Of a stretch of DNA of 64,000 nt, positions 1 through 64,000 are shown one piece after another; position 1 is the stretch's first letter, and each line of letters starts with the position of its first letter. Origin of the DNA: a virus; the IMG/VR virus record IMGVR_UViG_3300028895_000704, positions 25,577-89,576 of that record. One strand, given 5' to 3'. The position numbers and the translations under genes were made by a program. The notes under the pieces were generated by a model. That model worked only from the letters and a program-made list of their open reading frames with translations. It made no database searches and was not told the origin of the DNA.

Positions 1-1
1 T

Positions 2-37
2 GAGGCAGAACGTAAAGCCAACGAATCGCTTCAATAA
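2..37 (+). CDS. 3' end of an upstream gene (partial)
   Basis: An open frame enters the window and ends at the TAA at 35-37. The visible C-terminus is charged (EAERKANESLQ). It lies 12 bases before the next start codon, as expected for the preceding gene of a head operon. Upstream of a prohead protease a portal gene is common, but eleven residues cannot show that. The frame is open only over this short piece, so confidence is modest. Confidence 0.45.
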   Translation, partial: EAERKANESLQ

Positions 38-49
38 CAGGAACCCACC

Positions 50-1558
50 ATGGCACTCACGAAACTTTTGACTCCTGGATCGTACGACTTTCACGCTCCG
101 GTGGCACAGCAGATCAAGACGGGCCGCGACGGCAGGCTCCGTGGATCTGATATGGATGAGTTCGTGAAACGCGCGTCGGTGCAGTTCATCGACAAGGTGG
201 CCAGCATGCAGCTTGGCCCTGGGGAGGTCCCTGTCCACTTGCTAGCCGTCGGTGCCCAAGAGTACTACGGAGCCAACCGCAACGGCGACGGCTTCCGTGA
301 GGAGGTCTTGCAGGCATATCACCCGACTTTCCAGAAATTCGCCCGCTGGTACCGCGATCATCAGAACAAGGACGTCTCCAAGGGACGTGGTATCATCAAA
401 GCTTCCGCGTATAATGGCGATATGCGGCGCGTGGAGCTGATCGTTGCGCTCAACGGCACCAAGGAAGCTGCCGATCGCAACGGCGGGCTTGTCGCTGACG
501 AAGAGCTCGAGAAACTGGCACGAGGCGAAGACATCCCGGTGTCGATGGCCTGCCGTGTCAGCCATGACGTCTGTTCTGGCTGTGGCAACCATGCCAAGAG
601 CCGCAAAGAATACTGTGGACCGGAGATGTGCAAATATGGCGGATGCAGAGATAACCTCGCCAAGACTTTCGATGACGGACATACGCTCCATGTCGACAAC
701 CCAGATCCATGCTTCTTCGACATCTCGAAGGTCTTTCGCCCGGCAGATCGCATCGCTTACACGCTTGGTAAATGTGCTGCAGCAGAAGACTACCAAGAAA
801 TGCTCAAAGCCGCCGCAGACACCTACGGATCTGAGCAAAGTGCTGCAGCGCTTGCGGAGCGACTTGGGGTTACCCCGCCTCTCTGGATCCTCACAGACGG
901 CCCCTGGAGTGACCCGCGTGTCGTTGGACAACTCAAGGTGGCAAACTACCTGATCCAGCAAGAGAACGCACTGGAGGTCGACGGGAGCCCCATTGCGCAA
1001 GATCGTGCGTGCCAGCCGGTTGTGCAACCGCTCCGGATCGACGCTCCTGACGTCCGCAAGGGTCCGTACAAGCTGGCCCACGTCGTGACAGCACTGGCAG
1101 CAGAGAAGTGCATGCTTCCTGTTGATTCGTTCATCGCCATGCTGACCGGCGAACACAACACCAAAACAGCAGCCGCAGCGGACGCCGTTGCGGACCGCTT
1201 GCCAGGCGTGTACAATCGTCTGGCATCTGATCCGAGGCTCGAAGAGGACCTCCGTCAGAACCCCTATTTGCCCGGTGGTCCAGCGCCAAAACGCGTCAGG
1301 CATTGGGTGCTGAAACACGCCGGCGAATGGTCGCTGGCTCGCGACCGCGTCATCGAGCGGCTCCAACTGTCCGTTTTGCGGCAGCCGAAGGCGCCTGACC
1401 CCCGTCGGTCGATGACCAAGATAGCTATGGTCGACAGTGCTGAGGAGCTGGCCAAGCAGTACGCCTTGTACCAGCTTGGCTTCCTCCAAGCCCATGCGGC
1501 TGATCCAGACGCCGCATTCATGCAGGAGATGGCCGTCAGATCAAACTTTGTGAGGTAA
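50..1558 (+). CDS. Prohead (capsid maturation) protease
   Basis: Probable head maturation protease that trims scaffold and capsid proteins during prohead expansion. The 502-aa protein has the block ANRNGDGF (75-82), then a His-centred motif RDHQNKD (His104) and PVSMACRV (Ser165). The His/Ser spacing suits the HK97/herpes-type protease fold, and these would be the catalytic pair. A cysteine cluster follows the Ser (CSGCGNHAK at 175-183, then further Cys to about 199) and probably binds zinc; I recognise such an insertion from proteases of large phages. The C-terminal 250 residues are helical and unrecognised. The start follows an AGGAAC Shine-Dalgarno. Scaffold-like and capsid genes lie just downstream, which supports the call. 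The active-site residues are inferred from spacing. Confidence 0.75.
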   Translation: MALTKLLTPGSYDFHAPVAQQIKTGRDGRLRGSDMDEFVKRASVQFIDKVASMQLGPGEVPVHLLAVGAQEYYGANRNGDGFREEVLQAYHPTFQKFARWYRDHQNKDVSKGRGIIKASAYNGDMRRVELIVALNGTKEAADRNGGLVADEELEKLARGEDIPVSMACRVSHDVCSGCGNHAKSRKEYCGPEMCKYGGCRDNLAKTFDDGHTLHVDNPDPCFFDISKVFRPADRIAYTLGKCAAAEDYQEMLKAAADTYGSEQSAAALAERLGVTPPLWILTDGPWSDPRVVGQLKVANYLIQQENALEVDGSPIAQDRACQPVVQPLRIDAPDVRKGPYKLAHVVTALAAEKCMLPVDSFIAMLTGEHNTKTAAAADAVADRLPGVYNRLASDPRLEEDLRQNPYLPGGPAPKRVRHWVLKHAGEWSLARDRVIERLQLSVLRQPKAPDPRRSMTKIAMVDSAEELAKQYALYQLGFLQAHAADPDAAFMQEMAVRSNFVR

Positions 1559-1559
1559 G

Positions 1560-2027
1560 ATGACAGAGAAACAGTGCAATACATGCCGTAAAACCAAGCC
1601 ACTACAGGCGTTTACGAAAAATAAACAGTGCAGAGACGGGCACGCGGGTCAATGCAAACAGTGCCGCAACGCTTATAAAAAAGTGTGGCGGCAGGCAGAC
1701 CCAACACGTACGTTAGCAGCGGAGCGGCGTTTAAATTTACGTAGATATGGGCTCCGTGTAGCTGATTACGATAAAATGGCGGCAGATCAGGGCGGTGTCT
1801 GTGCCATCTGCGGCCAACCAGAGACGCAACGCAGGGGTGGTAAGGTACTACCACTCGTCGTTGATCACGACCACGAAACAGCAGAAATACGGGGACTACT
1901 ATGTAATTCCTGTAATCGCGGCCTGGGGTGCTTTCGAGACGATCCCGGCCGGCTGAAAAAGGCCGCCACCTACCTTGAGGAGGTGGCCGAACCCGCTCCG
2001 GCGGAAAATTTGTACGTTAAGCAGTGA
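1560..2027 (+). CDS. HNH homing endonuclease (endonuclease VII type)
   Basis: Free-standing HNH endonuclease of the recombination endonuclease VII family (155 aa). The N-terminus carries CxxC pairs (CNTC, CKQC). The catalytic part has CAICG at about 80, the His-rich motif VVDHDHE at about 100, and LLCNSCN at about 115, so two CxxC knuckles flank the DHDH. It starts two bases after the protease stop, using the GAGGT that overlaps the end of that gene. Its base composition is visibly richer in A and T than its neighbours (AAA, TTA and AAT codons), which suggests recent acquisition. Homing nucleases of this kind insert between phage genes without structural role. A paralogue lies at 20523-20972. 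Confidence 0.85.
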   Translation: MTEKQCNTCRKTKPLQAFTKNKQCRDGHAGQCKQCRNAYKKVWRQADPTRTLAAERRLNLRRYGLRVADYDKMAADQGGVCAICGQPETQRRGGKVLPLVVDHDHETAEIRGLLCNSCNRGLGCFRDDPGRLKKAATYLEEVAEPAPAENLYVKQ

Positions 2028-2050
2028 AGTCCGTATTGACTGCACTGCTT
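2019..2050 (+). other. Hairpin at the end of the HNH gene
   Basis: AAGCAGTG (2019-2026) pairs perfectly with CACTGCTT (2043-2050) across a 16-nt loop. The TGA stop of the HNH gene (2025-2027) sits in the stem. No T-run follows, so it is not a classical intrinsic terminator. It may be an insertion scar or an RNA-processing hairpin. Confidence 0.4.
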
Positions 2051-2065
2051 CAATTAGTCCACAAT
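2036..2065 (+). promoter_or_regulatory. Possible sigma70-type promoter
   Basis: TTGACT (2036-2041) and CACAAT (2060-2065) are separated by 18 bp, giving 5/6 and 4/6 matches to the sigma70 hexamers. The position just upstream of the scaffold-like gene fits. It overlaps the preceding hairpin, and the match is weak enough to be chance. Confidence 0.3.
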
Positions 2066-2126
2066 GAATACCTGACGGGTTTAACACTGCCAAGGCAGAG
2101 ACCCTACCAAGTCATGGAGGACAAAG

Positions 2127-3377
2127 ATGCCTAGCCTATTCGACAACGTCACTGACCTCGTCAACGAGATCGGTGCGGAAAAGACGGCCGCCGACAAGTC
2201 CGCGATGGACGACCCAGGTGGCTATGAGGGTCCTACCTCGCACCCGTCCAAGAAGCCGGACGACAACGAACAGGATCCCGTGGAAGGTTTCCAATCCGCT
2301 GACAACGAGCGGAAAGTGAAAGAGGACATTCCCGACACGACGAACAAGAAGCCTGAGCTCACCGAAGGCTCGGCCCCCAAGGCCGAAGACGTGCAGCTCG
2401 GACAGGGCGTCGATGCCGCGAAGCCGACCGGCCAAGATCCTTCGACCGAGGAGGACTACAAGGGTACGCTTCAGGGCGACAAGCGGGAAGGCGACCAGGG
2501 TGGCACGAGCCATCCGGCCAAGGGCGACTACGGCGAGAAGTACTCCGCCGACAAGCTCGCCGAACTTGGTGACGACGATCTCTGCAAGTGCGCCAAGGAC
2601 CTTGGCGATGACATCCTCGCGGATGTTGCCAACGGTCTCTGGGACGGCGACACTCCTGCTCCGGCTGGCGACGCCAATGCGGCTGCGCGTGCTGGTGAGA
2701 AGGTAGCGTCGGACGCCTCTGACGCTGGCGACGAGATGGAGAAGATTGCTTCGGGCGTTGTCCAGAACATCGTCAAGCAAGCCTATCACCAAGCCGATCT
2801 CGTCGCGGCTCAGGTCTACCACGACCTCGAGCTCTTGAAGCAAGCGGAAGAAGACACCGCTGCGCTTGAAGATCCCACCGGCGGAGCCGAAGAAGGGGAG
2901 GACAACGGCTCGGACCCTACCGAAGCGCCGCCCGAAGGTGAAGAAGGTGGTGAAGAAGGCGCTGAGGAACTTCTGGCTGCCATGGGCGGCGGCGGCCCTG
3001 AAGAAGGTCTCGGTGGCGAGCTTCCCCCGGAAGCTGGCATGGAACCGGGCATGGAGCCTGGCATGGAGCCCGGTCTCGAAGGCGGGATGCCGCCGGAGAT
3101 GGGCGGCCTTGAAGGCGGACCTCCGCCGGAAATGGGCGGCATGCCTGATGAAGCGGCTATCCAACAGTTGGCTATGGCCCTGATGGAAGCCGGCATCGAT
3201 CCCGCTGCACTTGCTGCCGCTGGTCCCGAAGGGGCCAAGATCGCAGCCGCAGTCCACGACCACAAGAGCTCGGGCCGCTTCTACTTCGAAGAAGCGAAGC
3301 AAGGCTCGGACGAACGTAAGGTCAGGGACTACATGAAGGGCTTCGTCACCGAACTGTATCGACGCAGCCAAAAGTAG
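2127..3377 (+). CDS. Acidic scaffold-like head protein
   Basis: A 416-aa, strongly acidic, low-complexity protein. Residues 1-150 are Asp/Glu/Lys/Gly-rich and probably disordered. A helical segment at about 190-250 (EKIASGVVQNIVKQAYHQAD) precedes a Glu/Gly stretch, then a Met-Pro-Gly repeat (EPGMEPGMEPG near 310) and a charged helical C-terminus ending in RRSQK. Its place between protease and major capsid genes, its composition and several EKxA tetrapeptides (EKTA, EKVA, EKIA) suggest an internal scaffold or core protein cleaved by the protease. No family is recognised, so the function rests on position and composition. The start has a clear GGAGG 8 nt upstream. Confidence 0.55.
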   Translation: MPSLFDNVTDLVNEIGAEKTAADKSAMDDPGGYEGPTSHPSKKPDDNEQDPVEGFQSADNERKVKEDIPDTTNKKPELTEGSAPKAEDVQLGQGVDAAKPTGQDPSTEEDYKGTLQGDKREGDQGGTSHPAKGDYGEKYSADKLAELGDDDLCKCAKDLGDDILADVANGLWDGDTPAPAGDANAAARAGEKVASDASDAGDEMEKIASGVVQNIVKQAYHQADLVAAQVYHDLELLKQAEEDTAALEDPTGGAEEGEDNGSDPTEAPPEGEEGGEEGAEELLAAMGGGGPEEGLGGELPPEAGMEPGMEPGMEPGLEGGMPPEMGGLEGGPPPEMGGMPDEAAIQQLAMALMEAGIDPAALAAAGPEGAKIAAAVHDHKSSGRFYFEEAKQGSDERKVRDYMKGFVTELYRRSQK

Positions 3378-3399
3378 TTTCACCAAAAATCCTGTTGTC

Positions 3400-3420
3400 G
3401 CCGCGAGGCGATGCGGTTTT
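3400..3420 (+). other. Small hairpin between head genes
   Basis: CCGC (3401-3404) and GCGG (3413-3416) flank GAGGCGAT, followed by TTTT. It is a weak terminator-like hairpin after the scaffold gene. A near-identical core recurs before the capsid gene at 4543-4561. Confidence 0.35.
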
Positions 3421-3439
3421 GTGAACCCGGAGGTTTAAC

Positions 3440-3847
3440 ATGAGCACCAACTCGAACGCACCAAAGGTCCTCGCGGCTCTGCGTGCGAGCAACGAGATTA
3501 GCAAGCGGTTCCAAGAAAAGGTCGCTGCCGATCAAGCCAAGGAAGCACAAGTCAAGGAAGCGCTTCCGGAAGCTGTTGCCGCGTGCGTCGACAACGAGCG
3601 CATCTACGGTGATCAGAGTGAGAAGGTGGCGGCAGCCCTCGGCGACCCGGAAACGGGCCACGCCGCGTGTCTGACGTTCATCCGCGACCTGGCCAAGCAC
3701 CGGACCGCCGAAGAGGTTTCCTCGATTGGCACCCCGGTCGGCCAAGAGAAGACTGCTAGCGCCCGTGGAGCGACAGGCAGCCGTGTGGCTGACTTCGACG
3801 AGACGGATGCAGGTCGTGCGTTTCGCGACCGACTGCTCAGCCAGTAA
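3440..3847 (+). CDS. Small head-module protein, unknown
   Basis: A 135-aa, largely helical, charged protein with no recognised family. It begins after a strong GGAGG (CCCGGAGGTTTAACATG). It contains three EKxA-type tetrapeptides (EKVA twice, EKTA once) like those in the scaffold-like protein, suggesting that it may also be packaged and processed in the prohead. The C-terminal third is rich in Ser, Arg and Gly and looks flexible. Its place between scaffold and decoration-like genes supports a head role, but nothing shows a specific function. Confidence 0.65.
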   Translation: MSTNSNAPKVLAALRASNEISKRFQEKVAADQAKEAQVKEALPEAVAACVDNERIYGDQSEKVAAALGDPETGHAACLTFIRDLAKHRTAEEVSSIGTPVGQEKTASARGATGSRVADFDETDAGRAFRDRLLSQ

Positions 3848-3918
3848 CTGAGTAGTTCACCCTGTAACCAACGTCAGTCCGCAAGGCTGGCATACAAATC
3901 TTGACACGGAGGTTAAGA

Positions 3919-4500
3919 ATGCCTGGTCAAGTGCCTCAAATGTTCGAACAGGCTTTGGACACGCTCAAGGGCTGGTTCCACTTGTCTGCACTCGACAAAT
4001 CTGCCAAGCTGGCCGCTTCGCTGCTTGACAGTGCGACCGAGGTCCCCGCGGGCCGCGTGGCGCACATCAACGTGGACGGTGAGTTTGAGCTGGGTGGTGA
4101 CGGCACGCAGATGCCGATCTTCCTGTGGAACGGGAAGGACCACCCCGACGTCTACAACAACGGGACCAGTCCCGTCACGGACGTCGATCACTGGTGGGCT
4201 GTCGCCCCGACTGGCGTAATGTCCGGTCTGGTCGCCACCGGTGGCTATGAACTCCAAACCACGGAGTTCGACGATCAACAGGTGTACGCACCGAATGATC
4301 CGCTGACCGGGGATGCCGATGGCATCCTGACCAACGTCGGCGCTCTTCAGTACACCGACTGGATTTGCGGTATCGCCTCGTGGCACGTGCAGGGCGACAA
4401 TCAGTCGGCCGCCGCGACGAGCCCCGTCGGCGAAAACGCCCACGGCGTCACCGTGCTTTCGTTCTGGACCTACTTCCTGCCTGCTGCCCCGATCGTCTAG
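3919..4500 (+). CDS. Putative capsid decoration or head protein
   Basis: A 193-aa protein. The ATG at 3919 is chosen over the TTG at 3901 because ACGGAGG lies just before it. The N-terminal 35 residues are helical. The rest is beta-rich, with many Gly, Asp and Trp residues (GGDGTQMPIFLWNGKDHPDVY, split here only as a description of a WNGKDHPD core) and an aromatic, hydrophobic C-terminus. Position immediately before the major capsid gene and the beta composition suit a decoration (cement) protein. No family is recognised. Other options are a minor capsid or head-fibre protein. Confidence 0.6.
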   Translation: MPGQVPQMFEQALDTLKGWFHLSALDKSAKLAASLLDSATEVPAGRVAHINVDGEFELGGDGTQMPIFLWNGKDHPDVYNNGTSPVTDVDHWWAVAPTGVMSGLVATGGYELQTTEFDDQQVYAPNDPLTGDADGILTNVGALQYTDWICGIASWHVQGDNQSAAATSPVGENAHGVTVLSFWTYFLPAAPIV

Positions 4501-4543
4501 GGTTAGGCTCGAAGGGAGTCCGTTTTCGTAACTGACAACCCAG

Positions 4544-4561
4544 CGCCGCGAGGATGCGGCG
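4544..4561 (+). other. Hairpin before the major capsid gene
   Basis: CGCCGC (4544-4549), loop GAGGAT, and GCGGCG (4556-4561) form a perfect 6-bp stem followed by ATTTACC. It shares the GCCGCGAGG core with the hairpin at 3400-3420. It lies 26 nt upstream of the capsid start and could be a processing or stability element. Confidence 0.35.
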
Positions 4562-4586
4562 ATTTACCATTGCAAGGAGGAAACTG

Positions 4587-5513
4587 ATGTCCAGTCCCTC
4601 TAGCGTCCAAGTCCTGAACGAAGAGCTGTTTGCTCAGCTCGAGACGCCGGGGATGGAAAAGAACGCGCTCGACGCGGTGAACGAATTCACCCGCGTACGA
4701 GTCCGCGAAGATGGTTTCTACCGCAAGATCATCCCGCCTGTCCAGGTTGCGAACGACGATCTCGATCGTCAAGTCGACACGGACAAGCCCGTGGTCGTGG
4801 TGGACAAAGAACCCGGTTCGCCGGCCGCCATCTCCATCCCTTTCGCCACGTTGCCGATCAACGTGTACATCCGCGGTCCTCGCTACCGCGTGATGTTCGA
4901 CCGGATCGTGACGCCGCGTTTCGTCAAGGACATTGACGAACTGAGAACATGGCAGATGGATATTCGGCAAGTCCTTTCGGACAACGCCATCAAGGACATG
5001 CTCGCGGAAGAGGACTCCAAGTTCCTCACCGCCGTGAACACCGCCCTCGTTGGTGCGAATGCCATCGTCCCGACCAGTGGAGTCATCCAGTGGGAAACCA
5101 TCTTCGGTGGGATCTCGCGTGACACCACTCAAGAAGCCCTGAAGATCATGCCGAAGACCCCGTCGCACCTCGAGGTCAACACGGTCCTGGTGAACAACGT
5201 CACCATCCGTGAAATCCTCAAGTGGGGCTACGACGAGGCCGGCGGCGACCTCTCGGGCGACTTCTTGAAGAACGGCTGGTCGGAGATCGACCTGATGGGT
5301 GTCAAGTGGGTCGTCACGATCAAACGTGACCTCGTTCCCGACGATACGTTCTACATGTTCGGTGACCCTCGGTTCATCGGCAAGTCGTATCTTCTGGAAG
5401 ACACCACGATGCACATCAAGCGGGAAGCCTTCATGATCGAGTTCTTCGCCTACGAAACCTGTGGCGGAAGCATCGGTCATACGGGCGGTCTCGCACGTGC
5501 CGACTTCGCGTAG
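4587..5513 (+). CDS. Major capsid protein (HK97-fold type)
   Basis: Probable major capsid protein, 308 aa. The start at 4587 is set by AAGGAGG six bases upstream; an in-frame ATG at 4554 lacks one. Size, mixed alpha/beta composition and position after protease, scaffold and decoration-like genes all fit. Recognisable features are a central helical spine region (FVKDIDELRTWQMDIRQVL), a loop and beta region around DLMGVKWVVTIKRDLVPDDTFYMFG, and a C-terminal strand-rich domain typical of HK97-fold capsids. The short N-terminal region includes MEKNA at about 23, possibly a protease site. No delta domain of 100 residues is present, so scaffolding is presumably supplied in trans. The fold is inferred, not modelled. 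Confidence 0.8.
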   Translation: MSSPSSVQVLNEELFAQLETPGMEKNALDAVNEFTRVRVREDGFYRKIIPPVQVANDDLDRQVDTDKPVVVVDKEPGSPAAISIPFATLPINVYIRGPRYRVMFDRIVTPRFVKDIDELRTWQMDIRQVLSDNAIKDMLAEEDSKFLTAVNTALVGANAIVPTSGVIQWETIFGGISRDTTQEALKIMPKTPSHLEVNTVLVNNVTIREILKWGYDEAGGDLSGDFLKNGWSEIDLMGVKWVVTIKRDLVPDDTFYMFGDPRFIGKSYLLEDTTMHIKREAFMIEFFAYETCGGSIGHTGGLARADFA

Positions 5514-5534
5514 TCGAATCCCTTTCCGTGGCTT

Positions 5535-5565
5535 GCCTCCCGGGGCTTTGTAAACCCCGGGAGGC
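5535..5565 (+). terminator. Stem-loop after the capsid gene
   Basis: GCCTCCCGGGG (5535-5545) pairs perfectly over 11 bp with CCCCGGGAGGC (5555-5565) across the loop CTTTGTAAA. No T-run follows, so it may attenuate transcription or protect the 3' end of the capsid message rather than fully terminate. Confidence 0.55.
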
Positions 5566-5611
5566 GGGACCTGTGGATCAACCTTGAACCCCAATCCGGA
5601 ACGGAAAACAA

Positions 5612-6004
5612 ATGAGTACCAATCTTCCGACTCAGGACCAAGCCCTCCAGGCTCAGTCCTATATGCTTGACCGGATCCACGTTCCGGCTTTCTTCGAGAA
5701 GCTGGCAGCCCACGGTGTGGAGCCTCGGAACGACGCAGAAGCGAAGCAGCTGCTTCAACTCGGCGCCGTGCTTGCCGAAGCTGCGCAGCAAGGCCAAGTG
5801 AAGCAAGCTTCCGCCGAGAACCCGTTCTTGACGGACATGCTGCAACGCTTCGCCCCGCAATCGGCTCCGAATGTGGACGACTACGTCAAGCAGTCCGCAG
5901 ACCAACTCGTCGGAGAGAGTGAACTCGCTCGAAACGCTGCGCTGATTTACGCGCACACCGTGTCGGGCGGCGAACTTGCCGACGAGCAACCGGCCGCAGA
6001 GTAG
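5612..6004 (+). CDS. Small head-module protein, unknown
   Basis: A 130-aa, mostly helical protein, rich in Ala, Gln and Glu, with no recognised family. It contains FFEKLAAHG near residue 28, another EKxA motif. It sits between the major capsid gene and another small gene in the head operon and ends in an acidic tail. A weak GGAACGGAAAAC precedes the ATG. Possible roles include a head-completion or internal head protein. Only the gene call is well supported. Confidence 0.65.
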   Translation: MSTNLPTQDQALQAQSYMLDRIHVPAFFEKLAAHGVEPRNDAEAKQLLQLGAVLAEAAQQGQVKQASAENPFLTDMLQRFAPQSAPNVDDYVKQSADQLVGESELARNAALIYAHTVSGGELADEQPAAE

Positions 6005-6073
6005 CAGCCGGGGCGACCACCGAGTCGCTTGACCTTTACCAACAAACCCTTTGCATATACAGGGATGTGACAA

Positions 6074-6436
6074 ATGGCCATCAATGAAGCCAATCCGGCG
6101 ACCGCCTGTCTTTACAGTACGGTTCGCAACATCGCTGCGTCCGAGAAGTTCTACGGCTTCTTGCCTCCGCACGGAAAGCGGATGGCCTGTGGCGAAGAAC
6201 TTGCGGTCTGGGGCGACATTCAACACTGGCTCACGCGGTTTACGCCGAATGAGCGAGAGCGTCGCTCCCTGGAGTACGCGTTGGACAACGACTACCTTGT
6301 CGTCGTCAACACGCCGGCAGTGCATCTGTTCGACGATACGCTCGACGAGACCAAGATCCTCACGCTGGACAATGGCAGCTTTGCTGCCGCTGATCCGTGC
6401 TGGGGCGCTTACAGCTCGGAAGCGATCTCGTGCTAG
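6074..6436 (+). CDS. Small virion protein, unknown
   Basis: A 120-aa protein of mixed alpha/beta composition with no recognised family. It has four Cys residues spaced along the chain and an acidic, Asp-rich C-terminal half with likely beta strands. It is the last gene before the intrinsic terminator at 6468-6500, so it closes the head transcription unit. Head-tail joining or head-completion proteins often sit here, but that is position only. Confidence 0.65.
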   Translation: MAINEANPATACLYSTVRNIAASEKFYGFLPPHGKRMACGEELAVWGDIQHWLTRFTPNERERRSLEYALDNDYLVVVNTPAVHLFDDTLDETKILTLDNGSFAAADPCWGAYSSEAISC

Positions 6437-6467
6437 ACCCTGCTTGCAGTAGGCATAGCGCTTAAAG

Positions 6468-6500
6468 GGCGGCGGAGGACCCCTTCTCCGCCGCCTTTTT
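6468..6500 (+). terminator. Rho-independent terminator
   Basis: GGCGGCGGAG (6468-6477) and CTCCGCCGCC (6486-6495) make a perfect 10-bp stem with loop GACCCCTT, followed at once by TTTTT. It separates the head module from the fibre cluster. Confidence 0.9.
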
Positions 6501-6508
6501 CATTAGGC

Positions 6509-6537
6509 TTGGCCACCGAGGGCCGCTCCTCTATACT
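6509..6537 (+). promoter_or_regulatory. Sigma70-like promoter for the fibre cluster
   Basis: TTGGCC (6509-6514) and TATACT (6532-6537) are spaced by exactly 17 bp, giving 4/6 and 5/6 matches to the consensus hexamers. It lies between a strong terminator and the first fibre gene, where a promoter is needed. The hexamers are read directly; activity is inferred. Confidence 0.55.
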
Positions 6538-6569
6538 GTAATTACCATGGTGTAAGCAAGGAGGCTCAG

Positions 6570-8288
6570 ATGCCTGGTGGTACACTCTACAAGGGCTACT
6601 GGATCTTCGACGGGGTCCCGGAGGACTCCGCGGGTCAAGCCCTCAATCTCAACTTCATAAAGTCAGCCGACCACGTCGACGACACGACTGGTAATCCGCA
6701 CGGCATCACCACCGTGATGATCGGGGCGGCTGAAGCTGTCCACGACCACAACTCTCTCTATTATCTACAGTCAGAAGTTGACACGCTCCTGCTCGGCAAG
6801 TCTGACGTCGGGCACATCCACGACGATCGTTACTACACTGAGACGGAAGTCGACGCGCTGCTCGCAGGCAAAGCCGACGATCCGCACAACCACAACGATC
6901 TCTACTACACAGAAACAGAAGTAGACATTCTGCTTGCCGGCAAAGCGAATGTCACGCACACGCACACAGAAGCTGACATCACGGACCTCGGCGACTACCT
7001 TACGGCACTCGTCGAAGACCTGGCGCCGACACTCGGCGGCAACCTCACGTTGGACGGCAACAGCATCATCGCCGCCGGGCCAACGACGATCACGTCGACT
7101 GAGATCAGTTACCTCGACGGTGTTACGTCAAACATCCAGGATCAGATCAATAGCTTGTCCGTGGGCTTGACCTGGCGTGATCCTGTGATTGACCAGCTGT
7201 CGACGCCGCCCGGCGGGCCGCTAGTCGGTGACCGATACATCGTCGGTTCGTCGCCAACCGGTGCGTGGGCGGGCCGTGCAGACGACATTGCGGAATGGAA
7301 CGGCTCTGGCTGGGACTTCTACACGCCGACCGACGGTTGGGCGGTGTGGAACCAGGTCCAGGACAAGCAACAGACGTACAACGGCGCGGCGTGGGTCGAC
7401 ATCGGCGGGACTACGGACCACGGCTCGCTGTCCGGGCTGCTCGATGACGATCATCCGCAGTACATGCAGGACGTCCTCGACGATGCGACTCCGCAGCTGG
7501 GCGGCGACCTCGATGTGAACGGCAATTCGTTCAGCATCAGTGGAAGCACTGGACTCAGCGGACAGGTCCCAACGTCCGACGGCGTCGGCGGGTTGTCCTG
7601 GTTGACTCCGTCCGGTTCGGGCGGCACGGTCCAGGGCACCGACGGCAATTCGTACAATATCCGGTCGGCGAACACCGGTGTCGGTGTGGGTGGCAACGCC
7701 CGCGGCGAGTCGTCGGTTGACCTGCAAACGATCAGAACGGGAGCCACGGAAGTGGCGTCTGGTGCGGGCGCAGCTACGCTCGCCGGAGACAGCAATACCG
7801 CAAGTGGGCAGAATTCTGCTACACTGGCAGGTAAGCAGGCTGTTGCTAAGCGGTACGGGCAGGTCGCGCAGGCTGCGGGCAGTTTCGCTGTCAACGGTGA
7901 CGCGCAGGCCAGTACCTATGTGATGCGCGGCACCACCACCAACGCATCCCCCGTCATCCTCACACTCGACGGGACGTCGGCGAAGCCAGTTCTCGACAAC
8001 TACACGACGTGGATGTTCGAGATCCTGATCGTCGGCCGGAACGTCAGTTCGCTAGTTGAAGAGTCGGCGTCGTTCATGTTTCGCGGCGCAATCGACCAGA
8101 GGGGCACGCTCGCGTCGACCGCATTGGTCGCCGGGGTGGGCAAGGAAGTTCATAAAGATGTGTCCGCTTGGGACGCCGACGTGACCGCCGACACGGTCAA
8201 CGGCGCGCTCGAGATTGAAGTAACTGGAGAAGTCGGTAAGAACATCCGATGGGTGGCCTTTGTGCGTACCATCGAGGTTACTGCATAA
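6570..8288 (+). CDS. Modular tail fibre protein 1
   Basis: Tail fibre or adhesin protein of 572 aa that probably trimerises and contacts the host. After a short N-terminal segment come repeats of the type HDDRYYTETEVDALLAGKA (residues 57-135), then LGGNLTLDGNS and TPQLGGDLDVNGNS units. Between them, at about 215-275, lies a DUF2793-like module (GDRYIVG ... GAWAGRADDIAEW). A linker VQGTDGNSYNIR and NARGESSVDLQT follows at about 350. The C-terminal 130 residues (ending WVAFVRTIEVTA) recur in the downstream fibres and may be a trimerisation or tip domain. AAGGAGG precedes the ATG. It is the first gene after the terminator and promoter. Confidence 0.8.
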   Translation: MPGGTLYKGYWIFDGVPEDSAGQALNLNFIKSADHVDDTTGNPHGITTVMIGAAEAVHDHNSLYYLQSEVDTLLLGKSDVGHIHDDRYYTETEVDALLAGKADDPHNHNDLYYTETEVDILLAGKANVTHTHTEADITDLGDYLTALVEDLAPTLGGNLTLDGNSIIAAGPTTITSTEISYLDGVTSNIQDQINSLSVGLTWRDPVIDQLSTPPGGPLVGDRYIVGSSPTGAWAGRADDIAEWNGSGWDFYTPTDGWAVWNQVQDKQQTYNGAAWVDIGGTTDHGSLSGLLDDDHPQYMQDVLDDATPQLGGDLDVNGNSFSISGSTGLSGQVPTSDGVGGLSWLTPSGSGGTVQGTDGNSYNIRSANTGVGVGGNARGESSVDLQTIRTGATEVASGAGAATLAGDSNTASGQNSATLAGKQAVAKRYGQVAQAAGSFAVNGDAQASTYVMRGTTTNASPVILTLDGTSAKPVLDNYTTWMFEILIVGRNVSSLVEESASFMFRGAIDQRGTLASTALVAGVGKEVHKDVSAWDADVTADTVNGALEIEVTGEVGKNIRWVAFVRTIEVTA

Positions 8289-8317
8289 CATAGAGCCTTG
8301 ATAAGGAGATCACTCTA

Positions 8318-10270
8318 ATGGCTGAGAAGACCTTCACCTACGATGCAGCGAATTTCCCGATTGGCGTTACGCCGCAGGAATTCGACTATCTTCGGAACCT
8401 TACCGGGAATATCCAGACGCAGTTGGACGGCAAGGCTCCGGTTTCACACACCCACACCGAGTCCGACATTACGGACTTGGGCAACTACCTGGAAAACCTC
8501 GTTGAGGATACCACGCCCCAGTTGGGCGGCGACCTCGACTTGAACGGCAGCGCCATCTCCATCAGTGGTGGAACTGGTACGGCCAACCAGCTCGTCATCT
8601 CGAACGGTGACGGCACGATGTCGTACTCCTCGCTGGACATCAGCTGGGACACGTCGCCGACCTTGGGTGGCACGCTTGACCTGAACGGGCAGGATATTAC
8701 TGCCGCGGGTCCGACGACCATCTCCTCGACTGAGGTGAGCTATCTGGACGGCGTTACGTCGAACATCCAGACGCAGCTGAACGGCAAGGCCAATGCGAGC
8801 CATACGCACACGGAATCGGACATCACGGATCTGGGTTCGTACCTGGAGAACGTGGTCGAAGACACCACGCCGCAGCTCGGCGGAACGTTGGACTTCAACT
8901 CCAACGCCCTCCAAGACAACGCTGCGTCGACTGGTACTGCCAACCAGTACCTCAACGCGACCGGTGCTGGCGGAAGTGTCGCATGGCAAGCCCTGGACAT
9001 CTCGCATGACACGTCTCCGCAACTCGGCGGCGACCTGGACATGAACGGCAACAACATCAATGCCGGTGGAACGCTGATTTCGCCGACAGAGATGTCGTAC
9101 TTGAACAACGCGTCGAGTAACATCCAGGATCAGATCGACGGAATCGCTGGTGGTCTGTTCTGGCAGGAGCCGGTCATCGCCGAGCAGAACGATCCGCCCG
9201 CATCGCCAACGACTGGCGATCGTTACATCGTCGGCGACACGCCCACCGGGCAGTGGTCGACGGATAGCGCAGCCGAGAAGATCGCCGAGTGGAACGGCTC
9301 GAGCTGGGATTACGGTACACCTGACGAAGGTTGGGCGGTTTGGGACCAAACCGAGGATACCCAAAAGGTCTACAACGCCGCACACCCAGGTGGTGATTGG
9401 GTCAAGATCGGTGCAACGGTCGACCACGGTAACCTGGGCGGTCTCGGCGACGACGACCACCCGCAGTACCTGAAGAACCTGTCCGAGGACACCACGCCGG
9501 AACTCGGCGGCACGCTCGACCTCGCGGACCAGGCTATCCAGGACAACGCGGATTCGACAGGTGCGGCCAACACCTACCTCAATGCGACGGCTGCCGGCGG
9601 AAGCGCCGAATGGATCGCGTTGGACATTTCGCACGACACGTCGCCGACCCTCGGCGGGAACCTCGACATGTCGACGTTCAACATCGAGGGCGTCACCGCG
9701 ACAGAGATCGGTTACGTCTCGGGCGTCACGAGCTCGATCCAAACGCAGCTCAACGGTAAGGCTCCGACGAGCCACACCCACACCGAAGCCGACATCACCG
9801 ACCTCGGGTCGTACCTCGAGAACGTCGTGGAAGACACCACGCCGCAGCTCGGTGGCGACCTTGCCTTGAATGGCAACTCGATCAATGACGGCACCGGCAC
9901 TGGTGCGGATCAGCAAGTTCTGGTCTCGGACGGTGTTGGCGGCATGAGCTGGGCAGATCAGTCCGGTGGCGACTCTGGTACGGTTCAGGGTACCGACGGT
10001 ACTCGGGACATCCAGGCGAGGCTCGACGGCTCGCCCGACGGTAATGCCCGCGGTGAGGACTCGGTCGACTTGCAGACCAGCCGCACGAACGCGGACGAGG
10101 TTGCCAGCGGTGTTGGCGCTTCGTTGCTCGGCGGTTCGGACAACAAGGCGACGGCCATCAACTCGTTCGCTGGCGGCGAAGCCGCCAGACCTGTATGCTG
10201 GGCGAGCCCAGGCTGGTGGGGCGTTCTCGAGCCCCGGCGACGCACAGACCATCACCCTGGTCGCGCGTAA
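8318..10270 (+). CDS. Modular tail fibre protein 2 (frameshifted)
   Basis: Fibre paralogue, 650 aa in this frame, following AAGGAG. It holds many TPQLGGDLDLNGN units, three HTHTESDITDLGSYLE blocks and a DUF2793-like module (GDRYIVGDTPTGQW, about 310-365), then the shared linker (VQGTDG, NARGEDSVDLQT). After GGEAAR at about 624 the reading frame leaves the family pattern and ends in 25 unrelated residues. The expected C-terminal domain continues in the next frame to 10625. Alignment with fibre 1 suggests a 2-nt loss (or one extra base) near 10187-10191. Intact, the protein would have about 769 residues. Sequencing error, mutation and phase variation are all possible. Confidence 0.75.
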   Translation: MAEKTFTYDAANFPIGVTPQEFDYLRNLTGNIQTQLDGKAPVSHTHTESDITDLGNYLENLVEDTTPQLGGDLDLNGSAISISGGTGTANQLVISNGDGTMSYSSLDISWDTSPTLGGTLDLNGQDITAAGPTTISSTEVSYLDGVTSNIQTQLNGKANASHTHTESDITDLGSYLENVVEDTTPQLGGTLDFNSNALQDNAASTGTANQYLNATGAGGSVAWQALDISHDTSPQLGGDLDMNGNNINAGGTLISPTEMSYLNNASSNIQDQIDGIAGGLFWQEPVIAEQNDPPASPTTGDRYIVGDTPTGQWSTDSAAEKIAEWNGSSWDYGTPDEGWAVWDQTEDTQKVYNAAHPGGDWVKIGATVDHGNLGGLGDDDHPQYLKNLSEDTTPELGGTLDLADQAIQDNADSTGAANTYLNATAAGGSAEWIALDISHDTSPTLGGNLDMSTFNIEGVTATEIGYVSGVTSSIQTQLNGKAPTSHTHTEADITDLGSYLENVVEDTTPQLGGDLALNGNSINDGTGTGADQQVLVSDGVGGMSWADQSGGDSGTVQGTDGTRDIQARLDGSPDGNARGEDSVDLQTSRTNADEVASGVGASLLGGSDNKATAINSFAGGEAARPVCWASPGWWGVLEPRRRTDHHPGRA

Positions 10271-10625
10271 CCAAACGACCGACGCCACGGTCACCGAGCT
10301 GTTCCTTGACGGAACGGACGACCGGATCGTCCTGCCGAACGACACAACCTCGCTGTTCGAGGTCTACGTCGTGGGTCGCCGGACGGACGTCGACGGCGAG
10401 TCGGCCGGCTACCGCTTCGCCGGCGTGATCGATCGCCAGACCAACGCCGCGTCGACAGCTCTGGTCGATGGCGTGAGCAAAGACCGTATCGAGGACACGG
10501 CGCAGTGGGATGCGGACGTGTCGGCCGATACGACCAATGGATCGTTGAAGATCGAGGTTACCGGTCAGGCGGCGAAGAACATCAACTGGGTGGCCTTCAT
10601 CCGGCTGGTGTCGACGACTGGCTAA
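10188..10625 (+). pseudogene. Out-of-frame C-terminal domain of fibre 2
   Basis: Reading from 10188 in the +1 frame gives DLYAGRAQAGGAFSSPGDAQ and then the shared C-terminal domain (FEVYVVGRRTDVDGES ... WVAFIRLVSTTG). It matches fibre 1 (AGSFAVNGDAQ ... WVAFVRTIEVTA) and fibre 3 (KVYVVARRTDVDGEG). There is no start codon or Shine-Dalgarno for independent expression at the junction, so this is the displaced 3' part of the 8318 gene. Confidence 0.75.
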
Positions 10626-10627
10626 AA

Positions 10628-10645
10628 TTTGTTCCTAAGAACAAA
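10628..10645 (+). promoter_or_regulatory. Short inverted repeat upstream of fibre 3
   Basis: TTTGTTC (10628-10634), CTAA, GAACAAA (10639-10645) is a perfect 7-bp inverted repeat in an A/T-rich 34-bp gap between fibre genes. No good Shine-Dalgarno is visible before the next ATG, so the hairpin could affect translation or be an operator. Confidence 0.35.
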
Positions 10646-10659
10646 ATTCGGTCCTAAAC

Positions 10660-12441
10660 ATGGCTGAACGCTCATGGAATCTGGATGATGGATTTACACT
10701 GGTCACGGCGGAAGAGATTAGCTACCTGTCCGGTGTTACCTCCGCCATCCAGACTCAGATCAACGGAAAGCTTGCCAACGTGGTCGAGGACACCACTCCT
10801 CAGTTGGGTGGTGACCTCGACCTCAACGGCAACACCTTCTCGATCAGTGGCGGCACCGGGCTAGCTGGCCAGGCCGTCGTCTCTGACGGCGCTGGCGGTG
10901 CGTCCTGGGATTACGCCGGCGGAACAACCCAAGGTGTCGATGAGACTTACGATATCCAGGCGGCCGACGAGGGCGCTACCGCAGGCAACGCCCGCGGCGA
11001 GAATTCGGTCGACCTCCAGACTGATCGCAATGCAGTAACGCAAGTTGCATCAGGCACCGGCTCAGTTATTGTTGGCGGAGGCCGCAATACTGCCTCTGGC
11101 GACTATAGCGCGGCTCTCGGCGGCTACGCCCTCACCGTCTCCGGCACGCACAACCTTATCGGCGGCGATACGAACACTGTATCTGGCAACCGCAATCTGG
11201 TTGGCGGCCTCAATCATACGGTAGCCGGCGGTGGCGGGCTTGTTGCGTGCGGAAGCAATACGACAGCAGCGGGCAATGCTTACTGTGTCGTACTCGGCTT
11301 CTCGAGTGACATCTCCGGTACGGGCGATTACCAGAGCATCCTGGGCGGCCAAGACCACACGATCAGCGGCGGACCGCACGCAGTTATCGGTGGCGGCCAA
11401 GAGAATACGATCAGCGGCGGCTACACGTCGCACTGTGCCATCTTCAGCGGCCGGCAGAACACGATCAACCTGACGCACGTCAACTCGACGGGCGGACACA
11501 ATGTGATCGTTGGAGGTTTTAGCAACGACATGGATGATGCCAGCTCGCTTGGCACCATCTACTCAGTACTCGTTGGCGGAAATAGCAACTACTGCGGCGG
11601 CGACTACAACTTCCTCGGCGGCGGTCTTGCAAATACCCTTGTCGAGAACGCTCAGTATAGTTTCCTCGGTGGCGGCGACACCAACCTCCTGCGAGGCACA
11701 GCGAGCGGCTGCGTCATCGTCGGGGGACACGACAACATCGTGGGCTCGGCCGGCGCTGCAGCAATCACCGCTTCGAGTATCGTTGGCGGACAGCTCAATG
11801 AGATCGTCGCACTGCAGGACTACTGTGCGATCCTCGGCGGGTACAACAACGACATCACCAGCGGCGATTACGCCACTGTCCTCGGCGGCAACGGCAACTC
11901 GGTCATCGACAGCTCCAACTACGCTCTCGTATCCGGGTACCTGAACGTAGCTTCGTCGCCGCACTCGATCGTACTGGGCTACTACGGCCGCAGCGATCAC
12001 GAGGGGCTGCACTACGGCAACGGCACAGCCAGCGGCGTAGCACAAGGGAGTACACACATCCTGATGAAGGATGTGACCACAGCAACGCTCACGGAACTGG
12101 CATACCGCGGCCAGACTCCCGGCACGAACACGACGCTCGTCATCCCGGAAAGTACGACGTGGCTGGTGAAGGTCTACGTCGTTGCGCGTCGGACAGACGT
12201 AGACGGCGAGGGTGCCGCGTGGGAGTTCAGCTACGCCGTGCGTCGGCCTGCCGGTGTCAGCTACCCGTCGCTTATCGGCTCCGTCAGCAAGACGGTCATT
12301 GCCGATGACTCCGCGGGCACGTGGGACGCCGATGCAACCATCTGGGCAGTCAACTATCGGCTGTACATCCGCGGCAAGGGTGAGGCAGGCAAGACAGTCA
12401 GATTCGTGGCTCGAGTAGAACTTACTCAGGTTAAGGGCTAA
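10660..12441 (+). CDS. Modular tail fibre protein 3 with YadA-like head repeats
   Basis: Fibre paralogue of 593 aa. It begins with a short LSGVTSAIQTQING / TPQLGGDLDLNGN section, then the shared linker (NARGENSVDLQT at about 115). Residues 130-455 are repeats of the form GGxxNxxSGxYxxxLGG (for example GGGRNTASGDYSAALGG), which is the left-handed beta-roll pattern of YadA-type trimeric adhesin heads. The last 120 residues are the shared C-terminal domain (KVYVVARRTDVDGEG). The start at 10660 has no clear Shine-Dalgarno, so translation may depend on coupling. It lies in tandem with four related genes. Confidence 0.8.
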   Translation: MAERSWNLDDGFTLVTAEEISYLSGVTSAIQTQINGKLANVVEDTTPQLGGDLDLNGNTFSISGGTGLAGQAVVSDGAGGASWDYAGGTTQGVDETYDIQAADEGATAGNARGENSVDLQTDRNAVTQVASGTGSVIVGGGRNTASGDYSAALGGYALTVSGTHNLIGGDTNTVSGNRNLVGGLNHTVAGGGGLVACGSNTTAAGNAYCVVLGFSSDISGTGDYQSILGGQDHTISGGPHAVIGGGQENTISGGYTSHCAIFSGRQNTINLTHVNSTGGHNVIVGGFSNDMDDASSLGTIYSVLVGGNSNYCGGDYNFLGGGLANTLVENAQYSFLGGGDTNLLRGTASGCVIVGGHDNIVGSAGAAAITASSIVGGQLNEIVALQDYCAILGGYNNDITSGDYATVLGGNGNSVIDSSNYALVSGYLNVASSPHSIVLGYYGRSDHEGLHYGNGTASGVAQGSTHILMKDVTTATLTELAYRGQTPGTNTTLVIPESTTWLVKVYVVARRTDVDGEGAAWEFSYAVRRPAGVSYPSLIGSVSKTVIADDSAGTWDADATIWAVNYRLYIRGKGEAGKTVRFVARVELTQVKG

Positions 12442-12443
12442 AC

Positions 12444-14765
12444 ATGTCCCTGCACTATAACAACAGAACGAATCAGATCGAAGCGATCGGCACAGCCGGT
12501 ACGCTGGTGAACTTCACCGGGTTGGGAATCAACAACCTGGTCGAAGACACTACGCCCCAACTCGGCGGCGATCTCGATATGAACGGCAACAATATCGAGG
12601 GCGTCACGCCTACGGAGATGGGCTACCTGTCCGGCGTCACATCAGCCATCCAGACACAGCTGAATGGTAAGGCTCCGACCGTGCATACGCACACGGAGTC
12701 GGACATCACTGACCTCGGAAGCTACCTTGAGAACGTCGTGGAAGATACTACTCCTCAGCTCGGTGCTGACTTGGACGTGAACGGACACACGTTCAACATA
12801 GGAGCCAGCACCGGAGCAGCGAACCAAGTCCCAACGTCCAACGGCGCGGGTGGTCTTAGCTGGGCGGCTCCGCAGGTCGTCGCCGACACCACCCCGCAGT
12901 TGGGCGGTGACTTGGACATGAACAGCAACAACATCACCGCGGCAGGTCCGACAACGATCTCGCCGACGGAGGTGTCGTACCTGGACGGCGCGACGTCCAA
13001 CATCCAGTCACAGCTCGATGCGTTGGCTGGCGGCGGTGGCGGCACGGTCCAAGGATCGGACGCGACCTACGACATCCAAGCAGCCAACGAAGGCACGGTC
13101 GCAGGTAACGCCCGTGGTGAAAACTCGGTCGACCTCCAGACTGACCGTGCCCTGGCAACGCAGGTAGCCTCGGCGACGTATTCGGTCATCGTCGGCGGTG
13201 CTCGCAACCGTGTCGACGAGAGCTACAGCTCGATTCTGGGCGGCTATGCCAACTACATCGCTGCGTCTTCGCTGGCGGGTTACCATGTTATTCTCGGCGG
13301 CAGCACGAACACCATCTCTGCGACAACAGGCGAGTTCAACGCCATCGTCAGCGGAGAGGTCAACCAGATTGGCGTGACGACAGCGGCTTCGGATTACTGT
13401 CTCATAGCCAGCGGGCAGCTCAACAAAGCTGATGGCAACTACAACGTGATCTGCGGCGGCTACAACGGCAACTTGGACTCGGCGACTTACGGTTTCATCG
13501 GCAACGGCAGCAATATCGTCGCGACATCGACGGGCTCCTTCAACACGGTTCTGAACGGCTTCTCGCATGATCTGACGGGCTCGGGAGACTACGGGCTGAT
13601 CCTGCAAGGCAACAACAACCAGCTCTCGGCCTTCTATTCGACGGTCATCAACGGCATCAACTGCACGGCGACTGCCAATGGTGCCCTCGTCGCGGGAAAC
13701 ACGAACGACTGTGCCTCTATCTACGGTGTTTGTTTCGGCAACGTGAATGACGTAGGCACTGGCGGGCAATGCAGCATCCTCGGCGGGTCTAGCAACGACA
13801 TCTTCGCAGGCAACTCCAATACGATCTGCGGCGGGCAGAGCAACGTAATCACGACGGCCCAGTCTGATTACAACTTCATCGGCTGCGGCAGCAGCAACAC
13901 GATCGGCGGCGTCGGTAGCGACCGAAATGCCATCTGCGCCGGTGCGACCAACGCTATCGGAACGACGCACGCCTCCTTCAACTGCTTCATCGGCAGCGGC
14001 TCTCAGAACCTCATCAACGCTGATTATGGCGTCATTGGTGGTGGGCTGGACAACGAGATCCAGACTGGCGGCGACTATACGTTCATCGGCTCCGGTACGG
14101 ATCACATCGTCAACGCGTTGTACTGCGTCGTCGCTGGCGGGCACACCAATGTCATCAACACCGGCTCGAACTACGCCGTTATCCTGGGTGGCCTGCAAAA
14201 CACGATCACCACCGCCGACCACAGTTACGTGCTTGGCAGCAACTGCACAATTTCGTCTGGTGCCGATTACTCACAGGTGAGCGGTTATTACGGCGACGCT
14301 TACAACTACGGGCAGCGAGCGAGGGCTTCCGGGCGCTTTGCAGCCACTGGCGATGCACAGACCAGCGAATACACTATTCGGCGTGCGTTGAATCACATTA
14401 ACAATTCCTGGTACGACCTGACGCCTAGCGGTGCCAATCTTACAGGTTCAAACGGGATGGTGTTGAAAGCCAACGCCACCTGGACATTCGACGGGATCGT
14501 TGTCGGGTCCAACGACGCGCAGAGCAAGACAATCCACTGGCGTGTCACCGGTGCCATCAAGAACGTCGGCGGAACGATGACACTGAAGAACGCGGTTGTC
14601 GACGTCATCGACAACAGCGACGATACGCTGTATGAGTGCCAAGTAGTAGCAAATACTACCTATGACGCGCTCAGTATCCAGGTGCGTCGCTCTGTGGCTG
14701 GCGCAGCGCCAGCCGATTCCATGCGATGGGTAGCTCACGTACGCACAGTTGAGGTGATCTACTAA
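12444..14765 (+). CDS. Modular tail fibre protein 4 with long YadA-like head
   Basis: The largest fibre paralogue, 773 aa. The N-terminus (MSLHYNNRTNQIEAIGTAG) resembles that of the next gene. Then come TPQLGGDLDMNGN and HTHTESDITDLGSYLE units (30-190), the linker with NARGENSVDLQT at about 220, and a very long run of GGxxNxI beta-roll repeats (240-620, for example ILGGLQNTITTADHSYVLGS). The C-terminal domain (LKANATWTFDGIVVGS ... MRWVAHVRTVEVIY) is a divergent form of the shared one. The start is two bases after the preceding stop. The role is inferred to be receptor binding, as for its paralogues. Confidence 0.8.
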   Translation: MSLHYNNRTNQIEAIGTAGTLVNFTGLGINNLVEDTTPQLGGDLDMNGNNIEGVTPTEMGYLSGVTSAIQTQLNGKAPTVHTHTESDITDLGSYLENVVEDTTPQLGADLDVNGHTFNIGASTGAANQVPTSNGAGGLSWAAPQVVADTTPQLGGDLDMNSNNITAAGPTTISPTEVSYLDGATSNIQSQLDALAGGGGGTVQGSDATYDIQAANEGTVAGNARGENSVDLQTDRALATQVASATYSVIVGGARNRVDESYSSILGGYANYIAASSLAGYHVILGGSTNTISATTGEFNAIVSGEVNQIGVTTAASDYCLIASGQLNKADGNYNVICGGYNGNLDSATYGFIGNGSNIVATSTGSFNTVLNGFSHDLTGSGDYGLILQGNNNQLSAFYSTVINGINCTATANGALVAGNTNDCASIYGVCFGNVNDVGTGGQCSILGGSSNDIFAGNSNTICGGQSNVITTAQSDYNFIGCGSSNTIGGVGSDRNAICAGATNAIGTTHASFNCFIGSGSQNLINADYGVIGGGLDNEIQTGGDYTFIGSGTDHIVNALYCVVAGGHTNVINTGSNYAVILGGLQNTITTADHSYVLGSNCTISSGADYSQVSGYYGDAYNYGQRARASGRFAATGDAQTSEYTIRRALNHINNSWYDLTPSGANLTGSNGMVLKANATWTFDGIVVGSNDAQSKTIHWRVTGAIKNVGGTMTLKNAVVDVIDNSDDTLYECQVVANTTYDALSIQVRRSVAGAAPADSMRWVAHVRTVEVIY

Positions 14766-15808
14766 TGACAGTTGAACTCAACCATACAGCCAACACGATC
14801 GAGGCCATCGGCTCCGAGGGTTCGCTGATCAACTTCGGCGAAGGCATCGTCCAGGGCACCGACGGCAACACATACAATATACGTGCCGGTAACGAGGGTG
14901 CGACCACCGGCAACGCCCGTGGTGAAAACTCGGTCGACCTACAGACGTTCCGCGACGCTGCCGACGACGTAGCGGGCGCCATTTACTCGGTCATTGTCGG
15001 CGGAGACTCCAACCAGATCGACTCCGGCGGCGCACGCTCGTCCATCGTAGGCGGCCAGGACAACTGGATTACACAGCCGTGGGGCTTCATCGGCGGCGGA
15101 CAGGAGAACCAGGCCGGAGCGACACATGCGGTCGTCTGCGGCGGCTACTCCAACCAAGTCTCGAACATCTACGGGTTCATCGGCGGCGGCTACAACGGCT
15201 TGGTGAGCGGCCAGTACGGCAGCGTGGTCGGCGGCCTCGACAACCAGTGCCAAGCCAACTATGGCGTGGTCATTGGCGGCGACGACTGCTGGGTACATGC
15301 CAATGCTCCGTACGGCGTCGCACACGGACTCGAAGCACAGGCCATGCGGTACACAGAGCGATGCTTCGCCAATGGCCAGTTCTTCGACCGCGGGGACAAC
15401 CAGTTCGGCGAGATGATGCTGTCGCGATCTGTGACGCACTCATCGACAGCCTGGTTTGATTTGTACCTCAACGGTACAGATACCACGCATCTGGCGGTAC
15501 TGGATACGGCGGTCAACGGCAACACCATCTGGACGTTCGAGGCTATGCTCGTCGGAGCCACCAGCGGTCTGGGCAAGACGTTCAGCTACAAGATCACTGG
15601 CTGCGTTGAATGCGACAACGGCACGATGTCGATCCTGGGCCAGTCCACAAGCGTTATTCACGAGAGCGACACCAATTTCAACGCACAGGCAGCCGTTGAC
15701 GGGACCAACCGGGCGCTGCTCATCCAGGTTTCAGATAGCGGCGCTGCCAGTGATGTGGTACGCTGGGTCTGTCACCTGAAAACCGTACAGCTACGCTGGA
15801 ATACATAG
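14765..15808 (+). CDS. Modular tail fibre protein 5 (short form)
   Basis: Fibre paralogue of 347 aa, overlapping the previous stop by one base (TAATG). It lacks the LGGDLD shaft repeats. It starts with NTIEAIGSEGSLINFGEG, goes straight into the VQGTDGNTYNIR / NARGENSVDLQT linker (about 29-60) and about eight GG-x-x-N beta-roll repeats (75-180). It ends with a divergent C-terminal domain (GNTIWTFEAMLVGATSG ... VRWVCHLKTVQLRW) similar to that of fibre 4. It may be a tip or cap subunit in a mixed fibre. Confidence 0.75.
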   Translation: MTVELNHTANTIEAIGSEGSLINFGEGIVQGTDGNTYNIRAGNEGATTGNARGENSVDLQTFRDAADDVAGAIYSVIVGGDSNQIDSGGARSSIVGGQDNWITQPWGFIGGGQENQAGATHAVVCGGYSNQVSNIYGFIGGGYNGLVSGQYGSVVGGLDNQCQANYGVVIGGDDCWVHANAPYGVAHGLEAQAMRYTERCFANGQFFDRGDNQFGEMMLSRSVTHSSTAWFDLYLNGTDTTHLAVLDTAVNGNTIWTFEAMLVGATSGLGKTFSYKITGCVECDNGTMSILGQSTSVIHESDTNFNAQAAVDGTNRALLIQVSDSGAASDVVRWVCHLKTVQLRWNT

Positions 15809-15819
15809 GAGAATCAAGA

Positions 15820-16143
15820 ATGAGTATGCAACGTACTTTCGACGACGAGTGTGGGAGCACCCACGCCTCGGCGTACCACAAGATCACGAACCTGCGAAAT
15901 ACGCGGGATGCCGAGTCCATGGTCATCTCCGTCTCGATCTTCAAGGACGCACAGGCCAAGACCGACGACAAGGCGCCGGTTGGCTCCTTCGCGTGCCGCG
16001 TGAAGGGTACCGACTACACCACGTACTTCGGTAACGCTGCCGTCGCGCTCGTCGACAAGAGCGAAGTGGTCAAGGCGTACGAGTACCTGAAGGCTGAGAC
16101 GCCGGAATACGACGGTACTGCGGGTACGGTCACCGACGTCTAA
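15820..16143 (+). CDS. Small protein in the fibre cluster, unknown
   Basis: A 107-aa protein with no recognised family. AGGAG precedes the ATG at 15820. It looks like a compact alpha/beta domain with two Cys and a central strand-rich part (GSFACRVKGTDYTTYFG), ending TAGTVTDV. It sits between fibre genes and is presumably a tail-tip accessory or fibre chaperone. No sequence motif decides between these. Confidence 0.65.
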   Translation: MSMQRTFDDECGSTHASAYHKITNLRNTRDAESMVISVSIFKDAQAKTDDKAPVGSFACRVKGTDYTTYFGNAAVALVDKSEVVKAYEYLKAETPEYDGTAGTVTDV

Positions 16144-16157
16144 GAACCGAGGGGCCG

Positions 16158-17060
16158 ATGGCTGAGAAATACTTCCAACTCGATAAGAACCTCCCTGGCG
16201 TCACTGCGCAGGAGCTGTCGTGGCTGGGCGGGCTGAATGACTACATCCAGCCGCAACTGGACGCTACCAATGCGCGAATGCTGACGACCAGGATGGGGGC
16301 TCGCAAGAGCACCGCCGGCACCCTGACAAAGGGGACGCCGTGCTATTTCGTTGGCTGGGATGCCGTCAATATGGTCATGCTTGTCGAGGCATCTGACGCC
16401 AGCGATCCGGCTACGATGCCGGCACGCATGATCGTGGACGAGGAGATGACAGACTCGACCACTGGGCATGCGTCTGTCATTGGCGAGCTGGAAGACATCA
16501 ACACATCGGGCTTCGTCGCGGGCGACGTGCTGTACGTGGTGGCAGGCGGCGGCCTTACCAAGACACCACCTGCTGCGCCCAGCAAACAGCAGAAGGTTGC
16601 CTTCGTGCTGTTTGCCCATGCGGCTTCCGGCAGGATCGCATTTGCTCCGCTGTTGTCTGGGCACTCGCACTCGCTCGACGAGATCGAGAACCTTGACCTG
16701 ATGGTCGTGACGACGGCAGGGCAGAATACGCCGTACTTCGAGGTCAACCAGGTGACGTGGACCTCAGTGGCTAACCTACCGTACGACGGAGCCAACGCCG
16801 TACTCGATAAGATCACCGCAGTGGTCAGCCGCAACGGTACGTCCGGCACGGCTGAACTTCGGATCTACGACGTGACCAACAGCCAGGTGATCGCGACGAT
16901 CACATGGACGGATGATACGATCCACTTGGAAGAGACCACAACCATCAACAACCTGCCATCCAGCAATGCCGTGTTCGAGATCCAGATGCGTAAGAGCACA
17001 GGCGGCGGCGTGAAGACAGCCCGGTGCCACTCGGTACGGTTCCGGCAAAACTCGACGTAG
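16158..17060 (+). CDS. Tail fibre-like protein
   Basis: A 300-aa protein starting MAEKYFQLDKN after GAGGGGC. Its N-terminal GVTAQELSWLGGLNDYIQPQLDA echoes the VTAQEFDYLRNLTGNIQTQLDG segment of fibre 2, so it joins the fibre family by its attachment region. A central beta domain (GTPCYFVGWDAVNMVMLVEAS ... GDVLYVVAGG, about 55-150) resembles small phage tail or capsid beta domains. It is followed by a Gly/Ser/Thr-rich beta C-terminus ending SVRFRQNST. Probably a short fibre or adhesin. Confidence 0.65.
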   Translation: MAEKYFQLDKNLPGVTAQELSWLGGLNDYIQPQLDATNARMLTTRMGARKSTAGTLTKGTPCYFVGWDAVNMVMLVEASDASDPATMPARMIVDEEMTDSTTGHASVIGELEDINTSGFVAGDVLYVVAGGGLTKTPPAAPSKQQKVAFVLFAHAASGRIAFAPLLSGHSHSLDEIENLDLMVVTTAGQNTPYFEVNQVTWTSVANLPYDGANAVLDKITAVVSRNGTSGTAELRIYDVTNSQVIATITWTDDTIHLEETTTINNLPSSNAVFEIQMRKSTGGGVKTARCHSVRFRQNST

Positions 17061-17068
17061 GTGACTTA

Positions 17069-17572
17069 ATGGCCCACGAACATTGCTACTCATATGACTG
17101 TGAGACGTGCAACATCGTCGAGGAATGGCGAGAGGACAAAGACGGTGCGCCTACGGAATGTGTCAACGATTCCGGCCACACAGTGGATTGGACCACGCTG
17201 AAGATCGTGGGCTCCCGCGACGTGTTGCCCTATGTGACGCTCAACTTCTCCGACGGCACCAACCCATGGTACGAGACACAGAGTACCGACTGGGTCACTG
17301 TCGGGTCGTTCCGCTACGACATCGACGACGGTGAGCGGCACTACCTGTGGGTCGTTGTGGACAAGATTGGCACTGCCGGTACCGCCCGTGTGCGTGTCCG
17401 TAACATCGGCGAGAACAACAACCTATTTTTCAAAGGATGGTCCGAGGAAGGCTACCAAACCAAAAAGGACCCGCCGGCCAATCAGCCGACCCAGAATTCG
17501 ATCATGGAGGTGCAGGTGCAGGTAACAGACGCGTCCGACATTCTGCGGATCTACTCCGCCATGATCTACTAG
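17069..17572 (+). CDS. Virion-associated protein with Cys/His N-terminal motif
   Basis: A 167-aa protein; the start at 17069 follows the previous gene by eight bases. The N-terminal 45 residues (YSYDCETCNIVEEW ... ECVNDSGHTV) carry C, C, C and H in a pattern shared with the next gene, possibly a small metal-binding or disulphide module. The remainder is beta-rich (PYVTLNFSDGTNPWYETQ). No family is recognised. Membership of the fibre/adhesin operon suggests a surface protein. Confidence 0.6.
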   Translation: MAHEHCYSYDCETCNIVEEWREDKDGAPTECVNDSGHTVDWTTLKIVGSRDVLPYVTLNFSDGTNPWYETQSTDWVTVGSFRYDIDDGERHYLWVVVDKIGTAGTARVRVRNIGENNNLFFKGWSEEGYQTKKDPPANQPTQNSIMEVQVQVTDASDILRIYSAMIY

Positions 17573-17582
17573 GAGCAGCCCA

Positions 17583-18395
17583 ATGGCCAAGAAATGGAAT
17601 CGCTACAGCTACTACTGCGAGACAGAGCAGCTGCACATCGTGGAGGATCAGCTCCGCGACGTCGCGCCTACGCAGTGTCAACACGATGCCGGGCACACAA
17701 TCACAGCCGACAGCGTCTCCATCGTGGAGACCATCCACAAAGGCCAGGTCGAGGTTGAGAACACCGTCGACAAAGAGGATCACGATCCTGTCCGCGTTGT
17801 CGTAGCGCCAGGACGTACCGGCTACCGGATGTGTGACCGTGATATCAAAATCATCACCGCCAAGATGGGCGACGAGTCGTTCGAGGACATGAAGGTCAAT
17901 ATGGCCGATAACGTCCGCATTGGGTGGGGCGAAGTAACCGTGGTGGGCGTCTACAAGGACGACGGAGCTGGCGGCTACGAGCTCTGTGCCGATCAGACCG
18001 ACGCGGACAGCAACGCCTGCCTGACTATCCTGGACTTCCATCCGAACGATCAGGAAGCAACGCCGACAAAGACCGTCTACGAGATCCAGGGCGGCACACT
18101 CTGGGTCGACGACAGCCTGCCGAACGACGCCAACAAGTGGGAGCACCAAGTCTACGTTATCGTGGCACCAAATATCCCGAAGGCGATGGGCGGCGGTGTG
18201 CGGTTCTTCGACGGGTATCTCTACCCGTATAAGGGCAACTGGATGCAAACCAACAACACGCTGGCTATTGAGTTGGACCCTGCACAGTCAATCGAGGTAT
18301 CCCGTCTCCGCGTCTGGGCGTATTACCCAGCAGGTGCCGGGTCGCACACGCATATTCTGCGTCTGCGTACGTTCCGTCCGACGAGTACGTTCTAA
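17583..18395 (+). CDS. Virion-associated protein, paralogous N-terminus
   Basis: A 270-aa protein with AGGAGC before the ATG. Its first 45 residues (YSYYCETEQLHIVED ... QCQHDAGHTI) match the opening of the 17069 product in spacing of Tyr, Cys, Gln/Glu, Cys and GHT, so the two genes share an N-terminal domain. The middle part is charged and beta-rich; the C-terminal 70 residues have a jelly-roll-like beta composition with GVRFFDGYLYPYKG. The family is unknown; a fibre-tip or decoration role is inferred from position. Confidence 0.6.
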   Translation: MAKKWNRYSYYCETEQLHIVEDQLRDVAPTQCQHDAGHTITADSVSIVETIHKGQVEVENTVDKEDHDPVRVVVAPGRTGYRMCDRDIKIITAKMGDESFEDMKVNMADNVRIGWGEVTVVGVYKDDGAGGYELCADQTDADSNACLTILDFHPNDQEATPTKTVYEIQGGTLWVDDSLPNDANKWEHQVYVIVAPNIPKAMGGGVRFFDGYLYPYKGNWMQTNNTLAIELDPAQSIEVSRLRVWAYYPAGAGSHTHILRLRTFRPTSTF

Positions 18396-18405
18396 AGGAA
18401 GAGTG

Positions 18406-19044
18406 ATGCCGATTATCTGGGTAAGAGTACCGAAGTGCGGAGCGACCTCGTTCCTCCATGTGCTTCGAGAGAACGGTATGCAGGCGCGGAACCTCAAGAA
18501 GGTCCAGTGTGCCGGCATCGACAATCTGAACCACCTCAAGAACGAGGTGGCGATCCTGACGGGACCGAACGGCAATTCGTACTACGATTATGCATCCGTG
18601 CGGAACACGTGGTCGTTCGCCGTTGTCCGCAACCCGTGGGCGAGAGTGGTCTCCGCCTGGCGATTCTGCACGCTGCTCAAGAACAAGACGCTGCGACGCG
18701 TGCTGCAGGAGCTGCCACACAAGAACCAGTTCGACGGGATCTACGCGGACGCGGACCCGAGTGAGTTGAAGTCGGCGTGGTACCACTTGACCCTGCCCCA
18801 GGTGCAGTTTGTCAAGGACCGCCAGGGGAACATGCGACCGAACCGGATCATAAAGCTGGAGGAAATCGCCGTTGGAATGGACCCGGTATGGGACCATTTA
18901 GGCCTCCCAAAGCAGGAGATGCCTCGCCTTAATACCTCCGGCCATCCACGGTATACTGAATACTACGACGCGAAAACACGGAAGATGGTGGACCGCCTCT
19001 TCGAAGAGGACATCCAGACATTCGGCTACTCGTTTGGCCTGTAG
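18406..19044 (+). CDS. Sulfotransferase family protein
   Basis: A 212-aa protein with the two PAPS-binding signatures of sulfotransferases. The 5'-phosphosulfate loop is VPKCGATSFLHVL (residues 7-19) and the 3'-phosphate loop is VRNPWARVVSAW (about 73-84). The length suits a minimal Sulfotransfer_2-type domain. It would transfer sulfate from PAPS to a sugar or other hydroxyl acceptor. AAAGGAAGAG precedes the ATG at 18406; the frame is open further upstream but has no good start there. It lies directly after the fibre genes, which suggests that it modifies a fibre, another virion glycan, or the host surface. The acceptor is unknown. Confidence 0.8.
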   Translation: MPIIWVRVPKCGATSFLHVLRENGMQARNLKKVQCAGIDNLNHLKNEVAILTGPNGNSYYDYASVRNTWSFAVVRNPWARVVSAWRFCTLLKNKTLRRVLQELPHKNQFDGIYADADPSELKSAWYHLTLPQVQFVKDRQGNMRPNRIIKLEEIAVGMDPVWDHLGLPKQEMPRLNTSGHPRYTEYYDAKTRKMVDRLFEEDIQTFGYSFGL

Positions 19045-19055
19045 GAGACCACAAA

Positions 19056-19454
19056 ATGGCAATGCCACGCATCACGTCCCGCGCAACGTACACCACGCCG
19101 TCAGCGGTGGAGAAGGATTACACCGACCTAGAGCTCGATCGATTTACCGTGAAGGCCCTGCCCAACGGTGACAAGTTGGTCCGTGCTGAGCTGCGGCCGT
19201 ACAACTGGGACACCAAGGAGTTCGCGAACAGTCGGGCCAACGACAACGTCATCATCAACATTCCCAGCCTTGCCGCTGAAATGGACCGCTGCTCGGCGAT
19301 TCAGGCGGTGGTCAACTCGCTCGGCGATCTGCTCAACAAGCTGGTGATCGAGAAACAGCTGTTGGAAGAGATCGATGCGCTGGAAGAGGGTCAGGACCCG
19401 ACGGGACTGCAGAACCAGCTCAACTCAGTACGCACCCAGCTGGGTGCCACCTAA
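19056..19454 (+). CDS. Tail-module protein, unknown
   Basis: A 132-aa protein starting after AGGAGACC. The first 60 residues are beta-rich; the last 60 form a likely amphipathic helix or short coiled coil (LVIEKQLLEEIDALEEGQ). No family is recognised. It lies between the sulfotransferase and a BppU-like baseplate gene, so a tail accessory role is likely by position. Confidence 0.6.
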   Translation: MAMPRITSRATYTTPSAVEKDYTDLELDRFTVKALPNGDKLVRAELRPYNWDTKEFANSRANDNVIINIPSLAAEMDRCSAIQAVVNSLGDLLNKLVIEKQLLEEIDALEEGQDPTGLQNQLNSVRTQLGAT

Positions 19455-19465
19455 GGAGCCCCATC

Positions 19466-20539
19466 ATGGCGCGGTCAGACGCAATCAATGTTCGCTCTCC
19501 GGTTATCTCTACAGCCTATGACGAGCTGCTCACTCGCAAGAAGCGAGCAATCGCCATGGATCAGGGAACGTGCGGGATGCTGCAGGTAACCCTGCTGCGC
19601 GAGGGCTATCCGATCAACCTCGAGGATCTGACGATCGCGACCGAGCCCGACACCAACCAGAACGTCGGCGAGCAAGACTGGGAGAACTTCGGCTGGAACG
19701 ACTGGGATACCTTCATGTTCATTGAAGGCCCGCTGATCGACCCGGAGTGCAGCCTGAGTCACAGCCACGAATCGTCCTGTGCCATCGAGTTGCCTGTCGT
19801 CAAGGTCCGCTGGCGGGAGGCCTCACTGATCGACAAGAACCTCTACCAGAACGAGGCCGTGATCTTCGATGCCGAGAAGGGCATCGTGCGTGTGGAGGTC
19901 CCGGAACAGATCTACACGAAGACCGGCATCTATCTGGTGAACTTCGGCATCTTCGAGCCGGGCGTGGACCCGGACACCGATACCGATGCCTGTCCGGTGT
20001 GGCTGTACGAGGTCTACCTGTACGTCGGCCACAGCGCATGGCACAATCCGCAGCAGAACCCGCAGGTAGGCCCGCCGACCATCGACGACGTGCGGCTGGG
20101 CCTCCGTGACGCCGACCCGCTCATGAACGAGCTGATCGACAACTTCGACTTCGACCTGACGGAGATCTGCTTCGCCGCCGTGAGGACAGTCACCTTCTGG
20201 AACAACCAGCCTCCGCCGATCCTCGGGGCCACGTACTCCACCAAGAACTTCCCGTTCAGGGAGATCTGGCTGGCCGGCATCCACCACTACCTGTTCGAGC
20301 TGGCCGAGGAGCATTACCGCCGGAACAAGCTGCAGTACAGCGCCGGTGGGGTATCGCTCGACGACAAGGCCAAGGCCCGCGACTACAACCAGGCCTGGAA
20401 GGAACGGTTCCAGAAGTTCCGATCGCTCGTGATGCATCAGAAGGCCTCCATCAACATGTCCAAGTGCTTCAGCGCGTTTGGTGCGGGCTACGGATACGGC
20501 TACGGATATGGAAGGGCAGGTTATGGCTACCGCTGGTAA
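19466..20539 (+). CDS. Baseplate-type structural protein (BppU-like N-terminus)
   Basis: A 357-aa structural protein. Residues 25-190 read like a BppU-type baseplate domain: a strand with [19 protein letters not shown], a central [10 protein letters not shown], and [20 protein letters not shown], which has the turn pattern of these immunoglobulin-like units. The C-terminal half is helical and ends in a Gly/Tyr repeat ([15 protein letters not shown]). The last 17 bases are overlapped by the HNH gene that starts at 20523. The BppU similarity is a pattern judgement, not a search result. Confidence 0.55.
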
Positions 20540-20972
20540 GACCAAGACGAAACGCTGTAGCAAGTGCAAGGAGTCGAAGCCGCTGACGGAGTTCAACAAG
20601 AGCCGTGGCAGCAGCGACGGGCTGCACAATTACTGCCGTAAGTGCTGCCGCGTGCATGAGCGCGAATGGCGAGCAAAACATGGCAATACGCCAGAATACC
20701 GGGCGCGGTGCAGCGCAAACGAACGCAAACGCCGGTACGGTATAGACAACTACGACGAGCTCTTGGAGAAACAGGCTGGCGTGTGTGCCATCTGCGGTAA
20801 CACGGAGACGGCTACCCTGCGCGGTAAAGTGAAACGTCTTGCTGTGGATCACGACCATGCGACCGGAAAGATCCGCGGCCTTTTGTGTAACAACTGCAAC
20901 AACATGCTCGGACGGTCCCAAGACAATCCAGACACCCTGCGTAAAGCCGCCAACTACCTGGAGCAGGCATAA
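20523..20972 (+). CDS. HNH homing endonuclease (endonuclease VII type)
   Basis: A 149-aa HNH nuclease closely related to that at 1560-2027. N-terminal CSKC and CRKC pairs are followed by CAICG, the catalytic AVDHDHAT, and LLCNNCN, ending [15 protein letters not shown]. The ATG at 20523 is used because GGGCAGG lies just upstream; this places the start inside the Gly/Tyr tail of the preceding gene. The stop overlaps the next start (TAATG). Unlike the first copy, its base composition resembles its neighbours. Confidence 0.85.
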
Positions 20973-21790
20973 TGCCCAGAACTCGTGACAACTACGGCGA
21001 GCCGTTCGATCGCATCTACGTGGACTATGCCCTGCGCTCCGGCGTAGCGCGTGTCACGTGGGAGCTCCGCGACGATTTCCTCTGGCCAGAGCCGCATTCG
21101 TTCCAGCTCCAGGCGAACCCCAACTGGGACGAGCCGGACGACTGGGAGGATGTCGGTGCGCCTGTCGTCAACCAGTTCTACGCCATCGACGATGAGCAAC
21201 GGGAGTGCGGCAAGGGCCTGCGGGCGGCCTACCGCGTGGTCCTGACGACCAGCGAGGAGACGTACACGTCCGAGGTGGCCCAGACGTACGGCAACATGAC
21301 CAAGCGCCAGTGGCTGCTGGCCCGGGCCATGATGCGCCGGTTCCGCCTGCAATCCAGGCAGCTCGAGAAGTTCCCCGGCTACCTCATGAAACGCAGGATC
21401 CACAATGCTGTATGCACAGAGTGTGTCCACCCCATCACGGGCGGCATCATCAACTCGGACTGTCTTGCGTGCAAGGGCACCGGCAAGGTCGACGGATACT
21501 GGAAAGCTGTGGAGGATACGCTGTTCGAGTGCGCCCCCGAGAACGAGGACACCAAGCGTAGCCAGCGCGGCACCGTCAATGACAACGTCATCGTGGGGCG
21601 GTTCATTGGAATTCCCCCGGTAAAACGGAACGACGTCTGGATCGAAGCAGATAGTGACCGAAGGTACGTCGTCAACTCCGTCCGCGGGGTGGCGGAGTTG
21701 CGACGCGTCCCCCTGATTGTACAAGCCGAGCTTCGGCTGGTAGAATTTGGTGACGTGCTGTACGATGTGGATCCAGAGGAGGGGAACTAA
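20972..21790 (+). CDS. Virion structural protein with zinc-ribbon-like motif
   Basis: A 272-aa protein. The first 105 residues form a beta-rich domain (ARVTWELRDDFLWPEPHSF). A helical segment (MTKRQWLLARAMMRRFRLQSRQ) is followed by four Cys arranged as CTEC and CLAC around a loop (about 148-167), like a zinc ribbon. The C-terminus (VKRNDVWIEADSDRRYVVNSV) resembles head-closure or tail-completion proteins that carry such a beta barrel. It is chained by one-base overlaps to both neighbours. The family is not certain. Confidence 0.6.
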   Translation: MPRTRDNYGEPFDRIYVDYALRSGVARVTWELRDDFLWPEPHSFQLQANPNWDEPDDWEDVGAPVVNQFYAIDDEQRECGKGLRAAYRVVLTTSEETYTSEVAQTYGNMTKRQWLLARAMMRRFRLQSRQLEKFPGYLMKRRIHNAVCTECVHPITGGIINSDCLACKGTGKVDGYWKAVEDTLFECAPENEDTKRSQRGTVNDNVIVGRFIGIPPVKRNDVWIEADSDRRYVVNSVRGVAELRRVPLIVQAELRLVEFGDVLYDVDPEEGN

Positions 21791-21975
21791 TGCCAGTACA
21801 AGGCGCGCCTGAGAAACTGCAGCCGCAAGAGCCGGAAGAGGCCCCGCGCAACCCGTTCCTGCTGCCGATAAGCATCAGACGCTGGAAACCGCCGCAATAT
21901 CTCATCGACATCTTCGACGATGAGCTATCCAAACAGGAACGAGCAAATGCCGGAAGATTGGACCTCAACTCCTGA
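21790..21975 (+). CDS. Small Pro-rich protein, unknown
   Basis: A 61-aa protein starting on a one-base overlap (CTAATG) with the previous gene. It is Pro/Glu-rich at the N-terminus with a short amphipathic helix at the end (IDIFDDELSKQERANAG). The next gene starts inside its 3' end at 21947. The gene call rests on overlap architecture and codon bias. It may be a linker peptide of the tail operon. Confidence 0.5.
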   Translation: MPVQGAPEKLQPQEPEEAPRNPFLLPISIRRWKPPQYLIDIFDDELSKQERANAGRLDLNS

Positions 21976-22576
21976 TACGTTGTGCGCGCTGGGGCCCACG
22001 CCCCAGATCATGACTAGCCTGTTCCTCACCTGGCTGCGTGAGCATTTCTCGGACTCGGACAACATCGAGCACGCCATCTTCCGTGATCGGTTGTGGGACT
22101 CCGAGGCCTGCGCCACCCGCGTCATGATCGAGGACGCGACGGTCTGGACGCCGGAGATGACCCAGCGCCGCCCGGCCCTGCTGGTCAAGCGGAACTCCTG
22201 GGAGCATACGAAACGCTTCACGTTCGACAGCCAGTCGGGCACGACCGAGGACGGACGCCCTACATACACCAAGCTGTGGCGGGGCAGCCACACGATCTTC
22301 GCCGTCTCCCCGGAAGGAGGGGAGTGCGAGATCCTTGTGGCCGAGACCTATCGATTCCTGATGCACTTCGGACCGATATTCCGGCAGTACTTCAACCTGA
22401 TGAAGTTCGAGTTGCTGCAGGTTGGCGAACTCTCGATGATCGAGGAGACCAGCAAGGCCTACGCCTGCCCGATCACCGTCGCGTACGGTTGGCAGGAGAA
22501 CTGGGCCATCCGACCATGGGGTCCCAACATCACCGACCTGCGGCTGTCGCAAATCTTCGAGACATACTACGGGTAA
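21947..22576 (+). CDS. Tail-module protein, unknown
   Basis: A 209-aa protein. The ATG at 21947 is chosen over 21920 because AGGA lies eight bases upstream. It has an alpha/beta composition with a central strand region (LLVKRNSWEHTKRFTFDS) and a hydrophobic aromatic helix (ETYRFLMHFGPIFRQYF). It lies immediately before the sheath gene, where tail-terminator or sheath-associated proteins are often encoded. No recognised family. Confidence 0.6.
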   Translation: MPEDWTSTPDTLCALGPTPQIMTSLFLTWLREHFSDSDNIEHAIFRDRLWDSEACATRVMIEDATVWTPEMTQRRPALLVKRNSWEHTKRFTFDSQSGTTEDGRPTYTKLWRGSHTIFAVSPEGGECEILVAETYRFLMHFGPIFRQYFNLMKFELLQVGELSMIEETSKAYACPITVAYGWQENWAIRPWGPNITDLRLSQIFETYYG

Positions 22577-22588
22577 AGGGAGAGATTG

Positions 22589-24586
22589 ATGTTCAGTTTG
22601 TCACGGGAGCTGGTCCACAGCGAGGCCAAGGCCGTCGGTGCCGACATGCTCGACCGCCAGCAGGCCCTCATCGTGGGCGGGAACGCCCAACTCTATCGCT
22701 ATTCTGTGGAAGACGAGCGTGCCCTGATCGGCATCGGCAAGTACGACTGCGACAACGGTACGGAATACCCGTACCCGTACCGCCCCGAGAACAGCGTCAT
22801 CGACCAGCGGAGCGTCCGGCTGTACGCCGACAACGTCTACCTGCAGATCCACCAGGCATACGGCGGATTCACGCCGGACCAGGAACATTACGATCGCCTG
22901 GTCACCGAGGACGAGTGCCTCATGGAAGACTGCGTTGTCGGCGCCGTCATCGATGTCAAGCTGGACGATCTGCACTTCAGCGCCAAGGTGCTGGGGCATG
23001 CCAAAGACGGAGACTACTACGCCCTGGTTCTTAGCCGAAACCTGCCAGCGCCGATGCGGGCCGCGGATCCTGCGAAGATGCGGTTCCGCGCCTGTGTCGT
23101 ACGGCACGACATCGAGATCCCGGTCGAAGCGTTCGACGGCCAGGTCGACAACTGGTGCGCCCGCGCCGACCACGTCGTCGTTGGCGGCGGCATCTATCTG
23201 GCCGACAGCGGTTGGATCGACGACGGTGAGCCGCACCCGCTCCCGATCGTGGAGGCCGACCTCTACATCCAGTACAAGGCCTGGCGTAGCGAGTTTGCAG
23301 ACACCGTCTACGCCCTGGCGGATGGCGAGGATCTCGATCTGATCCCCGGACAGGAGTCGCCGGCCAACCCGCTGAAGTTCGGTGTGAAAATGGCGAAGCT
23401 GCACTCTAATATCACTGCTGTCAAATTCATCGCCGTGCCGGACCCGGACGATCCGGCATCCTGGGTTGAGACCCTCCGGCGTGCTGGAAAGTTCCGGTTC
23501 TACAGCGTCGTGCCGATGACCACCGATCCGGCAGTCCAGGAGGCCGTGATACAGCTCGTAGACGACCGTTCCCAGGCCGCCACGGGCCGGGAGTGTGTCA
23601 CGTGGCTCCCGCTGCAGGCGCGCGCTACCGTGGCTGTGGCGGACGCCTCGAACAGCGTGGACGGGGCGCCGCTGAAGGCCGTGGTCCGGGAGCAGCCCGG
23701 TGGTGGGGCCTTCCTGGTGGACGTTCAGGAGGGAAATGCGCAATTCCTGTCGCTGGGGGTCCAACCGGGCGATATCCTGCGTTACAACGTCGGCGAAAAT
23801 GGGTATATTGAATATGTCATCCACGCAGTCCTGAACGAGGACGCGGTGGTTGTCCAGGATAGCCAGGGCATCCAACCGTCTGACTTCGCCCACCCGGTCG
23901 AAGTCTGGAGGACATTGGATTCAGACGCAATGGCCGCGCGGGTCGCCGCGAAGGCCAAAGAGTATGGCAGCAAACGCGTCCGTGCCGTGTGGCCGGACCG
24001 TGCCATTGGTGGCGGGGTAGCATTCGACGGAATGTACGTGTGCGCAGCGCTCGCCGGACTCCGGTCCGGCTGCGCGCCGCACCAAAGTTTGGCCGGCGTA
24101 GAGCTAGCCGGCATCGACGAATTGCCAAGGACCGACGAGCTGTTCACGGAGGAGCAGCTCGAGATGTTGACAGACTTTGGAGTGTGGGTGGTCAGCGCCG
24201 ACGACGGTGTCGCCCGCTCTCTACGAGGCTTGACGACAGCAGCGTACGGTGATCCATCGCAACACGATGAGGCGGTGGTCACCAACCTGGATTGTATCTG
24301 TGGAGCGCTGCGAGATGAGTTGAGGTCGACCATCGGTAAAGCGCATGGCGCGGGCCAGATCCAGCATCATGTCATCGCCAAGGCGCACGGTCAACTCAAC
24401 GCTATGTGCGTGACGAGATCACCGCGGGTGGGCAGGCAGCTGATCGACAAGACGGTTCGCGTCGTCCGTCGACACGCTTTCCTGAGCAACCGACTTGTGT
24501 TGAGCCTACGTCTCGTGGTACCGGTACCACAGGAACGTGGGATCACCGCTGGTAATGTCGAGGTGTACCAGCAGATTATCGTATAA
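22589..24586 (+). CDS. Putative tail sheath protein
   Basis: A 665-aa protein, probably the contractile sheath. The C-terminal part has the sheath pattern: GGGVAFDGMYVCAALAGL (about 474-491), then RSGCAPHQSLAGVELAGID and a following FTEEQLEMLTDFGVWVV, and finally a long helix-strand tail (LDCICGALRDELRSTIGKA ... NVEVYQQIIV) as in sheath C-terminal domains. The N-terminal 350 residues are beta-rich inserts. GGGAGAG precedes the ATG at 22589. The following gene has tail-tube size, which strengthens the call. Confidence 0.7.
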   Translation: MFSLSRELVHSEAKAVGADMLDRQQALIVGGNAQLYRYSVEDERALIGIGKYDCDNGTEYPYPYRPENSVIDQRSVRLYADNVYLQIHQAYGGFTPDQEHYDRLVTEDECLMEDCVVGAVIDVKLDDLHFSAKVLGHAKDGDYYALVLSRNLPAPMRAADPAKMRFRACVVRHDIEIPVEAFDGQVDNWCARADHVVVGGGIYLADSGWIDDGEPHPLPIVEADLYIQYKAWRSEFADTVYALADGEDLDLIPGQESPANPLKFGVKMAKLHSNITAVKFIAVPDPDDPASWVETLRRAGKFRFYSVVPMTTDPAVQEAVIQLVDDRSQAATGRECVTWLPLQARATVAVADASNSVDGAPLKAVVREQPGGGAFLVDVQEGNAQFLSLGVQPGDILRYNVGENGYIEYVIHAVLNEDAVVVQDSQGIQPSDFAHPVEVWRTLDSDAMAARVAAKAKEYGSKRVRAVWPDRAIGGGVAFDGMYVCAALAGLRSGCAPHQSLAGVELAGIDELPRTDELFTEEQLEMLTDFGVWVVSADDGVARSLRGLTTAAYGDPSQHDEAVVTNLDCICGALRDELRSTIGKAHGAGQIQHHVIAKAHGQLNAMCVTRSPRVGRQLIDKTVRVVRRHAFLSNRLVLSLRLVVPVPQERGITAGNVEVYQQIIV

Positions 24587-24602
24587 TCGCCAGGATTGGC
24601 GA
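24582..24602 (+). promoter_or_regulatory. TATAAT box and hairpin between sheath and tube genes
   Basis: TATAAT (24582-24587) overlaps the sheath stop codon and runs into the perfect hairpin TCGCCA-GGAT-TGGCGA (24587-24602). No convincing -35 is seen at the usual distance. It could be a promoter for the abundant tube protein or a chance overlap with a processing hairpin. Confidence 0.3.
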
Positions 24603-24629
24603 ACTTGACCAACATGGAGGTTAAAGCCA

Positions 24630-25106
24630 ATGGCTCAAGACATTTTCTCCCGTGAAGTCACCTTTGGTGGTGCGTTCTCTGCTGACGGGGCCTCGCTGGC
24701 ATTCGACGAATTCGGCGCTGGCTTGCTCGCTCAAAGCGTGCAATGGCAATACCAGCAGAACGTCACACGATTGTACGAGGTCGCGTCGAGCGACGTGTAT
24801 CTCGTTGCCGGTCGAACCCAAGGGCAGGCAACCGTGCAGCGGGTCATGGGACCTGCCGCGCTTGCTGAAGCATTCTACGAAACCTACGGCGACGTGTGTA
24901 ACGCCGACACCAACACCCTGACGTTTACCGCCCAGGCGAACTGCGCCTCCGGTGGCGACACCGGTGATACGGTGACGATCGTCATGAACTCCGTGGTCAT
25001 CGTCGGCTACGGTGGGGCGGTGACGGCGCAGGACATGGTTGTCAACGAATCGCTGACACTGTTGTTCCTCTGGCTGACCTACGGAGTAGCCGCACCAGCA
25101 CCGTAG
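24630..25106 (+). CDS. Putative tail tube protein
   Basis: A 158-aa protein directly after the sheath gene, with TGGAGG before the ATG. Size and beta-rich pattern (DVYLVAGRTQGQATVQRVMGP, VTIVMNSVVIVGYGG) fit the tube fold of contractile phages, and sheath-tube order is the usual one. The middle section ADTNTLTFTAQANC is likely a loop-strand. A stem-loop follows the gene. No catalytic motifs are expected. Confidence 0.65.
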   Translation: MAQDIFSREVTFGGAFSADGASLAFDEFGAGLLAQSVQWQYQQNVTRLYEVASSDVYLVAGRTQGQATVQRVMGPAALAEAFYETYGDVCNADTNTLTFTAQANCASGGDTGDTVTIVMNSVVIVGYGGAVTAQDMVVNESLTLLFLWLTYGVAAPAP

Positions 25107-25123
25107 TGATCAGCATTGGTATT

Positions 25124-25149
25124 GGGGGCCCGGCATCAGCCGGGCCCCC
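25124..25149 (+). terminator. Stem-loop after the tube gene
   Basis: GGGGGCCCGGC (25124-25134), loop ATCA, GCCGGGCCCCC (25139-25149) form a perfect 11-bp GC stem. It lacks a T-run, so it may be a stability or partial termination element after an abundant message. Confidence 0.55.
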
Positions 25150-25182
25150 TAGGGCGTACTCAGCCCATAACCGGATAAGACA

Positions 25183-27990
25183 ATGCCATCACCATTCAAG
25201 AAGATCAGGACCGCAATGGACGGGCTCGCCCGCCTTGCGCGTAACCTGGACTGGAATTCTCGTCTGCAGCCAGGCTCCGCCGCCGGACAAAACCCGGTGT
25301 CTGACCCTGCCGGTGCGATCACTGCGCACAACACCGACCTGGCTGCCTCCAGCACGGTACAGTACGGCTTCGTCATCGACGCGCTGCCCAGCGTCCGCTG
25401 CTACCGTGTCCAACCCGAGAACGGCGGGCCTGTCATCGACTGCTCGCTCGGTATGCGTGGCACCGTCTCTCCGATGGGCTCCTACGACGCCGACACCCTC
25501 ATCGCCGGTACGCACGTCCGGTACGTCCAACAGAAGAACGACCCGACCGGCCTGATCGTCGCCATCGAACCGATGTACATGTACGATCCGCGGCTGTTCT
25601 ACGGCGACGTGATCTCACAGGGTTCCAACACCGGGCTCAACGTAGAGACCGGCTTCCACGAAGTCTTCCTGCTTGGCGGGTTCCAGGGTCCCATGTCCCT
25701 GAACGGCGGCGTCACCGACTATGCCGGCCGCACCCCGTTTGACAGCCTGGAGATCGGTGAGTTCAACCGATCGATGGAGACCGGGCTGATGCTCCACATG
25801 GACCCGTACATGGCGTTCATGCGTGCCGACGAGTGGTCCGGGCTGTGGATGTTCTACTGGGACGGCCTCGTCCGTCTGTCAGGGCAGAACTTCCAGCGGT
25901 GGACAAGCGGATCCGAGCTCGAGTCGTACGACGACGAAGGCGAGCACATGTGGTACAAGGGCATCGCCACGTACCCGTGGGAACACATGGGCCAGCTCCA
26001 GGGTCCCGACTCCAGCGTCCTGCAGGAGCGTTCCGCCGACGTCACACAGAACACGGCGCCCTACTACGCCAGGTTCGAGCCGGACAACGACGATCTGCAG
26101 CCGTTCCACCGGTTCCGCGAGTACGCTGGCTACCTCGGCCAGGGCCAGAAGAAGATGATGTGTGCGCCGCTGCAGACCGGCACAGACTACCAGATGCTCT
26201 ACAGCGACCAGGACTACGAGCCGATCGGTCTGCACGAACAGAACATCGACATGGCGGGCCACTGGTCGGTGCGTACGGCCTCCGGCATCACCATCGCCAA
26301 GCGCCCGATCCTCCCGGTGCCGAAGCGCATCAGGGATGTGACGCACTACGCTGGCGACCAGCCGTCGACGTACAAGGCCTCGTCGCAGTACGGCTCGGGC
26401 TCCGCCCACAAGATGCAGCCGCTGCCGACCGTCGCGTCCGGCGAGTTCGCCATGTCCGCGGCCGCCACCGTCATGGATCACCACGCATACCTGTTCAACT
26501 GGAGCAGCGCGCACCCGTTCCATTACCACAGTGACGACTACTACTACCCAGAAGAGTCGGGATACGACCACATCTCGACGAACCAGGAGATTCCGACCTG
26601 GGGCGATCTCAACGTGGACACCTCATGGTATCTCGGCGACCCGTCGTATAACTCGTACACGCTGGATCACCGGTCGGACAACACCAAGAACATTTACCAC
26701 AGCACAGCCTATCTCACGCTGTTAGAGGAAGGCGGCGTGCTGCTAGGCGACGGTTGGGGCTCTGAGATCCGGATGTCGAACGGCTGCATCTTCATCGACG
26801 CGCCGGGCGATATTTTCATGTCCTCGGGCCGTAACCTTATTGGGTGGGGTGGTCGTGACATCTGCTGGCGCGCCTGGAACTGTGTGGATGTCACGGCCAA
26901 CGAGAAGGACGTGCGCATCAAGGCCGAGAAGAACTGCTGGATCTTGGCTGGCAACAGCGAGGCCACCGGCGAGAGTCAGGGCGGCGTCATCATCGAATGC
27001 CGCGCGGACGGTCCGCCGAAATACGACTTCTACAACAACACCGGCGAAGACGTTGAGGCCAACGGGATCATCTTCAAGGCGCTGGGTACTGAGATCATCG
27101 GCTGGGCGGAGAGCATCTACCTGCGTACGCGAGGTCCGGCTGTCGACTCCAAGTCGGCTGGCGACTCGGGTACGGCCGAAGACCCGCTGCCGAAGGTCGG
27201 CGACATCACGCTCGACGCCTACGGCAAGGGTGATATCGTCACGCGCTCCAACTTCGTGAAGCACTTCGTCCACTGCGCTGTGGCCCATATCTTCCCGGAT
27301 ACGGCTGGCAGCACGGTGCACTTCTTCACCGAGGACGGGGTCACGCTCGGCGGCGACGTGTACACCGACGGCGACCTGCTGTCGTATGGGTCGCACCTGG
27401 CCAAGGGCGACTTCCTGACACCGGAAGGCCACCACTATTCGACGTCAGGCGGTCTGGTCGGTAAGCTGACCACGGCGAGCGCCGGGAACATCTCGGACGC
27501 CATCGACCAAGGGCACCAGTACGAGATCGCGCTGATCGCCTGGGGCGTCAGCAGCTACGCCAAAGATATGACCCGTATGTGGTACGGGACCTCACGACCT
27601 GGTAAAAATGATGTGATCTCCAGCGTGTGGGTCCACTTGCGGACCGAGGAAGACTACAAGTCGGATGGGTTCTTCCTGTACGAATCCCGCTGGCAACAGA
27701 TGGCCCGGCTCGGTGGCAGCTCGGGCACGCAGACCTGGACCGAGAACTACGTTGAGGCAAACCAAGCACACGGCGATATCACGAGCGATGAAACCTACCC
27801 GTTCCCGGGTCGCGATCGGTTCCAAGAGACCGGAAGCGGCAGCCGGACATGGTTGCAGCACGATCTGAAGCTGTACAACATGAGCACCGGGCAGGCAGCG
27901 GACCGAGGAAGCACGTACGAGTCGCCGGTTACGCTCAACAGCCTCAACGACGTGAAGCTCGACGGTAACTACCTAATCATCGGAAAGTAA
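25183..27990 (+). CDS. Large baseplate or tail-spike protein
   Basis: A 935-aa virion protein. After a helical N-terminus (1-20), residues 60-140 look like an OB-type domain (YRVQPENGGPVIDCSLGMRG ... GTHVRYVQQKNDPTG). Residues 525-690 carry regular short strands with charged turns (DVTANEKDVRIKAEKNCWIL, GGVIIECRADGPPKYDFYNN), resembling the beta-helix of gp5/VgrG spikes. A C-terminal region with conserved Trp follows. OB fold plus beta-helix suggests a central spike or puncturing protein, but no lysozyme domain is recognised. No strong Shine-Dalgarno precedes 25183. Confidence 0.55.
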   Translation: MPSPFKKIRTAMDGLARLARNLDWNSRLQPGSAAGQNPVSDPAGAITAHNTDLAASSTVQYGFVIDALPSVRCYRVQPENGGPVIDCSLGMRGTVSPMGSYDADTLIAGTHVRYVQQKNDPTGLIVAIEPMYMYDPRLFYGDVISQGSNTGLNVETGFHEVFLLGGFQGPMSLNGGVTDYAGRTPFDSLEIGEFNRSMETGLMLHMDPYMAFMRADEWSGLWMFYWDGLVRLSGQNFQRWTSGSELESYDDEGEHMWYKGIATYPWEHMGQLQGPDSSVLQERSADVTQNTAPYYARFEPDNDDLQPFHRFREYAGYLGQGQKKMMCAPLQTGTDYQMLYSDQDYEPIGLHEQNIDMAGHWSVRTASGITIAKRPILPVPKRIRDVTHYAGDQPSTYKASSQYGSGSAHKMQPLPTVASGEFAMSAAATVMDHHAYLFNWSSAHPFHYHSDDYYYPEESGYDHISTNQEIPTWGDLNVDTSWYLGDPSYNSYTLDHRSDNTKNIYHSTAYLTLLEEGGVLLGDGWGSEIRMSNGCIFIDAPGDIFMSSGRNLIGWGGRDICWRAWNCVDVTANEKDVRIKAEKNCWILAGNSEATGESQGGVIIECRADGPPKYDFYNNTGEDVEANGIIFKALGTEIIGWAESIYLRTRGPAVDSKSAGDSGTAEDPLPKVGDITLDAYGKGDIVTRSNFVKHFVHCAVAHIFPDTAGSTVHFFTEDGVTLGGDVYTDGDLLSYGSHLAKGDFLTPEGHHYSTSGGLVGKLTTASAGNISDAIDQGHQYEIALIAWGVSSYAKDMTRMWYGTSRPGKNDVISSVWVHLRTEEDYKSDGFFLYESRWQQMARLGGSSGTQTWTENYVEANQAHGDITSDETYPFPGRDRFQETGSGSRTWLQHDLKLYNMSTGQAADRGSTYESPVTLNSLNDVKLDGNYLIIGK

Positions 27991-27999
27991 AGGAAAATC

Positions 28000-29247
28000 A
28001 TGGCCAAAGACACCCCACGACGACGTTTCCCGCTCCCGCCCACTGCCGAGCAGCGTAAGGCCCAGGCTGCCGCTGCTGCTTCCGTCGGCGCGGAGATGCC
28101 TCCGCAACGCCCCGGCAAGATCCTCGGCAAACTGCCGGTGGATGCCGTGCGCGGAGCTGAAGACCTCACAGAGGACGAACGTGTCCTGCTGGCGCACGCC
28201 GGCCACCAAGCTGGCGATCCAGTCCCGGACCTGTCCACTACCGCAGTCGGCCGCAGGCTGGCAGCGCAGGCCGCGCAGATCGAGCAGGAGGCCTCCGACC
28301 TGGCCGGGTTGACGCCGGTAGATCCGCGCACGCCGCCTATCAAGATGCCCGAGCCAGTCCCGATCGAGGAGCTGCCCGAAGCGGAGCAGCAAGCGCTGGC
28401 TGCGCGGATGCTCGAGATGCAGGAGCTGCAGGTACAGCTGGCCGCCGCCAAGTCGCAGAAGAGCGCCGAAGCCGCGGCCAACGCCATGCCAGCGTCCGTG
28501 GCCAGCGCGCCCGGCGGCTTTGCTGCAGTGCAGCACGCACGGCAGGCGGCAGCGCAGCAGCAGGGCAAGCTCACCATCACCGACGACCTCGGCGATCGGA
28601 GCAAGCCGGGCTTCTCGCTGAAGCAAAAGCCCGCAAAACCCGAGGTTCCGTCGGATCCGGAGCCTGAAATTTATTCACGTGAAGAAAATTCGGAGGCCGG
28701 CGGCGCGGTGCCCGAGGATTACGCCGTGATCTGCCCGCGCTGCTCGTTCGATCTGAACACGGACCTGAACGAGCCGACGGACGCCGACAAAATCGCCTTC
28801 GTGGCCTGCATTCTCGGCGGTGAGCACAGGTTCACGAAGGAGTACTCGTTGTTCGGCGGGAAGATCAAGGTGGTGTTCCGGGCACTGAAGCCGCGCGAGG
28901 TCGACACAGCGATCCAACAGGCCGACATCGACCTGCAGGCCGACAAGATCGTGAACCTCGTCCAGTACAGCCGGGAAATCGAGCGGTACAAGCTGGCTGC
29001 TGGCATTGCTGTCATCGCCCGGCAGGGCCACACGGAGCTTGAGTTCCCGGAGATCGGAGCGCTCGAGTATGATGAAGAGAACTTCGCCACTCCGGTGGCT
29101 GCAATGGACGACTACCTGCACAACGAGGTGTTCACCACGGACAGCCTCCGGAAGGTGATCTACAACGCCTGGGCCGAGTTCCTCGGCACCCTGGCAACGC
29201 TTGAGGCGAAGGCGGAAGACCCGGATTTTTTCTCCGGGATCGCGTAG
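28000..29247 (+). CDS. Tail assembly chaperone, zero-frame product
   Basis: A 415-aa protein after AAAGGAAAA. The first 215 residues are Ala/Gln/Pro-rich, helical and probably disordered. A Cys pair (CPRC, about 244) and the globular part KVVFRALKPREVDTAIQQAD (about 287) to DPDFFSGIA follow. Two features make it the G-like tail chaperone: the slippery heptamer T TTTTTC five codons before its stop, and an adjoining open -1 frame ending at the tape-measure start. The upstream sheath and tube genes fit the standard order. A long N-terminal extension is unusual for a gpG-like protein. Confidence 0.7.
   Translation: MAKDTPRRRFPLPPTAEQRKAQAAAAASVGAEMPPQRPGKILGKLPVDAVRGAEDLTEDERVLLAHAGHQAGDPVPDLSTTAVGRRLAAQAAQIEQEASDLAGLTPVDPRTPPIKMPEPVPIEELPEAEQQALAARMLEMQELQVQLAAAKSQKSAEAAANAMPASVASAPGGFAAVQHARQAAAQQQGKLTITDDLGDRSKPGFSLKQKPAKPEVPSDPEPEIYSREENSEAGGAVPEDYAVICPRCSFDLNTDLNEPTDADKIAFVACILGGEHRFTKEYSLFGGKIKVVFRALKPREVDTAIQQADIDLQADKIVNLVQYSREIERYKLAAGIAVIARQGHTELEFPEIGALEYDEENFATPVAAMDDYLHNEVFTTDSLRKVIYNAWAEFLGTLATLEAKAEDPDFFSGIA
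29226..29232 (+). promoter_or_regulatory. -1 programmed ribosomal frameshift site
   Basis: The heptamer T TTT TTC is in the X XXY YYZ register of the 28000 gene (codons ...GA T|TTT|TTC). Slippage by -1 continues at CTC (29232) in an open frame to 29642, giving a fusion of about 547 residues. A 7-bp stem, GGCCTGT (29267-29273) with ACAGGCC (29294-29300), lies 34 nt downstream, further than usual for a stimulator. Confidence 0.75.
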
Positions 29248-29642
29248 CCTGTTTGATGATTCAGGCGGCCTGTGAAGGCATGATCGATTTCCGACAGGCC
29301 GATCTACGAGATCCCTGGTGGTGGCGGAAGCTTAGAGTAGTCATCGATTACGTTGGAAGACAGGTGTCAGCCAAGTTGGCGGAGCACAAGTTCCAGTTCA
29401 ACCTGGCCGTACTGAGTTACCTGACGCATAGGGATACGCTCGAGATGCACTGGGACTCAGCAGAGATGCTGCGGTCCCGGCTGTGTCGTAAGCTCGCGCC
29501 CTGGCTTAAAGTTGGACCCGAGGACGTAAAGGAGACGTTGAAGGAAATGCGTGACCGCTACATCGAAACCTGGGGCGATCCGAACGATCCTACTTACCAG
29601 GCGGAGATGCAGCGCCTGATCCAGCACTGGAGGACTAAGTAA
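29232..29642 (+). CDS. Tail assembly chaperone, -1 frameshift extension
   Basis: Downstream half of the chaperone pair, 136 aa, read by -1 frameshift from the 28000 gene. The protein is helical (WWWRKLRVVIDYVGRQ, DVKETLKEMRDRYIETWGD). It has only a weak independent start (TTG/ATG at 29253/29256, no Shine-Dalgarno), which supports expression as a fusion. Its TAA overlaps the ATG of the putative tape measure at 29642. In lambda the equivalent gpGT recruits the tape measure; the same role is inferred. Confidence 0.7.
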   Translation, partial: LRDRVACLMIQAACEGMIDFRQADLRDPWWWRKLRVVIDYVGRQVSAKLAEHKFQFNLAVLSYLTHRDTLEMHWDSAEMLRSRLCRKLAPWLKVGPEDVKETLKEMRDRYIETWGDPNDPTYQAEMQRLIQHWRTK

Positions 29643-32143
29643 TGTCCATGGGGTATCAAGCACCGGGGTTTCAGCCGCCGTACATGTCACCGTTCGGTTC
29701 GCCGAATCTGTTTCCCGGTATGAATCCGCTGATCGGTATGGGCGCGCAGTTCGGGGCGGGCATGCTAGCGCCTGGCATGCAGATGGGCCAGTTCATGCCC
29801 AACCAGAGCTTCATGAACACGCTGGAAGCTCAACAGTTCCAGCGGATGCAGATGGGGCTCTCCAGTACGATCGGTGCGAGCGGTGCCGCGGCAGACGTGC
29901 GGGGCTTGCTCGGCGGGCTCGGCATGAGCGGGATGCTGGCCGGGCACGGTACGCCTGGGTTCGCGCAGCAGAGCCAACAGATCGGCCAGATTGCTGGGCA
30001 GATCCTGCCGTTCGCAAGTATGGCGGCGCCTGGGCTGGCTGATGCCCTTGGCCCCGGCATGGGTCAGATGCAGTTCGCGCAGCAGCTGGGCGGCATGTTC
30101 CGCCCACAGATGGCTGCTCCGAACATGCCCGGTACCGGTGTCAGCATGATGGACACGCAGATGCGTGTGCAGAACCTGACCCAGAACGTGTACCGCAGCC
30201 TGTTCCACGATGCGGCAGGCAACCAGGTCCGTCGACCGCAGGCGACACACGGTTTCGGGATCGGGCAGACTGGATCCATCATCGCCGAAGCGCAGCGTCA
30301 GGGTCTCGGCCCGGGGAACCTGCTGGAAGGCGACTTCAACCAGGACGCGCAGTCACTCAACCAGTTCGCACAGCAGATCACCTCGCCGATCAGCGCCATC
30401 CGTGACGTGTTTGGTCCGGGTCTGACGACCTCGCAGCAGTTCCAGGCGCTGAACCTGGTGACGCTGAGCGGTACGAGCCGCGAGGAGCTCGGCGATCTCG
30501 GTATGCAAGTGCGGCAGTTCAAGCAGCTGGCACGTGCTGGCTACGGTGACGACCCCGGCGCGTTCGGCAAAGCGATCGGGCTGCAGCAGATGGCGGGCCA
30601 GCGGTCGCTCGAACAGGGCGGCGACATCAGCTCTGGTGTCATCGCAGGGCAACACGCGCTGGCGATGGGTGCTGTCGCCGGGCAGCTCGGCGGGCAGGCG
30701 CTGATGGAGTCGCGTACTAGTAAGGCCCAGCTCATGCAGAAGGACGCGCTGCTGACAGCACAGGCTGCCAACAGCCCGGTTGCCGACCAGATGGCTGCGC
30801 TCATGCGTATGGGCGAGGAAGGCATGCTCTCCGGCCAAGCCAAGGCGAAGTACGAAGAGCTGATGAAGGGCAACTATCGGTACATGGAGGAGGGCGACTT
30901 CCGCGAGATGCTCGTGAACAGCGGCGTCGACCCGAAAGTGGCGGCCATCATCCGCAACCAGCGTGAGGACAACCTCATGCGGTACGGCGACAAGGTGGCA
31001 CAGTCCGCCCGGAACCAGCAGTGGGACGTGGATATTAAGCAGTCCCTGACACGGAACATCGCCAACACCCTGAGCGCCGTCGGCGGCAAGCGCGGGCTGT
31101 CTGGTCAACTGGCCATGCAGGCCGGTGCCGTCGTGTCGGATGCAATCCGAGAGAGTGCCGGCCAGTCGCGGGAGGAAGTGCAGGCAGAGGCCACCGCACG
31201 ACTCAAGGAGTTGGGCTTCAGCGACAGTGATGCCCGGACGGCGTCCTCACTGGCGCTGAGCGAAGCCACTCGTACTGCCCAGCAGTTCGGCTTCTCCAGC
31301 TTCGGCGAGGCGGCGCTGCTGAACAACGAGCAGATCCTCGATCGAGTGCAGGAGCAGCAGGCCATCGCCAAGCGTAAGGCCGAAGCCGAAGCGCGTACGG
31401 CAGCGGTCGGACAAGACCAGCCGCTCGAACGCGTCGTCGACGCGATCAAGGGCGGTGACACGTCGGCCGCGACGATCATCGCCAAGCTGCTCGGCGGACT
31501 CGGCGTCGATCAGGAGAAGATCCAGGCGATCATCGGTGACATCGAGAAGAGCGAGGATAAGGAATCCAAGAAGGACACGAAGGAGAAGGTCAAGGACGAA
31601 AAGAAGAAGATCGACATGGAGCTGCGTGACGAACGCAAGAAGCTGGAAGGCCTCGAGGCTGCCATTGCCGAGGGTGAAGCTGAAGGTGTCGGCGAGCTGA
31701 AGTTCGCGCGGTCGCGCGCGGAGCGGTCGCGAAAGCGCATCGAAGAGCTGGAAGCAAAGTCTGAGGGTTTCCAGAGTGCAGAAGACAAGCGACAAGCCGA
31801 CCTCCGTAAGGACGCCGAACGGATCTTCGGTAAGGAAGAAGTCGCAAAGATGGACAAGCAAGAGCGCGACGCGGCGATCGCTCGAAGCGAAGCGGCGAAT
31901 CGTGAGGCTGCAGCCAAAGGCTTTTTCACCGGCGAGGGCGGTGACGACTCCACTATAAAACCTGTCTCGCAGCAGGACGATACCTCACAGGACGGCGGGG
32001 CTGTCGGCGGCGGCGAGGCTGGTAAGGGCGTCACGCAGGTTGAAGTCGTCAACCAGGTCAACACGGTTGTCAACGACAACGAGGACGTTGACACAGGTTC
32101 TACTGAAGGTCAAAACTTGGATTCAGCAACGAACCCAGGGTAA
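29642..32143 (+). CDS. Putative tape measure protein
   Basis: An 833-aa protein. The N-terminal 180 residues are Met/Gly/Pro/Gln-rich (MLAPGMQMGQFMPNQS). Residues 200-600 are helical, and 635-760 form a highly charged coiled coil (KEKVKDEKKKIDMELRDERK). The C-terminus is Gly/Asp/Val-rich and flexible. Location right after the frameshifted chaperone pair is the classical place for the tape measure. If every residue counted 0.15 nm, the tail would be about 125 nm, but the non-helical ends make this rough. No transmembrane segment or peptidase domain is obvious. Confidence 0.6.
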   Translation: MSMGYQAPGFQPPYMSPFGSPNLFPGMNPLIGMGAQFGAGMLAPGMQMGQFMPNQSFMNTLEAQQFQRMQMGLSSTIGASGAAADVRGLLGGLGMSGMLAGHGTPGFAQQSQQIGQIAGQILPFASMAAPGLADALGPGMGQMQFAQQLGGMFRPQMAAPNMPGTGVSMMDTQMRVQNLTQNVYRSLFHDAAGNQVRRPQATHGFGIGQTGSIIAEAQRQGLGPGNLLEGDFNQDAQSLNQFAQQITSPISAIRDVFGPGLTTSQQFQALNLVTLSGTSREELGDLGMQVRQFKQLARAGYGDDPGAFGKAIGLQQMAGQRSLEQGGDISSGVIAGQHALAMGAVAGQLGGQALMESRTSKAQLMQKDALLTAQAANSPVADQMAALMRMGEEGMLSGQAKAKYEELMKGNYRYMEEGDFREMLVNSGVDPKVAAIIRNQREDNLMRYGDKVAQSARNQQWDVDIKQSLTRNIANTLSAVGGKRGLSGQLAMQAGAVVSDAIRESAGQSREEVQAEATARLKELGFSDSDARTASSLALSEATRTAQQFGFSSFGEAALLNNEQILDRVQEQQAIAKRKAEAEARTAAVGQDQPLERVVDAIKGGDTSAATIIAKLLGGLGVDQEKIQAIIGDIEKSEDKESKKDTKEKVKDEKKKIDMELRDERKKLEGLEAAIAEGEAEGVGELKFARSRAERSRKRIEELEAKSEGFQSAEDKRQADLRKDAERIFGKEEVAKMDKQERDAAIARSEAANREAAAKGFFTGEGGDDSTIKPVSQQDDTSQDGGAVGGGEAGKGVTQVEVVNQVNTVVNDNEDVDTGSTEGQNLDSATNPG

Positions 32144-32147
32144 TAAC

Positions 32148-32600
32148 ATGGCATACATATTTCCATCATACGTCGGCGTACCCGGCGTCGTGTCTGACCC
32201 GAAGGCCGCACCGATGCAGTTCTCGCTGGGCGGCTGGACGGGCTTCCCGGCTACGCACTGTGTGCTGACCGGAGTCGCAGGCAACACAATGGGCAACTTC
32301 CAGTTCCTCCTGACGCTGCGGAACTTCACCTACGTCTACGTCTTCGGCGAGAAGATGGGTGACTTCGTCGTCAACGGGATGGCGCTGGCCGGAGACTGCC
32401 CAAACGCAGGACCGCACGGCATGAACAAGGCCATCGAGTACTACAACACGTACGCGATCTCGGTGACCGGCACGCCCGTCGTGGTCAACATGGCCGGGTG
32501 GGCTGCATGGGCGTTCGTCATCGCGGCGAACTTCACCGCCAACAACCCGCGGTCCGGCATCGGGCAATTCACATTCAAACTGAAGACCATCACGCAATGA
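32148..32600 (+). CDS. Tail protein, unknown
   Basis: A 150-aa beta-rich, hydrophobic protein starting MAYIFPSYVGVPG. Start at 32148, with no strong Shine-Dalgarno but only 4 nt after the tape-measure stop, suggesting coupling. It contains alternating aromatic strands (FQFLLTLRNFTYVYVFGEK) and ends FTFKLKTITQ, a tube-like or baseplate-plug composition. Overlaps the next gene by ATGA. Possibly a tail-tube initiator or LysM-less hub adaptor. Confidence 0.6.
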   Translation: MAYIFPSYVGVPGVVSDPKAAPMQFSLGGWTGFPATHCVLTGVAGNTMGNFQFLLTLRNFTYVYVFGEKMGDFVVNGMALAGDCPNAGPHGMNKAIEYYNTYAISVTGTPVVVNMAGWAAWAFVIAANFTANNPRSGIGQFTFKLKTITQ

Positions 32601-33088
32601 TAAACCACGTACGTACATTGCTGCTGAATGAACCGGCGGCCGCGCTCGACGGTCCGTACGAGGAGTACGTCCCCGAGGAGTCCCGTACGCTCGCACTGCC
32701 ACCTGTGTTGGCACGTGTCTACGGCATCCTGTTCCCGACCAGCGACAGAGCTGCCAAGAACTACCGGCTGGCACAGCTGATGGCGCTGTACCACTCGTGT
32801 CCGGACCTGGAATACTTCGTCTTGGACAAGGACAAGCGGATCAGCTACGAGCCGCGAGGGGAAGCGCTGCAGCTTCGTCGACTGGCGACGCTCGGAGACC
32901 TCCAGGACCTGGTGTTCGCGATGAACCTGTCGCCCGACGAGATCGACGAGCTGTTTGGTTCGCCGCGTTTGTCGCCGTACGATACGTTCCACTACTTCTG
33001 GAAGGAGATGTGTTTCTTCCCGTACAAGGTCGCAGGCATCACACTGGCGCTGGCGTACCGCATGGATGAACTGAGGGAGAAAAGCTAA
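32597..33088 (+). CDS. Tail protein, unknown
   Basis: A 163-aa protein starting on an ATGA overlap with the previous stop. It is mostly helical, with acidic loops (ALDGPYEEYVPEE near the N-terminus, SPDEIDELFGSPR near residue 115) and a C-terminal helix (GITLALAYRMDELREKS). No recognised family. It is translationally coupled to genes on both sides (TAATG at its end), inside the tape-measure to hub interval where baseplate core proteins are usual. Confidence 0.6.
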   Translation: MINHVRTLLLNEPAAALDGPYEEYVPEESRTLALPPVLARVYGILFPTSDRAAKNYRLAQLMALYHSCPDLEYFVLDKDKRISYEPRGEALQLRRLATLGDLQDLVFAMNLSPDEIDELFGSPRLSPYDTFHYFWKEMCFFPYKVAGITLALAYRMDELREKS

Positions 33089-34743
33089 TGTCTTATGCCT
33101 CAATGCGGTTCCGCCTCTGGGCGGACATCGGCGGAACGATCGTGGAGCTGAACCAGTTTGCGTGTTCGTATGAGATGAACCGCATCCCCAGCTGCACCGC
33201 CGTCTTGCCTGTGGGGTACTATGTCTTGCCTCCCCACCCTCCGGCAACGACACACACCGTCGACAACCAGGAGATGCTGCAGATCCCGCTGAAGGTCTAC
33301 ATCCAGGTGACGTTCATCAGCGGCGACCAGACGGCGATCATCCCTGTGGGTACGTACCTGATCTTCTGCGGCTGGGTGACGGGCGTGGGCTACCGGAAGA
33401 CGTACAGCAGCTACGCCATGACGATCGAGGGCACGCACTGGCTGTCTGCCCTCTCGTTCTCGTCGACCATGAGCGAGACGAGCAACCCATTGAACCCGAC
33501 GCAGTTCATCTTCAACTCCAGAATCATCCTGGACCCGGGCGGCGGCGGGCTTGGCCATTTCAACGGCCGCACCGCAGCGCAGGCCGTGGTGACAGCCGCG
33601 AACCTCACCAATGACATGTGGGGAGACGCCTTGAAGCCGTGGTTCCTGGAGCTGGCAGCTCAGGATCGTATCAATCGGGTGCAGTTCCTGGCGCTGGGCG
33701 GCAACGTTGGCAACGACGGTAACGGTGGCGAGGCACAGGACGCACTCAACATCATCGACGGGCCACTTGAGTTCGACGACGCTGGGCTGGACGGGAACCA
33801 GGCGGCCCTCGCCATCGCCGACGACATCGCCGTGTCGACGCTGACCCCGTCGTCAGTGGGCAACACGCTGATGGCGATGGCCAATACCACATTCTGGGAC
33901 AAGATCATCGGGTCGCTGGCGCCGAACTACATGTTCGCGCTGATCCCGTACCCGACGAAGGCCAAGATCGTCCCGTTCATCCCGGGGCTGAATGAGTTCT
34001 GGGACCCGTACGGTCTCGGCTACACGATCCTGGCACGAGACATGGCCACGCAGGATATGAATGCCCACCTGCCGCGCGCCACCCGCTCGGTCGGCCTCTT
34101 CGGCGGACGTGGATTGCGGGCGGGCTCCGACGCCCGCGGCAAGCAGGGCGAGAACGTGAACCTCACGATTGGCGGACAGTACGTCGGCCGCGAGGACGGC
34201 ATTGTCATCATGCGGCAGGCGCCGACCTGGGCCACGAACTACATCATCCCGTGCATCTTCTCAGCCGACTCGCAGGCGATCGGGGCCGGCAAGACTCGCG
34301 GCAACGCCTTCAACCACCCCGGCAACGGCGCGGCACCGTCGAGTCAGGATCCGAAGATCATCAAGGCGGACACGGAGACGCTGCTGAACCGCCTCGCGCA
34401 CAGCATGTACGTGACGGAGCTGCTCAAGAACCGCTACGGCGACATCTCCGGGCCGGTCCGGTTCGACATTGCGCCGGGTACGACGATCAAGATGGAAGGC
34501 ACCGCGGGAGCGTACAACGATCCGGGCGAGGCGCGGTACGGTTCCGTGGTTCGAACCAGCCACTTCTTCCAGGCGCAGCAGCAGAAGTGCTATTCTGCAT
34601 TCCGCCTGGCGCATATCCGCACACAGACCGAGTTCGACAGCCCGAACTTCAGCGTGCCGCGGCATCCGCTGTACGTCAACAAGTTCATCGGCGATTACAA
34701 TCTGGAACTGGGCGCTGAATGTCCAGAAATTGGAGAAGAATAA
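33088..34743 (+). CDS. Putative baseplate hub protein
   Basis: A 551-aa protein. The N-terminal section FACSYEMNRIPSCTAVLPVG with a following long beta region (VGTYLIFCGWVTGVGYRKTYSSYAM, given only as GWVTGVGYRK) resembles the first barrel of gp27/gpD-type hub proteins, which begin with a field-like beta domain and a short loop before a second barrel. The central part is helical (DKIIGSLAPNYMFALIPYPTK) and the C-terminus has another beta section (RFDIAPGTTIKMEGT). Gene order after the tape measure fits a hub. The link is by pattern and position. Confidence 0.55.
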   Translation: MSYASMRFRLWADIGGTIVELNQFACSYEMNRIPSCTAVLPVGYYVLPPHPPATTHTVDNQEMLQIPLKVYIQVTFISGDQTAIIPVGTYLIFCGWVTGVGYRKTYSSYAMTIEGTHWLSALSFSSTMSETSNPLNPTQFIFNSRIILDPGGGGLGHFNGRTAAQAVVTAANLTNDMWGDALKPWFLELAAQDRINRVQFLALGGNVGNDGNGGEAQDALNIIDGPLEFDDAGLDGNQAALAIADDIAVSTLTPSSVGNTLMAMANTTFWDKIIGSLAPNYMFALIPYPTKAKIVPFIPGLNEFWDPYGLGYTILARDMATQDMNAHLPRATRSVGLFGGRGLRAGSDARGKQGENVNLTIGGQYVGREDGIVIMRQAPTWATNYIIPCIFSADSQAIGAGKTRGNAFNHPGNGAAPSSQDPKIIKADTETLLNRLAHSMYVTELLKNRYGDISGPVRFDIAPGTTIKMEGTAGAYNDPGEARYGSVVRTSHFFQAQQQKCYSAFRLAHIRTQTEFDSPNFSVPRHPLYVNKFIGDYNLELGAECPEIGEE

Positions 34744-35483
34744 TGCCAAAGAACCTGCTCGAACCAGAATACCAGGACGCCTACAACAACTGGATGGCCG
34801 ACCCGAGCAAAACCAACACCGGCGCCATGCTTAAGGCCGTAAACCCGGTGCTCGACTCGGCGATGCGTGCCTACGGCGGTCCGTCGGCCTCCAGTGTCAC
34901 GCTGAAATCCCAGGCCAAGAAGATGGCCATCGAGGCAATGGGCACATACGACCCCAGCAAGGCCCCGCTGACATCGCACCTGATGACGCGGCTGCAGCGT
35001 CTCCGCCGGACCGCCGCGCAGCAGCGGCAGATCGTACGGATGCCGGAGCAGGTGGCGCTCGACCAGATGCAGACGGAGGCCGCGTACAAGGAGCTCGAGG
35101 ATGACCTCGGTCGTCCGCCGTCGGACAAGGAGCTGGCGAACTTCACCGGCCTGTCGGTCAAGCGGCTTGAGTACATCCGCAGCGGCACCCGGCCGATGGC
35201 GGCCAGCACGATCACCCAGATGACTGAGGAGGGTGGCGGCGGGTACGATCCGAGCGTCAAGCCGATGGTGGAGGACGACAGTGCGTGGCTGGAGCTGGTC
35301 TACGACGACATCGACGAGACCAACCAGTACATCATGGAGCGTGTGCTGGGGATGCATGGCCACAAGCCGCACAAGCCCAGCCAGGTCGCCAGGATGCTCA
35401 AGATCAGCCCGGCGGCAGTCAGCCACCGGATGGCGCAGATCCAGGCCAAACTCGACAAACGTGACGAGTTAGACATGATCTAG
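34743..35483 (+). CDS. Sigma70-family-like transcription factor
   Basis: A 246-aa protein. It shows a region-2-like block (LTSHLMTRLQRLRRT and QIVRMPEQ, about 80-105), a region-3 signature (DLGRPPSDKELANFTGLSV, about 122-140) and a C-terminal helix-turn-helix (KPSQVARMLKISPAAVSHRM, about 213-232) like region 4. This order is that of a compact alternative sigma factor. It starts on a one-base overlap with the putative hub gene, so it is co-expressed with late structural genes. It might direct host RNA polymerase to late promoters or be packaged. Sigma activity is inferred from motif order. Confidence 0.7.
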   Translation: MPKNLLEPEYQDAYNNWMADPSKTNTGAMLKAVNPVLDSAMRAYGGPSASSVTLKSQAKKMAIEAMGTYDPSKAPLTSHLMTRLQRLRRTAAQQRQIVRMPEQVALDQMQTEAAYKELEDDLGRPPSDKELANFTGLSVKRLEYIRSGTRPMAASTITQMTEEGGGGYDPSVKPMVEDDSAWLELVYDDIDETNQYIMERVLGMHGHKPHKPSQVARMLKISPAAVSHRMAQIQAKLDKRDELDMI

Positions 35484-35523
35484 GCGCTTAACTCGACAAA
35501 TATTACGACTTACAGGTGATCTC

Positions 35524-35943
35524 ATGGCAACGCCCGACACCAACTTCACGCAGCTGATGGACGACATGCAGAGCTTTGCGGACAAGACGCACAAGTATCT
35601 GACCCAGGACGGTACGCAGCGTCTGTGGATGATCCCCACCAACGCAAGCTCGCACGATCCGACCGACATCCAGTCGCTGGAGGACGGGTTCGACCGCAGC
35701 ACACTGAATGCAAACTACGCTGCTGAGTACAATGGCAGCGGCGAGGACCATGTCCGGGTGGTCATGGGCACCAACATGCAGATCTGTTACATGGGTATGA
35801 TGGAGCGGGCCTTCCGCGAGCGCCACCGCACCGCCTGCCGCCCGTTCTCCCACCTGGCCGGGCGCAAGAAGGCCCACGGCATTGCCGATGGCGTCCACAA
35901 GGGCTCTGTCTGGAAGCACGTGGATGACACGTTCAAGTCGTAG
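35524..35943 (+). CDS. Baseplate-region protein, unknown
   Basis: A 139-aa protein, alpha/beta, no recognised family. ACAGGTGATCTC before the ATG is a moderate Shine-Dalgarno. Basic C-terminal half (RHRTACRPFSHLAGRKKAHG). It lies between the sigma-like gene and two baseplate-type genes, and is likely part of the baseplate transcription unit. Confidence 0.6.
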   Translation: MATPDTNFTQLMDDMQSFADKTHKYLTQDGTQRLWMIPTNASSHDPTDIQSLEDGFDRSTLNANYAAEYNGSGEDHVRVVMGTNMQICYMGMMERAFRERHRTACRPFSHLAGRKKAHGIADGVHKGSVWKHVDDTFKS

Positions 35944-35952
35944 GAGTGCAGG

Positions 35953-36372
35953 ATGTATGACATTGAGCTCTGGCACGTCGAGCCCGACGGCATGGTGACC
36001 GCGGCCGGACTGACCGGCGTGCCGATCTCCGGCATCAGGAAGCTGGTACAGCGCTGGCTGATCGCTTTCCTGCAGGACCCGGACTCCAAGCTGTACAAGC
36101 ATCGTCGGATCCCGTACGGCACCTACTTTATGCCGCAGCTCCGAAAGGGTATGATGCGGTCAGAGATGGACGTGGTGGGCGGCTTCGCGCTGTCCAGGGC
36201 TATGGTACGCGGCGCGTTGGAGAGCGAGCAGCGGCCGACCGATCCGCCGGACGAGCTCTACAAGGACTCGACGCTCAACAAGATCGAGCTGATGCCAGGA
36301 CAAATGCATCTGCACATCACCATCGAGAGTCACGTGGACCAGATGGATATCGTCTTACCGATTGCAGTATAA
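35953..36372 (+). CDS. Putative baseplate wedge protein (gp25-like position)
   Basis: A 139-aa protein with GGAGTGCAGG before the ATG. It is immediately upstream of the baseplate J-like gene, where the gp25/gpW lysozyme-like wedge protein normally lies, and its size fits. The sequence contains GIRKLVQRWLIAFLQDPDSKLY, a helix often seen in this family near the N-terminus, and it ends in a strand-rich MHLHITIESHVDQMDIVLP. The family match is suggestive only. Confidence 0.5.
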   Translation: MYDIELWHVEPDGMVTAAGLTGVPISGIRKLVQRWLIAFLQDPDSKLYKHRRIPYGTYFMPQLRKGMMRSEMDVVGGFALSRAMVRGALESEQRPTDPPDELYKDSTLNKIELMPGQMHLHITIESHVDQMDIVLPIAV

Positions 36373-36382
36373 AGGAAGCACA

Positions 36383-37912
36383 ATGGAACTCCCGCATCTG
36401 AACGATCTCCCGCCGGAGACCGTCGACAAAGCGCGTGAATTCGCCCAACAGTTCCTCCAGGAGCGCTATCCGGACATGGAGCTGGACCGGGGCATGCTCG
36501 GAGAGCTGGTGACCGGTATGCATGCCGTTATGCATGCTGCGAATCTGGAGATGATCGAGCGGTTCCGCCGATCGCTGAGCCTGGCGCTGGTCGAAGAGGA
36601 CCCCTCCCGCACCTACCGGGAGGTCACCGACGGATGGTTGAACAGCTTCGGCATCCAGCGGGACCCGGCCGGCTTCGCTTCTGGCCGCGTGCTGGTAGTC
36701 TTCGACCGCCCAGACCGGCAGATCTTCTCCAAAGACAACCGCTGGATCAGCGGCGGCAACCACTTCGAAGTGGACGTGCACACAGAGGTCGAACCGGTGC
36801 CTGTCGACAACAACCGCTGGATCTACGACATCAACGTCCACGCAATGCACCCAGGCCCGGGCAGCAAGCTGCGCGCCAACACCAAGCTGGCCCCGCTGCA
36901 TCCGCCGACCGGCTTCGTCGAGGCGTGGGCGATCGAGGACTTCGAGGGCGGTGAGTCGGCAGCGAGCACTGCTGACCTGGCCCAGCAGCTGAAAACCCGT
37001 GCGGCCCCGCCTGGGTTCGCTAACCGCCAGACAATTACATCGCTAATCCGCGGCATCAACCACGACTGCAGCACGGTAGAGGATGTGTCCGTGGTCGGCG
37101 CCAACGACAAGGAGATGACCAGGGACGGCGGGCACGGCGGGAAGATTGACATCTACGTCAGGTCGGCCAAATACCCTGTGGTGCGGCACCTGCTGAAGAC
37201 AGCGAAGGAGATCGGGCCGGACAACCTCTACGCCATCAACATCGACGCGTCGGACGCCCCGGGCTACTACCGCATCCAGAACTTGCGGCAGCTCAGCCAA
37301 GGCCTGCAGGAGCCCCACATCCCAATCCGCAAAGACATACGCCTCATCGACGAGCACGCAGGCGGGCGGAACGGCACGACCGTTCTGGCTACCAGGGACG
37401 CCGTCTACACGTGCTACCAGCGTGGGCAGATCAAGTTCAAGGACCCCAACCCGCCGGAGGATCTGCAGTACACCTGCCAGGCGCTGATGATGCCGTGGCT
37501 TGACCAGATCCAGAGACACATCGACCACCCGGATATCCGGCCGCCGGCTGCCGACGTGCTGATCCGCGCGCCGATACCGTGCTTCGTCACCGTCTACATC
37601 AGCCTGTACAAGACGCACGACGTCGTCACGGATCACTTGGAGATCGCTCTCAAGTCTGAGGTCGCCAACCTCGTGAATTCGCAGGGCATTAGTGGTAAGC
37701 TATTTGTGAACGACATCGTGGCCAAGCTCGGCCCAATGCTGCCACCCAACGTGAAGCTCGAGGACGTCTCCGTGGATGGAGTTGTGAAGCACTTGGACGG
37801 AGACGACGACACCCTCGTTGACGTGTCTGACATCCTGACGGCCACGCGAAACGACAAGACGATCGCCATGTTTTGCGAGCCAGAGTCAGTCCGAATCGAC
37901 TACTACCGTTAG
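36383..37912 (+). CDS. Putative baseplate J-like wedge protein
   Basis: A 509-aa protein; the start at 36383 has AAAGGAAGC just upstream. The helical N-terminus (MHAVMHAANLEMIERFRRS) followed by a beta domain and the section RQTITSLIRGINHDCSTVEDVSVVGAND, then IDIYVRSAKYPVV, follows the outline of baseplate J/gp47 proteins. In these an N-terminal helix pair precedes a domain with conserved ITS and V-V-G turns. The C-terminus (ALKSEVANLVNSQGISGKLF) also fits. It would form the wedge ring that connects the hub to fibres. A 163-bp non-coding gap follows. Confidence 0.65.
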   Translation: MELPHLNDLPPETVDKAREFAQQFLQERYPDMELDRGMLGELVTGMHAVMHAANLEMIERFRRSLSLALVEEDPSRTYREVTDGWLNSFGIQRDPAGFASGRVLVVFDRPDRQIFSKDNRWISGGNHFEVDVHTEVEPVPVDNNRWIYDINVHAMHPGPGSKLRANTKLAPLHPPTGFVEAWAIEDFEGGESAASTADLAQQLKTRAAPPGFANRQTITSLIRGINHDCSTVEDVSVVGANDKEMTRDGGHGGKIDIYVRSAKYPVVRHLLKTAKEIGPDNLYAINIDASDAPGYYRIQNLRQLSQGLQEPHIPIRKDIRLIDEHAGGRNGTTVLATRDAVYTCYQRGQIKFKDPNPPEDLQYTCQALMMPWLDQIQRHIDHPDIRPPAADVLIRAPIPCFVTVYISLYKTHDVVTDHLEIALKSEVANLVNSQGISGKLFVNDIVAKLGPMLPPNVKLEDVSVDGVVKHLDGDDDTLVDVSDILTATRNDKTIAMFCEPESVRIDYYR

Positions 37913-37947
37913 CGCGAGATAGTTAAAGACTTTTATGAATAACTGCC

Positions 37948-38093
37948 CACTTACATAAGCGGCCCCTCGGACGTTACCCCCATACCCCTGTACGTACAAA
38001 TGCCGTACACGCAACTCAAAGCAGGCCAACGACTTAGAATTTTGTGTAACGCAAAGGGGGTGTAGTGTATATCCTATGAGCACTTACATAAGC
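37948..38093 (+). repeat. Direct repeat pair flanking an AT-rich gap
   Basis: The 13-mer CACTTACATAAGC occurs at 37948-37960 and again at 38081-38093, 133 bp apart; the second copy lies in the first codons of the next gene. Between them is a palindrome TGTACGTACA (37989-37998) and A/T-rich sequence with no obvious gene. It may be a duplicated 5' end or a regulatory repeat. Confidence 0.5.
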
Positions 38094-39059
38094 CCGAGCG
38101 GTGCCCCACACAACCCCCGTATTTTTCACGACCCAAGCACAATTCTTGGTGTCCTAGGCTCTTTGTGGACAAAGACTTACGGCGACGGCTTAGTCGTTGA
38201 GAATATGGCGCAGACAGTTTTGCAAAATTTTACGCAAGAGTACCTGAATCTCTGCGAGACGGCAGCTTGTGTGTCACGATTCGACATTCCGCTGTACCAC
38301 ACTGAGAACTGGGCGCTGCTCGAACTACACCGCAGCGGGGTGCGCAACGATAGTCTAGGGTGCGCAACGCTAAAACTTCCTGGGCCGGTCGACGTGCGGT
38401 TGCTGATGAACAGGATCATAGAACCTAGCGTAGTACTTTGTCCGGGCACTGACTTTTATGTGGAGAAAGGGTACATCACCTTCCGCAAGAACCCTTTCGA
38501 CAACCCGCTGATCCCCCAAGATGGGGACGGCACCCTCGCGCTGTGGGGCTTCCGCGCAGAATACGACTACGAATATCTCTACAACCACTTCGGTTACCTG
38601 CTGGGATTGCGTATGTCGACCAGCCAAGAGTACAAAGATACTATCAATGCCATCATGGATGCGCTGTCCGAAGGGCTCACACTGACCAAGCTCAATGCCA
38701 TCCTGGCCATCATGACGGGCACCCCATTGGTAAAGGAGCCCAAGGAGATCGTTCAGAGCCTCTCAGAGGACCGTAGAGGGCCGTTCGTGGTCACGGACCA
38801 CAATGTCTACCGTTTGCCGCCGAGGGCCGCGTACGGGCTCCACAGAGGCTCTGAGCTGCTGTGCGGCCAACAGCTGGTCCCCGAGTACCGCGTCTACGAG
38901 CCTGGCCGCGGCGACGACATTAGCGAGTTTACCCAACTTACCTTGCCCAGTACTAGCAACGCTATCGTGATAATGACGCGGCACGCCGACATCGATCTGG
39001 ACCTGCTCCGGCAGATCCTGCCGCCGGAGCTGTCGGTACACGCCGTCAAGGGGCCGTAA
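38076..39059 (+). CDS. Virion protein after the baseplate genes, unknown
   Basis: A 327-aa protein. GGGGG lies far upstream of the ATG, so initiation is not clearly explained. The 5' third is less GC-rich than the neighbours. Mixed alpha/beta, with TKTYGDGLVVENMAQTVLQN near the N-terminus and an acidic HADIDLDLLRQILPPELS at the end. Position after the J-like wedge suggests a further wedge or tail-fibre connector, but no family is recognised. Confidence 0.6.
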   Translation: MSTYISPSGAPHNPRIFHDPSTILGVLGSLWTKTYGDGLVVENMAQTVLQNFTQEYLNLCETAACVSRFDIPLYHTENWALLELHRSGVRNDSLGCATLKLPGPVDVRLLMNRIIEPSVVLCPGTDFYVEKGYITFRKNPFDNPLIPQDGDGTLALWGFRAEYDYEYLYNHFGYLLGLRMSTSQEYKDTINAIMDALSEGLTLTKLNAILAIMTGTPLVKEPKEIVQSLSEDRRGPFVVTDHNVYRLPPRAAYGLHRGSELLCGQQLVPEYRVYEPGRGDDISEFTQLTLPSTSNAIVIMTRHADIDLDLLRQILPPELSVHAVKGP

Positions 39060-40834
39060 TGAGCGCACCACAATCATGCTCGATGCCGACGTTCGATTTC
39101 GGCATGCACATCAGCACTTCCGAATTCAGCATGGTCGCGATGGACTGTGCTGTTTGGCGGTGGTGCCCGTGCGATGGCGATACGGACTGGATGCACTGCT
39201 CGATGCAGGCGTCGGTGTGTGAGGCTGCGGAGAACAACGGGCCGGAGTGCGGCGGCGACGGGACCTGGGAGTTTGTCTGCGGCGACGAGTCGATCGGTCC
39301 GCCGTGCATCACCGGGAGGTTCTACGGCGAGGGCGTCGTGATCTGCCGGTGCCCGACGGACCCGGAGCAGAGCAGCACCAGCTTGTACGAACCAGAGATC
39401 TCCGTCGGCGAATGGTCCTGCTCCGGCGCGCCGCCCGGGCCGTTCCCGTGGTTCGTCGACTGGGGTCCGTACTCGCCCGGCGGATATGTCCCGGATATCC
39501 TATTCGCCGACGACCCGCCCGGACCGGGGGCTAAAGGCGCGTGGACATGGTGTCCATGTAGCGGCGAAGTCCAGATGTCCAACTCGATCGGTGACTGCCC
39601 GTTCCCGGGCAACTGCGATAGCGATTCCGCGGGGCCTGGCGAATGGCTCTTCCGCGGAGGTTCGTCGGATCTCGGTCCGCCGCCGATCGTCGGCCGGTTC
39701 TACGGCGAGACAGTGTTCATCGGCTTCTGCTGCCAGGACGAGACGAGCACGGAGATGTCCTCGTATGTACCGGAGACGTCGGACAGCTGCTCCATGCCGG
39801 AGTTCCCGTTCTTCTGGTGGGACATGGATCTCGAGCTGATCCCGGAGGGCTGGAACGACGACGGCGCCGGCTGCGGGCTCGACGGGATCTGCGGCGGGTG
39901 GATCTGGTGTCCCTGCAACGAGGCGGCTGATCCGTGCGCCATCACGTACCCCAGCAACCCAACATGCCCATTCCCAGGGACGTCGACACAGATCGATCCG
40001 GGTGAGTGGCTGCCGTACGAAGGGGGTGAAGACCCCGGACCGCCGCCGATCAAGGGACGGTTCTACGGCGAGCTCGTGTATTACTGCGCCTGCGAGGTGC
40101 AGGAGAGCGTGTCGGTGTCGTCGTCGTCCTCGTTCGCCGCCGACTGTGCCTGCGAGCTGTCCGGACTGGAAGTCACGGGCAACATGTCGCCGAACGTGAC
40201 TGGGATCTACAACGTGGGCGGCTGGTACAACGGCCAGCTGTACTACACCAGCTGCGACGTGCCGGGCTACTACATCGTCTTCGATGACGATCCGTTCTCG
40301 CCGTCGTGGTGGCTGCAAGACACGCCGCCCGGGACGCCGTATGACACGTACGCCTGGCAGATGTACGTGGTCGCAATCGGCGATCCGCCAACCGGTTCGT
40401 ACTCAAACTACGGCGCCGGGAGCGGTGACGCCACGGTAGATTGCTGCAGCAACTGCCTCACGGACTGCAGCAACTGCCAGTCGACGGCGACGCTGAGCAT
40501 CTCGGGGCTGAGCGGCAGCATTTGTAGTGGGATGAACGGGAACATCTCGCTGGCCAAGACCGGGTCGGGCACGGACTGCTACTACTTCGCTACCAACTTC
40601 CCGTCCACGTGCATCCAGGCATCGTACTGGTTGACCTGTGACTGCGGCGCCTGGGTCGTGTCCATCCAGGGGTCGTCGTGTGGGCCCGGCTTCGACAAGG
40701 AGCCGGGCTGGACGAGCGAGCCGCGCGAGCCGTCAGGGGCATCGCGGTGCCCGCCGACCGGCGCCTACACGATGCACATTTCCATTGATGACTGTCCGAG
40801 CCAGATACCAACCGTCAGTGTGAGTTTCCCGTAA
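39059..40834 (+). CDS. Cysteine-rich triple-repeat virion protein
   Basis: A 591-aa, Cys/Gly/Pro/Ser-rich protein. Three repeats of about 120 residues each hold a WxWCPC motif (WRWCPC, WTWCPC, WIWCPC) and the hallmark GPPxIxGRFYGExV (near residues 81, 205 and 327), ending in Cys pairs and Ser-rich linkers. A fourth region (380-591) has CCSNCLTDCSNCQS and SGLSGSICSGM-type segments. No family is recognised. It starts on a one-base overlap with the previous gene and precedes the glycosyltransferases. The Cys content suggests disulphides (extracellular virion part) or zinc sites. A host-binding or decoration role is inferred from position. Confidence 0.7.
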   Translation: MSAPQSCSMPTFDFGMHISTSEFSMVAMDCAVWRWCPCDGDTDWMHCSMQASVCEAAENNGPECGGDGTWEFVCGDESIGPPCITGRFYGEGVVICRCPTDPEQSSTSLYEPEISVGEWSCSGAPPGPFPWFVDWGPYSPGGYVPDILFADDPPGPGAKGAWTWCPCSGEVQMSNSIGDCPFPGNCDSDSAGPGEWLFRGGSSDLGPPPIVGRFYGETVFIGFCCQDETSTEMSSYVPETSDSCSMPEFPFFWWDMDLELIPEGWNDDGAGCGLDGICGGWIWCPCNEAADPCAITYPSNPTCPFPGTSTQIDPGEWLPYEGGEDPGPPPIKGRFYGELVYYCACEVQESVSVSSSSSFAADCACELSGLEVTGNMSPNVTGIYNVGGWYNGQLYYTSCDVPGYYIVFDDDPFSPSWWLQDTPPGTPYDTYAWQMYVVAIGDPPTGSYSNYGAGSGDATVDCCSNCLTDCSNCQSTATLSISGLSGSICSGMNGNISLAKTGSGTDCYYFATNFPSTCIQASYWLTCDCGAWVVSIQGSSCGPGFDKEPGWTSEPREPSGASRCPPTGAYTMHISIDDCPSQIPTVSVSFP

Positions 40835-41910
40835 TGTCCACGATTGTCTACACGCTATTGTCGCACCGCGGAGACATGCTGCAGGCGCAGCTGAAGATGA
40901 TCCGCGAGAACATGAACGATGTGTCACGCATCGTTGCCGTGCAGGGTCCGTTCGGGACGAACCCTTGGATCTCTGCAGGGACCAAGATGATGACCCCGGT
41001 GAAGGCAGAGGAGCTCGGCATCGAGTTGCTGACCGGTGCCCAGGTCGTCGGCGGCTTCCAGATCTCCCACCGGGTACCGCTGCTCATCAACCAGTGCATC
41101 GAACACGCGCTGGCGCAGCCCGAGCGGTTCATGGCGGTGTTTCACGGGGACCTGGTGCCCTATTTGAAGACAGATGCACGCGTACTGCTGTCCGACTTTG
41201 AAGTTGCGGCGCGCGGCGCGGCAATGCCAGAGGGCCAGCGGATATGGCCTACCTGGTTCGCCTTGGATACTGAGGCGCCGCGCGCCCAGAAGACACGGCT
41301 GCATCGGTTCTACCTGGTCGGCGGAGCCGCGTCCAAGCTATGGCGGGCGCACCAGGCGACGCAGTTCACGCACGAGCTGCCCGACAGCCTGCAGACGCTG
41401 CCGCAGCTGGCCACGTACCGGTACGAATGGTGTGAGCCCACGCTACTACACTTGAACCAGATGACTGTAGTCGACGACGATGCCAACGCACATAAGCTGG
41501 ACGGGTTAGAGGAGGCGTCCGGCGTGTCGCTACCACGTGGCGACGTGTGCGTTGAAATCGTCAACACCGGCGACCTGCCGTTCTTCCGGCCGAAGCGGAT
41601 CGGACCGATGGCCCGGACGCCTGTGAAGAGCGCCAAGTTGTCCTCCAACTACGTGACCAAGTTCGTACTCGCCATGCAGAACTGGGTCACCGCCGGCACG
41701 CCGGAGCGGAACGACGAGGAGCGGATCTACATCTACAACGAGTGCTGCCTCAAGTGTCCCAATCTAGTGGACAACACGTGCACATCGTGCGGCTCGAGCG
41801 TTCGCGGCGACGAGCCGGGAGTCACCAGTCGTTTGACGCAGGTCAGCGACAAGCCTATCCTCAACAAGATACGGATGGCAACCGAACACTGTCCTATCTG
41901 GCAGTGGTAG
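40834..41910 (+). CDS. Glycosyltransferase-like protein with C-terminal zinc motif
   Basis: A 358-aa protein. The N-terminus (TIVYTLLSHRGDMLQAQLKM) and the MAVFHGDLVPY section (about 98-108) recall GT-A folds with a DxD-like HGD site, though the aspartate motif is not classical. The C-terminus has CCLKCPNLVDNTCTSCGSSV followed by KIRMATEHCPIWQW, a Cys cluster with a terminal CPxxxW that I associate with phage glycosyltransferase-neighbouring proteins. It is chained to the Cys-rich protein by TAATG and precedes the dual glycosyltransferase. Substrate unknown. Confidence 0.5.
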   Translation: MSTIVYTLLSHRGDMLQAQLKMIRENMNDVSRIVAVQGPFGTNPWISAGTKMMTPVKAEELGIELLTGAQVVGGFQISHRVPLLINQCIEHALAQPERFMAVFHGDLVPYLKTDARVLLSDFEVAARGAAMPEGQRIWPTWFALDTEAPRAQKTRLHRFYLVGGAASKLWRAHQATQFTHELPDSLQTLPQLATYRYEWCEPTLLHLNQMTVVDDDANAHKLDGLEEASGVSLPRGDVCVEIVNTGDLPFFRPKRIGPMARTPVKSAKLSSNYVTKFVLAMQNWVTAGTPERNDEERIYIYNECCLKCPNLVDNTCTSCGSSVRGDEPGVTSRLTQVSDKPILNKIRMATEHCPIWQW

Positions 41911-41932
41911 ATTTTATTCACAGGAATAAAAT
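41911..41932 (+). promoter_or_regulatory. Inverted repeat covering a start codon
   Basis: ATTTTATTC (41911-41919), ACAG, GAATAAAAT (41924-41932) is a perfect 9-bp inverted repeat in an A/T-rich gap. It includes part of the Shine-Dalgarno AGGAA and the AT of the ATG of the glycosyltransferase gene. It could fold in the mRNA and limit initiation, or act as an operator. The 11-mer ATTTTATTCAC recurs at 52655-52665. Confidence 0.45.
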
Positions 41933-43901
41933 GTCCGAGAAGATCGTCCTCACACACGGCTGCGCCCCAGGCGACATCGTCTGCATGACGGCGCTGCCAC
42001 GGGACATCCAGGCGGCATACCCCGGGAAGTACGAGATCCACGTGGCGACGCACGCCAAGACGCTGTGGAAGAACAACCCGCACGTCGCCGGGGTCTACAG
42101 CAAGCCGCAGCGTGGCCTGCGCCAGATCAAGATCGACTACGGCTGGGCCATCCGGCAGATCACGGCTAACAAGCTGCACTTCATCACGGCATTTCATCGT
42201 GACTTCTTCAGACGCGAGAAGCTCCAAGTGCCCGTGCTCTATCCGAAGGGTGACCTGTACATCGACACGTGGAAGGAATCCAACCCGCCGATCCAGGGCC
42301 GGTACTGGGTTGTTATCGCGGGCGGAAAATCCGACTTCACGTGCAAGATCTGGTCGTCCCGCCGCTGGCAGATGGTCGTCGACCAGCTCGGCGAGCGGGG
42401 CATCACGGTTGTCCAGTGCGGTGCGACCCACAAAGGCCCGCCCCAGAACTGGCAGCCTGAACTGAGTAACGTAGTTAATCTAGTCGACCAAACCAACCTG
42501 AGGGAGATGTTATGGCTAATCAAACACGCGGACGGCGTGATCTGCCACGTGACGTTTGCGGCGCACGTGGCCGCGGTGTTCGACAAACCATGCGTGGTGA
42601 TCGCCGGGGGGCGGGAGCACTGGTGGTGGGAAGCCTATGTGAACGTCGCCGGAGTAAGACACTTCGGACCATATGCCCAGGATGTGGTGACACCTCACCG
42701 ATTCCTACATACCCAGGATCTGCTAGACTGTTGTAAGGGGCGGGGATGCTGGAAGAACAAGGTGACCAGGGCTGAGCCGGACAAGGGCCGGTCGTACTGC
42801 AAACTCCCGGTCGCCGACGGGTTCGGCCAGACGATCCCCAAGTGCCTTGAAATGATCACAGTTGACCATGTCGTAGAGGCTGTCATGACCTATTACGAAG
42901 ACGGAACCCTGCCGCCCATCTCGCAGAACCCGCAGGAGAAGATCGTGCTGCCGACCGGCGACCCGCCACCGCAGCCCGTGGTTCCGAAGACCACGCTCGA
43001 TCTGTTCGCCCCGATCGACGAGCTGATGGCGCAGGTGCAGCAGCCGACACCGCCGCCAGACGACATGCTGCACAACTTCGCAGTGATGAAAGGCGACAAC
43101 CCGGAGAAGCCGATCGTTGCCGACCCCTGGGACCACGAGTTCCTCGGGGGCCATGCGACGCTGTGCGTCCTCATGTACGGCGACTACCACGATATGCACA
43201 AGGCATGCCTCGACAGCATCATCCGCACGACTGCGCCCGCGCGCGTGCAGATCCGAGTTGGGGGTAACGCCCTCTGCCCGGGCACACGGCACTACCTGGA
43301 GGCGCTGCATGCCAGCGGCGAGATCCACAAGCTCTACATCAATCCGACCAACGACAAGAAGTACCCGGTGATGCGCCGGATGTTCCACGATCGGGAGGAC
43401 CCGATCACCGACAAGTGGGTCCTCTGGTTCGACGATGACACGATCTGCAACCGGGACCCGAAGTGGTTCCACAAGCTGGGCCACAAGATCATCGCCGAGT
43501 ACCCTCGGGGCGCGCGGATGTTTGGCGACCTGCTGTACTCGACGTTCAACCCCACCCAGATGGCCTGGATTGTCTCCCGCCCGTGGTACAAGGGCCGGAA
43601 CTTCCAGATGAAGAACCGTCGGGAGGCGCCAAACGGCAACAAAGTCTTTTTCGCAAGCGGGGCCTTCTGGGCGTTGTCAACTGAGGTTATGTACGCCGCG
43701 GGCATCCCCGACGAGCAGTTCGGCCACAACGGCGGGGACTACATGATCGGGGAGCAGGTGTGGCAGGCCGGGTACCATACGGCCGACTGGAACAAGGGAA
43801 AACGGTTCGTCCACTCGTCTTCCGTCGGGCGGCGGGGGCTGGATGAGGTCCATACGGGGATGCCGGGCTGGGTGCCAGGCGGGGTATCCAAAAGACGCTG
43901 A
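41931..43901 (+). CDS. Bifunctional glycosyltransferase (GT9-like + GT-A)
   Basis: A 656-aa protein made of two transferase domains. The N-terminal half (1-310) is of the heptosyltransferase/GT9 type: LTHGCAPGDIVCMTALPRDI at the start, and ADGVICHVTFAAHVAAVF with VVIAGGREHWWWEAY at about 200-240, the nucleotide-sugar side. A proline-rich linker (about 335-390) leads to a GT-A domain (400-656) with GHATLCVLMYGDYHDMHKA, the metal-binding WFDDDT at about 500, and GGDYMIGEQVWQAGY near the end. It would add sugars to virion, DNA or lipopolysaccharide acceptors. The start at 41931 has AGGAA upstream. Confidence 0.7.
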   Translation: MSEKIVLTHGCAPGDIVCMTALPRDIQAAYPGKYEIHVATHAKTLWKNNPHVAGVYSKPQRGLRQIKIDYGWAIRQITANKLHFITAFHRDFFRREKLQVPVLYPKGDLYIDTWKESNPPIQGRYWVVIAGGKSDFTCKIWSSRRWQMVVDQLGERGITVVQCGATHKGPPQNWQPELSNVVNLVDQTNLREMLWLIKHADGVICHVTFAAHVAAVFDKPCVVIAGGREHWWWEAYVNVAGVRHFGPYAQDVVTPHRFLHTQDLLDCCKGRGCWKNKVTRAEPDKGRSYCKLPVADGFGQTIPKCLEMITVDHVVEAVMTYYEDGTLPPISQNPQEKIVLPTGDPPPQPVVPKTTLDLFAPIDELMAQVQQPTPPPDDMLHNFAVMKGDNPEKPIVADPWDHEFLGGHATLCVLMYGDYHDMHKACLDSIIRTTAPARVQIRVGGNALCPGTRHYLEALHASGEIHKLYINPTNDKKYPVMRRMFHDREDPITDKWVLWFDDDTICNRDPKWFHKLGHKIIAEYPRGARMFGDLLYSTFNPTQMAWIVSRPWYKGRNFQMKNRREAPNGNKVFFASGAFWALSTEVMYAAGIPDEQFGHNGGDYMIGEQVWQAGYHTADWNKGKRFVHSSSVGRRGLDEVHTGMPGWVPGGVSKRR

Positions 43902-43908
43902 TAGTGCG

Positions 43909-43914
43909 TATAAT
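43909..43914 (+). promoter_or_regulatory. Possible promoter -10 box
   Basis: TATAAT is followed by ACC in the gap after the glycosyltransferase gene and upstream of the 43953 gene. There is no good -35. The string ATAATACC also occurs in two other intergenic gaps (46159-46166 and 47619-47626), which supports a shared promoter-like element. Confidence 0.35.
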
Positions 43915-43952
43915 ACCGAGATCGTGCACGAAGCCCAGCAAGGAGGCTAGGA

Positions 43953-44375
43953 ATGTCCAGCTCACTCGGTCCCGAGGTATCAATAACTCTTACCCCGTAC
44001 TTTGAGGCGGACTACGTGATCAACGGGAATGTTGGTTTCCGTCTCAGAATTGAGGCCTCGGCCGGCGAGGGGATCGATGACGAGATCTTTCGCTACTTTC
44101 GGAAGCCTATCAACCAGGTCACGGGGGTGTCCGACAGCGTCCTATCCGGCGTTTGCTCGTGGCCCGACCTCCTCGAGCTTCCTATCACCGAGCCAGAGCC
44201 GGACACTAGTCCTCCGGGCTTTCGCTTGAGCTACATGGATGTCGTGGTCGACAGCGAGTCGATGGCCACCGACATCTGGGAGCTCATTCAGACACAGGTC
44301 CAGGAGCTCGTCCAAACGGTGAAGGACGGAGAGAACCTGGAGGCACAACCGCCGGTCACGATCATATCGAGCTAG
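43953..44375 (+). CDS. Hypothetical protein
   Basis: A 140-aa protein with AAGGAGG seven bases before the ATG. Beta-rich N-terminus (VSITLTPYFEADYVINGNVGFRLRI) and an amphipathic helix at the C-terminus (IWELIQTQVQELVQTVKDGE). No family recognised. It is the first gene after the structural block, at the change from long virion genes to short ones. Confidence 0.65.
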   Translation: MSSSLGPEVSITLTPYFEADYVINGNVGFRLRIEASAGEGIDDEIFRYFRKPINQVTGVSDSVLSGVCSWPDLLELPITEPEPDTSPPGFRLSYMDVVVDSESMATDIWELIQTQVQELVQTVKDGENLEAQPPVTIISS

Positions 44376-44377
44376 TC

Positions 44378-44719
44378 ATGGGCGCACCGCTTCTGCTGTC
44401 ACCGCAGATGATCGACAAGGCTATTGCCTCTGAGGCGTACCACGAGTTCGTGTTCTTCAAAGATCCGCCTCACGAGAAGCCGTATGTCATACCGCAGTCG
44501 AAGGCGGTCGGCTGTGGCCGCCCTCGTTGTAGCAAACTGGCCAAGAAGCAGGCCCAGAAAGCCGCGACCAGCCCGGTCGTCGACTACAACGAGATCAAGC
44601 GGTGCATCATGAGCCTTACCTTCGATCAGCAGCAGCGACTCAAGGAGTTGTTTAGCTGCACCTCTCTAAAGCTCCACTACCGCGATCGCCGCAACGCCAT
44701 GCAGCGACGGGTTATCTGA
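44378..44719 (+). CDS. Hypothetical basic protein
   Basis: A 113-aa protein two bases downstream of the previous stop, with no clear Shine-Dalgarno, so probably translationally coupled. A CGRPRCSKLAKKQAQKA segment at about 47-63 has two Cys in a basic context, and the C-terminus is Arg-rich. Possibly nucleic-acid binding. A perfect hairpin CTGAATA-ACCGACA-TATTCAG (44720-44740) starts one base after its stop. Confidence 0.55.
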   Translation: MGAPLLLSPQMIDKAIASEAYHEFVFFKDPPHEKPYVIPQSKAVGCGRPRCSKLAKKQAQKAATSPVVDYNEIKRCIMSLTFDQQQRLKELFSCTSLKLHYRDRRNAMQRRVI

Positions 44720-44740
44720 GCTGAATAACCGACATATTCA
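44720..44740 (+). other. Hairpin after the 44378 gene
   Basis: CTGAATA (44720-44726), loop ACCGACA, TATTCAG (44734-44740): perfect 7-bp stem, no T-run. The rest of this 130-bp gap holds no recognisable gene; it ends in the strong AAGGAGG of the next gene. Confidence 0.4.
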
Positions 44741-44849
44741 GGGCATTATTACATAGAGCCCCTTTACCGGTGCCTAGAGGCGGTTTGGAGCTGCCGTTCT
44801 CGCCATCGTCGGTGTTTCAAGCTCTCATCCCCCCCCAAGGAGGACGGAG

Positions 44850-45164
44850 ATGCATGGGGAAAGGATACTCAGCTGCGATGGTGCAATACGCAAGTGCTGG
44901 CGTAAGGTCGACCATCACAAGCTGATGATCTATGAGTTCATGGAAGAGCTCGGACAGTGTTGTATGTGCGCAACGCTGAATGAACTGTCGCTGTGGCCGG
45001 GGCACCCAGACCTCGGTGACAAGCGTGTCCAAGAACGGGTCAAGCGCCTGTTCCTGCATCACTTCAACACGGGGCGGCAACCTCGCTGCCCCTATCCCGC
45101 TACGAAGGAGGGCGAGATATGTCTGAAGCTGTCGAGACGGCGACCCAAACGGATGACGCCGTAG
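44850..45164 (+). CDS. Small Cys-rich protein, unknown
   Basis: A 104-aa protein after a strong AAGGAGG. Cys residues at about 9, 16, 37, 38 and 40 (CCMC) and two later ones with His pairs (DHHK, LHHF) suggest a zinc-binding fold. Basic C-terminus. The 3' end overlaps the next gene by 46 bases. No family recognised. Confidence 0.55.
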   Translation: MHGERILSCDGAIRKCWRKVDHHKLMIYEFMEELGQCCMCATLNELSLWPGHPDLGDKRVQERVKRLFLHHFNTGRQPRCPYPATKEGEICLKLSRRRPKRMTP

Positions 45165-45346
45165 AGGCTCCCCCTGAGGAGCTTCAGGAATGTGTCGGCT
45201 GCGGTACCAAGCTACCGGCCGAGAAGATGCACCAATCGATGGGATTTGTGCACGTCTGCAGCGCTGGCTGTGAAGCAGCGTGGCTGCAAGACGACCCCCT
45301 GGGAAGCAGGAACTTCCTGCACGGTACCATTCCCGAGGACTACTAG
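45119..45346 (+). CDS. Small zinc-finger protein
   Basis: A 75-aa protein preceded by GGAGGGCGAGAT. Acidic N-terminus, then CVGCGTKLPAEKMH and VCSAGCEAAW, that is a CxxC plus a CxxxC, a likely treble-clef-like single zinc site (compare YHS-type fingers). Acidic C-terminus. Possibly an adaptor of host proteins. It starts inside the previous gene. Confidence 0.6.
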   Translation: MSEAVETATQTDDAVEAPPEELQECVGCGTKLPAEKMHQSMGFVHVCSAGCEAAWLQDDPLGSRNFLHGTIPEDY

Positions 45347-45364
45347 TCGGTTTCAACTCACCCC

Positions 45365-45398
45365 GGAGCACCTGGTGCGGGGCAGCGCCAGGTGCTCC
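45365..45398 (+). terminator. Stem-loop terminator candidate
   Basis: GGAGCACCTGG (45365-45375) and CCAGGTGCTCC (45388-45398) pair perfectly over 11 bp with a 12-nt loop, followed by CCTTTC. The U-tract is poor. The next Shine-Dalgarno AAAGGA follows at once, so it may act as an mRNA processing or attenuation site. Confidence 0.5.
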
Positions 45399-45417
45399 CC
45401 TTTCGAAAGGATGTACG

Positions 45418-46044
45418 ATGCGTTTTATGGTTACTACAATCGCGATGCTGTTGCTGAGTTCGCTGTGCTGCGGGGCCGAGCTGACGGAGAAGGAGCAGGA
45501 TTTTCTCAAATCGATCCATTGGCCCGGGCAGGTCAATGATGTCGGGACGATCATCCCGACGATCGATCAGAAGCCACAGAAGTGGATGCGCATGCCCACC
45601 ATGAGTTCGAAGCGTGGCTTGCGTGTTTTTGCGCAGTCGGCGGAGGGAAAGGCGGTTCTGCGCGATCTGGCGCAGATCTACACGCCGGACGCGTGTCCGA
45701 GCGAGATTTCCCAGGCCGACTGGGCTGATATGCGCCGGATGCTGCTTCTGTTGGCGGCAGACGGCGGTCAGGACGAGGAGCTCCCGGAGTTGGTGGCGAT
45801 TGTGCTGCTGAATCCGGACGGTCCAGCATACCTGGCTGACAACGTGATGCACCCTGCCGTGCGGGTTCTGGGTCCGCGCATGATGCAGGCAACGGAAACC
45901 AGGCTGGTCGAAGGTAAGGAAGTGGACAAGCAACGCATCTTCAGCGTGCTTCAGCACAACCACTGCCCTGTCGACGACATCGAGATCAAACTTTACGTCG
46001 GAAAGATCACTCGGATCTGTAAAAAGTTTGGCATCTCGCTCTGA
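45418..46044 (+). CDS. Secreted or periplasmic phage protein
   Basis: A 208-aa protein; the ATG at 45418 follows AAAGGATGTACG. Residues 1-21 (MRFMVTTIAMLLLSSLCCGAE) form a signal peptide with a basic start, hydrophobic core and a CGA-E cleavage site; the lipobox is imperfect. The mature part is helical with scattered Cys (ACPSEIS, NHCPVDD) and ends KITRICKKFGISL. It has its own hairpin before and a strong terminator after, so it is a single-gene unit. Possible roles are superinfection exclusion or host-envelope interaction; no family recognised. Confidence 0.6.
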   Translation: MRFMVTTIAMLLLSSLCCGAELTEKEQDFLKSIHWPGQVNDVGTIIPTIDQKPQKWMRMPTMSSKRGLRVFAQSAEGKAVLRDLAQIYTPDACPSEISQADWADMRRMLLLLAADGGQDEELPELVAIVLLNPDGPAYLADNVMHPAVRVLGPRMMQATETRLVEGKEVDKQRIFSVLQHNHCPVDDIEIKLYVGKITRICKKFGISL

Positions 46045-46061
46045 TACAACCGACGAATGGC

Positions 46062-46110
46062 CCCCTGCTGCCCTCCGCGAATGCGGAGGGCCAGGGGTGC
46101 CACCATTTTT
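46062..46110 (+). terminator. Rho-independent terminator
   Basis: CCCTCCGC (46071-46078), loop GAAT, GCGGAGGG (46083-46090), extended by CCCCTG (46062-46067) with CAGGGG (46092-46097), then TTTTT at 46106-46110. It ends the secreted-protein unit. Confidence 0.75.
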
Positions 46111-46153
46111 AGCTACCAAAACTCGTCGAAAACGGGCGCTGGGCCTGTCAAAA

Positions 46154-46181
46154 ACGACATAATACCCGGGCATTATATAGT
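46154..46181 (+). promoter_or_regulatory. Promoter with a palindromic operator in its spacer
   Basis: ACGACA (46154-46159) and TATAGT (46176-46181) are 16 bp apart, a weak sigma70-like pair. The spacer holds ATAATACCC (46159-46167) against GGGCATTAT (46168-46176), an 18-bp palindrome with one mismatched pair, centred between the hexamers, as expected for a repressor site. All functions are inferred from layout. Confidence 0.4.
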
Positions 46182-46184
46182 AGA

Positions 46185-46281
46185 ACAGGTTAGACAACGC
46201 TCATGGCTTCGCCGAGAGTGGAAGCATTAAAGCTTCGCGTCTACCAGCCGCGGCGACTGGCAACGTCCGCCGCGGTTTTTT
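46185..46281 (+). ncRNA. Candidate small RNA with intrinsic terminator
   Basis: About 100 nt between the promoter/palindrome and a textbook terminator. It includes the hairpin GAAGC-ATTAAA-GCTTC (46221-46236) and ends with CCGCGGCG (46248-46255) / CGCCGCGG (46268-46275) followed by TTTTTT (46276-46281). No convincing open frame with a Shine-Dalgarno is present. It may be a free small RNA or the attenuated leader of the next gene. Confidence 0.4.
46248..46281 (+). terminator. Rho-independent terminator
   Basis: Perfect 8-bp stem CCGCGGCG / CGCCGCGG with a 12-nt loop, then TTTTTT. It lies more than 200 bases upstream of the next gene, so it ends a short transcript. Confidence 0.8.
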
Positions 46282-46285
46282 AGGT

Positions 46286-46448
46286 ACACAATCCGGCCCA
46301 TCCGGTTGTGTGAGTTGCCCCAGGACGAATGAAGTCGGACGGACCGGAGACGGTCTTACTCTCCGTTAGTCGGCCCCTGATGCCGGCATGGCTTAGACCA
46401 GATTGGAGCTGGGGCAACTCAATATTTCAGGGAGCTGCGAAAGCAGCT
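46286..46448 (+). ncRNA. Structured RNA upstream of the 46486 gene
   Basis: Three consecutive elements are visible. First, ACACAA-T-CCGG / CCGGTTGTGT (46286-46311), a 10-bp hairpin with one bulge. Second, a perfect 12-bp helix GAGTTGCCCCAG (46312-46323) / CTGGGGCAACTC (46409-46420) closing an 85-nt domain with internal pairs such as GACC/GGTC. Third, AGCTGC-GAAA-GCAGCT (46433-46448) with a GNRA loop followed by TGGTTTT. This resembles a structured leader or a free ncRNA. It matches no riboswitch class I can recall. Confidence 0.5.
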
Positions 46449-46485
46449 TGGTTTTCCAACTTATCCTTACCGTGGAGGCACAGCC

Positions 46486-47457
46486 ATGAGGTTTGGGAAG
46501 TGGATCATTCCAGCAATTATCGGTGTTGCTGGAGCGATTATCGTGACGCTTGACGTCTACTGCACCGATGCAGCGTTTCGTGGGCTCGGCCTTGCCTTTC
46601 TGGCCACCGTGGGTGCCGTAGGCGCTTTCATCTGGCAGCATCTGCTGGAGCGCCATCGGGAGAAACAACAAAAGTTGCGCGTCTTGGCCACCAAGAGTCG
46701 AGTGCACAACAGAGTTTCGACCACACTCACCGCCGCGTTGCGTGATTACGCAACCGACAAAGGCACGAAAGACATCCAGGACATGGCGGAGATCGAGATC
46801 GAACTCATGTCCAAGATCGCCGATCCCAACAACCCTCCACCTGTCACCTTGTTGCGGCAGTTGGAGTACATGCTGGCCTACGTGGAGGATTTCATCACCC
46901 ACGGACTGGCCGGTGTGCTGGCGTCTGAGACGCCAGAAAAGCGACCTCTTCTCTATTCGGAACTCCTTTCCGAAACCCGCGAACAGCGATCGCGGATCGG
47001 TAAGTTGGAGACGGGCAAAGATGAGCTCGAGAGACAGCTATTCGAAGCGGCGGCGGAGCTCAAGAAGCTCCCGACCCTCACTGAAGGGCTCGCCACTGCG
47101 TCAGCTGCGCTCGCCGAGACCAGGAAGTCCCTCCAAAGTACCGAGACTAAGATTGCGAAAGTCGCGGACCGGGCAGCCAAAAGCCCGGAACCCCCTGCGG
47201 CATCCCCGCCGCAAGAACCTGAGAAGCCCCCCACATCTTCTCATAACGATCCTCTACGTTGCAAATGGTGCGGTCGGCACTCGAAGGCTAAGAAAAACTC
47301 ATGCGGTGAGTTGAAGCCACTCGGGCGCGACCTAATACTATCTCCAACGGAGAGCATCCCGAATCCGGATCTCTGCGCCAGGTGCACAAAGCTTGCGCTG
47401 GCAGGAAATACGGACACCCCCACGCCGGAGCCAAAGGAAACTCCGGTACCCACCTAA
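46486..47457 (+). CDS. Membrane, coiled-coil and zinc-motif protein
   Basis: A 323-aa protein after GGAGGCACAGCC. Two N-terminal membrane helices (IIPAIIGVAGAIIVTL at 7-22 and LGLAFLATVGAVGAFIW at 34-50) are followed by a helical body and a coiled coil at about 165-235 (REQRSRIGKLETGKDELERQ). A Pro-rich linker and a C-terminal CxxC ... C ... CxxC cluster (CKWC, SCGE, CARC) complete it. It would sit in the host inner membrane with the body in the cytoplasm. It is preceded by the longest structured leader of the region. Function unknown; a spanin is unlikely given the topology. Confidence 0.6.
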   Translation: MRFGKWIIPAIIGVAGAIIVTLDVYCTDAAFRGLGLAFLATVGAVGAFIWQHLLERHREKQQKLRVLATKSRVHNRVSTTLTAALRDYATDKGTKDIQDMAEIEIELMSKIADPNNPPPVTLLRQLEYMLAYVEDFITHGLAGVLASETPEKRPLLYSELLSETREQRSRIGKLETGKDELERQLFEAAAELKKLPTLTEGLATASAALAETRKSLQSTETKIAKVADRAAKSPEPPAASPPQEPEKPPTSSHNDPLRCKWCGRHSKAKKNSCGELKPLGRDLILSPTESIPNPDLCARCTKLALAGNTDTPTPEPKETPVPT

Positions 47458-47571
47458 CGGCCTGATCGTACATAGACCTGCGGACTTTATAGTCGGGGAC
47501 TATGGACAGGACGTCACCAAAACCTGTTCCACTTGTTCCCGCTATAAAGTTCGTAAGTTTATGTAAGATCT

Positions 47572-47597
47572 GGCCGGGCATTGGCCCGACCTTTCTT
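47572..47597 (+). terminator. Probable terminator
   Basis: GGCCGGGC (47572-47579) pairs with GCCCGACC (47584-47591) imperfectly around ATTG, followed by TTTCTTT. It lies after the 46486 gene in a 214-bp gap that otherwise holds no recognisable gene apart from a candidate CATAAT box at 47618-47623. Confidence 0.55.
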
Positions 47598-47617
47598 TAG
47601 CTATCCGGATTTGGTAG

Positions 47618-47626
47618 CATAATACC
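47618..47626 (+). promoter_or_regulatory. Possible promoter -10 box
   Basis: CATAATACC between the terminator at 47572-47597 and the gene at 47672. No clear -35. Shares ATAATACC with 43910 and 46159. Confidence 0.3.
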
Positions 47627-47671
47627 AGCAGTCCGGAGGTCGGATTGCACCGGAAACGCTGGAGAAATAGG

Positions 47672-47962
47672 ATGATCGTCGTCAACGAACGAGAATCGGG
47701 ACCCGTCCGCGGGGTGGGTATGGACAAGCTCAAGGTCGTCATCGATGGCCAGGACCGGGGCGAGGTGGAGCATCAACGCTGCAAGGAGCTGGCACGGGAG
47801 GAAGCATCCCGGCGTGGCTTCTCGGGCGGCGGGATGACGGACAACCCAATCGTAGGGCCGGTCGGTACGGATGGCGAAATGCTTGACGGTGCCGACGCCC
47901 TGGACCCAAACGCGCAAGTCGTTGGCTTCCGCGCAGAGTTCCTTTTCGCACAGAGAGCATGA
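47672..47962 (+). CDS. Small hypothetical protein
   Basis: A 96-aa protein; ATG at 47672 with GGAG seven bases upstream. It contains LKVVIDGQDRGEVEHQRCKELAREEA, a strand-helix pattern, and a Gly-rich loop (GFSGGGMTDNP). No recognised family. Its last four bases overlap the next start (ATGA). Confidence 0.6.
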   Translation: MIVVNERESGPVRGVGMDKLKVVIDGQDRGEVEHQRCKELAREEASRRGFSGGGMTDNPIVGPVGTDGEMLDGADALDPNAQVVGFRAEFLFAQRA

Positions 47963-48618
47963 TCGAGTTACGAGTCGGCCAGGTCATGGGGCAGAACCGG
48001 CTGTTTCATCAGAAGCGGCTGCTTGTGTCCACGATCCTGAATGCCGTGCGATTGTTTGAAGAAGACATGCCGCCCTACCTGGGACTCGACCCGTCGTGGA
48101 CGATCCCGTTTGAGCAGGCATGCGTAGTCTGGACAGCGGGACACATCATCCCGAGGGGGATCATCAACCAGGACATGATGATCTCCCTGTTGCAGCAGCG
48201 TGGCGACGCGCTGCTGGCGATCGGTCGAGAGTACGGTAAGATGCTAGACACTGATCCGAACATCCCGTATCTGGCCCCGCGCTTTCTATCGCTGGCCGAT
48301 CGGCGTTGGTTCAGTATCAGTGGACTGGATACGCACTTCACGTTGCAACACGGTGACGTGACCGAGCAGATGCCACCGACGTTTGAGGGCATATCATATG
48401 ACCTCGGCCAACCGACGCTGATGGAATGGCGCCGGATAGTTATGGAGAACCAGGAACATGGCCCTCTCGCAGCAGATGAAGCAGATCCTTCTCGACCCGG
48501 AGACATCAGCGACGGTCCTGTTGATCGCCGCGAGCGACCTGCTCGGCCCGGAGTGGCTGAACTGGGACCCGATGACGATCCGGATGGAGATGCAGGAGGA
48601 GTTGGGATCCCCGCTTAA
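47959..48618 (+). CDS. Hypothetical protein with a long 3' overlap
   Basis: A 219-aa protein starting on an ATGA overlap. The first 165 residues are a coherent helical/strand protein (FEQACVVWTAGHIIPRGIIN, FSISGLDTHFTLQHGD). From about residue 167 the sequence becomes Asp/Pro/Arg/Gly-rich (ADEADPSRPGDISDGPV), which is the composition expected from reading the next gene out of frame. So the real end may be near 48460 and an indel or lost stop is possible. Confidence 0.55.
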   Translation: MIELRVGQVMGQNRLFHQKRLLVSTILNAVRLFEEDMPPYLGLDPSWTIPFEQACVVWTAGHIIPRGIINQDMMISLLQQRGDALLAIGREYGKMLDTDPNIPYLAPRFLSLADRRWFSISGLDTHFTLQHGDVTEQMPPTFEGISYDLGQPTLMEWRRIVMENQEHGPLAADEADPSRPGDISDGPVDRRERPARPGVAELGPDDDPDGDAGGVGIPA

Positions 48619-49171
48619 GGAGCCTTCTTTCAACAAGCTCCTGGCAGCGAGGGAACTCGTAACGACCGATGGGTTTTACACTAACCTTCCGGACTTCATC
48701 CGACTCTGCAACGCCCTCTACAACGGTAGCGTCAGTCCGCATGCGTTTGACCCCGCAGACGCAGGGGAAATTGCGTGGGCTATTACTGAATCTCTCCTTA
48801 TCTGGCCACCCGATCCGAATGAAGAAGAACCATTCACTGATCAGATACTTGAGTACATCGGTAAGACGCTAGATGAAGAGGGCATTATGACTCCTCCCGA
48901 CGTCTTGCGGCTCGGCATCTTGAACGAGCAGACGTGGGAGAAGGTGCAGGCGACCTACTCAGACGATCCGTCGATGTTCAACGCGATCTACGACAAAGAG
49001 CGTGAGAAGACCGACGAGATCAACGCCGTGGTGAAAGCCCGGCTGCGGCGCCTGCTGGAGACGCTGGACGCCCTGCCGTTGCGAGACGGCGACGCCACCG
49101 ACTCCGTTAAGCGTATGCTTGGGGCAATTCAATCCAAAGAAGAAGAGGGCAGCAAACTCAAACCGATTTGA
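48458..49171 (+). CDS. Hypothetical protein
   Basis: A 237-aa helical, acidic protein with CAGGAAC before the ATG. Contains LLIAASDLLGPEWLNWDPMT near the start and a long C-terminal helix (INAVVKARLRRLLETLDALPL). It overlaps the previous gene by 161 bases. No family recognised. It precedes the AAA+ module and has a similar codon bias. Confidence 0.65.
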   Translation: MALSQQMKQILLDPETSATVLLIAASDLLGPEWLNWDPMTIRMEMQEELGSPLKEPSFNKLLAARELVTTDGFYTNLPDFIRLCNALYNGSVSPHAFDPADAGEIAWAITESLLIWPPDPNEEEPFTDQILEYIGKTLDEEGIMTPPDVLRLGILNEQTWEKVQATYSDDPSMFNAIYDKEREKTDEINAVVKARLRRLLETLDALPLRDGDATDSVKRMLGAIQSKEEEGSKLKPI

Positions 49172-49197
49172 GTCTTGGCTGTCCGTCGGAGGACAGC

Positions 49198-50520
49198 ATG
49201 CCCAGAATGCCCGAAACGTCTGATAGTGACTACACGGCTATCACACCAGACCTACGTGAACGGCGGCAAAGGCGCGGGCGCCGAACCGCCGAGACCATCG
49301 ACCAGGAGCGGCTGCGGTCCATTGGTAACGACCGCAGCTGGATTCGCAACGAGGCCTGGCGCGCACCGACTCCAGTAGTCTTCAACGCCAACTACTCGTT
49401 CGTTCGCGTGCTGTCGCACGTAACGCACACCGCTACATCTATGTCGGACTACGGTGGACGATACGTTTCGGCGAGGAGTAGCGACGGCAACTACGAGTGG
49501 GATGCCACCGTAGGAGACGTCATCCTGGCGTGCTATCATCATCGACGCATGGCCGAGGAGATGCGACTGTATGTTGCGCTGCCGGATTCGTTGACATACC
49601 ACGTCAATACCGGCAAGATCATGCGCGAGACTGGTTGGCATCGCCTGATGCGTCCGATCGCGCGCAGCTGGCTCGCCATGCTACCCATCCACCGAATCGT
49701 CCGTGCCTGCATTGAAGGGACAACCGAGATTGATGCCGCGGTCGCGCTATCGTCCGACATGTCACGTGACGACACGGCAGCGCTACGCAACGCACGTGCA
49801 CATTTGCAGGAAATCCTCGCAGAAGCACTGCGTGCACCGGAGGACAGCTTCGAACGACTGATTCAGATGCAGTTCGAGGACCTTCGGCACCGGCTGATGT
49901 ACATGACGGGTCAGAACCGGGAGTTCATCATGTCGGCGCTCCAGAGTCACTACAATCGCGATTTTCCGTCGCGCTCACGCGCCATGGATGACATCCGCGA
50001 TATGCTGCGCAACTGCGAGATCGACGGGGTTGCCGGCAACCTGACGCGTCGTGTACGCCACGACGCCAACGACTGCCGCGCGCTGGTACTGATGCTCGAG
50101 GGCTGCCTCGGGGTCGTCCAGGCGGAGCACCGTCGCCAGGCGTGGGTTGAGGACATCATCACGCGACTCGACGGGTGGCCCCACACCACCGGAGGCGTGA
50201 ACAACCTAGTGGCCGATATGGATCTGTACGACGTGCTCGACGCAGCCAACGGCCTAATACAAAGCGAGGAATTCGTAGCTATCTCGCGAGACGGCACGCT
50301 ACAACGCCAAGAAAACCCGGATGTGGATGAAGCACTTGGCGCTGTCAGACGTGTACTCGCCGATCGCTACGGTCTCGACCGCAGCAGGAGTCAGATCCGT
50401 GCTGCATTGCAAGACGTCTTCGACGAACGCGGAGGAGACGCAGAGGAACCGCAAGGTCCTGTTACAAGTGAAAGACGTCCAAGAGGAGTACGTTTAGACA
50501 GGAGAGATGATGGCGACTAA
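49198..50520 (+). CDS. Helical protein upstream of the AAA+ gene, unknown
   Basis: A 440-aa protein; the ATG at 49198 follows CGGAGGAC. It is mainly helical, rich in Arg, Asp and Met, with an N-terminal Arg-rich stretch (LRERRQRRGRRTAET). A central pattern GNYEWDATVGDVILACYHHRRMAEEM and many DxxR repeats are seen, but no known domain. The next gene starts inside its last 14 bases, so the two are translationally coupled and probably act together. It may be a substrate or regulator of the ATPase. Confidence 0.6.
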   Translation: MPRMPETSDSDYTAITPDLRERRQRRGRRTAETIDQERLRSIGNDRSWIRNEAWRAPTPVVFNANYSFVRVLSHVTHTATSMSDYGGRYVSARSSDGNYEWDATVGDVILACYHHRRMAEEMRLYVALPDSLTYHVNTGKIMRETGWHRLMRPIARSWLAMLPIHRIVRACIEGTTEIDAAVALSSDMSRDDTAALRNARAHLQEILAEALRAPEDSFERLIQMQFEDLRHRLMYMTGQNREFIMSALQSHYNRDFPSRSRAMDDIRDMLRNCEIDGVAGNLTRRVRHDANDCRALVLMLEGCLGVVQAEHRRQAWVEDIITRLDGWPHTTGGVNNLVADMDLYDVLDAANGLIQSEEFVAISRDGTLQRQENPDVDEALGAVRRVLADRYGLDRSRSQIRAALQDVFDERGGDAEEPQGPVTSERRPRGVRLDRRDDGD

Positions 50521-52213
50521 ATTCGCTCAGTCCTTCATGTCGAAGATCGACTCTGGATCGTCTGTCATTTGGGTGTACTTGTCTGGCGACGAGGGCCGCG
50601 CAGAGCGAGCCCTGAAAGAGATCGCTGCCGAGTATACCAGGCAGACGCCTGTTGATCTGCGATGGTACAGCTGGAACTGTGTGACGGGAGCCAGCTGGAA
50701 TACGAAGTGTATCGACCCGTTACAAGCATTGCAGGAGGCTGCTTCCCAGAAGCTGCCAGGGGACGGCCTGATTCTCATGAAGGATCTTGGCTCGTATCTC
50801 AACGGCCAGGGGCAGAAGAACCTGCAACTACGAAGAGCGCTCATGGAGATTTGCATCGACAACGCGCTCAGCAACGACAAGAGAACGCGACCTATCGTCA
50901 CACTGGCCAACACGCCAGTCCCTCACGCCGATATTGCGGAGTACTGCGACGTCATCGACTTCGAGCTCCCGCGATACGACGAGATGAAGAAAGACGTGTT
51001 CGACTTCATCGTTGGCTCCGCCGCACGGAGCAATAAAGGTAAGAAGAAGACAACTGTGGATGCAGAGCTGGAAGAAAAGATCATCCGCTCGATGCTCGGA
51101 ACGACCTCCGAAGAAGCACAGCGCATCTTTGCGTACGCGTGTGCTGTGAGTGGGGGCGTCAACGAGCAGTGTCTGGACATCATCGCCGCCGAAAAGGCGA
51201 AGGTGATCCGGAAGGTGGAGGGTCTGCGCTTCATTCCGCACGAGAAGATCCCGAACGCCGATCAGATCGGTGGCTTCAAGACCTTCTTGTCGTGGCTGCG
51301 TAAGCGCGCTCGTGCCTACACCCAGCACGCCCAAACTGTCGGGCTGGAGCTCCCACGGGGCTCGGTCCTGATCGGGCCTGCGGGTACGGGCAAGACACTG
51401 GTGGCGAAAGCCGCGGCCAAGATGCTTGGGCTGGACCTGGTGCTGATGGACATCGGCAGCATGTTCGACAAGTATGTCGGCGGATCGGAAGCGAAGATCC
51501 GTTCTGCCCTCCAAATGGTCGCAGCCATGCCGAACGCCCTGCTCATGATCGACGAGATCGACAAGGCTTTCGGCGGCGCCCACGAGAACCAGGCTGCGGA
51601 CAGCGGCGTGGCGTCTCGGGTGTTGAGCTACTTCCTCAACTGGCTGAGCGAGCGGGACATGGCGTCCGATTCTGACGCCCGTACGTTCGTCATGGTCACG
51701 ATGAACCGAACGGCTGGGGTTCCCGATGAACTCCTGCGTGCCGGACGATTCGATCGGGTGTGGTCCACGGACCTGCCGGACCAAGACGAGCGGCTCGAGA
51801 TCCTCAGCATCCACCTGGACCGGCGCAACTGCGACTCGGCCCACTACGGAAAGTCACTGCGTACAGTGGTGACCGGCACCGACCAATACACCGGCGCAGA
51901 GCTGGAAGAGATCGTGATCAGCGCTCGCAATGACGCCTACGACGACCGTATGTCGAAGTGGGAGGACGCGGGCAAGAAGGGCGACCCGCCCGACGCTGAA
52001 GCGATCCGTCCGACTGCCGAAGAGCTTCTTGCCGCTGCGAGAGAAATCACGCCGGTAGCGAAGATCAACGCAGATGCTGTCGCCGCTATCAGAAAATTCT
52101 GCCAGGAGAACACCTACCCGGTCAACGGGGAACGCGTTCACAATACTGGCCGCAAGTCGCGGAAGGTCTCCACCGAGAGAGCCGCCACGGCTGCAGACCC
52201 CTCCTCCAACTAG
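50507..52213 (+). CDS. AAA+ ATPase, Ycf46-like
   Basis: A 568-aa protein. Residues 1-170 form a degenerate N-terminal P-loop-like domain (GDGLILMKDLGSYL, PIVTLANTPVPHADIAEYCD), as in Ycf46-type proteins. The C-terminal AAA module has Walker A GPAGTGKT (about 289-296), Walker B ALLMIDEIDK (about 344-353) and an arginine-finger region ELLRAGRFDRVW (about 407). AGGAGAG precedes two adjacent ATGs. It is followed by DUF1257 and DUF2997 genes, which accompany Ycf46 in cyanobacteria and elsewhere. It is probably a protein-remodelling ATPase; the substrate is unknown. Confidence 0.8.
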   Translation: MMATKFAQSFMSKIDSGSSVIWVYLSGDEGRAERALKEIAAEYTRQTPVDLRWYSWNCVTGASWNTKCIDPLQALQEAASQKLPGDGLILMKDLGSYLNGQGQKNLQLRRALMEICIDNALSNDKRTRPIVTLANTPVPHADIAEYCDVIDFELPRYDEMKKDVFDFIVGSAARSNKGKKKTTVDAELEEKIIRSMLGTTSEEAQRIFAYACAVSGGVNEQCLDIIAAEKAKVIRKVEGLRFIPHEKIPNADQIGGFKTFLSWLRKRARAYTQHAQTVGLELPRGSVLIGPAGTGKTLVAKAAAKMLGLDLVLMDIGSMFDKYVGGSEAKIRSALQMVAAMPNALLMIDEIDKAFGGAHENQAADSGVASRVLSYFLNWLSERDMASDSDARTFVMVTMNRTAGVPDELLRAGRFDRVWSTDLPDQDERLEILSIHLDRRNCDSAHYGKSLRTVVTGTDQYTGAELEEIVISARNDAYDDRMSKWEDAGKKGDPPDAEAIRPTAEELLAAAREITPVAKINADAVAAIRKFCQENTYPVNGERVHNTGRKSRKVSTERAATAADPSSN

Positions 52214-52223
52214 GAGATTTGCA

Positions 52224-52646
52224 TTGAGCCACATGACTCGACGCAAAAGCGCTATCAAGGACGCCGCGGCCTTGAAAAAAGCGTGCGACAAGATTCCCGG
52301 CGCACAATATATGGGCGTCGCCAAGGGCAAAGGCGGTGGCATGCGCAACAAGCACGGCCACCAAGTCCAACTGCCCGGTTGGCGATACCCTGTAACGATC
52401 GATCAGACCACTGGGGAATGTTCGTTCGACAACTACAACGGCTCTTGGGGTAAAGAGAAAGAACTCGACAACCTCAAGCAGCAGTACGGGGTCGAAGCTG
52501 CCAAAGCCAAGGCGGAAGCCGAAGGCGCTACCGAGATGGAAGAACTGAAACTGGACGACGGCTCGATCAAGCTGGTCATCCCCATCGGGGGCGGTGACTA
52601 CGCGGTCGAAGGCGACGGCGGCGGAGGTGATGGCTGGGACGTCTAG
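52224..52646 (+). CDS. Ycf35 (DUF1257) family protein
   Basis: A 140-aa protein. The TTG at 52224 has AGGAG (52212-52216) at ideal distance and gives MSHMT, matching the MSHFT opening of DUF1257/Ycf35 proteins; the ATG at 52233 is too far from the Shine-Dalgarno. Further matches are IKDAAALKKACDKI and the end LKLDDGSIKLVIPIGG (compare EDGSIRLVVQRW in the family). The middle is shortened compared with plastid Ycf35, and a Gly/Asp tail is added. It is a partner of the adjacent AAA+ gene. The cellular role of the family is poorly known. Confidence 0.75.
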   Translation: MSHMTRRKSAIKDAAALKKACDKIPGAQYMGVAKGKGGGMRNKHGHQVQLPGWRYPVTIDQTTGECSFDNYNGSWGKEKELDNLKQQYGVEAAKAKAEAEGATEMEELKLDDGSIKLVIPIGGGDYAVEGDGGGGDGWDV

Positions 52647-52654
52647 TCCTGCCA

Positions 52655-52665
52655 ATTTTATTCAC
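52655..52665 (+). repeat. ATTTTATTCAC element in a leader
   Basis: This 11-mer occurs here, upstream of the DUF2997 gene, and at 41911-41921, upstream of the glycosyltransferase gene. TTTATTCAC also occurs inside the chaperone gene at 28670-28678. It stands out in GC-rich surroundings and may be a leader motif. Confidence 0.3.
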
Positions 52666-52686
52666 GAGAACAAGATTGGAGAACAA

Positions 52687-52896
52687 ATGCCTATCACCGG
52701 ACCCCGCATCGAGATTACGGTCTCTCCCAAGGGAGAAGCAACGACCGCAGTTTTCGGCGTCCAAGGCGGCAGCTGCCGCGCCCTGACCGAAGGTTACGAG
52801 AACCTGTTCGGTGAGGTTGAAGAAACCCTCGACACCGCAGAGGCTTACGAAGATCCCGAGGAAATCGAGATCAAGGGTGAGCAAAAGGGCGGTTAA
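52687..52896 (+). CDS. DUF2997 family protein
   Basis: A 69-aa protein; the ATG at 52687 follows TTGGAGAAC. It fits the DUF2997 pattern: an N-terminal strand RIEITVSPKGEAT, the central GVQGGSCRALTEGYENLFG (compare the family signature with GxxGxxC and a following LG) and an acidic tail. It is the third member of the AAA/Ycf35/DUF2997 set. These small proteins are thought to act as partners or adaptors of the ATPase; this is inferred from recurrent neighbourhood. Confidence 0.7.
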   Translation: MPITGPRIEITVSPKGEATTAVFGVQGGSCRALTEGYENLFGEVEETLDTAEAYEDPEEIEIKGEQKGG

Positions 52897-53139
52897 CTGA
52901 AATAAGTCCCAGGACGAGGATGAACGGGCAGCAGCTCCGGAGGCGACGGCCTCCAACAGGAGTTGGGCGTGCCCTCTGCCTTACACCCACGTGACGCGCA
53001 CGTAGTTGTGTCGGTGTGAGTGTCTGGACGGGAGCCGGGGTGTTGGATACATGCCAAAGTGTGAGCCCATCATAGCCGCACACGGCCCAGCTTAAAGGGG
53101 AAGCCGGCCCTGGGACTTTTACTATTCAAGGAGGACGAC
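52897..53139 (+). ncRNA. Structured intergenic region
   Basis: A 243-bp gap without a credible gene. GGAGGC-GACG-GCCTCC (52939-52954) shares two C with CCAAC-AGGA-GTTGG (52953-52966), so the two hairpins are adjacent and compete. Further on there are ACGTG/CACGT and, before the next start, CCCAG/CTGGG with GCTT/AAGC inside. The strong AAGGAGG of the next gene closes it. It may be a structured leader; no known riboswitch is recognised. Confidence 0.35.
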
Positions 53140-53529
53140 ATGCCAAATGTCGAAATCGTCATTGAGGGAGACGGCACAGTTCGTCATCTGGTTGATGCCA
53201 ACTCTGAGCGCATCGGCCAGGCTATTGCTGGCGAGAAGATTGATACTCGCCGCGCCTCGCACGTGGAGACGTGGTCGAGTCTCACTGACGACGCTAAGAA
53301 GCTGCTTCTGGAGACGCGACTGGTTCGTTTGAAGAATGGCGTGCCCCACGCACGCGTCTTCGGGTCGACCCGGATCGTGGACATCCAGAACTACTTCTGG
53401 GCGGATCTTACGCCATGCAACGGCCCCATCCAGGGACCGTTTGTAAACTACGAGCAGGCCATTGGTTCTGAAATCAAATGGCTTCAATCACAAAACCTGC
53501 CCATGCCGAAGGAAGACAATGCCGACTGA
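53140..53529 (+). CDS. Small protein of the AAA+ module, unknown
   Basis: A 129-aa protein after AAGGAGGACGAC. It starts with a DUF2997-like strand (VEIVIEGDGTVRHL) and contains RRASHVETW (about 45), which resembles an RASHVEP motif I have seen in bacterial proteins of unknown function. The C-terminal half is alpha/beta with a Trp (WADLTPCNGPIQGPF). The next gene starts inside its end. Role unknown; association with the ATPase is by position. Confidence 0.6.
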   Translation: MPNVEIVIEGDGTVRHLVDANSERIGQAIAGEKIDTRRASHVETWSSLTDDAKKLLLETRLVRLKNGVPHARVFGSTRIVDIQNYFWADLTPCNGPIQGPFVNYEQAIGSEIKWLQSQNLPMPKEDNAD

Positions 53530-54634
53530 CGGCGAAGCCTACGAAGGCGGACAGCTTTTACAACACATCTCGCGACACGTTTTTATCGTGATGCTACACG
53601 TCTCGTGGCCGCGGTTGAGCTTCAAGATCGACAACGCCAAAGTGTCGGTCCCTGCCAACGGCGGTAGCCAAGACAAGGAGAAGGAGGTTCAGGAGAAGTA
53701 CCGGACAGACCCGAAGTTCAAGTTCTGTCCTGAGGACTGGAGCAAACGCCTCGGCAACCTCGAGTACCGCGCCCGAACACGCCTCTCAAACGCATCCATC
53801 AAGTTTGCCACGCGCGGAATGGCTGTGCTACCAGTCACCCGTGCCGCTGACGTGTTCTCTGGATTCCGTACGCTCCGCGAGGAGCTGATGGGCTATCAGG
53901 AGGACTTCGTCAGCGACTACGAGCAGATCTTGGCGGATCTAAAAGATGACCTCGCAGTTGAGGTCTACGACCAAGCCTCCGGCAAGATGCCGAGTAAGCA
54001 GGAAATCGCAACGAAATTCGGGCTTACTTGGGCGATCGTGCCTGCTGGTGGCGGCAGCAACATCAACGGTGAGCAGATCGATTTGCTGCGCAGCATCCTC
54101 CGAAGGGCGCTGCCAAACGCAAACGACATACTCGCCGTCGATATCGAGGAGGCGTCGCTCATGCTCGACCAGATCGAGTCGCAGCTGACCTCGTCGGCGA
54201 TCACCGACGAAGAGGCGGCTGAGCTGATCGGCGAGGCGCGTGAGCAGATGAACAAGTTCACCGAGCAGATGCTCGAGGACATGGCTCGCGAACCGCGCCA
54301 ACTGCTGGTCGACGCGACTGATAACCTGATGGAGGCTCTCACAGATCCCAAACGCATAGTACAGAACGGCACCATCGCACAGGTCGAGCGCGCCTTCGAA
54401 ATGGTCGAAGGCTTCTCATTCCTGGCCGGCGATGAGCTGCTCGCTGAAATCAAGCGAGTGCGTTCGCGGCTGAACGAGCACGAAGTCAAACAGCTGAACT
54501 CGGATGCCGAGATCGGGGCCAAGCTGGCCGCCGGTTTGCAAGGCGTGCGAGACGAGGCTGCCAATGCGCGGTCCGCTGCGACCGCCGTACGGCAGTTCCG
54601 CGGAATCCGTTTCCGGGAAACCGCTGACACGTAA
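53519..54634 (+). CDS. Helical protein of the AAA+ module (DUF3150-like?)
   Basis: A 371-aa protein; the ATG at 53519 follows AAGGAAGAC. A first part HVFIVMLHVSWPRLSFKIDN and a body of long helices (FRTLREELMGYQEDFVSDYEQ) resemble DUF3150-type phage proteins, which often lie near an AAA+ gene; this similarity is tentative. The C-terminus ends RQFRGIRFRETADT, almost identical to the end of the 55019 product (RQWRGIRFRNTED). Followed by a hairpin terminator candidate. Confidence 0.55.
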   Translation: MPTDGEAYEGGQLLQHISRHVFIVMLHVSWPRLSFKIDNAKVSVPANGGSQDKEKEVQEKYRTDPKFKFCPEDWSKRLGNLEYRARTRLSNASIKFATRGMAVLPVTRAADVFSGFRTLREELMGYQEDFVSDYEQILADLKDDLAVEVYDQASGKMPSKQEIATKFGLTWAIVPAGGGSNINGEQIDLLRSILRRALPNANDILAVDIEEASLMLDQIESQLTSSAITDEEAAELIGEAREQMNKFTEQMLEDMAREPRQLLVDATDNLMEALTDPKRIVQNGTIAQVERAFEMVEGFSFLAGDELLAEIKRVRSRLNEHEVKQLNSDAEIGAKLAAGLQGVRDEAANARSAATAVRQFRGIRFRETADT

Positions 54635-54645
54635 CAAACAGGTGT

Positions 54646-54691
54646 GCCGCGGGTGGTTTTACTATTGCTTGCCCATTTCCCCACCCGCGGC
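54646..54691 (+). terminator. Stem-loop terminator candidate
   Basis: GCCGCGGGTGG (54646-54656) and CCACCCGCGGC (54681-54691) form a perfect 11-bp stem with a 24-nt loop, followed by CTCCTTTTCC. The U-tract is imperfect. It separates the 53519 gene from 54715. Confidence 0.6.
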
Positions 54692-54714
54692 CTCCTTTTC
54701 CTATAGGAGATACT

Positions 54715-55191
54715 ATGTCCACAGCAAAGAACCTGATTCAGATGCGCACGCAGTTGGCGCACATCTCGCTGCCGGTAAGCCAGAAGGCAAAAACAGCAGC
54801 ACTGCGGCTTGGAGCTGCACTCTGGGACGTTGTGCCCACACTGCCGGTCGACATATCGTACGGCGGGACTGGCCAGGTAACGCTCGAGATCGAGCTTACT
54901 GGCGGAACCGTAGGCACGGTGGAGATCGATGCCGAGGGGTACTTCTACGTGGACACCGGAACGCCCGACGAAGGTCTGGCACTCGACATCCTGATGTTCC
55001 TCGACAGGGAGACAGGCGATGGCGAAAGCCACGAAGAAGAAGGCACCAGTCAAACGGACGGGCAAGAAGAAGCGCCCGGCCCCAAAGAAGGTGCAGATCA
55101 AAAAGAAGGCCAAGGTCAAGATGACCCGGCTCAAGAAGAAGGTAGCCAAGAAGAAGGTCAAGAAGAAAGCAAAGATGCCGACACGCAGTAG
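54715..55191 (+). CDS. Small protein with an acidic, overprinted tail
   Basis: A 158-aa protein after TAGGAGATACT. Residues 1-100 form an alpha/beta domain (an N-terminal helix, then QVTLEIELTGGTVGTVEID, a strand pair). Residues 100-158 are Glu/Gln/Gly/Asp-rich (EEEGTSQTDGQEEAPGPKEG). This tail is read from the same bases that encode the Lys-rich start of the next protein in the +1 frame. The N-terminal domain resembles DUF2997-like small beta proteins only loosely. No family claimed. Confidence 0.6.
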   Translation: MSTAKNLIQMRTQLAHISLPVSQKAKTAALRLGAALWDVVPTLPVDISYGGTGQVTLEIELTGGTVGTVEIDAEGYFYVDTGTPDEGLALDILMFLDRETGDGESHEEEGTSQTDGQEEAPGPKEGADQKEGQGQDDPAQEEGSQEEGQEESKDADTQ

Positions 55192-55555
55192 TGCGGTGAA
55201 GTACACCTTCAAGAACGGGGTCAAGCACGGCTCCGACGGAAGTACGGCGTACCCATCCAAATGCAAAGAGTCCACATCGTCGAACGGGCTGACCAAGTAC
55301 CTGACGATCCTGTGGACCGATGACACACTCTCCTGCGACTGTCGCGGGTGGGCGATCCTCAAGAAGGATTCTGCTGGTAATCCCAAGCCCCGCACGTGCA
55401 AACACTGCAAGGCATCGGAGGCCAGCGACTACGACGACATGACCGCTGTCGATCAGTTCCAGCCGGGCACGGCCAACGCGCCGCGCAGCACGCAGCTGGA
55501 TCTCAGTGACGAGCGTCAATGGCGGGGCATTCGTTTCCGCAATACCGAAGACTAG
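55019..55555 (+). CDS. Lys-rich SWIM-type zinc-finger protein
   Basis: A 178-aa protein starting inside the previous gene (AGGCGATGG). Residues 1-52 are Lys-rich, histone-tail-like (KKKAPVKRTGKKKRPAPKK), probably binding nucleic acid. A SWIM-like finger follows: LSCDCRGW (about 108-115) and RTCKHCKA (about 128), that is CxC...CxH, in a domain beginning YTFKNGVKHGSDGSTAYPS. SWIM fingers occur in DNA- or protein-binding factors. The C-terminus ends RQWRGIRFRNTED, shared with the 53519 product. Confidence 0.65.
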   Translation: MAKATKKKAPVKRTGKKKRPAPKKVQIKKKAKVKMTRLKKKVAKKKVKKKAKMPTRSSAVKYTFKNGVKHGSDGSTAYPSKCKESTSSNGLTKYLTILWTDDTLSCDCRGWAILKKDSAGNPKPRTCKHCKASEASDYDDMTAVDQFQPGTANAPRSTQLDLSDERQWRGIRFRNTED

Positions 55556-55565
55556 CACCAACCCA

Positions 55566-55631
55566 GTCGATTGAATTTGGACCTGCTGTCGAAGCCACGT
55601 TGGCCAGACGGCGGTCCTTCCGTCAATCGAC
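55566..55631 (+). promoter_or_regulatory. Structured leader of the GP88 gene
   Basis: GTCGATTGA (55566-55574) and TCAATCGAC (55623-55631) form a perfect 9-bp closing helix. Inside, GGACC (55579-55583) pairs with GGTCC (55613-55617), and GCCA with TGGC. The Shine-Dalgarno AGGAGG (55632-55637) begins on the next base. It looks like a compact folded leader that places the ribosome site at the foot of the helix. Confidence 0.5.
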
Positions 55632-55643
55632 AGGAGGTGCTTC

Positions 55644-56339
55644 GTGCTTCAGCCCGGTAACTCTAAACTGGGTAACATTCATACATTCAGTCTCCCACCG
55701 TGCATCACTTGCCCTGGTGAGACAGAAGTGTGTGCTGCAAACTGCTACGGAAAGAAAGGTCACTTCCGCCGCTCCAACGTGAAGAGCAGCCACGCTGCGA
55801 ACCACAAGGCGGTGAAGAAGGACAATTTCGTAAGCAAGATGGTGGATGAAATCCAGCGGAAGAACGTCAAGACGCTGCGGATCCACGTCACGGGCGACTT
55901 CTTTGACGCCCCATACATCCGCAAGTGGATTGCCGTTGCCGAACAGTGCCCGGACGTGACGTTCTACGCGTACACCCGGTCCTGGCGCATCAAGCGATTG
56001 ATGCCCGCACTGACCGATTTCAACGCGCTGCCCAACACCAAGTTGTGGTGGTCGGTTGATGAGGACACCCACGAGATCGACGGCAAGCCGCCGACCCTCA
56101 AGGGCGTTCGGTCCGCCTACATGCAGACCTCTGACGACGAAGTTGTCCCTGCCTACTGCGACATGGTGCTGCGTACCAAGCGCGCCACGCTCGTACGGTT
56201 CACCAGCGGCCGCCTCGTGTGCCCTGGCGAGAACGGGATGACGTACAAAAGAAAAATGACGTGCGAGCGCTGCCGCATTTGTCAGACTGACAAGAAGGTG
56301 CCCCGCAAGGCTCGCACCCGGAAAAAGGTGAATGCCTAG
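55644..56339 (+). CDS. GP88-family phage protein
   Basis: A 231-aa protein with a GTG start at 55644, chosen because AGGAGG lies six bases upstream and no other start fits. It matches the GP88 pattern: NSKLGNIHTFSLPPCITCPG, then CAANCYGKKGHF, LRIHVTGDFFDAPYIRKW and VTFYAYTRSWRI, with a C-terminal Cys cluster (MTCERCRICQTDKK). These proteins are common in mycobacteriophages and other phages; the Cys pattern suggests a metal or Fe-S site. Biochemical function is not established. Preceded by a structured leader. Confidence 0.8.
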   Translation: MLQPGNSKLGNIHTFSLPPCITCPGETEVCAANCYGKKGHFRRSNVKSSHAANHKAVKKDNFVSKMVDEIQRKNVKTLRIHVTGDFFDAPYIRKWIAVAEQCPDVTFYAYTRSWRIKRLMPALTDFNALPNTKLWWSVDEDTHEIDGKPPTLKGVRSAYMQTSDDEVVPAYCDMVLRTKRATLVRFTSGRLVCPGENGMTYKRKMTCERCRICQTDKKVPRKARTRKKVNA

Positions 56340-57123
56340 AAGACCACGCGACCTCCGAAAGGAGCCGCATTGGGAAGAGCATATCGGTGATTACTTCGGT
56401 AACGTCGAAGGATGGGTCGCAGAAAATACCCTCCAACGCTGGGCACAGACCAGCGGCTCCTTCCCGATCCGGCCCTATCTCGGAAGCATAATCGCTATCT
56501 CACCGGAAAAGAAAGAGTACATCAACGGCGCCGCCTTTTGGCGCCACGACATCATCGCCGATGCGTGGCGCGGCCCTTTCAATATGGGCGGCGCGTTGAT
56601 GCTACTCACAGCAGATCCGGGAACACTGTCCGGCCGAGTAAAAGATAACAACATAATCGGCCGGTGGTACGGCAATCGTGTGACGACCGCCTGGCGGTAC
56701 ACGAAATTGCAACCCCGCAACGGCGAGCACTCCAACGACTGGCTCGACGCCGTGCGTAACAACCACAAGGACATCAGTTGGGATGTCAAAATGTTCATGA
56801 ACGTACAGCTTACGGGCTTGACGCCGTACGCCAAGACGCCGAATGACTTCCGCAGGATCATCAACGCGATGTTCCAGCCGCTCATCACGGATTACACGTG
56901 GATGGACGACGGTCATCTATGGGCGCTGCGGGATGCGTGTGAACAGATGCCGAAAGGCACATGGAAAAAGATGCGTGAATGGCTACTACGCCAGAAGCTA
57001 TCTGACGAGGCGCGACTGGCGCTCGGTGGTCGGCCCGGCCGGCTCGCCGAAAATCAAACGCCAGCGGAGAATCGTAAGTTTCGCAAGGTCAACATCGAAC
57101 GAACGGAAGGAACTTCGGAATGA
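56332..57123 (+). CDS. Hypothetical protein
   Basis: A 263-aa protein that starts eight bases inside the GP88 gene. Alpha/beta, aromatic-rich (AAFWRHDIIADAWRGPFNMGG), with a strand-rich centre and a basic, disordered C-terminus (RPGRLAENQTPAENRKFRK). No family recognised. Ends on an ATGA overlap with a small membrane protein, so the three genes are coupled. Confidence 0.6.
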   Translation: MPRRPRDLRKEPHWEEHIGDYFGNVEGWVAENTLQRWAQTSGSFPIRPYLGSIIAISPEKKEYINGAAFWRHDIIADAWRGPFNMGGALMLLTADPGTLSGRVKDNNIIGRWYGNRVTTAWRYTKLQPRNGEHSNDWLDAVRNNHKDISWDVKMFMNVQLTGLTPYAKTPNDFRRIINAMFQPLITDYTWMDDGHLWALRDACEQMPKGTWKKMREWLLRQKLSDEARLALGGRPGRLAENQTPAENRKFRKVNIERTEGTSE

Positions 57124-57341
57124 CGCAGATCGTATTCAGCGTCATCTGCATGGTCTCGATTGCGCTGTGGCTGCTGCTGGTCGTAAGCGTTGCGATCGCA
57201 GCGGAGACGCTCAAGAAGGTCTCGGATGACTTCAGCAGAATTCGGACCGCGGAACGGATGAAGGTGTGTCTCACGAGGCTATGTATGCCCGTGACGTTTG
57301 CTATTCTTTTGGTCTGGGCATTGTTATGTCCATACCTATAA
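57120..57341 (+). CDS. Small two-helix membrane protein
   Basis: A 73-aa protein starting on an ATGA overlap. Two membrane helices (IVFSVICMVSIALWLLLVVSVAIA at about 4-27, described only by position; and PVTFAILLVWALLC at about 57-70) flank a basic loop. The size and topology recall holins or membrane accessory proteins, but no lysis gene is next to it. A perfect hairpin GGCGGA-TCA-TCCGCC (57345-57359) follows. Confidence 0.55.
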   Translation: MTQIVFSVICMVSIALWLLLVVSVAIAAETLKKVSDDFSRIRTAERMKVCLTRLCMPVTFAILLVWALLCPYL

Positions 57342-57377
57342 ACCGGCGGATCATCCGCCCAAACAAGGAGCTGTGCT

Positions 57378-58262
57378 ATGCTCGATGATGCGATTGCTCA
57401 CTATGCTGAGCACGTGAAACCGGAGGCCAGTAGGGCTGGTTGGATTCAGCACTGCAAGCAGGCCGTTGATTCGGTGCGCAACCACGCGGCGATCGACTCG
57501 AAGTTGTTCGTCAACTACGTGGTCGAAGTGCCGAGCGGGCGTCAGATCATGGACATCGTGAAGCCGGAAGACGGCGAGAAGCCGACCGACATGATGATCT
57601 ATGATACGGACTCCAAGAGCTTCACCCGCTGCCGCGCCCGCAAGATGCGCAGCCGGTTCATGCTCAAGGTCCACGCCAAGGACATGATTTCCAGTCCCCG
57701 CGGCGTTGCCGTGGCGCTGGTCGAACGCGGTAGCAACGCGTTGTTCGTCGGCGGTAGTTTCTGCAACTACCTCGACACCTGGAACCGCCACGTCGGTCTC
57801 TGGCTGGCGATCCAGAACATGCAGCCTGTCCCGTGGCAGCTGGCACATCAGATGAAGGCGCTCCCGCTCGACACCGAGCTGGCCCACCTGCTGATGAGCA
57901 AGCACAGCACGGAGAAGCTGAAGGAGAAGGTCCCGCCTCCGTGGGACTTCGTCATCCAGGAGGGACGCACGTGTGCCCACACGGAGTTCCACTGGTTCGA
58001 AGCGGATAAGAAACCGTTTACGAGGATCATTCAGGGACGGCGAAAGGTGTGCTGTCCCATCTGCGAGAAACCGCTTAGCCGCCCCGTATTTCCGCCGACC
58101 ACCAGGACTGCGATCATCACGACGATCCAACTGGCGACTCGGTGCTGGGACAGACGGTTCGGTGACAAGGAGTCCACGACGAATGTCAGCAACAACCTTT
58201 CCGAGAACGGGTCGCCATCAAAAATGGTTGCCGGAACCCCTATTACAGAGCAGCGGGGGTGA
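57378..58262 (+). CDS. Hypothetical protein with C-terminal Cys pair
   Basis: A 294-aa protein after CAAGGAGC. Mixed alpha/beta body with KLFVNYVVEVPSGRQIMD and RGVAVALVERGSNALFVGG. C-terminal CAHTEFHW and CCPICEKPL may form a zinc ribbon (about 199-236). The last 45 residues are Thr/Ser-rich and overlap the start of the Asp-rich gene. No family recognised. Confidence 0.6.
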   Translation: MLDDAIAHYAEHVKPEASRAGWIQHCKQAVDSVRNHAAIDSKLFVNYVVEVPSGRQIMDIVKPEDGEKPTDMMIYDTDSKSFTRCRARKMRSRFMLKVHAKDMISSPRGVAVALVERGSNALFVGGSFCNYLDTWNRHVGLWLAIQNMQPVPWQLAHQMKALPLDTELAHLLMSKHSTEKLKEKVPPPWDFVIQEGRTCAHTEFHWFEADKKPFTRIIQGRRKVCCPICEKPLSRPVFPPTTRTAIITTIQLATRCWDRRFGDKESTTNVSNNLSENGSPSKMVAGTPITEQRG

Positions 58263-58440
58263 CGAGTACGACGACGAAGACGAAGACTTCGACGACGACT
58301 ACGACGACTACGACGATGACGACGACTACGACGACGATGATGAAGACGAAGACGACGATTTCGACGACGACTTCGACGACGACTATGAAGACGAAGAAGA
58401 CGACGAATGGAACGACTTCGACGACGATGAGGAGGACTGA
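58183..58440 (+). CDS. Asp-rich small protein
   Basis: An 85-aa protein; ATG at 58183 with AAGGAG ten bases upstream, inside the previous gene. The first 25 residues are basic/neutral (TFPRTGRHQKWLPEPLLQ), the remaining 60 almost pure Asp/Glu with Tyr, Phe and Trp (DDYDDYDDDDDYDDDDEDED). The DNA is a GAC/GAT/GAA triplet run (58262-58437). It ends on a one-base overlap with the next ATG. Acidic DNA-mimic or chaperone-like roles are possible; nothing proves one. Confidence 0.55.
   Translation: MSATTFPRTGRHQKWLPEPLLQSSGGDEYDDEDEDFDDDYDDYDDDDDYDDDDEDEDDDFDDDFDDDYEDEEDDEWNDFDDDEED
58262..58437 (+). repeat. GAC-type triplet-rich tract
   Basis: A 176-bp stretch dominated by GAC, GAT and GAA triplets that encodes the Asp/Glu tail of the 58183 protein. 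Such tracts expand and contract by slippage in multiples of three. Confidence 0.7.
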
Positions 58441-58721
58441 TGGCCTCCCTCACCCCGCTCGAGTTGTGCGTCGCAGTATTCGTGATCGTGTCAGGCGTCG
58501 CGAGCTGGTTTCTATTGGGTCTCTACGATCGGTGCACTAGTTCACACCATCCCAGAGGCTCCCCGGACGAGGATTATGCTGCGCGGCGAGCCGCGCTTGC
58601 TCGTCGGGAGAAATTGCTCGCCCGAAAGACGCCGACTTCACAGCAAAAGGCTCAACCCCTGAAGCAGCCGCAACCTCATCAAAAAGCTCGATGTCGCCCC
58701 GCGGCAACGTCGGAACGATAG
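58440..58721 (+). CDS. Small single-span membrane protein
   Basis: A 93-aa protein starting on TGATGG overlapping the previous stop. One membrane helix (LCVAVFVIVSGVASWFLLGL, about 9-28) is followed by a basic, Pro/Gln/Lys-rich tail. Its last 185 bases overlap the 3' end of the minus-strand gene. A real start and helix support the gene, but the tail could be an artefact of reading into the opposite gene. Confidence 0.45.
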   Translation: MASLTPLELCVAVFVIVSGVASWFLLGLYDRCTSSHHPRGSPDEDYAARRAALARREKLLARKTPTSQQKAQPLKQPQPHQKARCRPAATSER

Positions 58722-59754
58722 AGGCCAGCTTCTCGGTGTCGACCCACGCGCCTGCGGGCGCAACCTCGTCTGTGAAATCATCGCCAAGCGCGTCAGCGAG
58801 ATCGTTGACAGGCAGACGCTGCAAGTCCGCCTTTTTGTAATAATTGCCGGAGAGCGGCGACCCCACCAGGTCGTCCGACAGTTCGGCAGCAAGTTTCTCG
58901 GTGACGGCGAACAGCTCCTCGGGTCGCTGGATGACATTGTCATACCGGCGGTTGAGGCCAGTCTCACGATCGAATTGGTCCACGACCGCTGCGATCTTTG
59001 TGAGAACGCTGTAGTGCCGGATACTATCCGAGGATTCCTCACACAGCCGGGCGAGCTTTTCCAACTCCTGTTGCAGCTCGCTCGGCTGGTGTGTATTCCC
59101 TGCGGCTTTGATGCGGGTGCGGATGATCTCCGCAGCCTGCTTACCCGAACACACACCGAGGCCCGCCATTTTCTCCAGCATGTCGATGTGCTCCGGCAGG
59201 TCCGCGCCGAATGCAGCACGTTTCTGGAGTATCTTCGTCGCGAACTTGTTCCGATCCGCATACGGAAGCTGGTCGCGATACTCGGCGAGCCAATCTGCCG
59301 CGGCCTTGACCTCACCGATGTTGCGCATCGGGTAGTGCCGTTCACGCTGTCCCTGACCGTCATCGAAAACGACCGCGAAATCCGAATCCGGAAGTTCAGT
59401 CGAATCGTAGCGTCGGGCCGCGGCAACCTTTTCTTTCATCTCGGTCACCTGATCGGCCACGCCATGGAACTGGGCGGCATGCATCAGACGGCTCTCGACC
59501 AGATCGGCCTGCCCGACACTCATCTCGGCCCGCTTCTCGTGGAAGAAGATCGAGGACATGACCGTGGCTGCGCCGGTATGGCAGGGATAGCGCCGACGAG
59601 AGAGGTCGGCGTACTGATGGGGGGCGACGTCGTCATCTCCGCAGATGTCACGTTGGCTCGCGGACTTGACAAAGGCTGGCAACGGATAGATGGAGTTGAT
59701 ACGATGAATCTCCTGTCCGTTGAGGTCTTCTGTTTGATCCATTACGCTGGACAT
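58537..59754 (-). CDS. Only minus-strand gene; possible virion protein
   Basis: A 405-aa protein read from the opposite strand; AGGGA precedes the ATG at 59754. N-terminal ISRRRYPCHTGAATVMSSIFFHEK-type block (only YPCHTGAATVMSS is safe to quote), a helical middle and several EKxA/TKxA tetrapeptides (EKVA, EKMA, EKLA, TKIA), as in the head proteins at the left end. This suggests a head or internal virion protein, but no family is recognised. It is divergent from the primase gene (26-bp gap) and converges with the small membrane gene. Confidence 0.6.
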   Translation of the reverse strand: MSSVMDQTEDLNGQEIHRINSIYPLPAFVKSASQRDICGDDDVAPHQYADLSRRRYPCHTGAATVMSSIFFHEKRAEMSVGQADLVESRLMHAAQFHGVADQVTEMKEKVAAARRYDSTELPDSDFAVVFDDGQGQRERHYPMRNIGEVKAAADWLAEYRDQLPYADRNKFATKILQKRAAFGADLPEHIDMLEKMAGLGVCSGKQAAEIIRTRIKAAGNTHQPSELQQELEKLARLCEESSDSIRHYSVLTKIAAVVDQFDRETGLNRRYDNVIQRPEELFAVTEKLAAELSDDLVGSPLSGNYYKKADLQRLPVNDLADALGDDFTDEVAPAGAWVDTEKLASIVPTLPRGDIELFDEVAAASGVEPFAVKSASFGRAISPDEQARLAAQHNPRPGSLWDGVN

Positions 59755-59780
59755 GGTTTGTTCCCTGTTTCGAGGTCTAC

Positions 59781-62582
59781 ATGTTAAGACGCCGGTCGAT
59801 CAACGCGCATATCGGATGGCACCAGGTGCTGCCATTGCTAGGAATCAAGGCCGCCTCCACGTCCATCCCGCTGATGGTGCCCTGCCCGATGTGCAGGAAA
59901 CCCCGCCTGACTATCTACAATGATAGCAAGTTCGGCGGGAATTGGCACTACTGCCCTGACTGCCATTCCTCTGGAGATATGATAGAACTGGCAGCAAAAA
60001 CGTGGAAGATCAGTTTGGAGGACACAATCCGGCGATTGGTCGCCTCCGGGCTCCCATTCCCGGCGGACGCCGTCACTCAGGAGGCAATCCGGCGCTACGA
60101 GCAGGGCTACGTGGCCGAACAAACGCACATTCGCCGGCTGCGCGAGGACAGCCGCCGGCTGATGGCCGACGGGGACGTCCAGCTCGAGCGCGTCCTCCAG
60201 CAGATGGGCCTCCCGCAGGACCACCAGCGGGCCTACTGGCGGAAGCGCATGGGGCGCTTCATCGGCGGGGCCGACAAGCTCCGCTGCATCCAGGGGTTCT
60301 ACCCGCACGCCGGTCCGCGCAAAGAGAACTCTGTGGGCCGCAACGAGCACGCGAACATGTTCCGCGGCAAGGGCTGGAACGATATGCTCGTGGTGCCCTT
60401 CCACGATCTGCCCGAGCGCTGTGCCGGTGTGCTGTTCATCGGCCGCCACGCCGAGCGAGACAAAGACTACACGTTCCGGCTGGTCGACTCCAAGCTGGCG
60501 CCGCACGGGGCTGCCGCAGCTGTGGCGGAGATCGGCGTGTGCATGGCGGACGTGCTGAACGGCCCGACGTCCCATGCGCAGCTCTTCAAAAATCAGGTGT
60601 TCGTGATCCCCGATCCGGCCACGGCGCTCAAGCTGCAGGCCCGGCACATGAAGGACGCGGACCTCCCGCTGCCGATCGTGGGCACGTACAACGCGCTGGT
60701 CCGCCGGCAGACCCGTAAATGGGAGCTGCGCACGTACGACTTCTGGCGTACCCGACCGGACAAACGATTCATCTTCTGGGACAAGGTGCTGTCGGCCAAC
60801 CTGTTCAACATGGCGGCGCGTGCCGATGGGCTTGTGAGCATCGTCCCTGCTGCGCAATACACGTGGCGGCGGCCGCCGCACATGTGGCTGCGAGACATGC
60901 AGCGCCGGGCGCGACCCTGGGCAGAGGCGCTAGAGGCGCATCTACGCGTAATCCCGGAGGACGCGGCTGCGACGCTGCTGCAAAACATCGACATCCCTCC
61001 CGACATGTTGATGCAATTCACGGATGGCTGCTGCGACGAGGTGCAGGAGCTGCTGGAGCGCCACCGAAAGGCGGCCACGCAGTTCCACAACACGACAGTC
61101 AGGGGCCAGGGCATTGAAGAGATGAGCAATGGCTGGCACGTCGCCAAAACCGGCGAGTGTGTCTGTGACGCCATTCTCAGGGTGGAGAAGGTCATCTGCA
61201 TCGAAGACGACGAGGACGCCGACCCCTACTATCAGGGGAGGATCATCTATGGTAATGAGCAGGTGGAATTCGTTGAGCCCATGAGCAAGATCGAGAGCGA
61301 CCCAGGGACATGGCTCAAGAAGAAGGTGCTGTCCAAGCTCGGCAAGATGGTCGTCATCAAGCGAGCATGGGCACCGCACATTTTCGATATTGCTCGTGGG
61401 CTACACACCCCCGAGGTCATCCGTGAAGACGGAAAGTTCGGCTGGAAGCCACGCGACAGCTGCTTCAGCCTCCCTAAGTTCGCCGTGCACGTCGGAGGTG
61501 AGGTGTGCGACGAGCCCGCTCATGTTGTCGACGCATGGGCACCAGGCCAGGATCTGGATGCGCCTACAGCGGTGATTCCCGATCTCTCTCCGCTGCTGGA
61601 GGACAGCCCAGCAAACGCTCTGGTGTGGGCAACCGCCGCCTGTATCGGAGCGAATATCTTGGCGCCTGCAGTAGGGCAGCACGTGACCGGTATAGGGCTC
61701 ATCGGTCATGGTGCTGTGCTCTGCGGGAAAGAGACTGCAAGAACGTGCGGATGTTGTGAGTACAGTAGTGCGTCTGCGACGCCGGCGGGCATAGACAAAT
61801 CTTTGGGAGTGATAACTGATGTCACAGCCCGGCATCGCTGGCCGTTAATGGTGAACATGCAAAACCAAGCTCGTCGTGTCCAGGACGTCATGGCACACGG
61901 CGGCTACGAAGCAAACACCATCCTGTGCACCGATAAATGGCACGCCGACGTCTGGTCACTCGTTGGTTCGTGGCGGTTTATAAACGGACCCAAGGCCGTA
62001 GAGCCGGGGGCGCATGTGAGGCAGTTATTGCCGCGCGTGCTGCCTCTGTGGCTCAGGCGTATCAGCCAGCGCAAGTTCAAACTGGAATCACATGCGGACG
62101 AATACCTGATCCGCGTGATCGACGACATGGCGTCCATGATGCAAGAGCATGGGCCAGTCAAGGTGATCTACGAGGCTGGCAGCCGTGTAGATAACGTGGC
62201 GGAGCTACCCAAGAAGCCCGCGCAGAAGCTGGTAGCCCTGCTGCATGAGCAAATTTGTGACGGATACATTCGATTCGCACGCCCGGGCGACACGACCAAA
62301 GGGCGAGGCGCGACGATCGTGCGGTGTGCGCCGAAAGACCGTGCGCCAGGCATTTTCATCCCTAGAGTTGCTATCACTGGCATCTGTGAGAAGCGTGGTG
62401 TGATGCCCCCCGATCCGGCCAGGGTAAGCGACGCATTCAAAGCTGCCAATGCACTGGATGGCGAATGCGAGTATGATAATGAAAGGGGCTGGTTTATATC
62501 AGAGTCATGGTGGAACAAGCAGATCGACCGCTGCAACTCTAATCCTCAACACCGGTTAAAGGTAATAGGAGGTGACGAATGA
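59781..62582 (+). CDS. Primase-like protein with DnaG-type zinc finger
   Basis: A 933-aa protein. The N-terminal zinc finger has CPMCRKP (C35, C38) and HYCPDCHSSGDMIELAA (C58, C61), the CHC2 pattern of DnaG/gp4 primases that recognises DNA. Downstream, GVLFIGRHAERD and LFKNQVFVIPDPATALKL may be a degenerate TOPRIM-like region. The C-terminal half includes GIGLIGHGAVLCGKE, which looks like a broken P-loop, so helicase activity is doubtful. GAGGT before the ATG is weak. It would prime lagging-strand synthesis. The exact domain layout needs a profile comparison. Confidence 0.6.
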   Translation: MLRRRSINAHIGWHQVLPLLGIKAASTSIPLMVPCPMCRKPRLTIYNDSKFGGNWHYCPDCHSSGDMIELAAKTWKISLEDTIRRLVASGLPFPADAVTQEAIRRYEQGYVAEQTHIRRLREDSRRLMADGDVQLERVLQQMGLPQDHQRAYWRKRMGRFIGGADKLRCIQGFYPHAGPRKENSVGRNEHANMFRGKGWNDMLVVPFHDLPERCAGVLFIGRHAERDKDYTFRLVDSKLAPHGAAAAVAEIGVCMADVLNGPTSHAQLFKNQVFVIPDPATALKLQARHMKDADLPLPIVGTYNALVRRQTRKWELRTYDFWRTRPDKRFIFWDKVLSANLFNMAARADGLVSIVPAAQYTWRRPPHMWLRDMQRRARPWAEALEAHLRVIPEDAAATLLQNIDIPPDMLMQFTDGCCDEVQELLERHRKAATQFHNTTVRGQGIEEMSNGWHVAKTGECVCDAILRVEKVICIEDDEDADPYYQGRIIYGNEQVEFVEPMSKIESDPGTWLKKKVLSKLGKMVVIKRAWAPHIFDIARGLHTPEVIREDGKFGWKPRDSCFSLPKFAVHVGGEVCDEPAHVVDAWAPGQDLDAPTAVIPDLSPLLEDSPANALVWATAACIGANILAPAVGQHVTGIGLIGHGAVLCGKETARTCGCCEYSSASATPAGIDKSLGVITDVTARHRWPLMVNMQNQARRVQDVMAHGGYEANTILCTDKWHADVWSLVGSWRFINGPKAVEPGAHVRQLLPRVLPLWLRRISQRKFKLESHADEYLIRVIDDMASMMQEHGPVKVIYEAGSRVDNVAELPKKPAQKLVALLHEQICDGYIRFARPGDTTKGRGATIVRCAPKDRAPGIFIPRVAITGICEKRGVMPPDPARVSDAFKAANALDGECEYDNERGWFISESWWNKQIDRCNSNPQHRLKVIGGDE

Positions 62583-62854
62583 AGGCCACCAAGATGCTGA
62601 GGACGTGCAAGCTCGTGCTCCAGGAACTGGAGGATCTCGAGGAGATGTTGCCCTTCATCCCGGGCGACCAGCGTGCGGATCAGTTCATCCACGAGAGCCG
62701 CGGAGCCGTGACGGAGCTGCAGCTCATCGCAAAGTTCGAGACGGTGGACAACGTCACCTCCGAACAGGCCTTGCACATTCGGACGATCCAGGGCAGAATC
62801 AATAAGCTTAGGAACATGGTTCCTGAGGACATACGAAAAGAGTTCGGAGACTAG
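62579..62854 (+). CDS. Small helical partner of the primase-like gene
   Basis: A 91-aa protein starting on an ATGA overlap, with GGAGG upstream. Almost entirely helical (CKLVLQELEDLEEMLPF, HIRTIQGRINKLRNM), suggesting a coiled-coil dimer. Translationally coupled to the primase-like gene, so perhaps a regulator or loader. Its stop codon (62852-62854) is part of the first helix of the structured RNA. Confidence 0.6.
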   Translation: MKATKMLRTCKLVLQELEDLEEMLPFIPGDQRADQFIHESRGAVTELQLIAKFETVDNVTSEQALHIRTIQGRINKLRNMVPEDIRKEFGD

Positions 62855-63290
62855 TGGTAGACGGAAATCTGCGGCGGGAATGGCTTTTAGGTCCAGTGCC
62901 CGCTTGCCGGCCGGTTCGACTCCGGTGACCACACGAACCACTGGGCAGGTCAGTATCTGGCTGGGGCTGTAGGTCTCGGCTAAGCGGGCGCAACTCCCGC
63001 CAGACGGTTCAACAGTCGCTTGAGATACCCTCGGTAAACCGAGCGGCCGGGCCTATATGGTCGAGGGTACAGCGCTAGCCAGCTTCGACTGGGACTGTTG
63101 GTAGGACAGACGTAGGCGATAAACCGGTAGGCAGCCGCCGCGCTAAACGCGGGAGGGCACCGGGAACCGAATAAAACCTACGAGCGCCCTTTGGGTGAGG
63201 ACAGTTAAAGCTACTTATGCCTCGGCGGCGTGTGCTAAGGGAAAGCCCGCAAGGGTGCAGCATTAGTCGTAGCGCCGCAGCCCATTTTTG
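62851..63290 (+). ncRNA. Ornate structured RNA, about 440 nt
   Basis: No credible gene is present. Nested perfect helices are: CTAGTGGT/ACCACTGG (62851-62858/62937-62944), GCGGG/CCCGC twice (62874/62899 and 62984/62996), CAACAGTC/GACTGTTG (63010-63017/63093-63100) enclosing TACCCTCG/CGAGGGTA (63026/63062), CCAG-CTTCGA-CTGG, CGTAGG/CCTACG (63111/63177) enclosing CCGGT/ACCGG and CCGCG/CGCGG, and GCGGCG/CGCCGC (63225/63273), then CCCATTTTTG. Residues 62910-62926 form a tRNA-like T-arm (GCCGG-TTCGACT-CCGGT). Located beside a tRNA and an HNH gene. It does not match RNase P, tmRNA or a group I core that I can recognise. Confidence 0.6.
62910..62926 (+). other. T-arm-like hairpin within the structured RNA
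   Basis: GCCGG (62910-62914), loop TTCGACT, CCGGT (62922-62926) is a canonical T-arm with TTCGA. Flanking GTGGT (62854-62858) and ACCAC (62928-62932) could form an acceptor-like stem and AGA-CGGAAA-TCT a D-like arm, but the anticodon arm is too long for a normal tRNA. Confidence 0.45.
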
Positions 63291-63307
63291 ATATTGCTCA
63301 TAACCAC

Positions 63308-63356
63308 ACATGGCGGGTATGATACGGAAAATCAACCGTATCGGAGCCCGCCATGT
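63308..63356 (+). promoter_or_regulatory. Hairpin that buries the HNH start codon
   Basis: ACATGGCGGG (63308-63317) pairs over 10 bp with CCCGCCATGT (63347-63356), which contains the ATG at 63353. Inside, GATACGG (63321-63327) pairs with CCGTATC (63336-63342). The Shine-Dalgarno GGAG (63343-63346) lies in the internal loop. Translation should be blocked on long transcripts, as known for I-TevI of phage T4. Confidence 0.7.
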
Positions 63357-63700
63357 CGCGTAATTCAGAGAAACGTCGCGCTAGCCAGCGGAAAGCGCAG
63401 AACAAATACTACCAGAAGAACAAGGCCTACTACAGGCAGAAGACTAAAGAGCATAAGGCCCGGGTCAAACAGTGGGTCTTTGAGTACAAGCAGACGCATC
63501 CGTGTATTGAGTGCGGGGCCGACCACCCTGCGTACTTGGTATTTCATCATCGCGACCCTACGGCAAAAGATTTGGAAGTCGCGAACATGATCAGTCGCGG
63601 ATGGGGCTTGCGCCGTATTGAGAAGGAGATCGAGAAGTGCGACGTGTTGTGTGCAAATTGCCATATGCTGTTGCACTGGGAAGAAAATGATGCGGGGTAG
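63353..63700 (+). CDS. HNH endonuclease
   Basis: A 115-aa protein. The basic N-terminus (RRASQRKAQNKYYQKNK) precedes an HNH core: PCIECGADHP (about 50-59), LVFHHRDP (about 62) and VLCANCHMLLHWEE (about 98), giving CxxC, HH and CxxCH. It differs from the two endonuclease VII-type copies. Its stop TAG (63698-63700) lies inside the tRNA gene, and its start is inside a hairpin. It may be the mobile partner of the surrounding structured RNA. Confidence 0.85.
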   Translation: MSRNSEKRRASQRKAQNKYYQKNKAYYRQKTKEHKARVKQWVFEYKQTHPCIECGADHPAYLVFHHRDPTAKDLEVANMISRGWGLRRIEKEIEKCDVLCANCHMLLHWEENDAG

Positions 63701-63764
63701 TGTAGTGGCCTAACACGCAGGGCTCATATCCCTGAAATCGCAGGTTCGAATCCTGTCCCCGCTA
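63691..63764 (+). tRNA. tRNA-Met(CAT), initiator-like
   Basis: Cloverleaf: acceptor GCGGGG/CCCCGC (63692-63697/63757-63762) with a T1-T72 mismatch; D-stem GTGT/ACAC; anticodon stem CAGGG/CCCTG with loop CTCATAT (anticodon CAT); variable loop AAATC; T-arm GCAGG-TTCGAAT-CCTGT; discriminator A, no encoded CCA. The three G:C pairs next to the anticodon loop and the unpaired 1-72 position are hallmarks of initiator tRNA. The T11-A24 pair is elongator-like, so the class is not settled. Confidence 0.85.
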
Positions 63765-64000
63765 CTGCTGGTGACCATGTAAACAAGAAGGCAGAGGTGG
63801 TCTGTAACGGTATCGTACGCCGGCCAACCTGTGGACGCCCATAGGTTGAGCAAGCCGAACCAGCACAAGCACTCGCCACCCCATATGACACCTCATGGGG
63901 GAGCGTCCCGCGAGTCCATAAATCGCGATGCGAAGGACAAACGGTTGGCGTTAGTGCAGCGTGTGGCGAAGGTGTCTAGCAGCGGCCGGGCAATAGTCAG
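63765..64000 (+). ncRNA. Structured sequence after the tRNA, running off the window
   Basis: No gene is visible. TGCTGGT (63766-63772) pairs with ACCAGCA (63859-63865), AACCT with AGGTT (63826-63830/63842-63846), ACTCGC (63871-63876) with GCGAGT (63910-63915) enclosing CCCCAT/ATGGGG (63879-63884/63895-63900), and ATCGCGAT at about 63922 is a palindrome. The density of helices resembles the RNA at 62851-63290, so this may be the start of a second RNA. Confidence 0.4.

What the first reader, a model, noticed from the sequence alone, without database searches (positions are those of the whole stretch)
62851..63290. Large ornate RNA between a primase-linked gene and an HNH gene
About 440 nt with no gene, nested perfect helices (8-bp CAACAGTC/GACTGTTG enclosing 8-bp TACCCTCG/CGAGGGTA, and a second three-layer stack at 63111-63182), a tRNA-like T-arm and a T-rich end. 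Large phage RNAs of unknown function such as GOLLD and ROOL are known to lie near phage tRNA genes; this has the same setting, but I see no sequence match that lets me assign it.
Basis: partly seen in the sequence, partly recalled or inferred. Interest (0 to 1): 0.85.

Follow-up and report, generated by a model that had tools for sequence, protein, structure and literature searches.

The report
Structured RNAs in phage tRNA array
A gene-free stretch in the tRNA gene array of an uncultured tailed phage holds at least two small folded RNAs that distant relatives keep through paired mutations; they match no catalogued RNA family, and their job, perhaps on the translation machinery, is unknown.

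Summary
The stretch 62851-63290 has no plausible gene and holds the helices described. Relatives change the picture from one large ornate RNA to separate modules. Module E1 (63024-63073, the inner 8-bp helix and its loop) occurs in 3 of 5 phage lineages found, the window's included: all 45 base-pair cells form and 6 of 15 pairs change on both sides; 0 of 500 shuffles reach either. Module E4 (63188-63287) recurs in one distant lineage that also has E1. There E1 lies just before tRNA-Glu and E4 just after it; in the window a non-tRNA segment separates them. The outer 8-bp helix and the three-layer stack have no relative to test them. The whole 440 nt folds like shuffles (z -1.0). A consensus T-arm at 62910-62926 is unlikely by chance. 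No Rfam family reaches its cut-off there; GOLLD and ROOL models gave no match, with weak controls. The nearest known kind is T4 RNA C and RNA D: non-tRNA stable RNAs in a tRNA array beside a homing endonuclease. Best reading: phage RNAs made with tRNAs, freed by tRNA-processing enzymes, acting in trans, probably on translation. Structure is shown for E1, supported for E4; transcription, processing and function are inferred.

The parts
62854..62897 (+). 5' segment with no homologue found; GTGGT 62854-62858 could pair with ACCAC 62928-62932 behind the T-arm (an incomplete tRNA-like acceptor stem)
   Evidence: Fold of 62854-62934 pairs GUGGU/ACCAC but z -0.73; acceptor scan finds no 7-nt partner with 6 or more pairs.
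62898..62989 (+). 92-nt unit closed by a perfect 8-bp helix GCCCGCTT/AAGCGGGC, carrying the T-arm on a junction
   Evidence: z -2.91, 3 of 200 shuffles fold as well; borders chosen after seeing the helix. No homologue found, so no covariation test. Its fold conflicts with the GTGGT/ACCAC pairing.
62910..62926 (+). T-arm: 5-bp stem GCCGG/CCGGT with the 7-nt loop TTCGACT (the tRNA T-loop consensus TTCRANY is recalled)
   Evidence: Pattern scan; 0.02 per kb in shuffled sequence.
63010..63100 (+). outer 8-bp helix CAACAGTC/GACTGTTG enclosing E1
   Evidence: Present; 91-nt fold z -2.01, 7 of 200 shuffles as good, but that minimum-energy fold uses other inner pairs than E1. Not testable: I see no counterpart in the relatives that have E1.
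63024..63073 (+). module E1: 8-bp helix 63026-63033/63062-63069, then a 4-bp and a 3-bp helix inside
   Evidence: Homologues L036 16651-16701 and L035 12880-12928; 6 of 15 pairs change on both sides, 45 of 45 cells paired, each in 0 of 500 shuffles.
63074..63187 (+). 114-nt middle segment with the three-layer stack GTAGG/CCTAC, CCGG/CCGG, CCGCG/CGCGG; stands where L036 has tRNA-Glu
   Evidence: Sequence; fold of 63104-63190 z -0.40; no homologue found.
63188..63287 (+). module E4: hairpin GAGG 63197-63200 / CCTC 63220-63223 with a conserved loop (19 nt here, 17 in L036), and a second arm with CTAA 63235-63238 / TTAG 63263-63266, closed by an outer stem
   Evidence: Homologue L036 16775-16858; 35-nt block at 88.6% identity; 17 pairs kept in both, 2 with both sides changed.
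63285..63289 (+). run of five T after the closing stem of E4
   Evidence: Sequence; not among the terminator-like sites.
63312..63352 (+). strong hairpin GGCGGG...CCCGCC that ends at the HNH start codon, with GGAG (63343-63346) between its helix strands
   Evidence: z -4.4 and -4.9 in two overlapping scan windows; letters.
63353..63700 (+). HNH endonuclease gene, 115 aa
   Evidence: phrog_3106, E 4e-30; no Pfam family.
63691..63765 (+). tRNA-Met (CAT); its first 10 bases overlap the end of the HNH gene
62579..62854 (+). 91-aa gene upstream
   Evidence: no Pfam or PHROGs family; a DNA match that runs from the end of the 933-aa gene into it in L036, 64.7% over about 286 bases.
59781..62582 (+).
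   Evidence: No Pfam or PHROGs family; used to find relatives. Primase resemblance is recalled, not tested.

Best explanation
The stretch is non-coding RNA in the tRNA array of a probably contractile-tailed phage and holds at least two distinct structured RNA modules, E1 and E4. They are phage stable RNAs of the kind of T4 RNA C and RNA D. They are transcribed together with the tRNAs, cut free at neighbouring tRNA ends by the host's RNase P and 3' tRNA-processing enzymes, and act in trans. Their place in tRNA arrays, the T-arm and the tRNA-sized units point to translation (tRNA or ribosome binding, or mimicry). Shown: structure conservation of E1, homology of E4, position in tRNA arrays. Inferred: transcription, processing, trans action, translation target.
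For: E1 covariation in three lineages; models R1 and R2 find E1 in 7 of 11 and E4 in 5 of 11 records, once in each. In L036, on one strand: tRNA-Asn ends 16588, E1 16651-16701, tRNA-Glu 16703-16775, E4 16775-16858, tRNA-Gln from 16862. In L035 E1 12880-12928 precedes tRNA-Glu at 12930. T4 has rnaC, rnaD, tRNA-Arg and the segB homing endonuclease gene in one row with 6, 1 and 5 nt between them, and RNA C carries a T-arm. The window has this RNA, an HNH gene and tRNA-Met in a row.
Against: No transcript data. In the window itself E1 and E4 are not bordered by tRNAs, so excision by tRNA enzymes is less direct there. Neither R1 nor R2 matches the T4 locus. E4 rests on two sequences, E1 on three. 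The parts 62855-63023 and 63074-63187 have no homologue found. Whole-region folding energy is ordinary, and E1 alone is not exceptional by energy (z -0.93 in the window).
Confidence: 0.6

Rival explanations
1. One large RNA of the GOLLD/ROOL kind spanning all 440 nt, folded as a unit, perhaps oligomeric.
For: Similar setting: near tRNA islands, one GOLLD downstream of Met-tRNA, tRNAs sometimes in the GOLLD linker (PMC12286853, passages). Three perfect 8-bp helices, two nested.
Against: GOLLD model: 0 of 8 records (no control over the cut-off); ROOL: 0 of 8 with a silent control. E1 exists without E4 in L035. Whole-region z -1.0. Many GOLLD RNAs exceed 800 nt.
Confidence: 0.15
2. E1 and E4 are cis elements of the tRNA transcript (leader and spacer structures that guide processing or protect ends), not RNAs with a role of their own.
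For: E1 directly precedes tRNA-Glu in two lineages and E4 fills the space between tRNA-Glu and tRNA-Gln in L036.
Against: In the window E1 and E4 stand away from any tRNA-Glu; the window lineage's own tRNA-Glu (L030 15243) has no E1 hit beside it.
Confidence: 0.15
3. Decayed tRNA genes and spacer left by homing-endonuclease traffic, with no function.
For: T-arm without a full acceptor stem; an HNH gene beside tRNA-Met, and a second HNH-like ORF, judged by reading its translation only, before the second tRNA-Met (L003 10443-10841).
Against: Six both-side changes in E1 with no broken pair, and a 35-nt block in E4 at 88.6% between phages whose neighbouring 933-aa protein is 45% identical, show constraint. 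For the segments without homologues this remains open.
Confidence: 0.1

Closest known systems
Bacteriophage T4 RNA C and RNA D (species 1 and 2 stable RNAs)
   Same: Non-tRNA RNAs in a phage tRNA array, RNA D 1 nt from tRNA-Arg, near a homing endonuclease gene; RNA C has a T-arm with the TTCGAAT loop. Like the window RNA, they reach no Rfam cut-off (only sub-threshold matches over them, such as tRNA-Sec 17.5 bits against 47).
   Different: No hit with R1 or R2 at E up to 10. A 10-nt likeness, GTAARCCGAG, between E1 and RNA C is absent from two of five RNA C sequences, VPA32 and NM4.3, and is probably chance.
GOLLD RNA (RF02032)
   Same: Phage or prophage RNA near tRNA islands, tRNAs sometimes in its linker (PMC12286853, passages).
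   Different: No match to the model; shorter; modules separable.
ROOL RNA (RF03087)
   Same: Phage RNA near tRNA islands.
   Different: No match (control silent).
tRNA-like RNA at L031 17286-17424 in a relative of this phage
   Same: T-arm with a 7-nt loop in a phage tRNA array, not called a tRNA by ARAGORN.
   Different: Has a perfect 7-bp acceptor stem and is 139 nt; no sequence match to the window stretch.

Membership tests
GOLLD (RF02032) | match to the curated covariance model | tested here: not met
   0 of 8 records at E up to 10; 5 of 14 control genomes rang, none over the cut-off, so there is no true positive control. Nothing at gathering score in the window.
ROOL (RF03087) | match to the curated covariance model | tested here: inconclusive
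   0 of 8 records, but none of 14 control genomes rang; no gathering-score match in the window.
tRNA / tmRNA | cloverleaf or tmRNA detected in 62851-63290 | tested here: not met
   ARAGORN only tRNA-Met at 63691, tRNA search also with introns up to 300 nt; Rfam tRNA only at 63691.
plant-virus tRNA-like element (RF00233, Tymo_tRNA-like) | match at gathering score | tested here: not met
   21.7 bits against a cut-off of 40, E 0.077, at 62942-63014; not followed up.
group I/II intron, RNase P RNA | match to the Rfam models at gathering score | tested here: not met
   Only tRNA found in the window. The E-value mode of the tool missed a known LSU match (versus 21), so one search is weaker evidence for long models.
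T4 RNA C / RNA D kind | stable non-tRNA RNA encoded inside a phage tRNA array | tested here: inconclusive
   Position met; stability and transcription cannot be tested here.
T4 RNA C / RNA D kind | sequence or structure homology to T4 RNA C or D | tested here: not met
   No R1 or R2 match in L063 at E up to 10.
T4 RNA C / RNA D kind | discrete abundant RNA after infection | not testable with these tools
   No transcriptome of this uncultured phage.
ribosomal RNA fragment | match to 16S or 23S rRNA | tested here: not met
   SSU 0 of 9 records; LSU in 2 of 8, G006 and G008, not in the window's lineage. blastn against E. coli rRNA: one weak window match far away, at 22934-22980, E 0.045.

The most novel reading that the evidence does not exclude
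E1 and E4 are the two ends of one RNA scaffold whose middle is exchangeable: in L036 it displays a tRNA-Glu, in the window phage a non-tRNA domain. It would be a modular phage RNA that carries or presents different RNAs, comparable to the tRNAs in GOLLD linkers but of unrelated build.
Probability: 0.15. Interest if true: 0.85.

Novelty: new member of a known kind. Interest (0 to 1): 0.58.

Why it matters
T4 RNA C and D have, as far as I recall, no known function after about fifty years, and phage tRNA arrays are read mostly for their tRNAs. Here covariation shows that another phage group keeps different structured RNAs in the same setting, and they stand at different places of the array in different lineages. 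This gives defined units of about 50 and 100 nt, with homologues, that can be expressed, pulled down and mutated.

Tried and rejected
Rejected: rRNA origin of the window RNA (a resemblance of 63112-63181 to the 16S 530 loop was a thought from memory and found no support). Rejected: tRNA with intron. Rejected: tmRNA, RNase P, group I/II intron. Considered and not supported: circularly permuted tRNA at 62898-62989 (by reading, only 5 bp where the acceptor would be). Considered: pairing of AGTAGC before E1 with GCTACT in E4 of L036; by reading, not kept in the window. Considered: T4 RNA C homology through GTAARCCGAG.

Led nowhere: blastn of the 440 nt in phages (2 records, both at E 5). The 15-mer of E4 in viral contigs gave 18 stretches, of which 4 show the element (L021, L022, L029 of the window lineage and L028 of G007); the contexts of the other 14 are unrelated. 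The E1 pattern gave 6 stretches, 6 in known relatives. The 933-aa protein: in genome contigs 20 pattern matches, 0 confirmed; 0 in phages. The coiled-coil neighbour reaches Bacillus phage G at 29.5% over 72%, but phage G has no E1 or E4 match. Weak further hits of the models were taken as chance: R1 in L036 5580 (14.2 bits, E 0.27) and L031 4515 (11.6 bits, E 1.4), R2 in L033 7639 minus strand (11.6 bits, E 1.1). Within-lineage comparison is uninformative: window, L030, L032 and L034 are identical over 13,220 bases but for one site at 63981. RF01998 was searched by a wrong accession for GOLLD and is a group II family (weak hits in 1 of 8 records, below cut-off). In the R2 model the four innermost pairs I named are off by one column; the E4 pair counts come instead, and the CTAA/TTAG versus CCGA/TCGG helix is my reading of the letters. 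AnYang was fetched and not used.

Full report
What was checked. The window is bases 25577-89576 of a virus record of 89,576 bases. The stretch 62851-63290 lies between a 91-aa gene (62579-62854) and an HNH gene (63353-63700, phrog_3106 E 4e-30), followed by tRNA-Met (63691-63765). The phage has matches to a tail sheath (E 6.7e-7) and a baseplate wedge (E 6.3e-8), so it is probably contractile-tailed. No plausible gene covers the stretch.

Helices. Three perfect 8-bp helices within a span of 110 nt exist in the 440 nt, against a mean of 0.62 in 2000 dinucleotide shuffles; a nested pair occurs in 14 of 2000 shuffles and in 2 of 145 tiled windows of the 64 kb. A consensus T-arm sits at 62910-62926; simply shuffled sequence gives 0.02 such arms per kb. 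Folding energy as a whole is ordinary: z -1.0 for the plus strand and -1.4 for the other; all 12 of the 90-nt windows wholly inside have z of -1.24 or higher. Of the sub-units folded alone, 62898-62989 (z -2.91) and 63010-63100 (z -2.01) stand out, both with borders chosen after seeing their closing helices.

Relatives. The 933-aa neighbour finds five lineages in IMG/VR: the window's own (window, L030, L032 and L034 are identical over 13,220 bases but for one site), L031, L033, L035 (with L037) and L036, the other four at 42-47% protein identity. By reading and by blastn none of the four has the 440-nt stretch behind the 91-aa gene (L037 was not read there). But a local comparison of gene-free gaps in the tRNA arrays shows that part of 63024-63073 (E1) matches a stretch just upstream of tRNA-Glu in L035 (68% over 50 nt, E 0.005), which in turn matches L036 (73% over 100 nt), and that 63188-63287 (E4) matches the stretch between tRNA-Glu and tRNA-Gln in L036 (85% over 40 nt).

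Covariation. On the three E1 sequences a 15-pair structure is kept in 45 of 45 cells; 6 pairs have a change on both sides (four in the 8-bp helix, one in each inner helix). None of 500 shuffles reaches the paired percentage, the both-side changes or the covariation score; for the number of further pair types 113 of 500 do. Sliding the partners by 1-3 columns leaves no both-side change. The structure came from RNAalifold on the same alignment, so the slides favour it by construction; the number of both-side changes is the stronger point. E4 has two sequences: 17 pairs kept, 2 with both sides changed; reading the letters adds a 4-bp helix CTAA/TTAG in the window against CCGA/TCGG in L036, two of its pairs compensated. 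Its hairpin block is nearly unchanged (35 nt at 88.6%). Models made from these alignments find single copies: E1 in 7 of 11 records (3 of 5 lineages), E4 in 5 of 11 (2 of 5 lineages). G004, G005, phage G (G009) and the record G010 have neither. An E1 pattern over viral-contig hits 6 stretches, all in these phages.

Anatomy. In L036: tRNA-Asn, 62 nt, E1, tRNA-Glu, E4, tRNA-Gln; the model hits leave 1 nt before tRNA-Glu, overlap it by one base behind, and leave 3 nt before tRNA-Gln. In L035: E1, tRNA-Glu, tRNA-Gln. In the window: T-arm unit, E1, a 114-nt segment with the three-layer stack, E4, T run, HNH gene, tRNA-Met. The order E1 then E4 is kept while what lies between differs. The window lineage's own tRNA-Glu has no E1 hit beside it. 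The outer helix and the stack have no homologue. E1 is disfavoured in free folding of the whole stretch (probability 0.01; forcing its 8-bp helix costs 5.2 kcal/mol), which shows that whole-region folds can mislead here.

Mechanism. Most likely these are phage stable RNAs made with the tRNAs, set free at tRNA borders by tRNA-processing enzymes, and acting in trans, probably on translation. The spacing in L036 and L035 fits this; in the window processing must differ because no tRNA borders the modules. T4 is the nearest known case: rnaC, rnaD, tRNA-Arg and the homing endonuclease gene segB in one row, RNA C with a T-arm. T4 RNA C and D reach no Rfam cut-off either (sub-threshold matches only), so a blank Rfam result says little about kind. 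Homology to T4 RNA C or D is not found. Among five RNA C sequences (T4 and four picked from the 40 rows listed of 718 records), two (VPA32, NM4.3) have a different middle part while the 5' start and the T-arm part are kept, so such RNAs do exchange parts.

Literature. PMC12286853 (passages) gives the setting of GOLLD and ROOL and the tRNAs in GOLLD linkers. PMC4810234 (passages) treats T-loops and the L1 stalk. PMC9693318 (passages) treats phage tRNAs. Others were seen only as search listings; no title or abstract start listed there describes these modules. The library holds only part of the literature.

Verdict. A real, new, small structured RNA pair in a phage tRNA array; a new family of a known kind, function unknown, with a testable proposal. 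The claim of one large ornate RNA is not supported.

Noticed in passing
L035 16276-16359 (contigs 3300025066_000032, 3300025133_006513 and 3300006789_006855): A free-standing copy of the 23S rRNA L1-stalk region in a phage: 74.6% identity to E. coli 23S 2109-2179, LSU model 58.1 bits in G006 and G008, with a closing stem GGTTG/CAACC and a T-rich end. It could mimic the L1 or tRNA-elbow binding site (the L1-stalk numbering is recalled). In viral contigs 5 stretches match a pattern of it: 3 are this phage, 1 (L073) lies in plain rRNA, 1 (L072) at a contig end is unresolved.
   Followed up: partly
L031 17286-17424: A 139-nt tRNA-like RNA behind tRNA-Ile: perfect 7-bp acceptor AGAGCGG/CCGCTCT and T-arm ATCGG-TGCAAAC-CCGAT, not called a tRNA by ARAGORN.
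   Followed up: partly
L003 10253-10317: tRNA-like element that reads as acceptor, D-arm and T-arm with only about 12 nt where the anticodon arm should be; weak tRNA-Sec match, 23.5 bits against 47.
   Followed up: no
L031 18310-18421 and L033 13940-14015: Another shared element beside tRNA-Glu in two more lineages; helix CCGAGG/CTTCGG against CCGGGA/TCCCGG, by reading, suggests paired changes.
   Followed up: partly
L003 9986-10442, 10925-11140, 12048-12242, 12317-12780: The rest of this phage's tRNA array holds four more gaps of 195-464 nt without a clear gene and with no match in the gaps compared from other lineages; two of them match each other weakly (E 0.012).
   Followed up: no
window 63312-63352: Very stable hairpin ending at the HNH start codon (z -4.9 in the scan window 63301-63390), possibly a translation control of the endonuclease.
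   Followed up: no
window 63691-63700: The HNH gene's last codons and stop lie inside the tRNA-Met gene.
   Followed up: no
L033 16918-16993: ARAGORN calls a tRNA with a four-base anticodon (cagg) in a relative, a possible frameshift suppressor.
   Followed up: no
L033 16455: A perfect T-arm GGAGG-TTCAAGT-CCTCC outside any called tRNA and without an acceptor partner.
   Followed up: no
L003 11169-12047: A coiled-coil-like protein (by reading) inside the tRNA array in four lineages, related to Bacillus phage G gp268 at 29.5%.
   Followed up: no
window 62942-63014: Sub-threshold Rfam match to a plant-virus tRNA-like element, 21.7 bits against 40, E 0.077.
   Followed up: no
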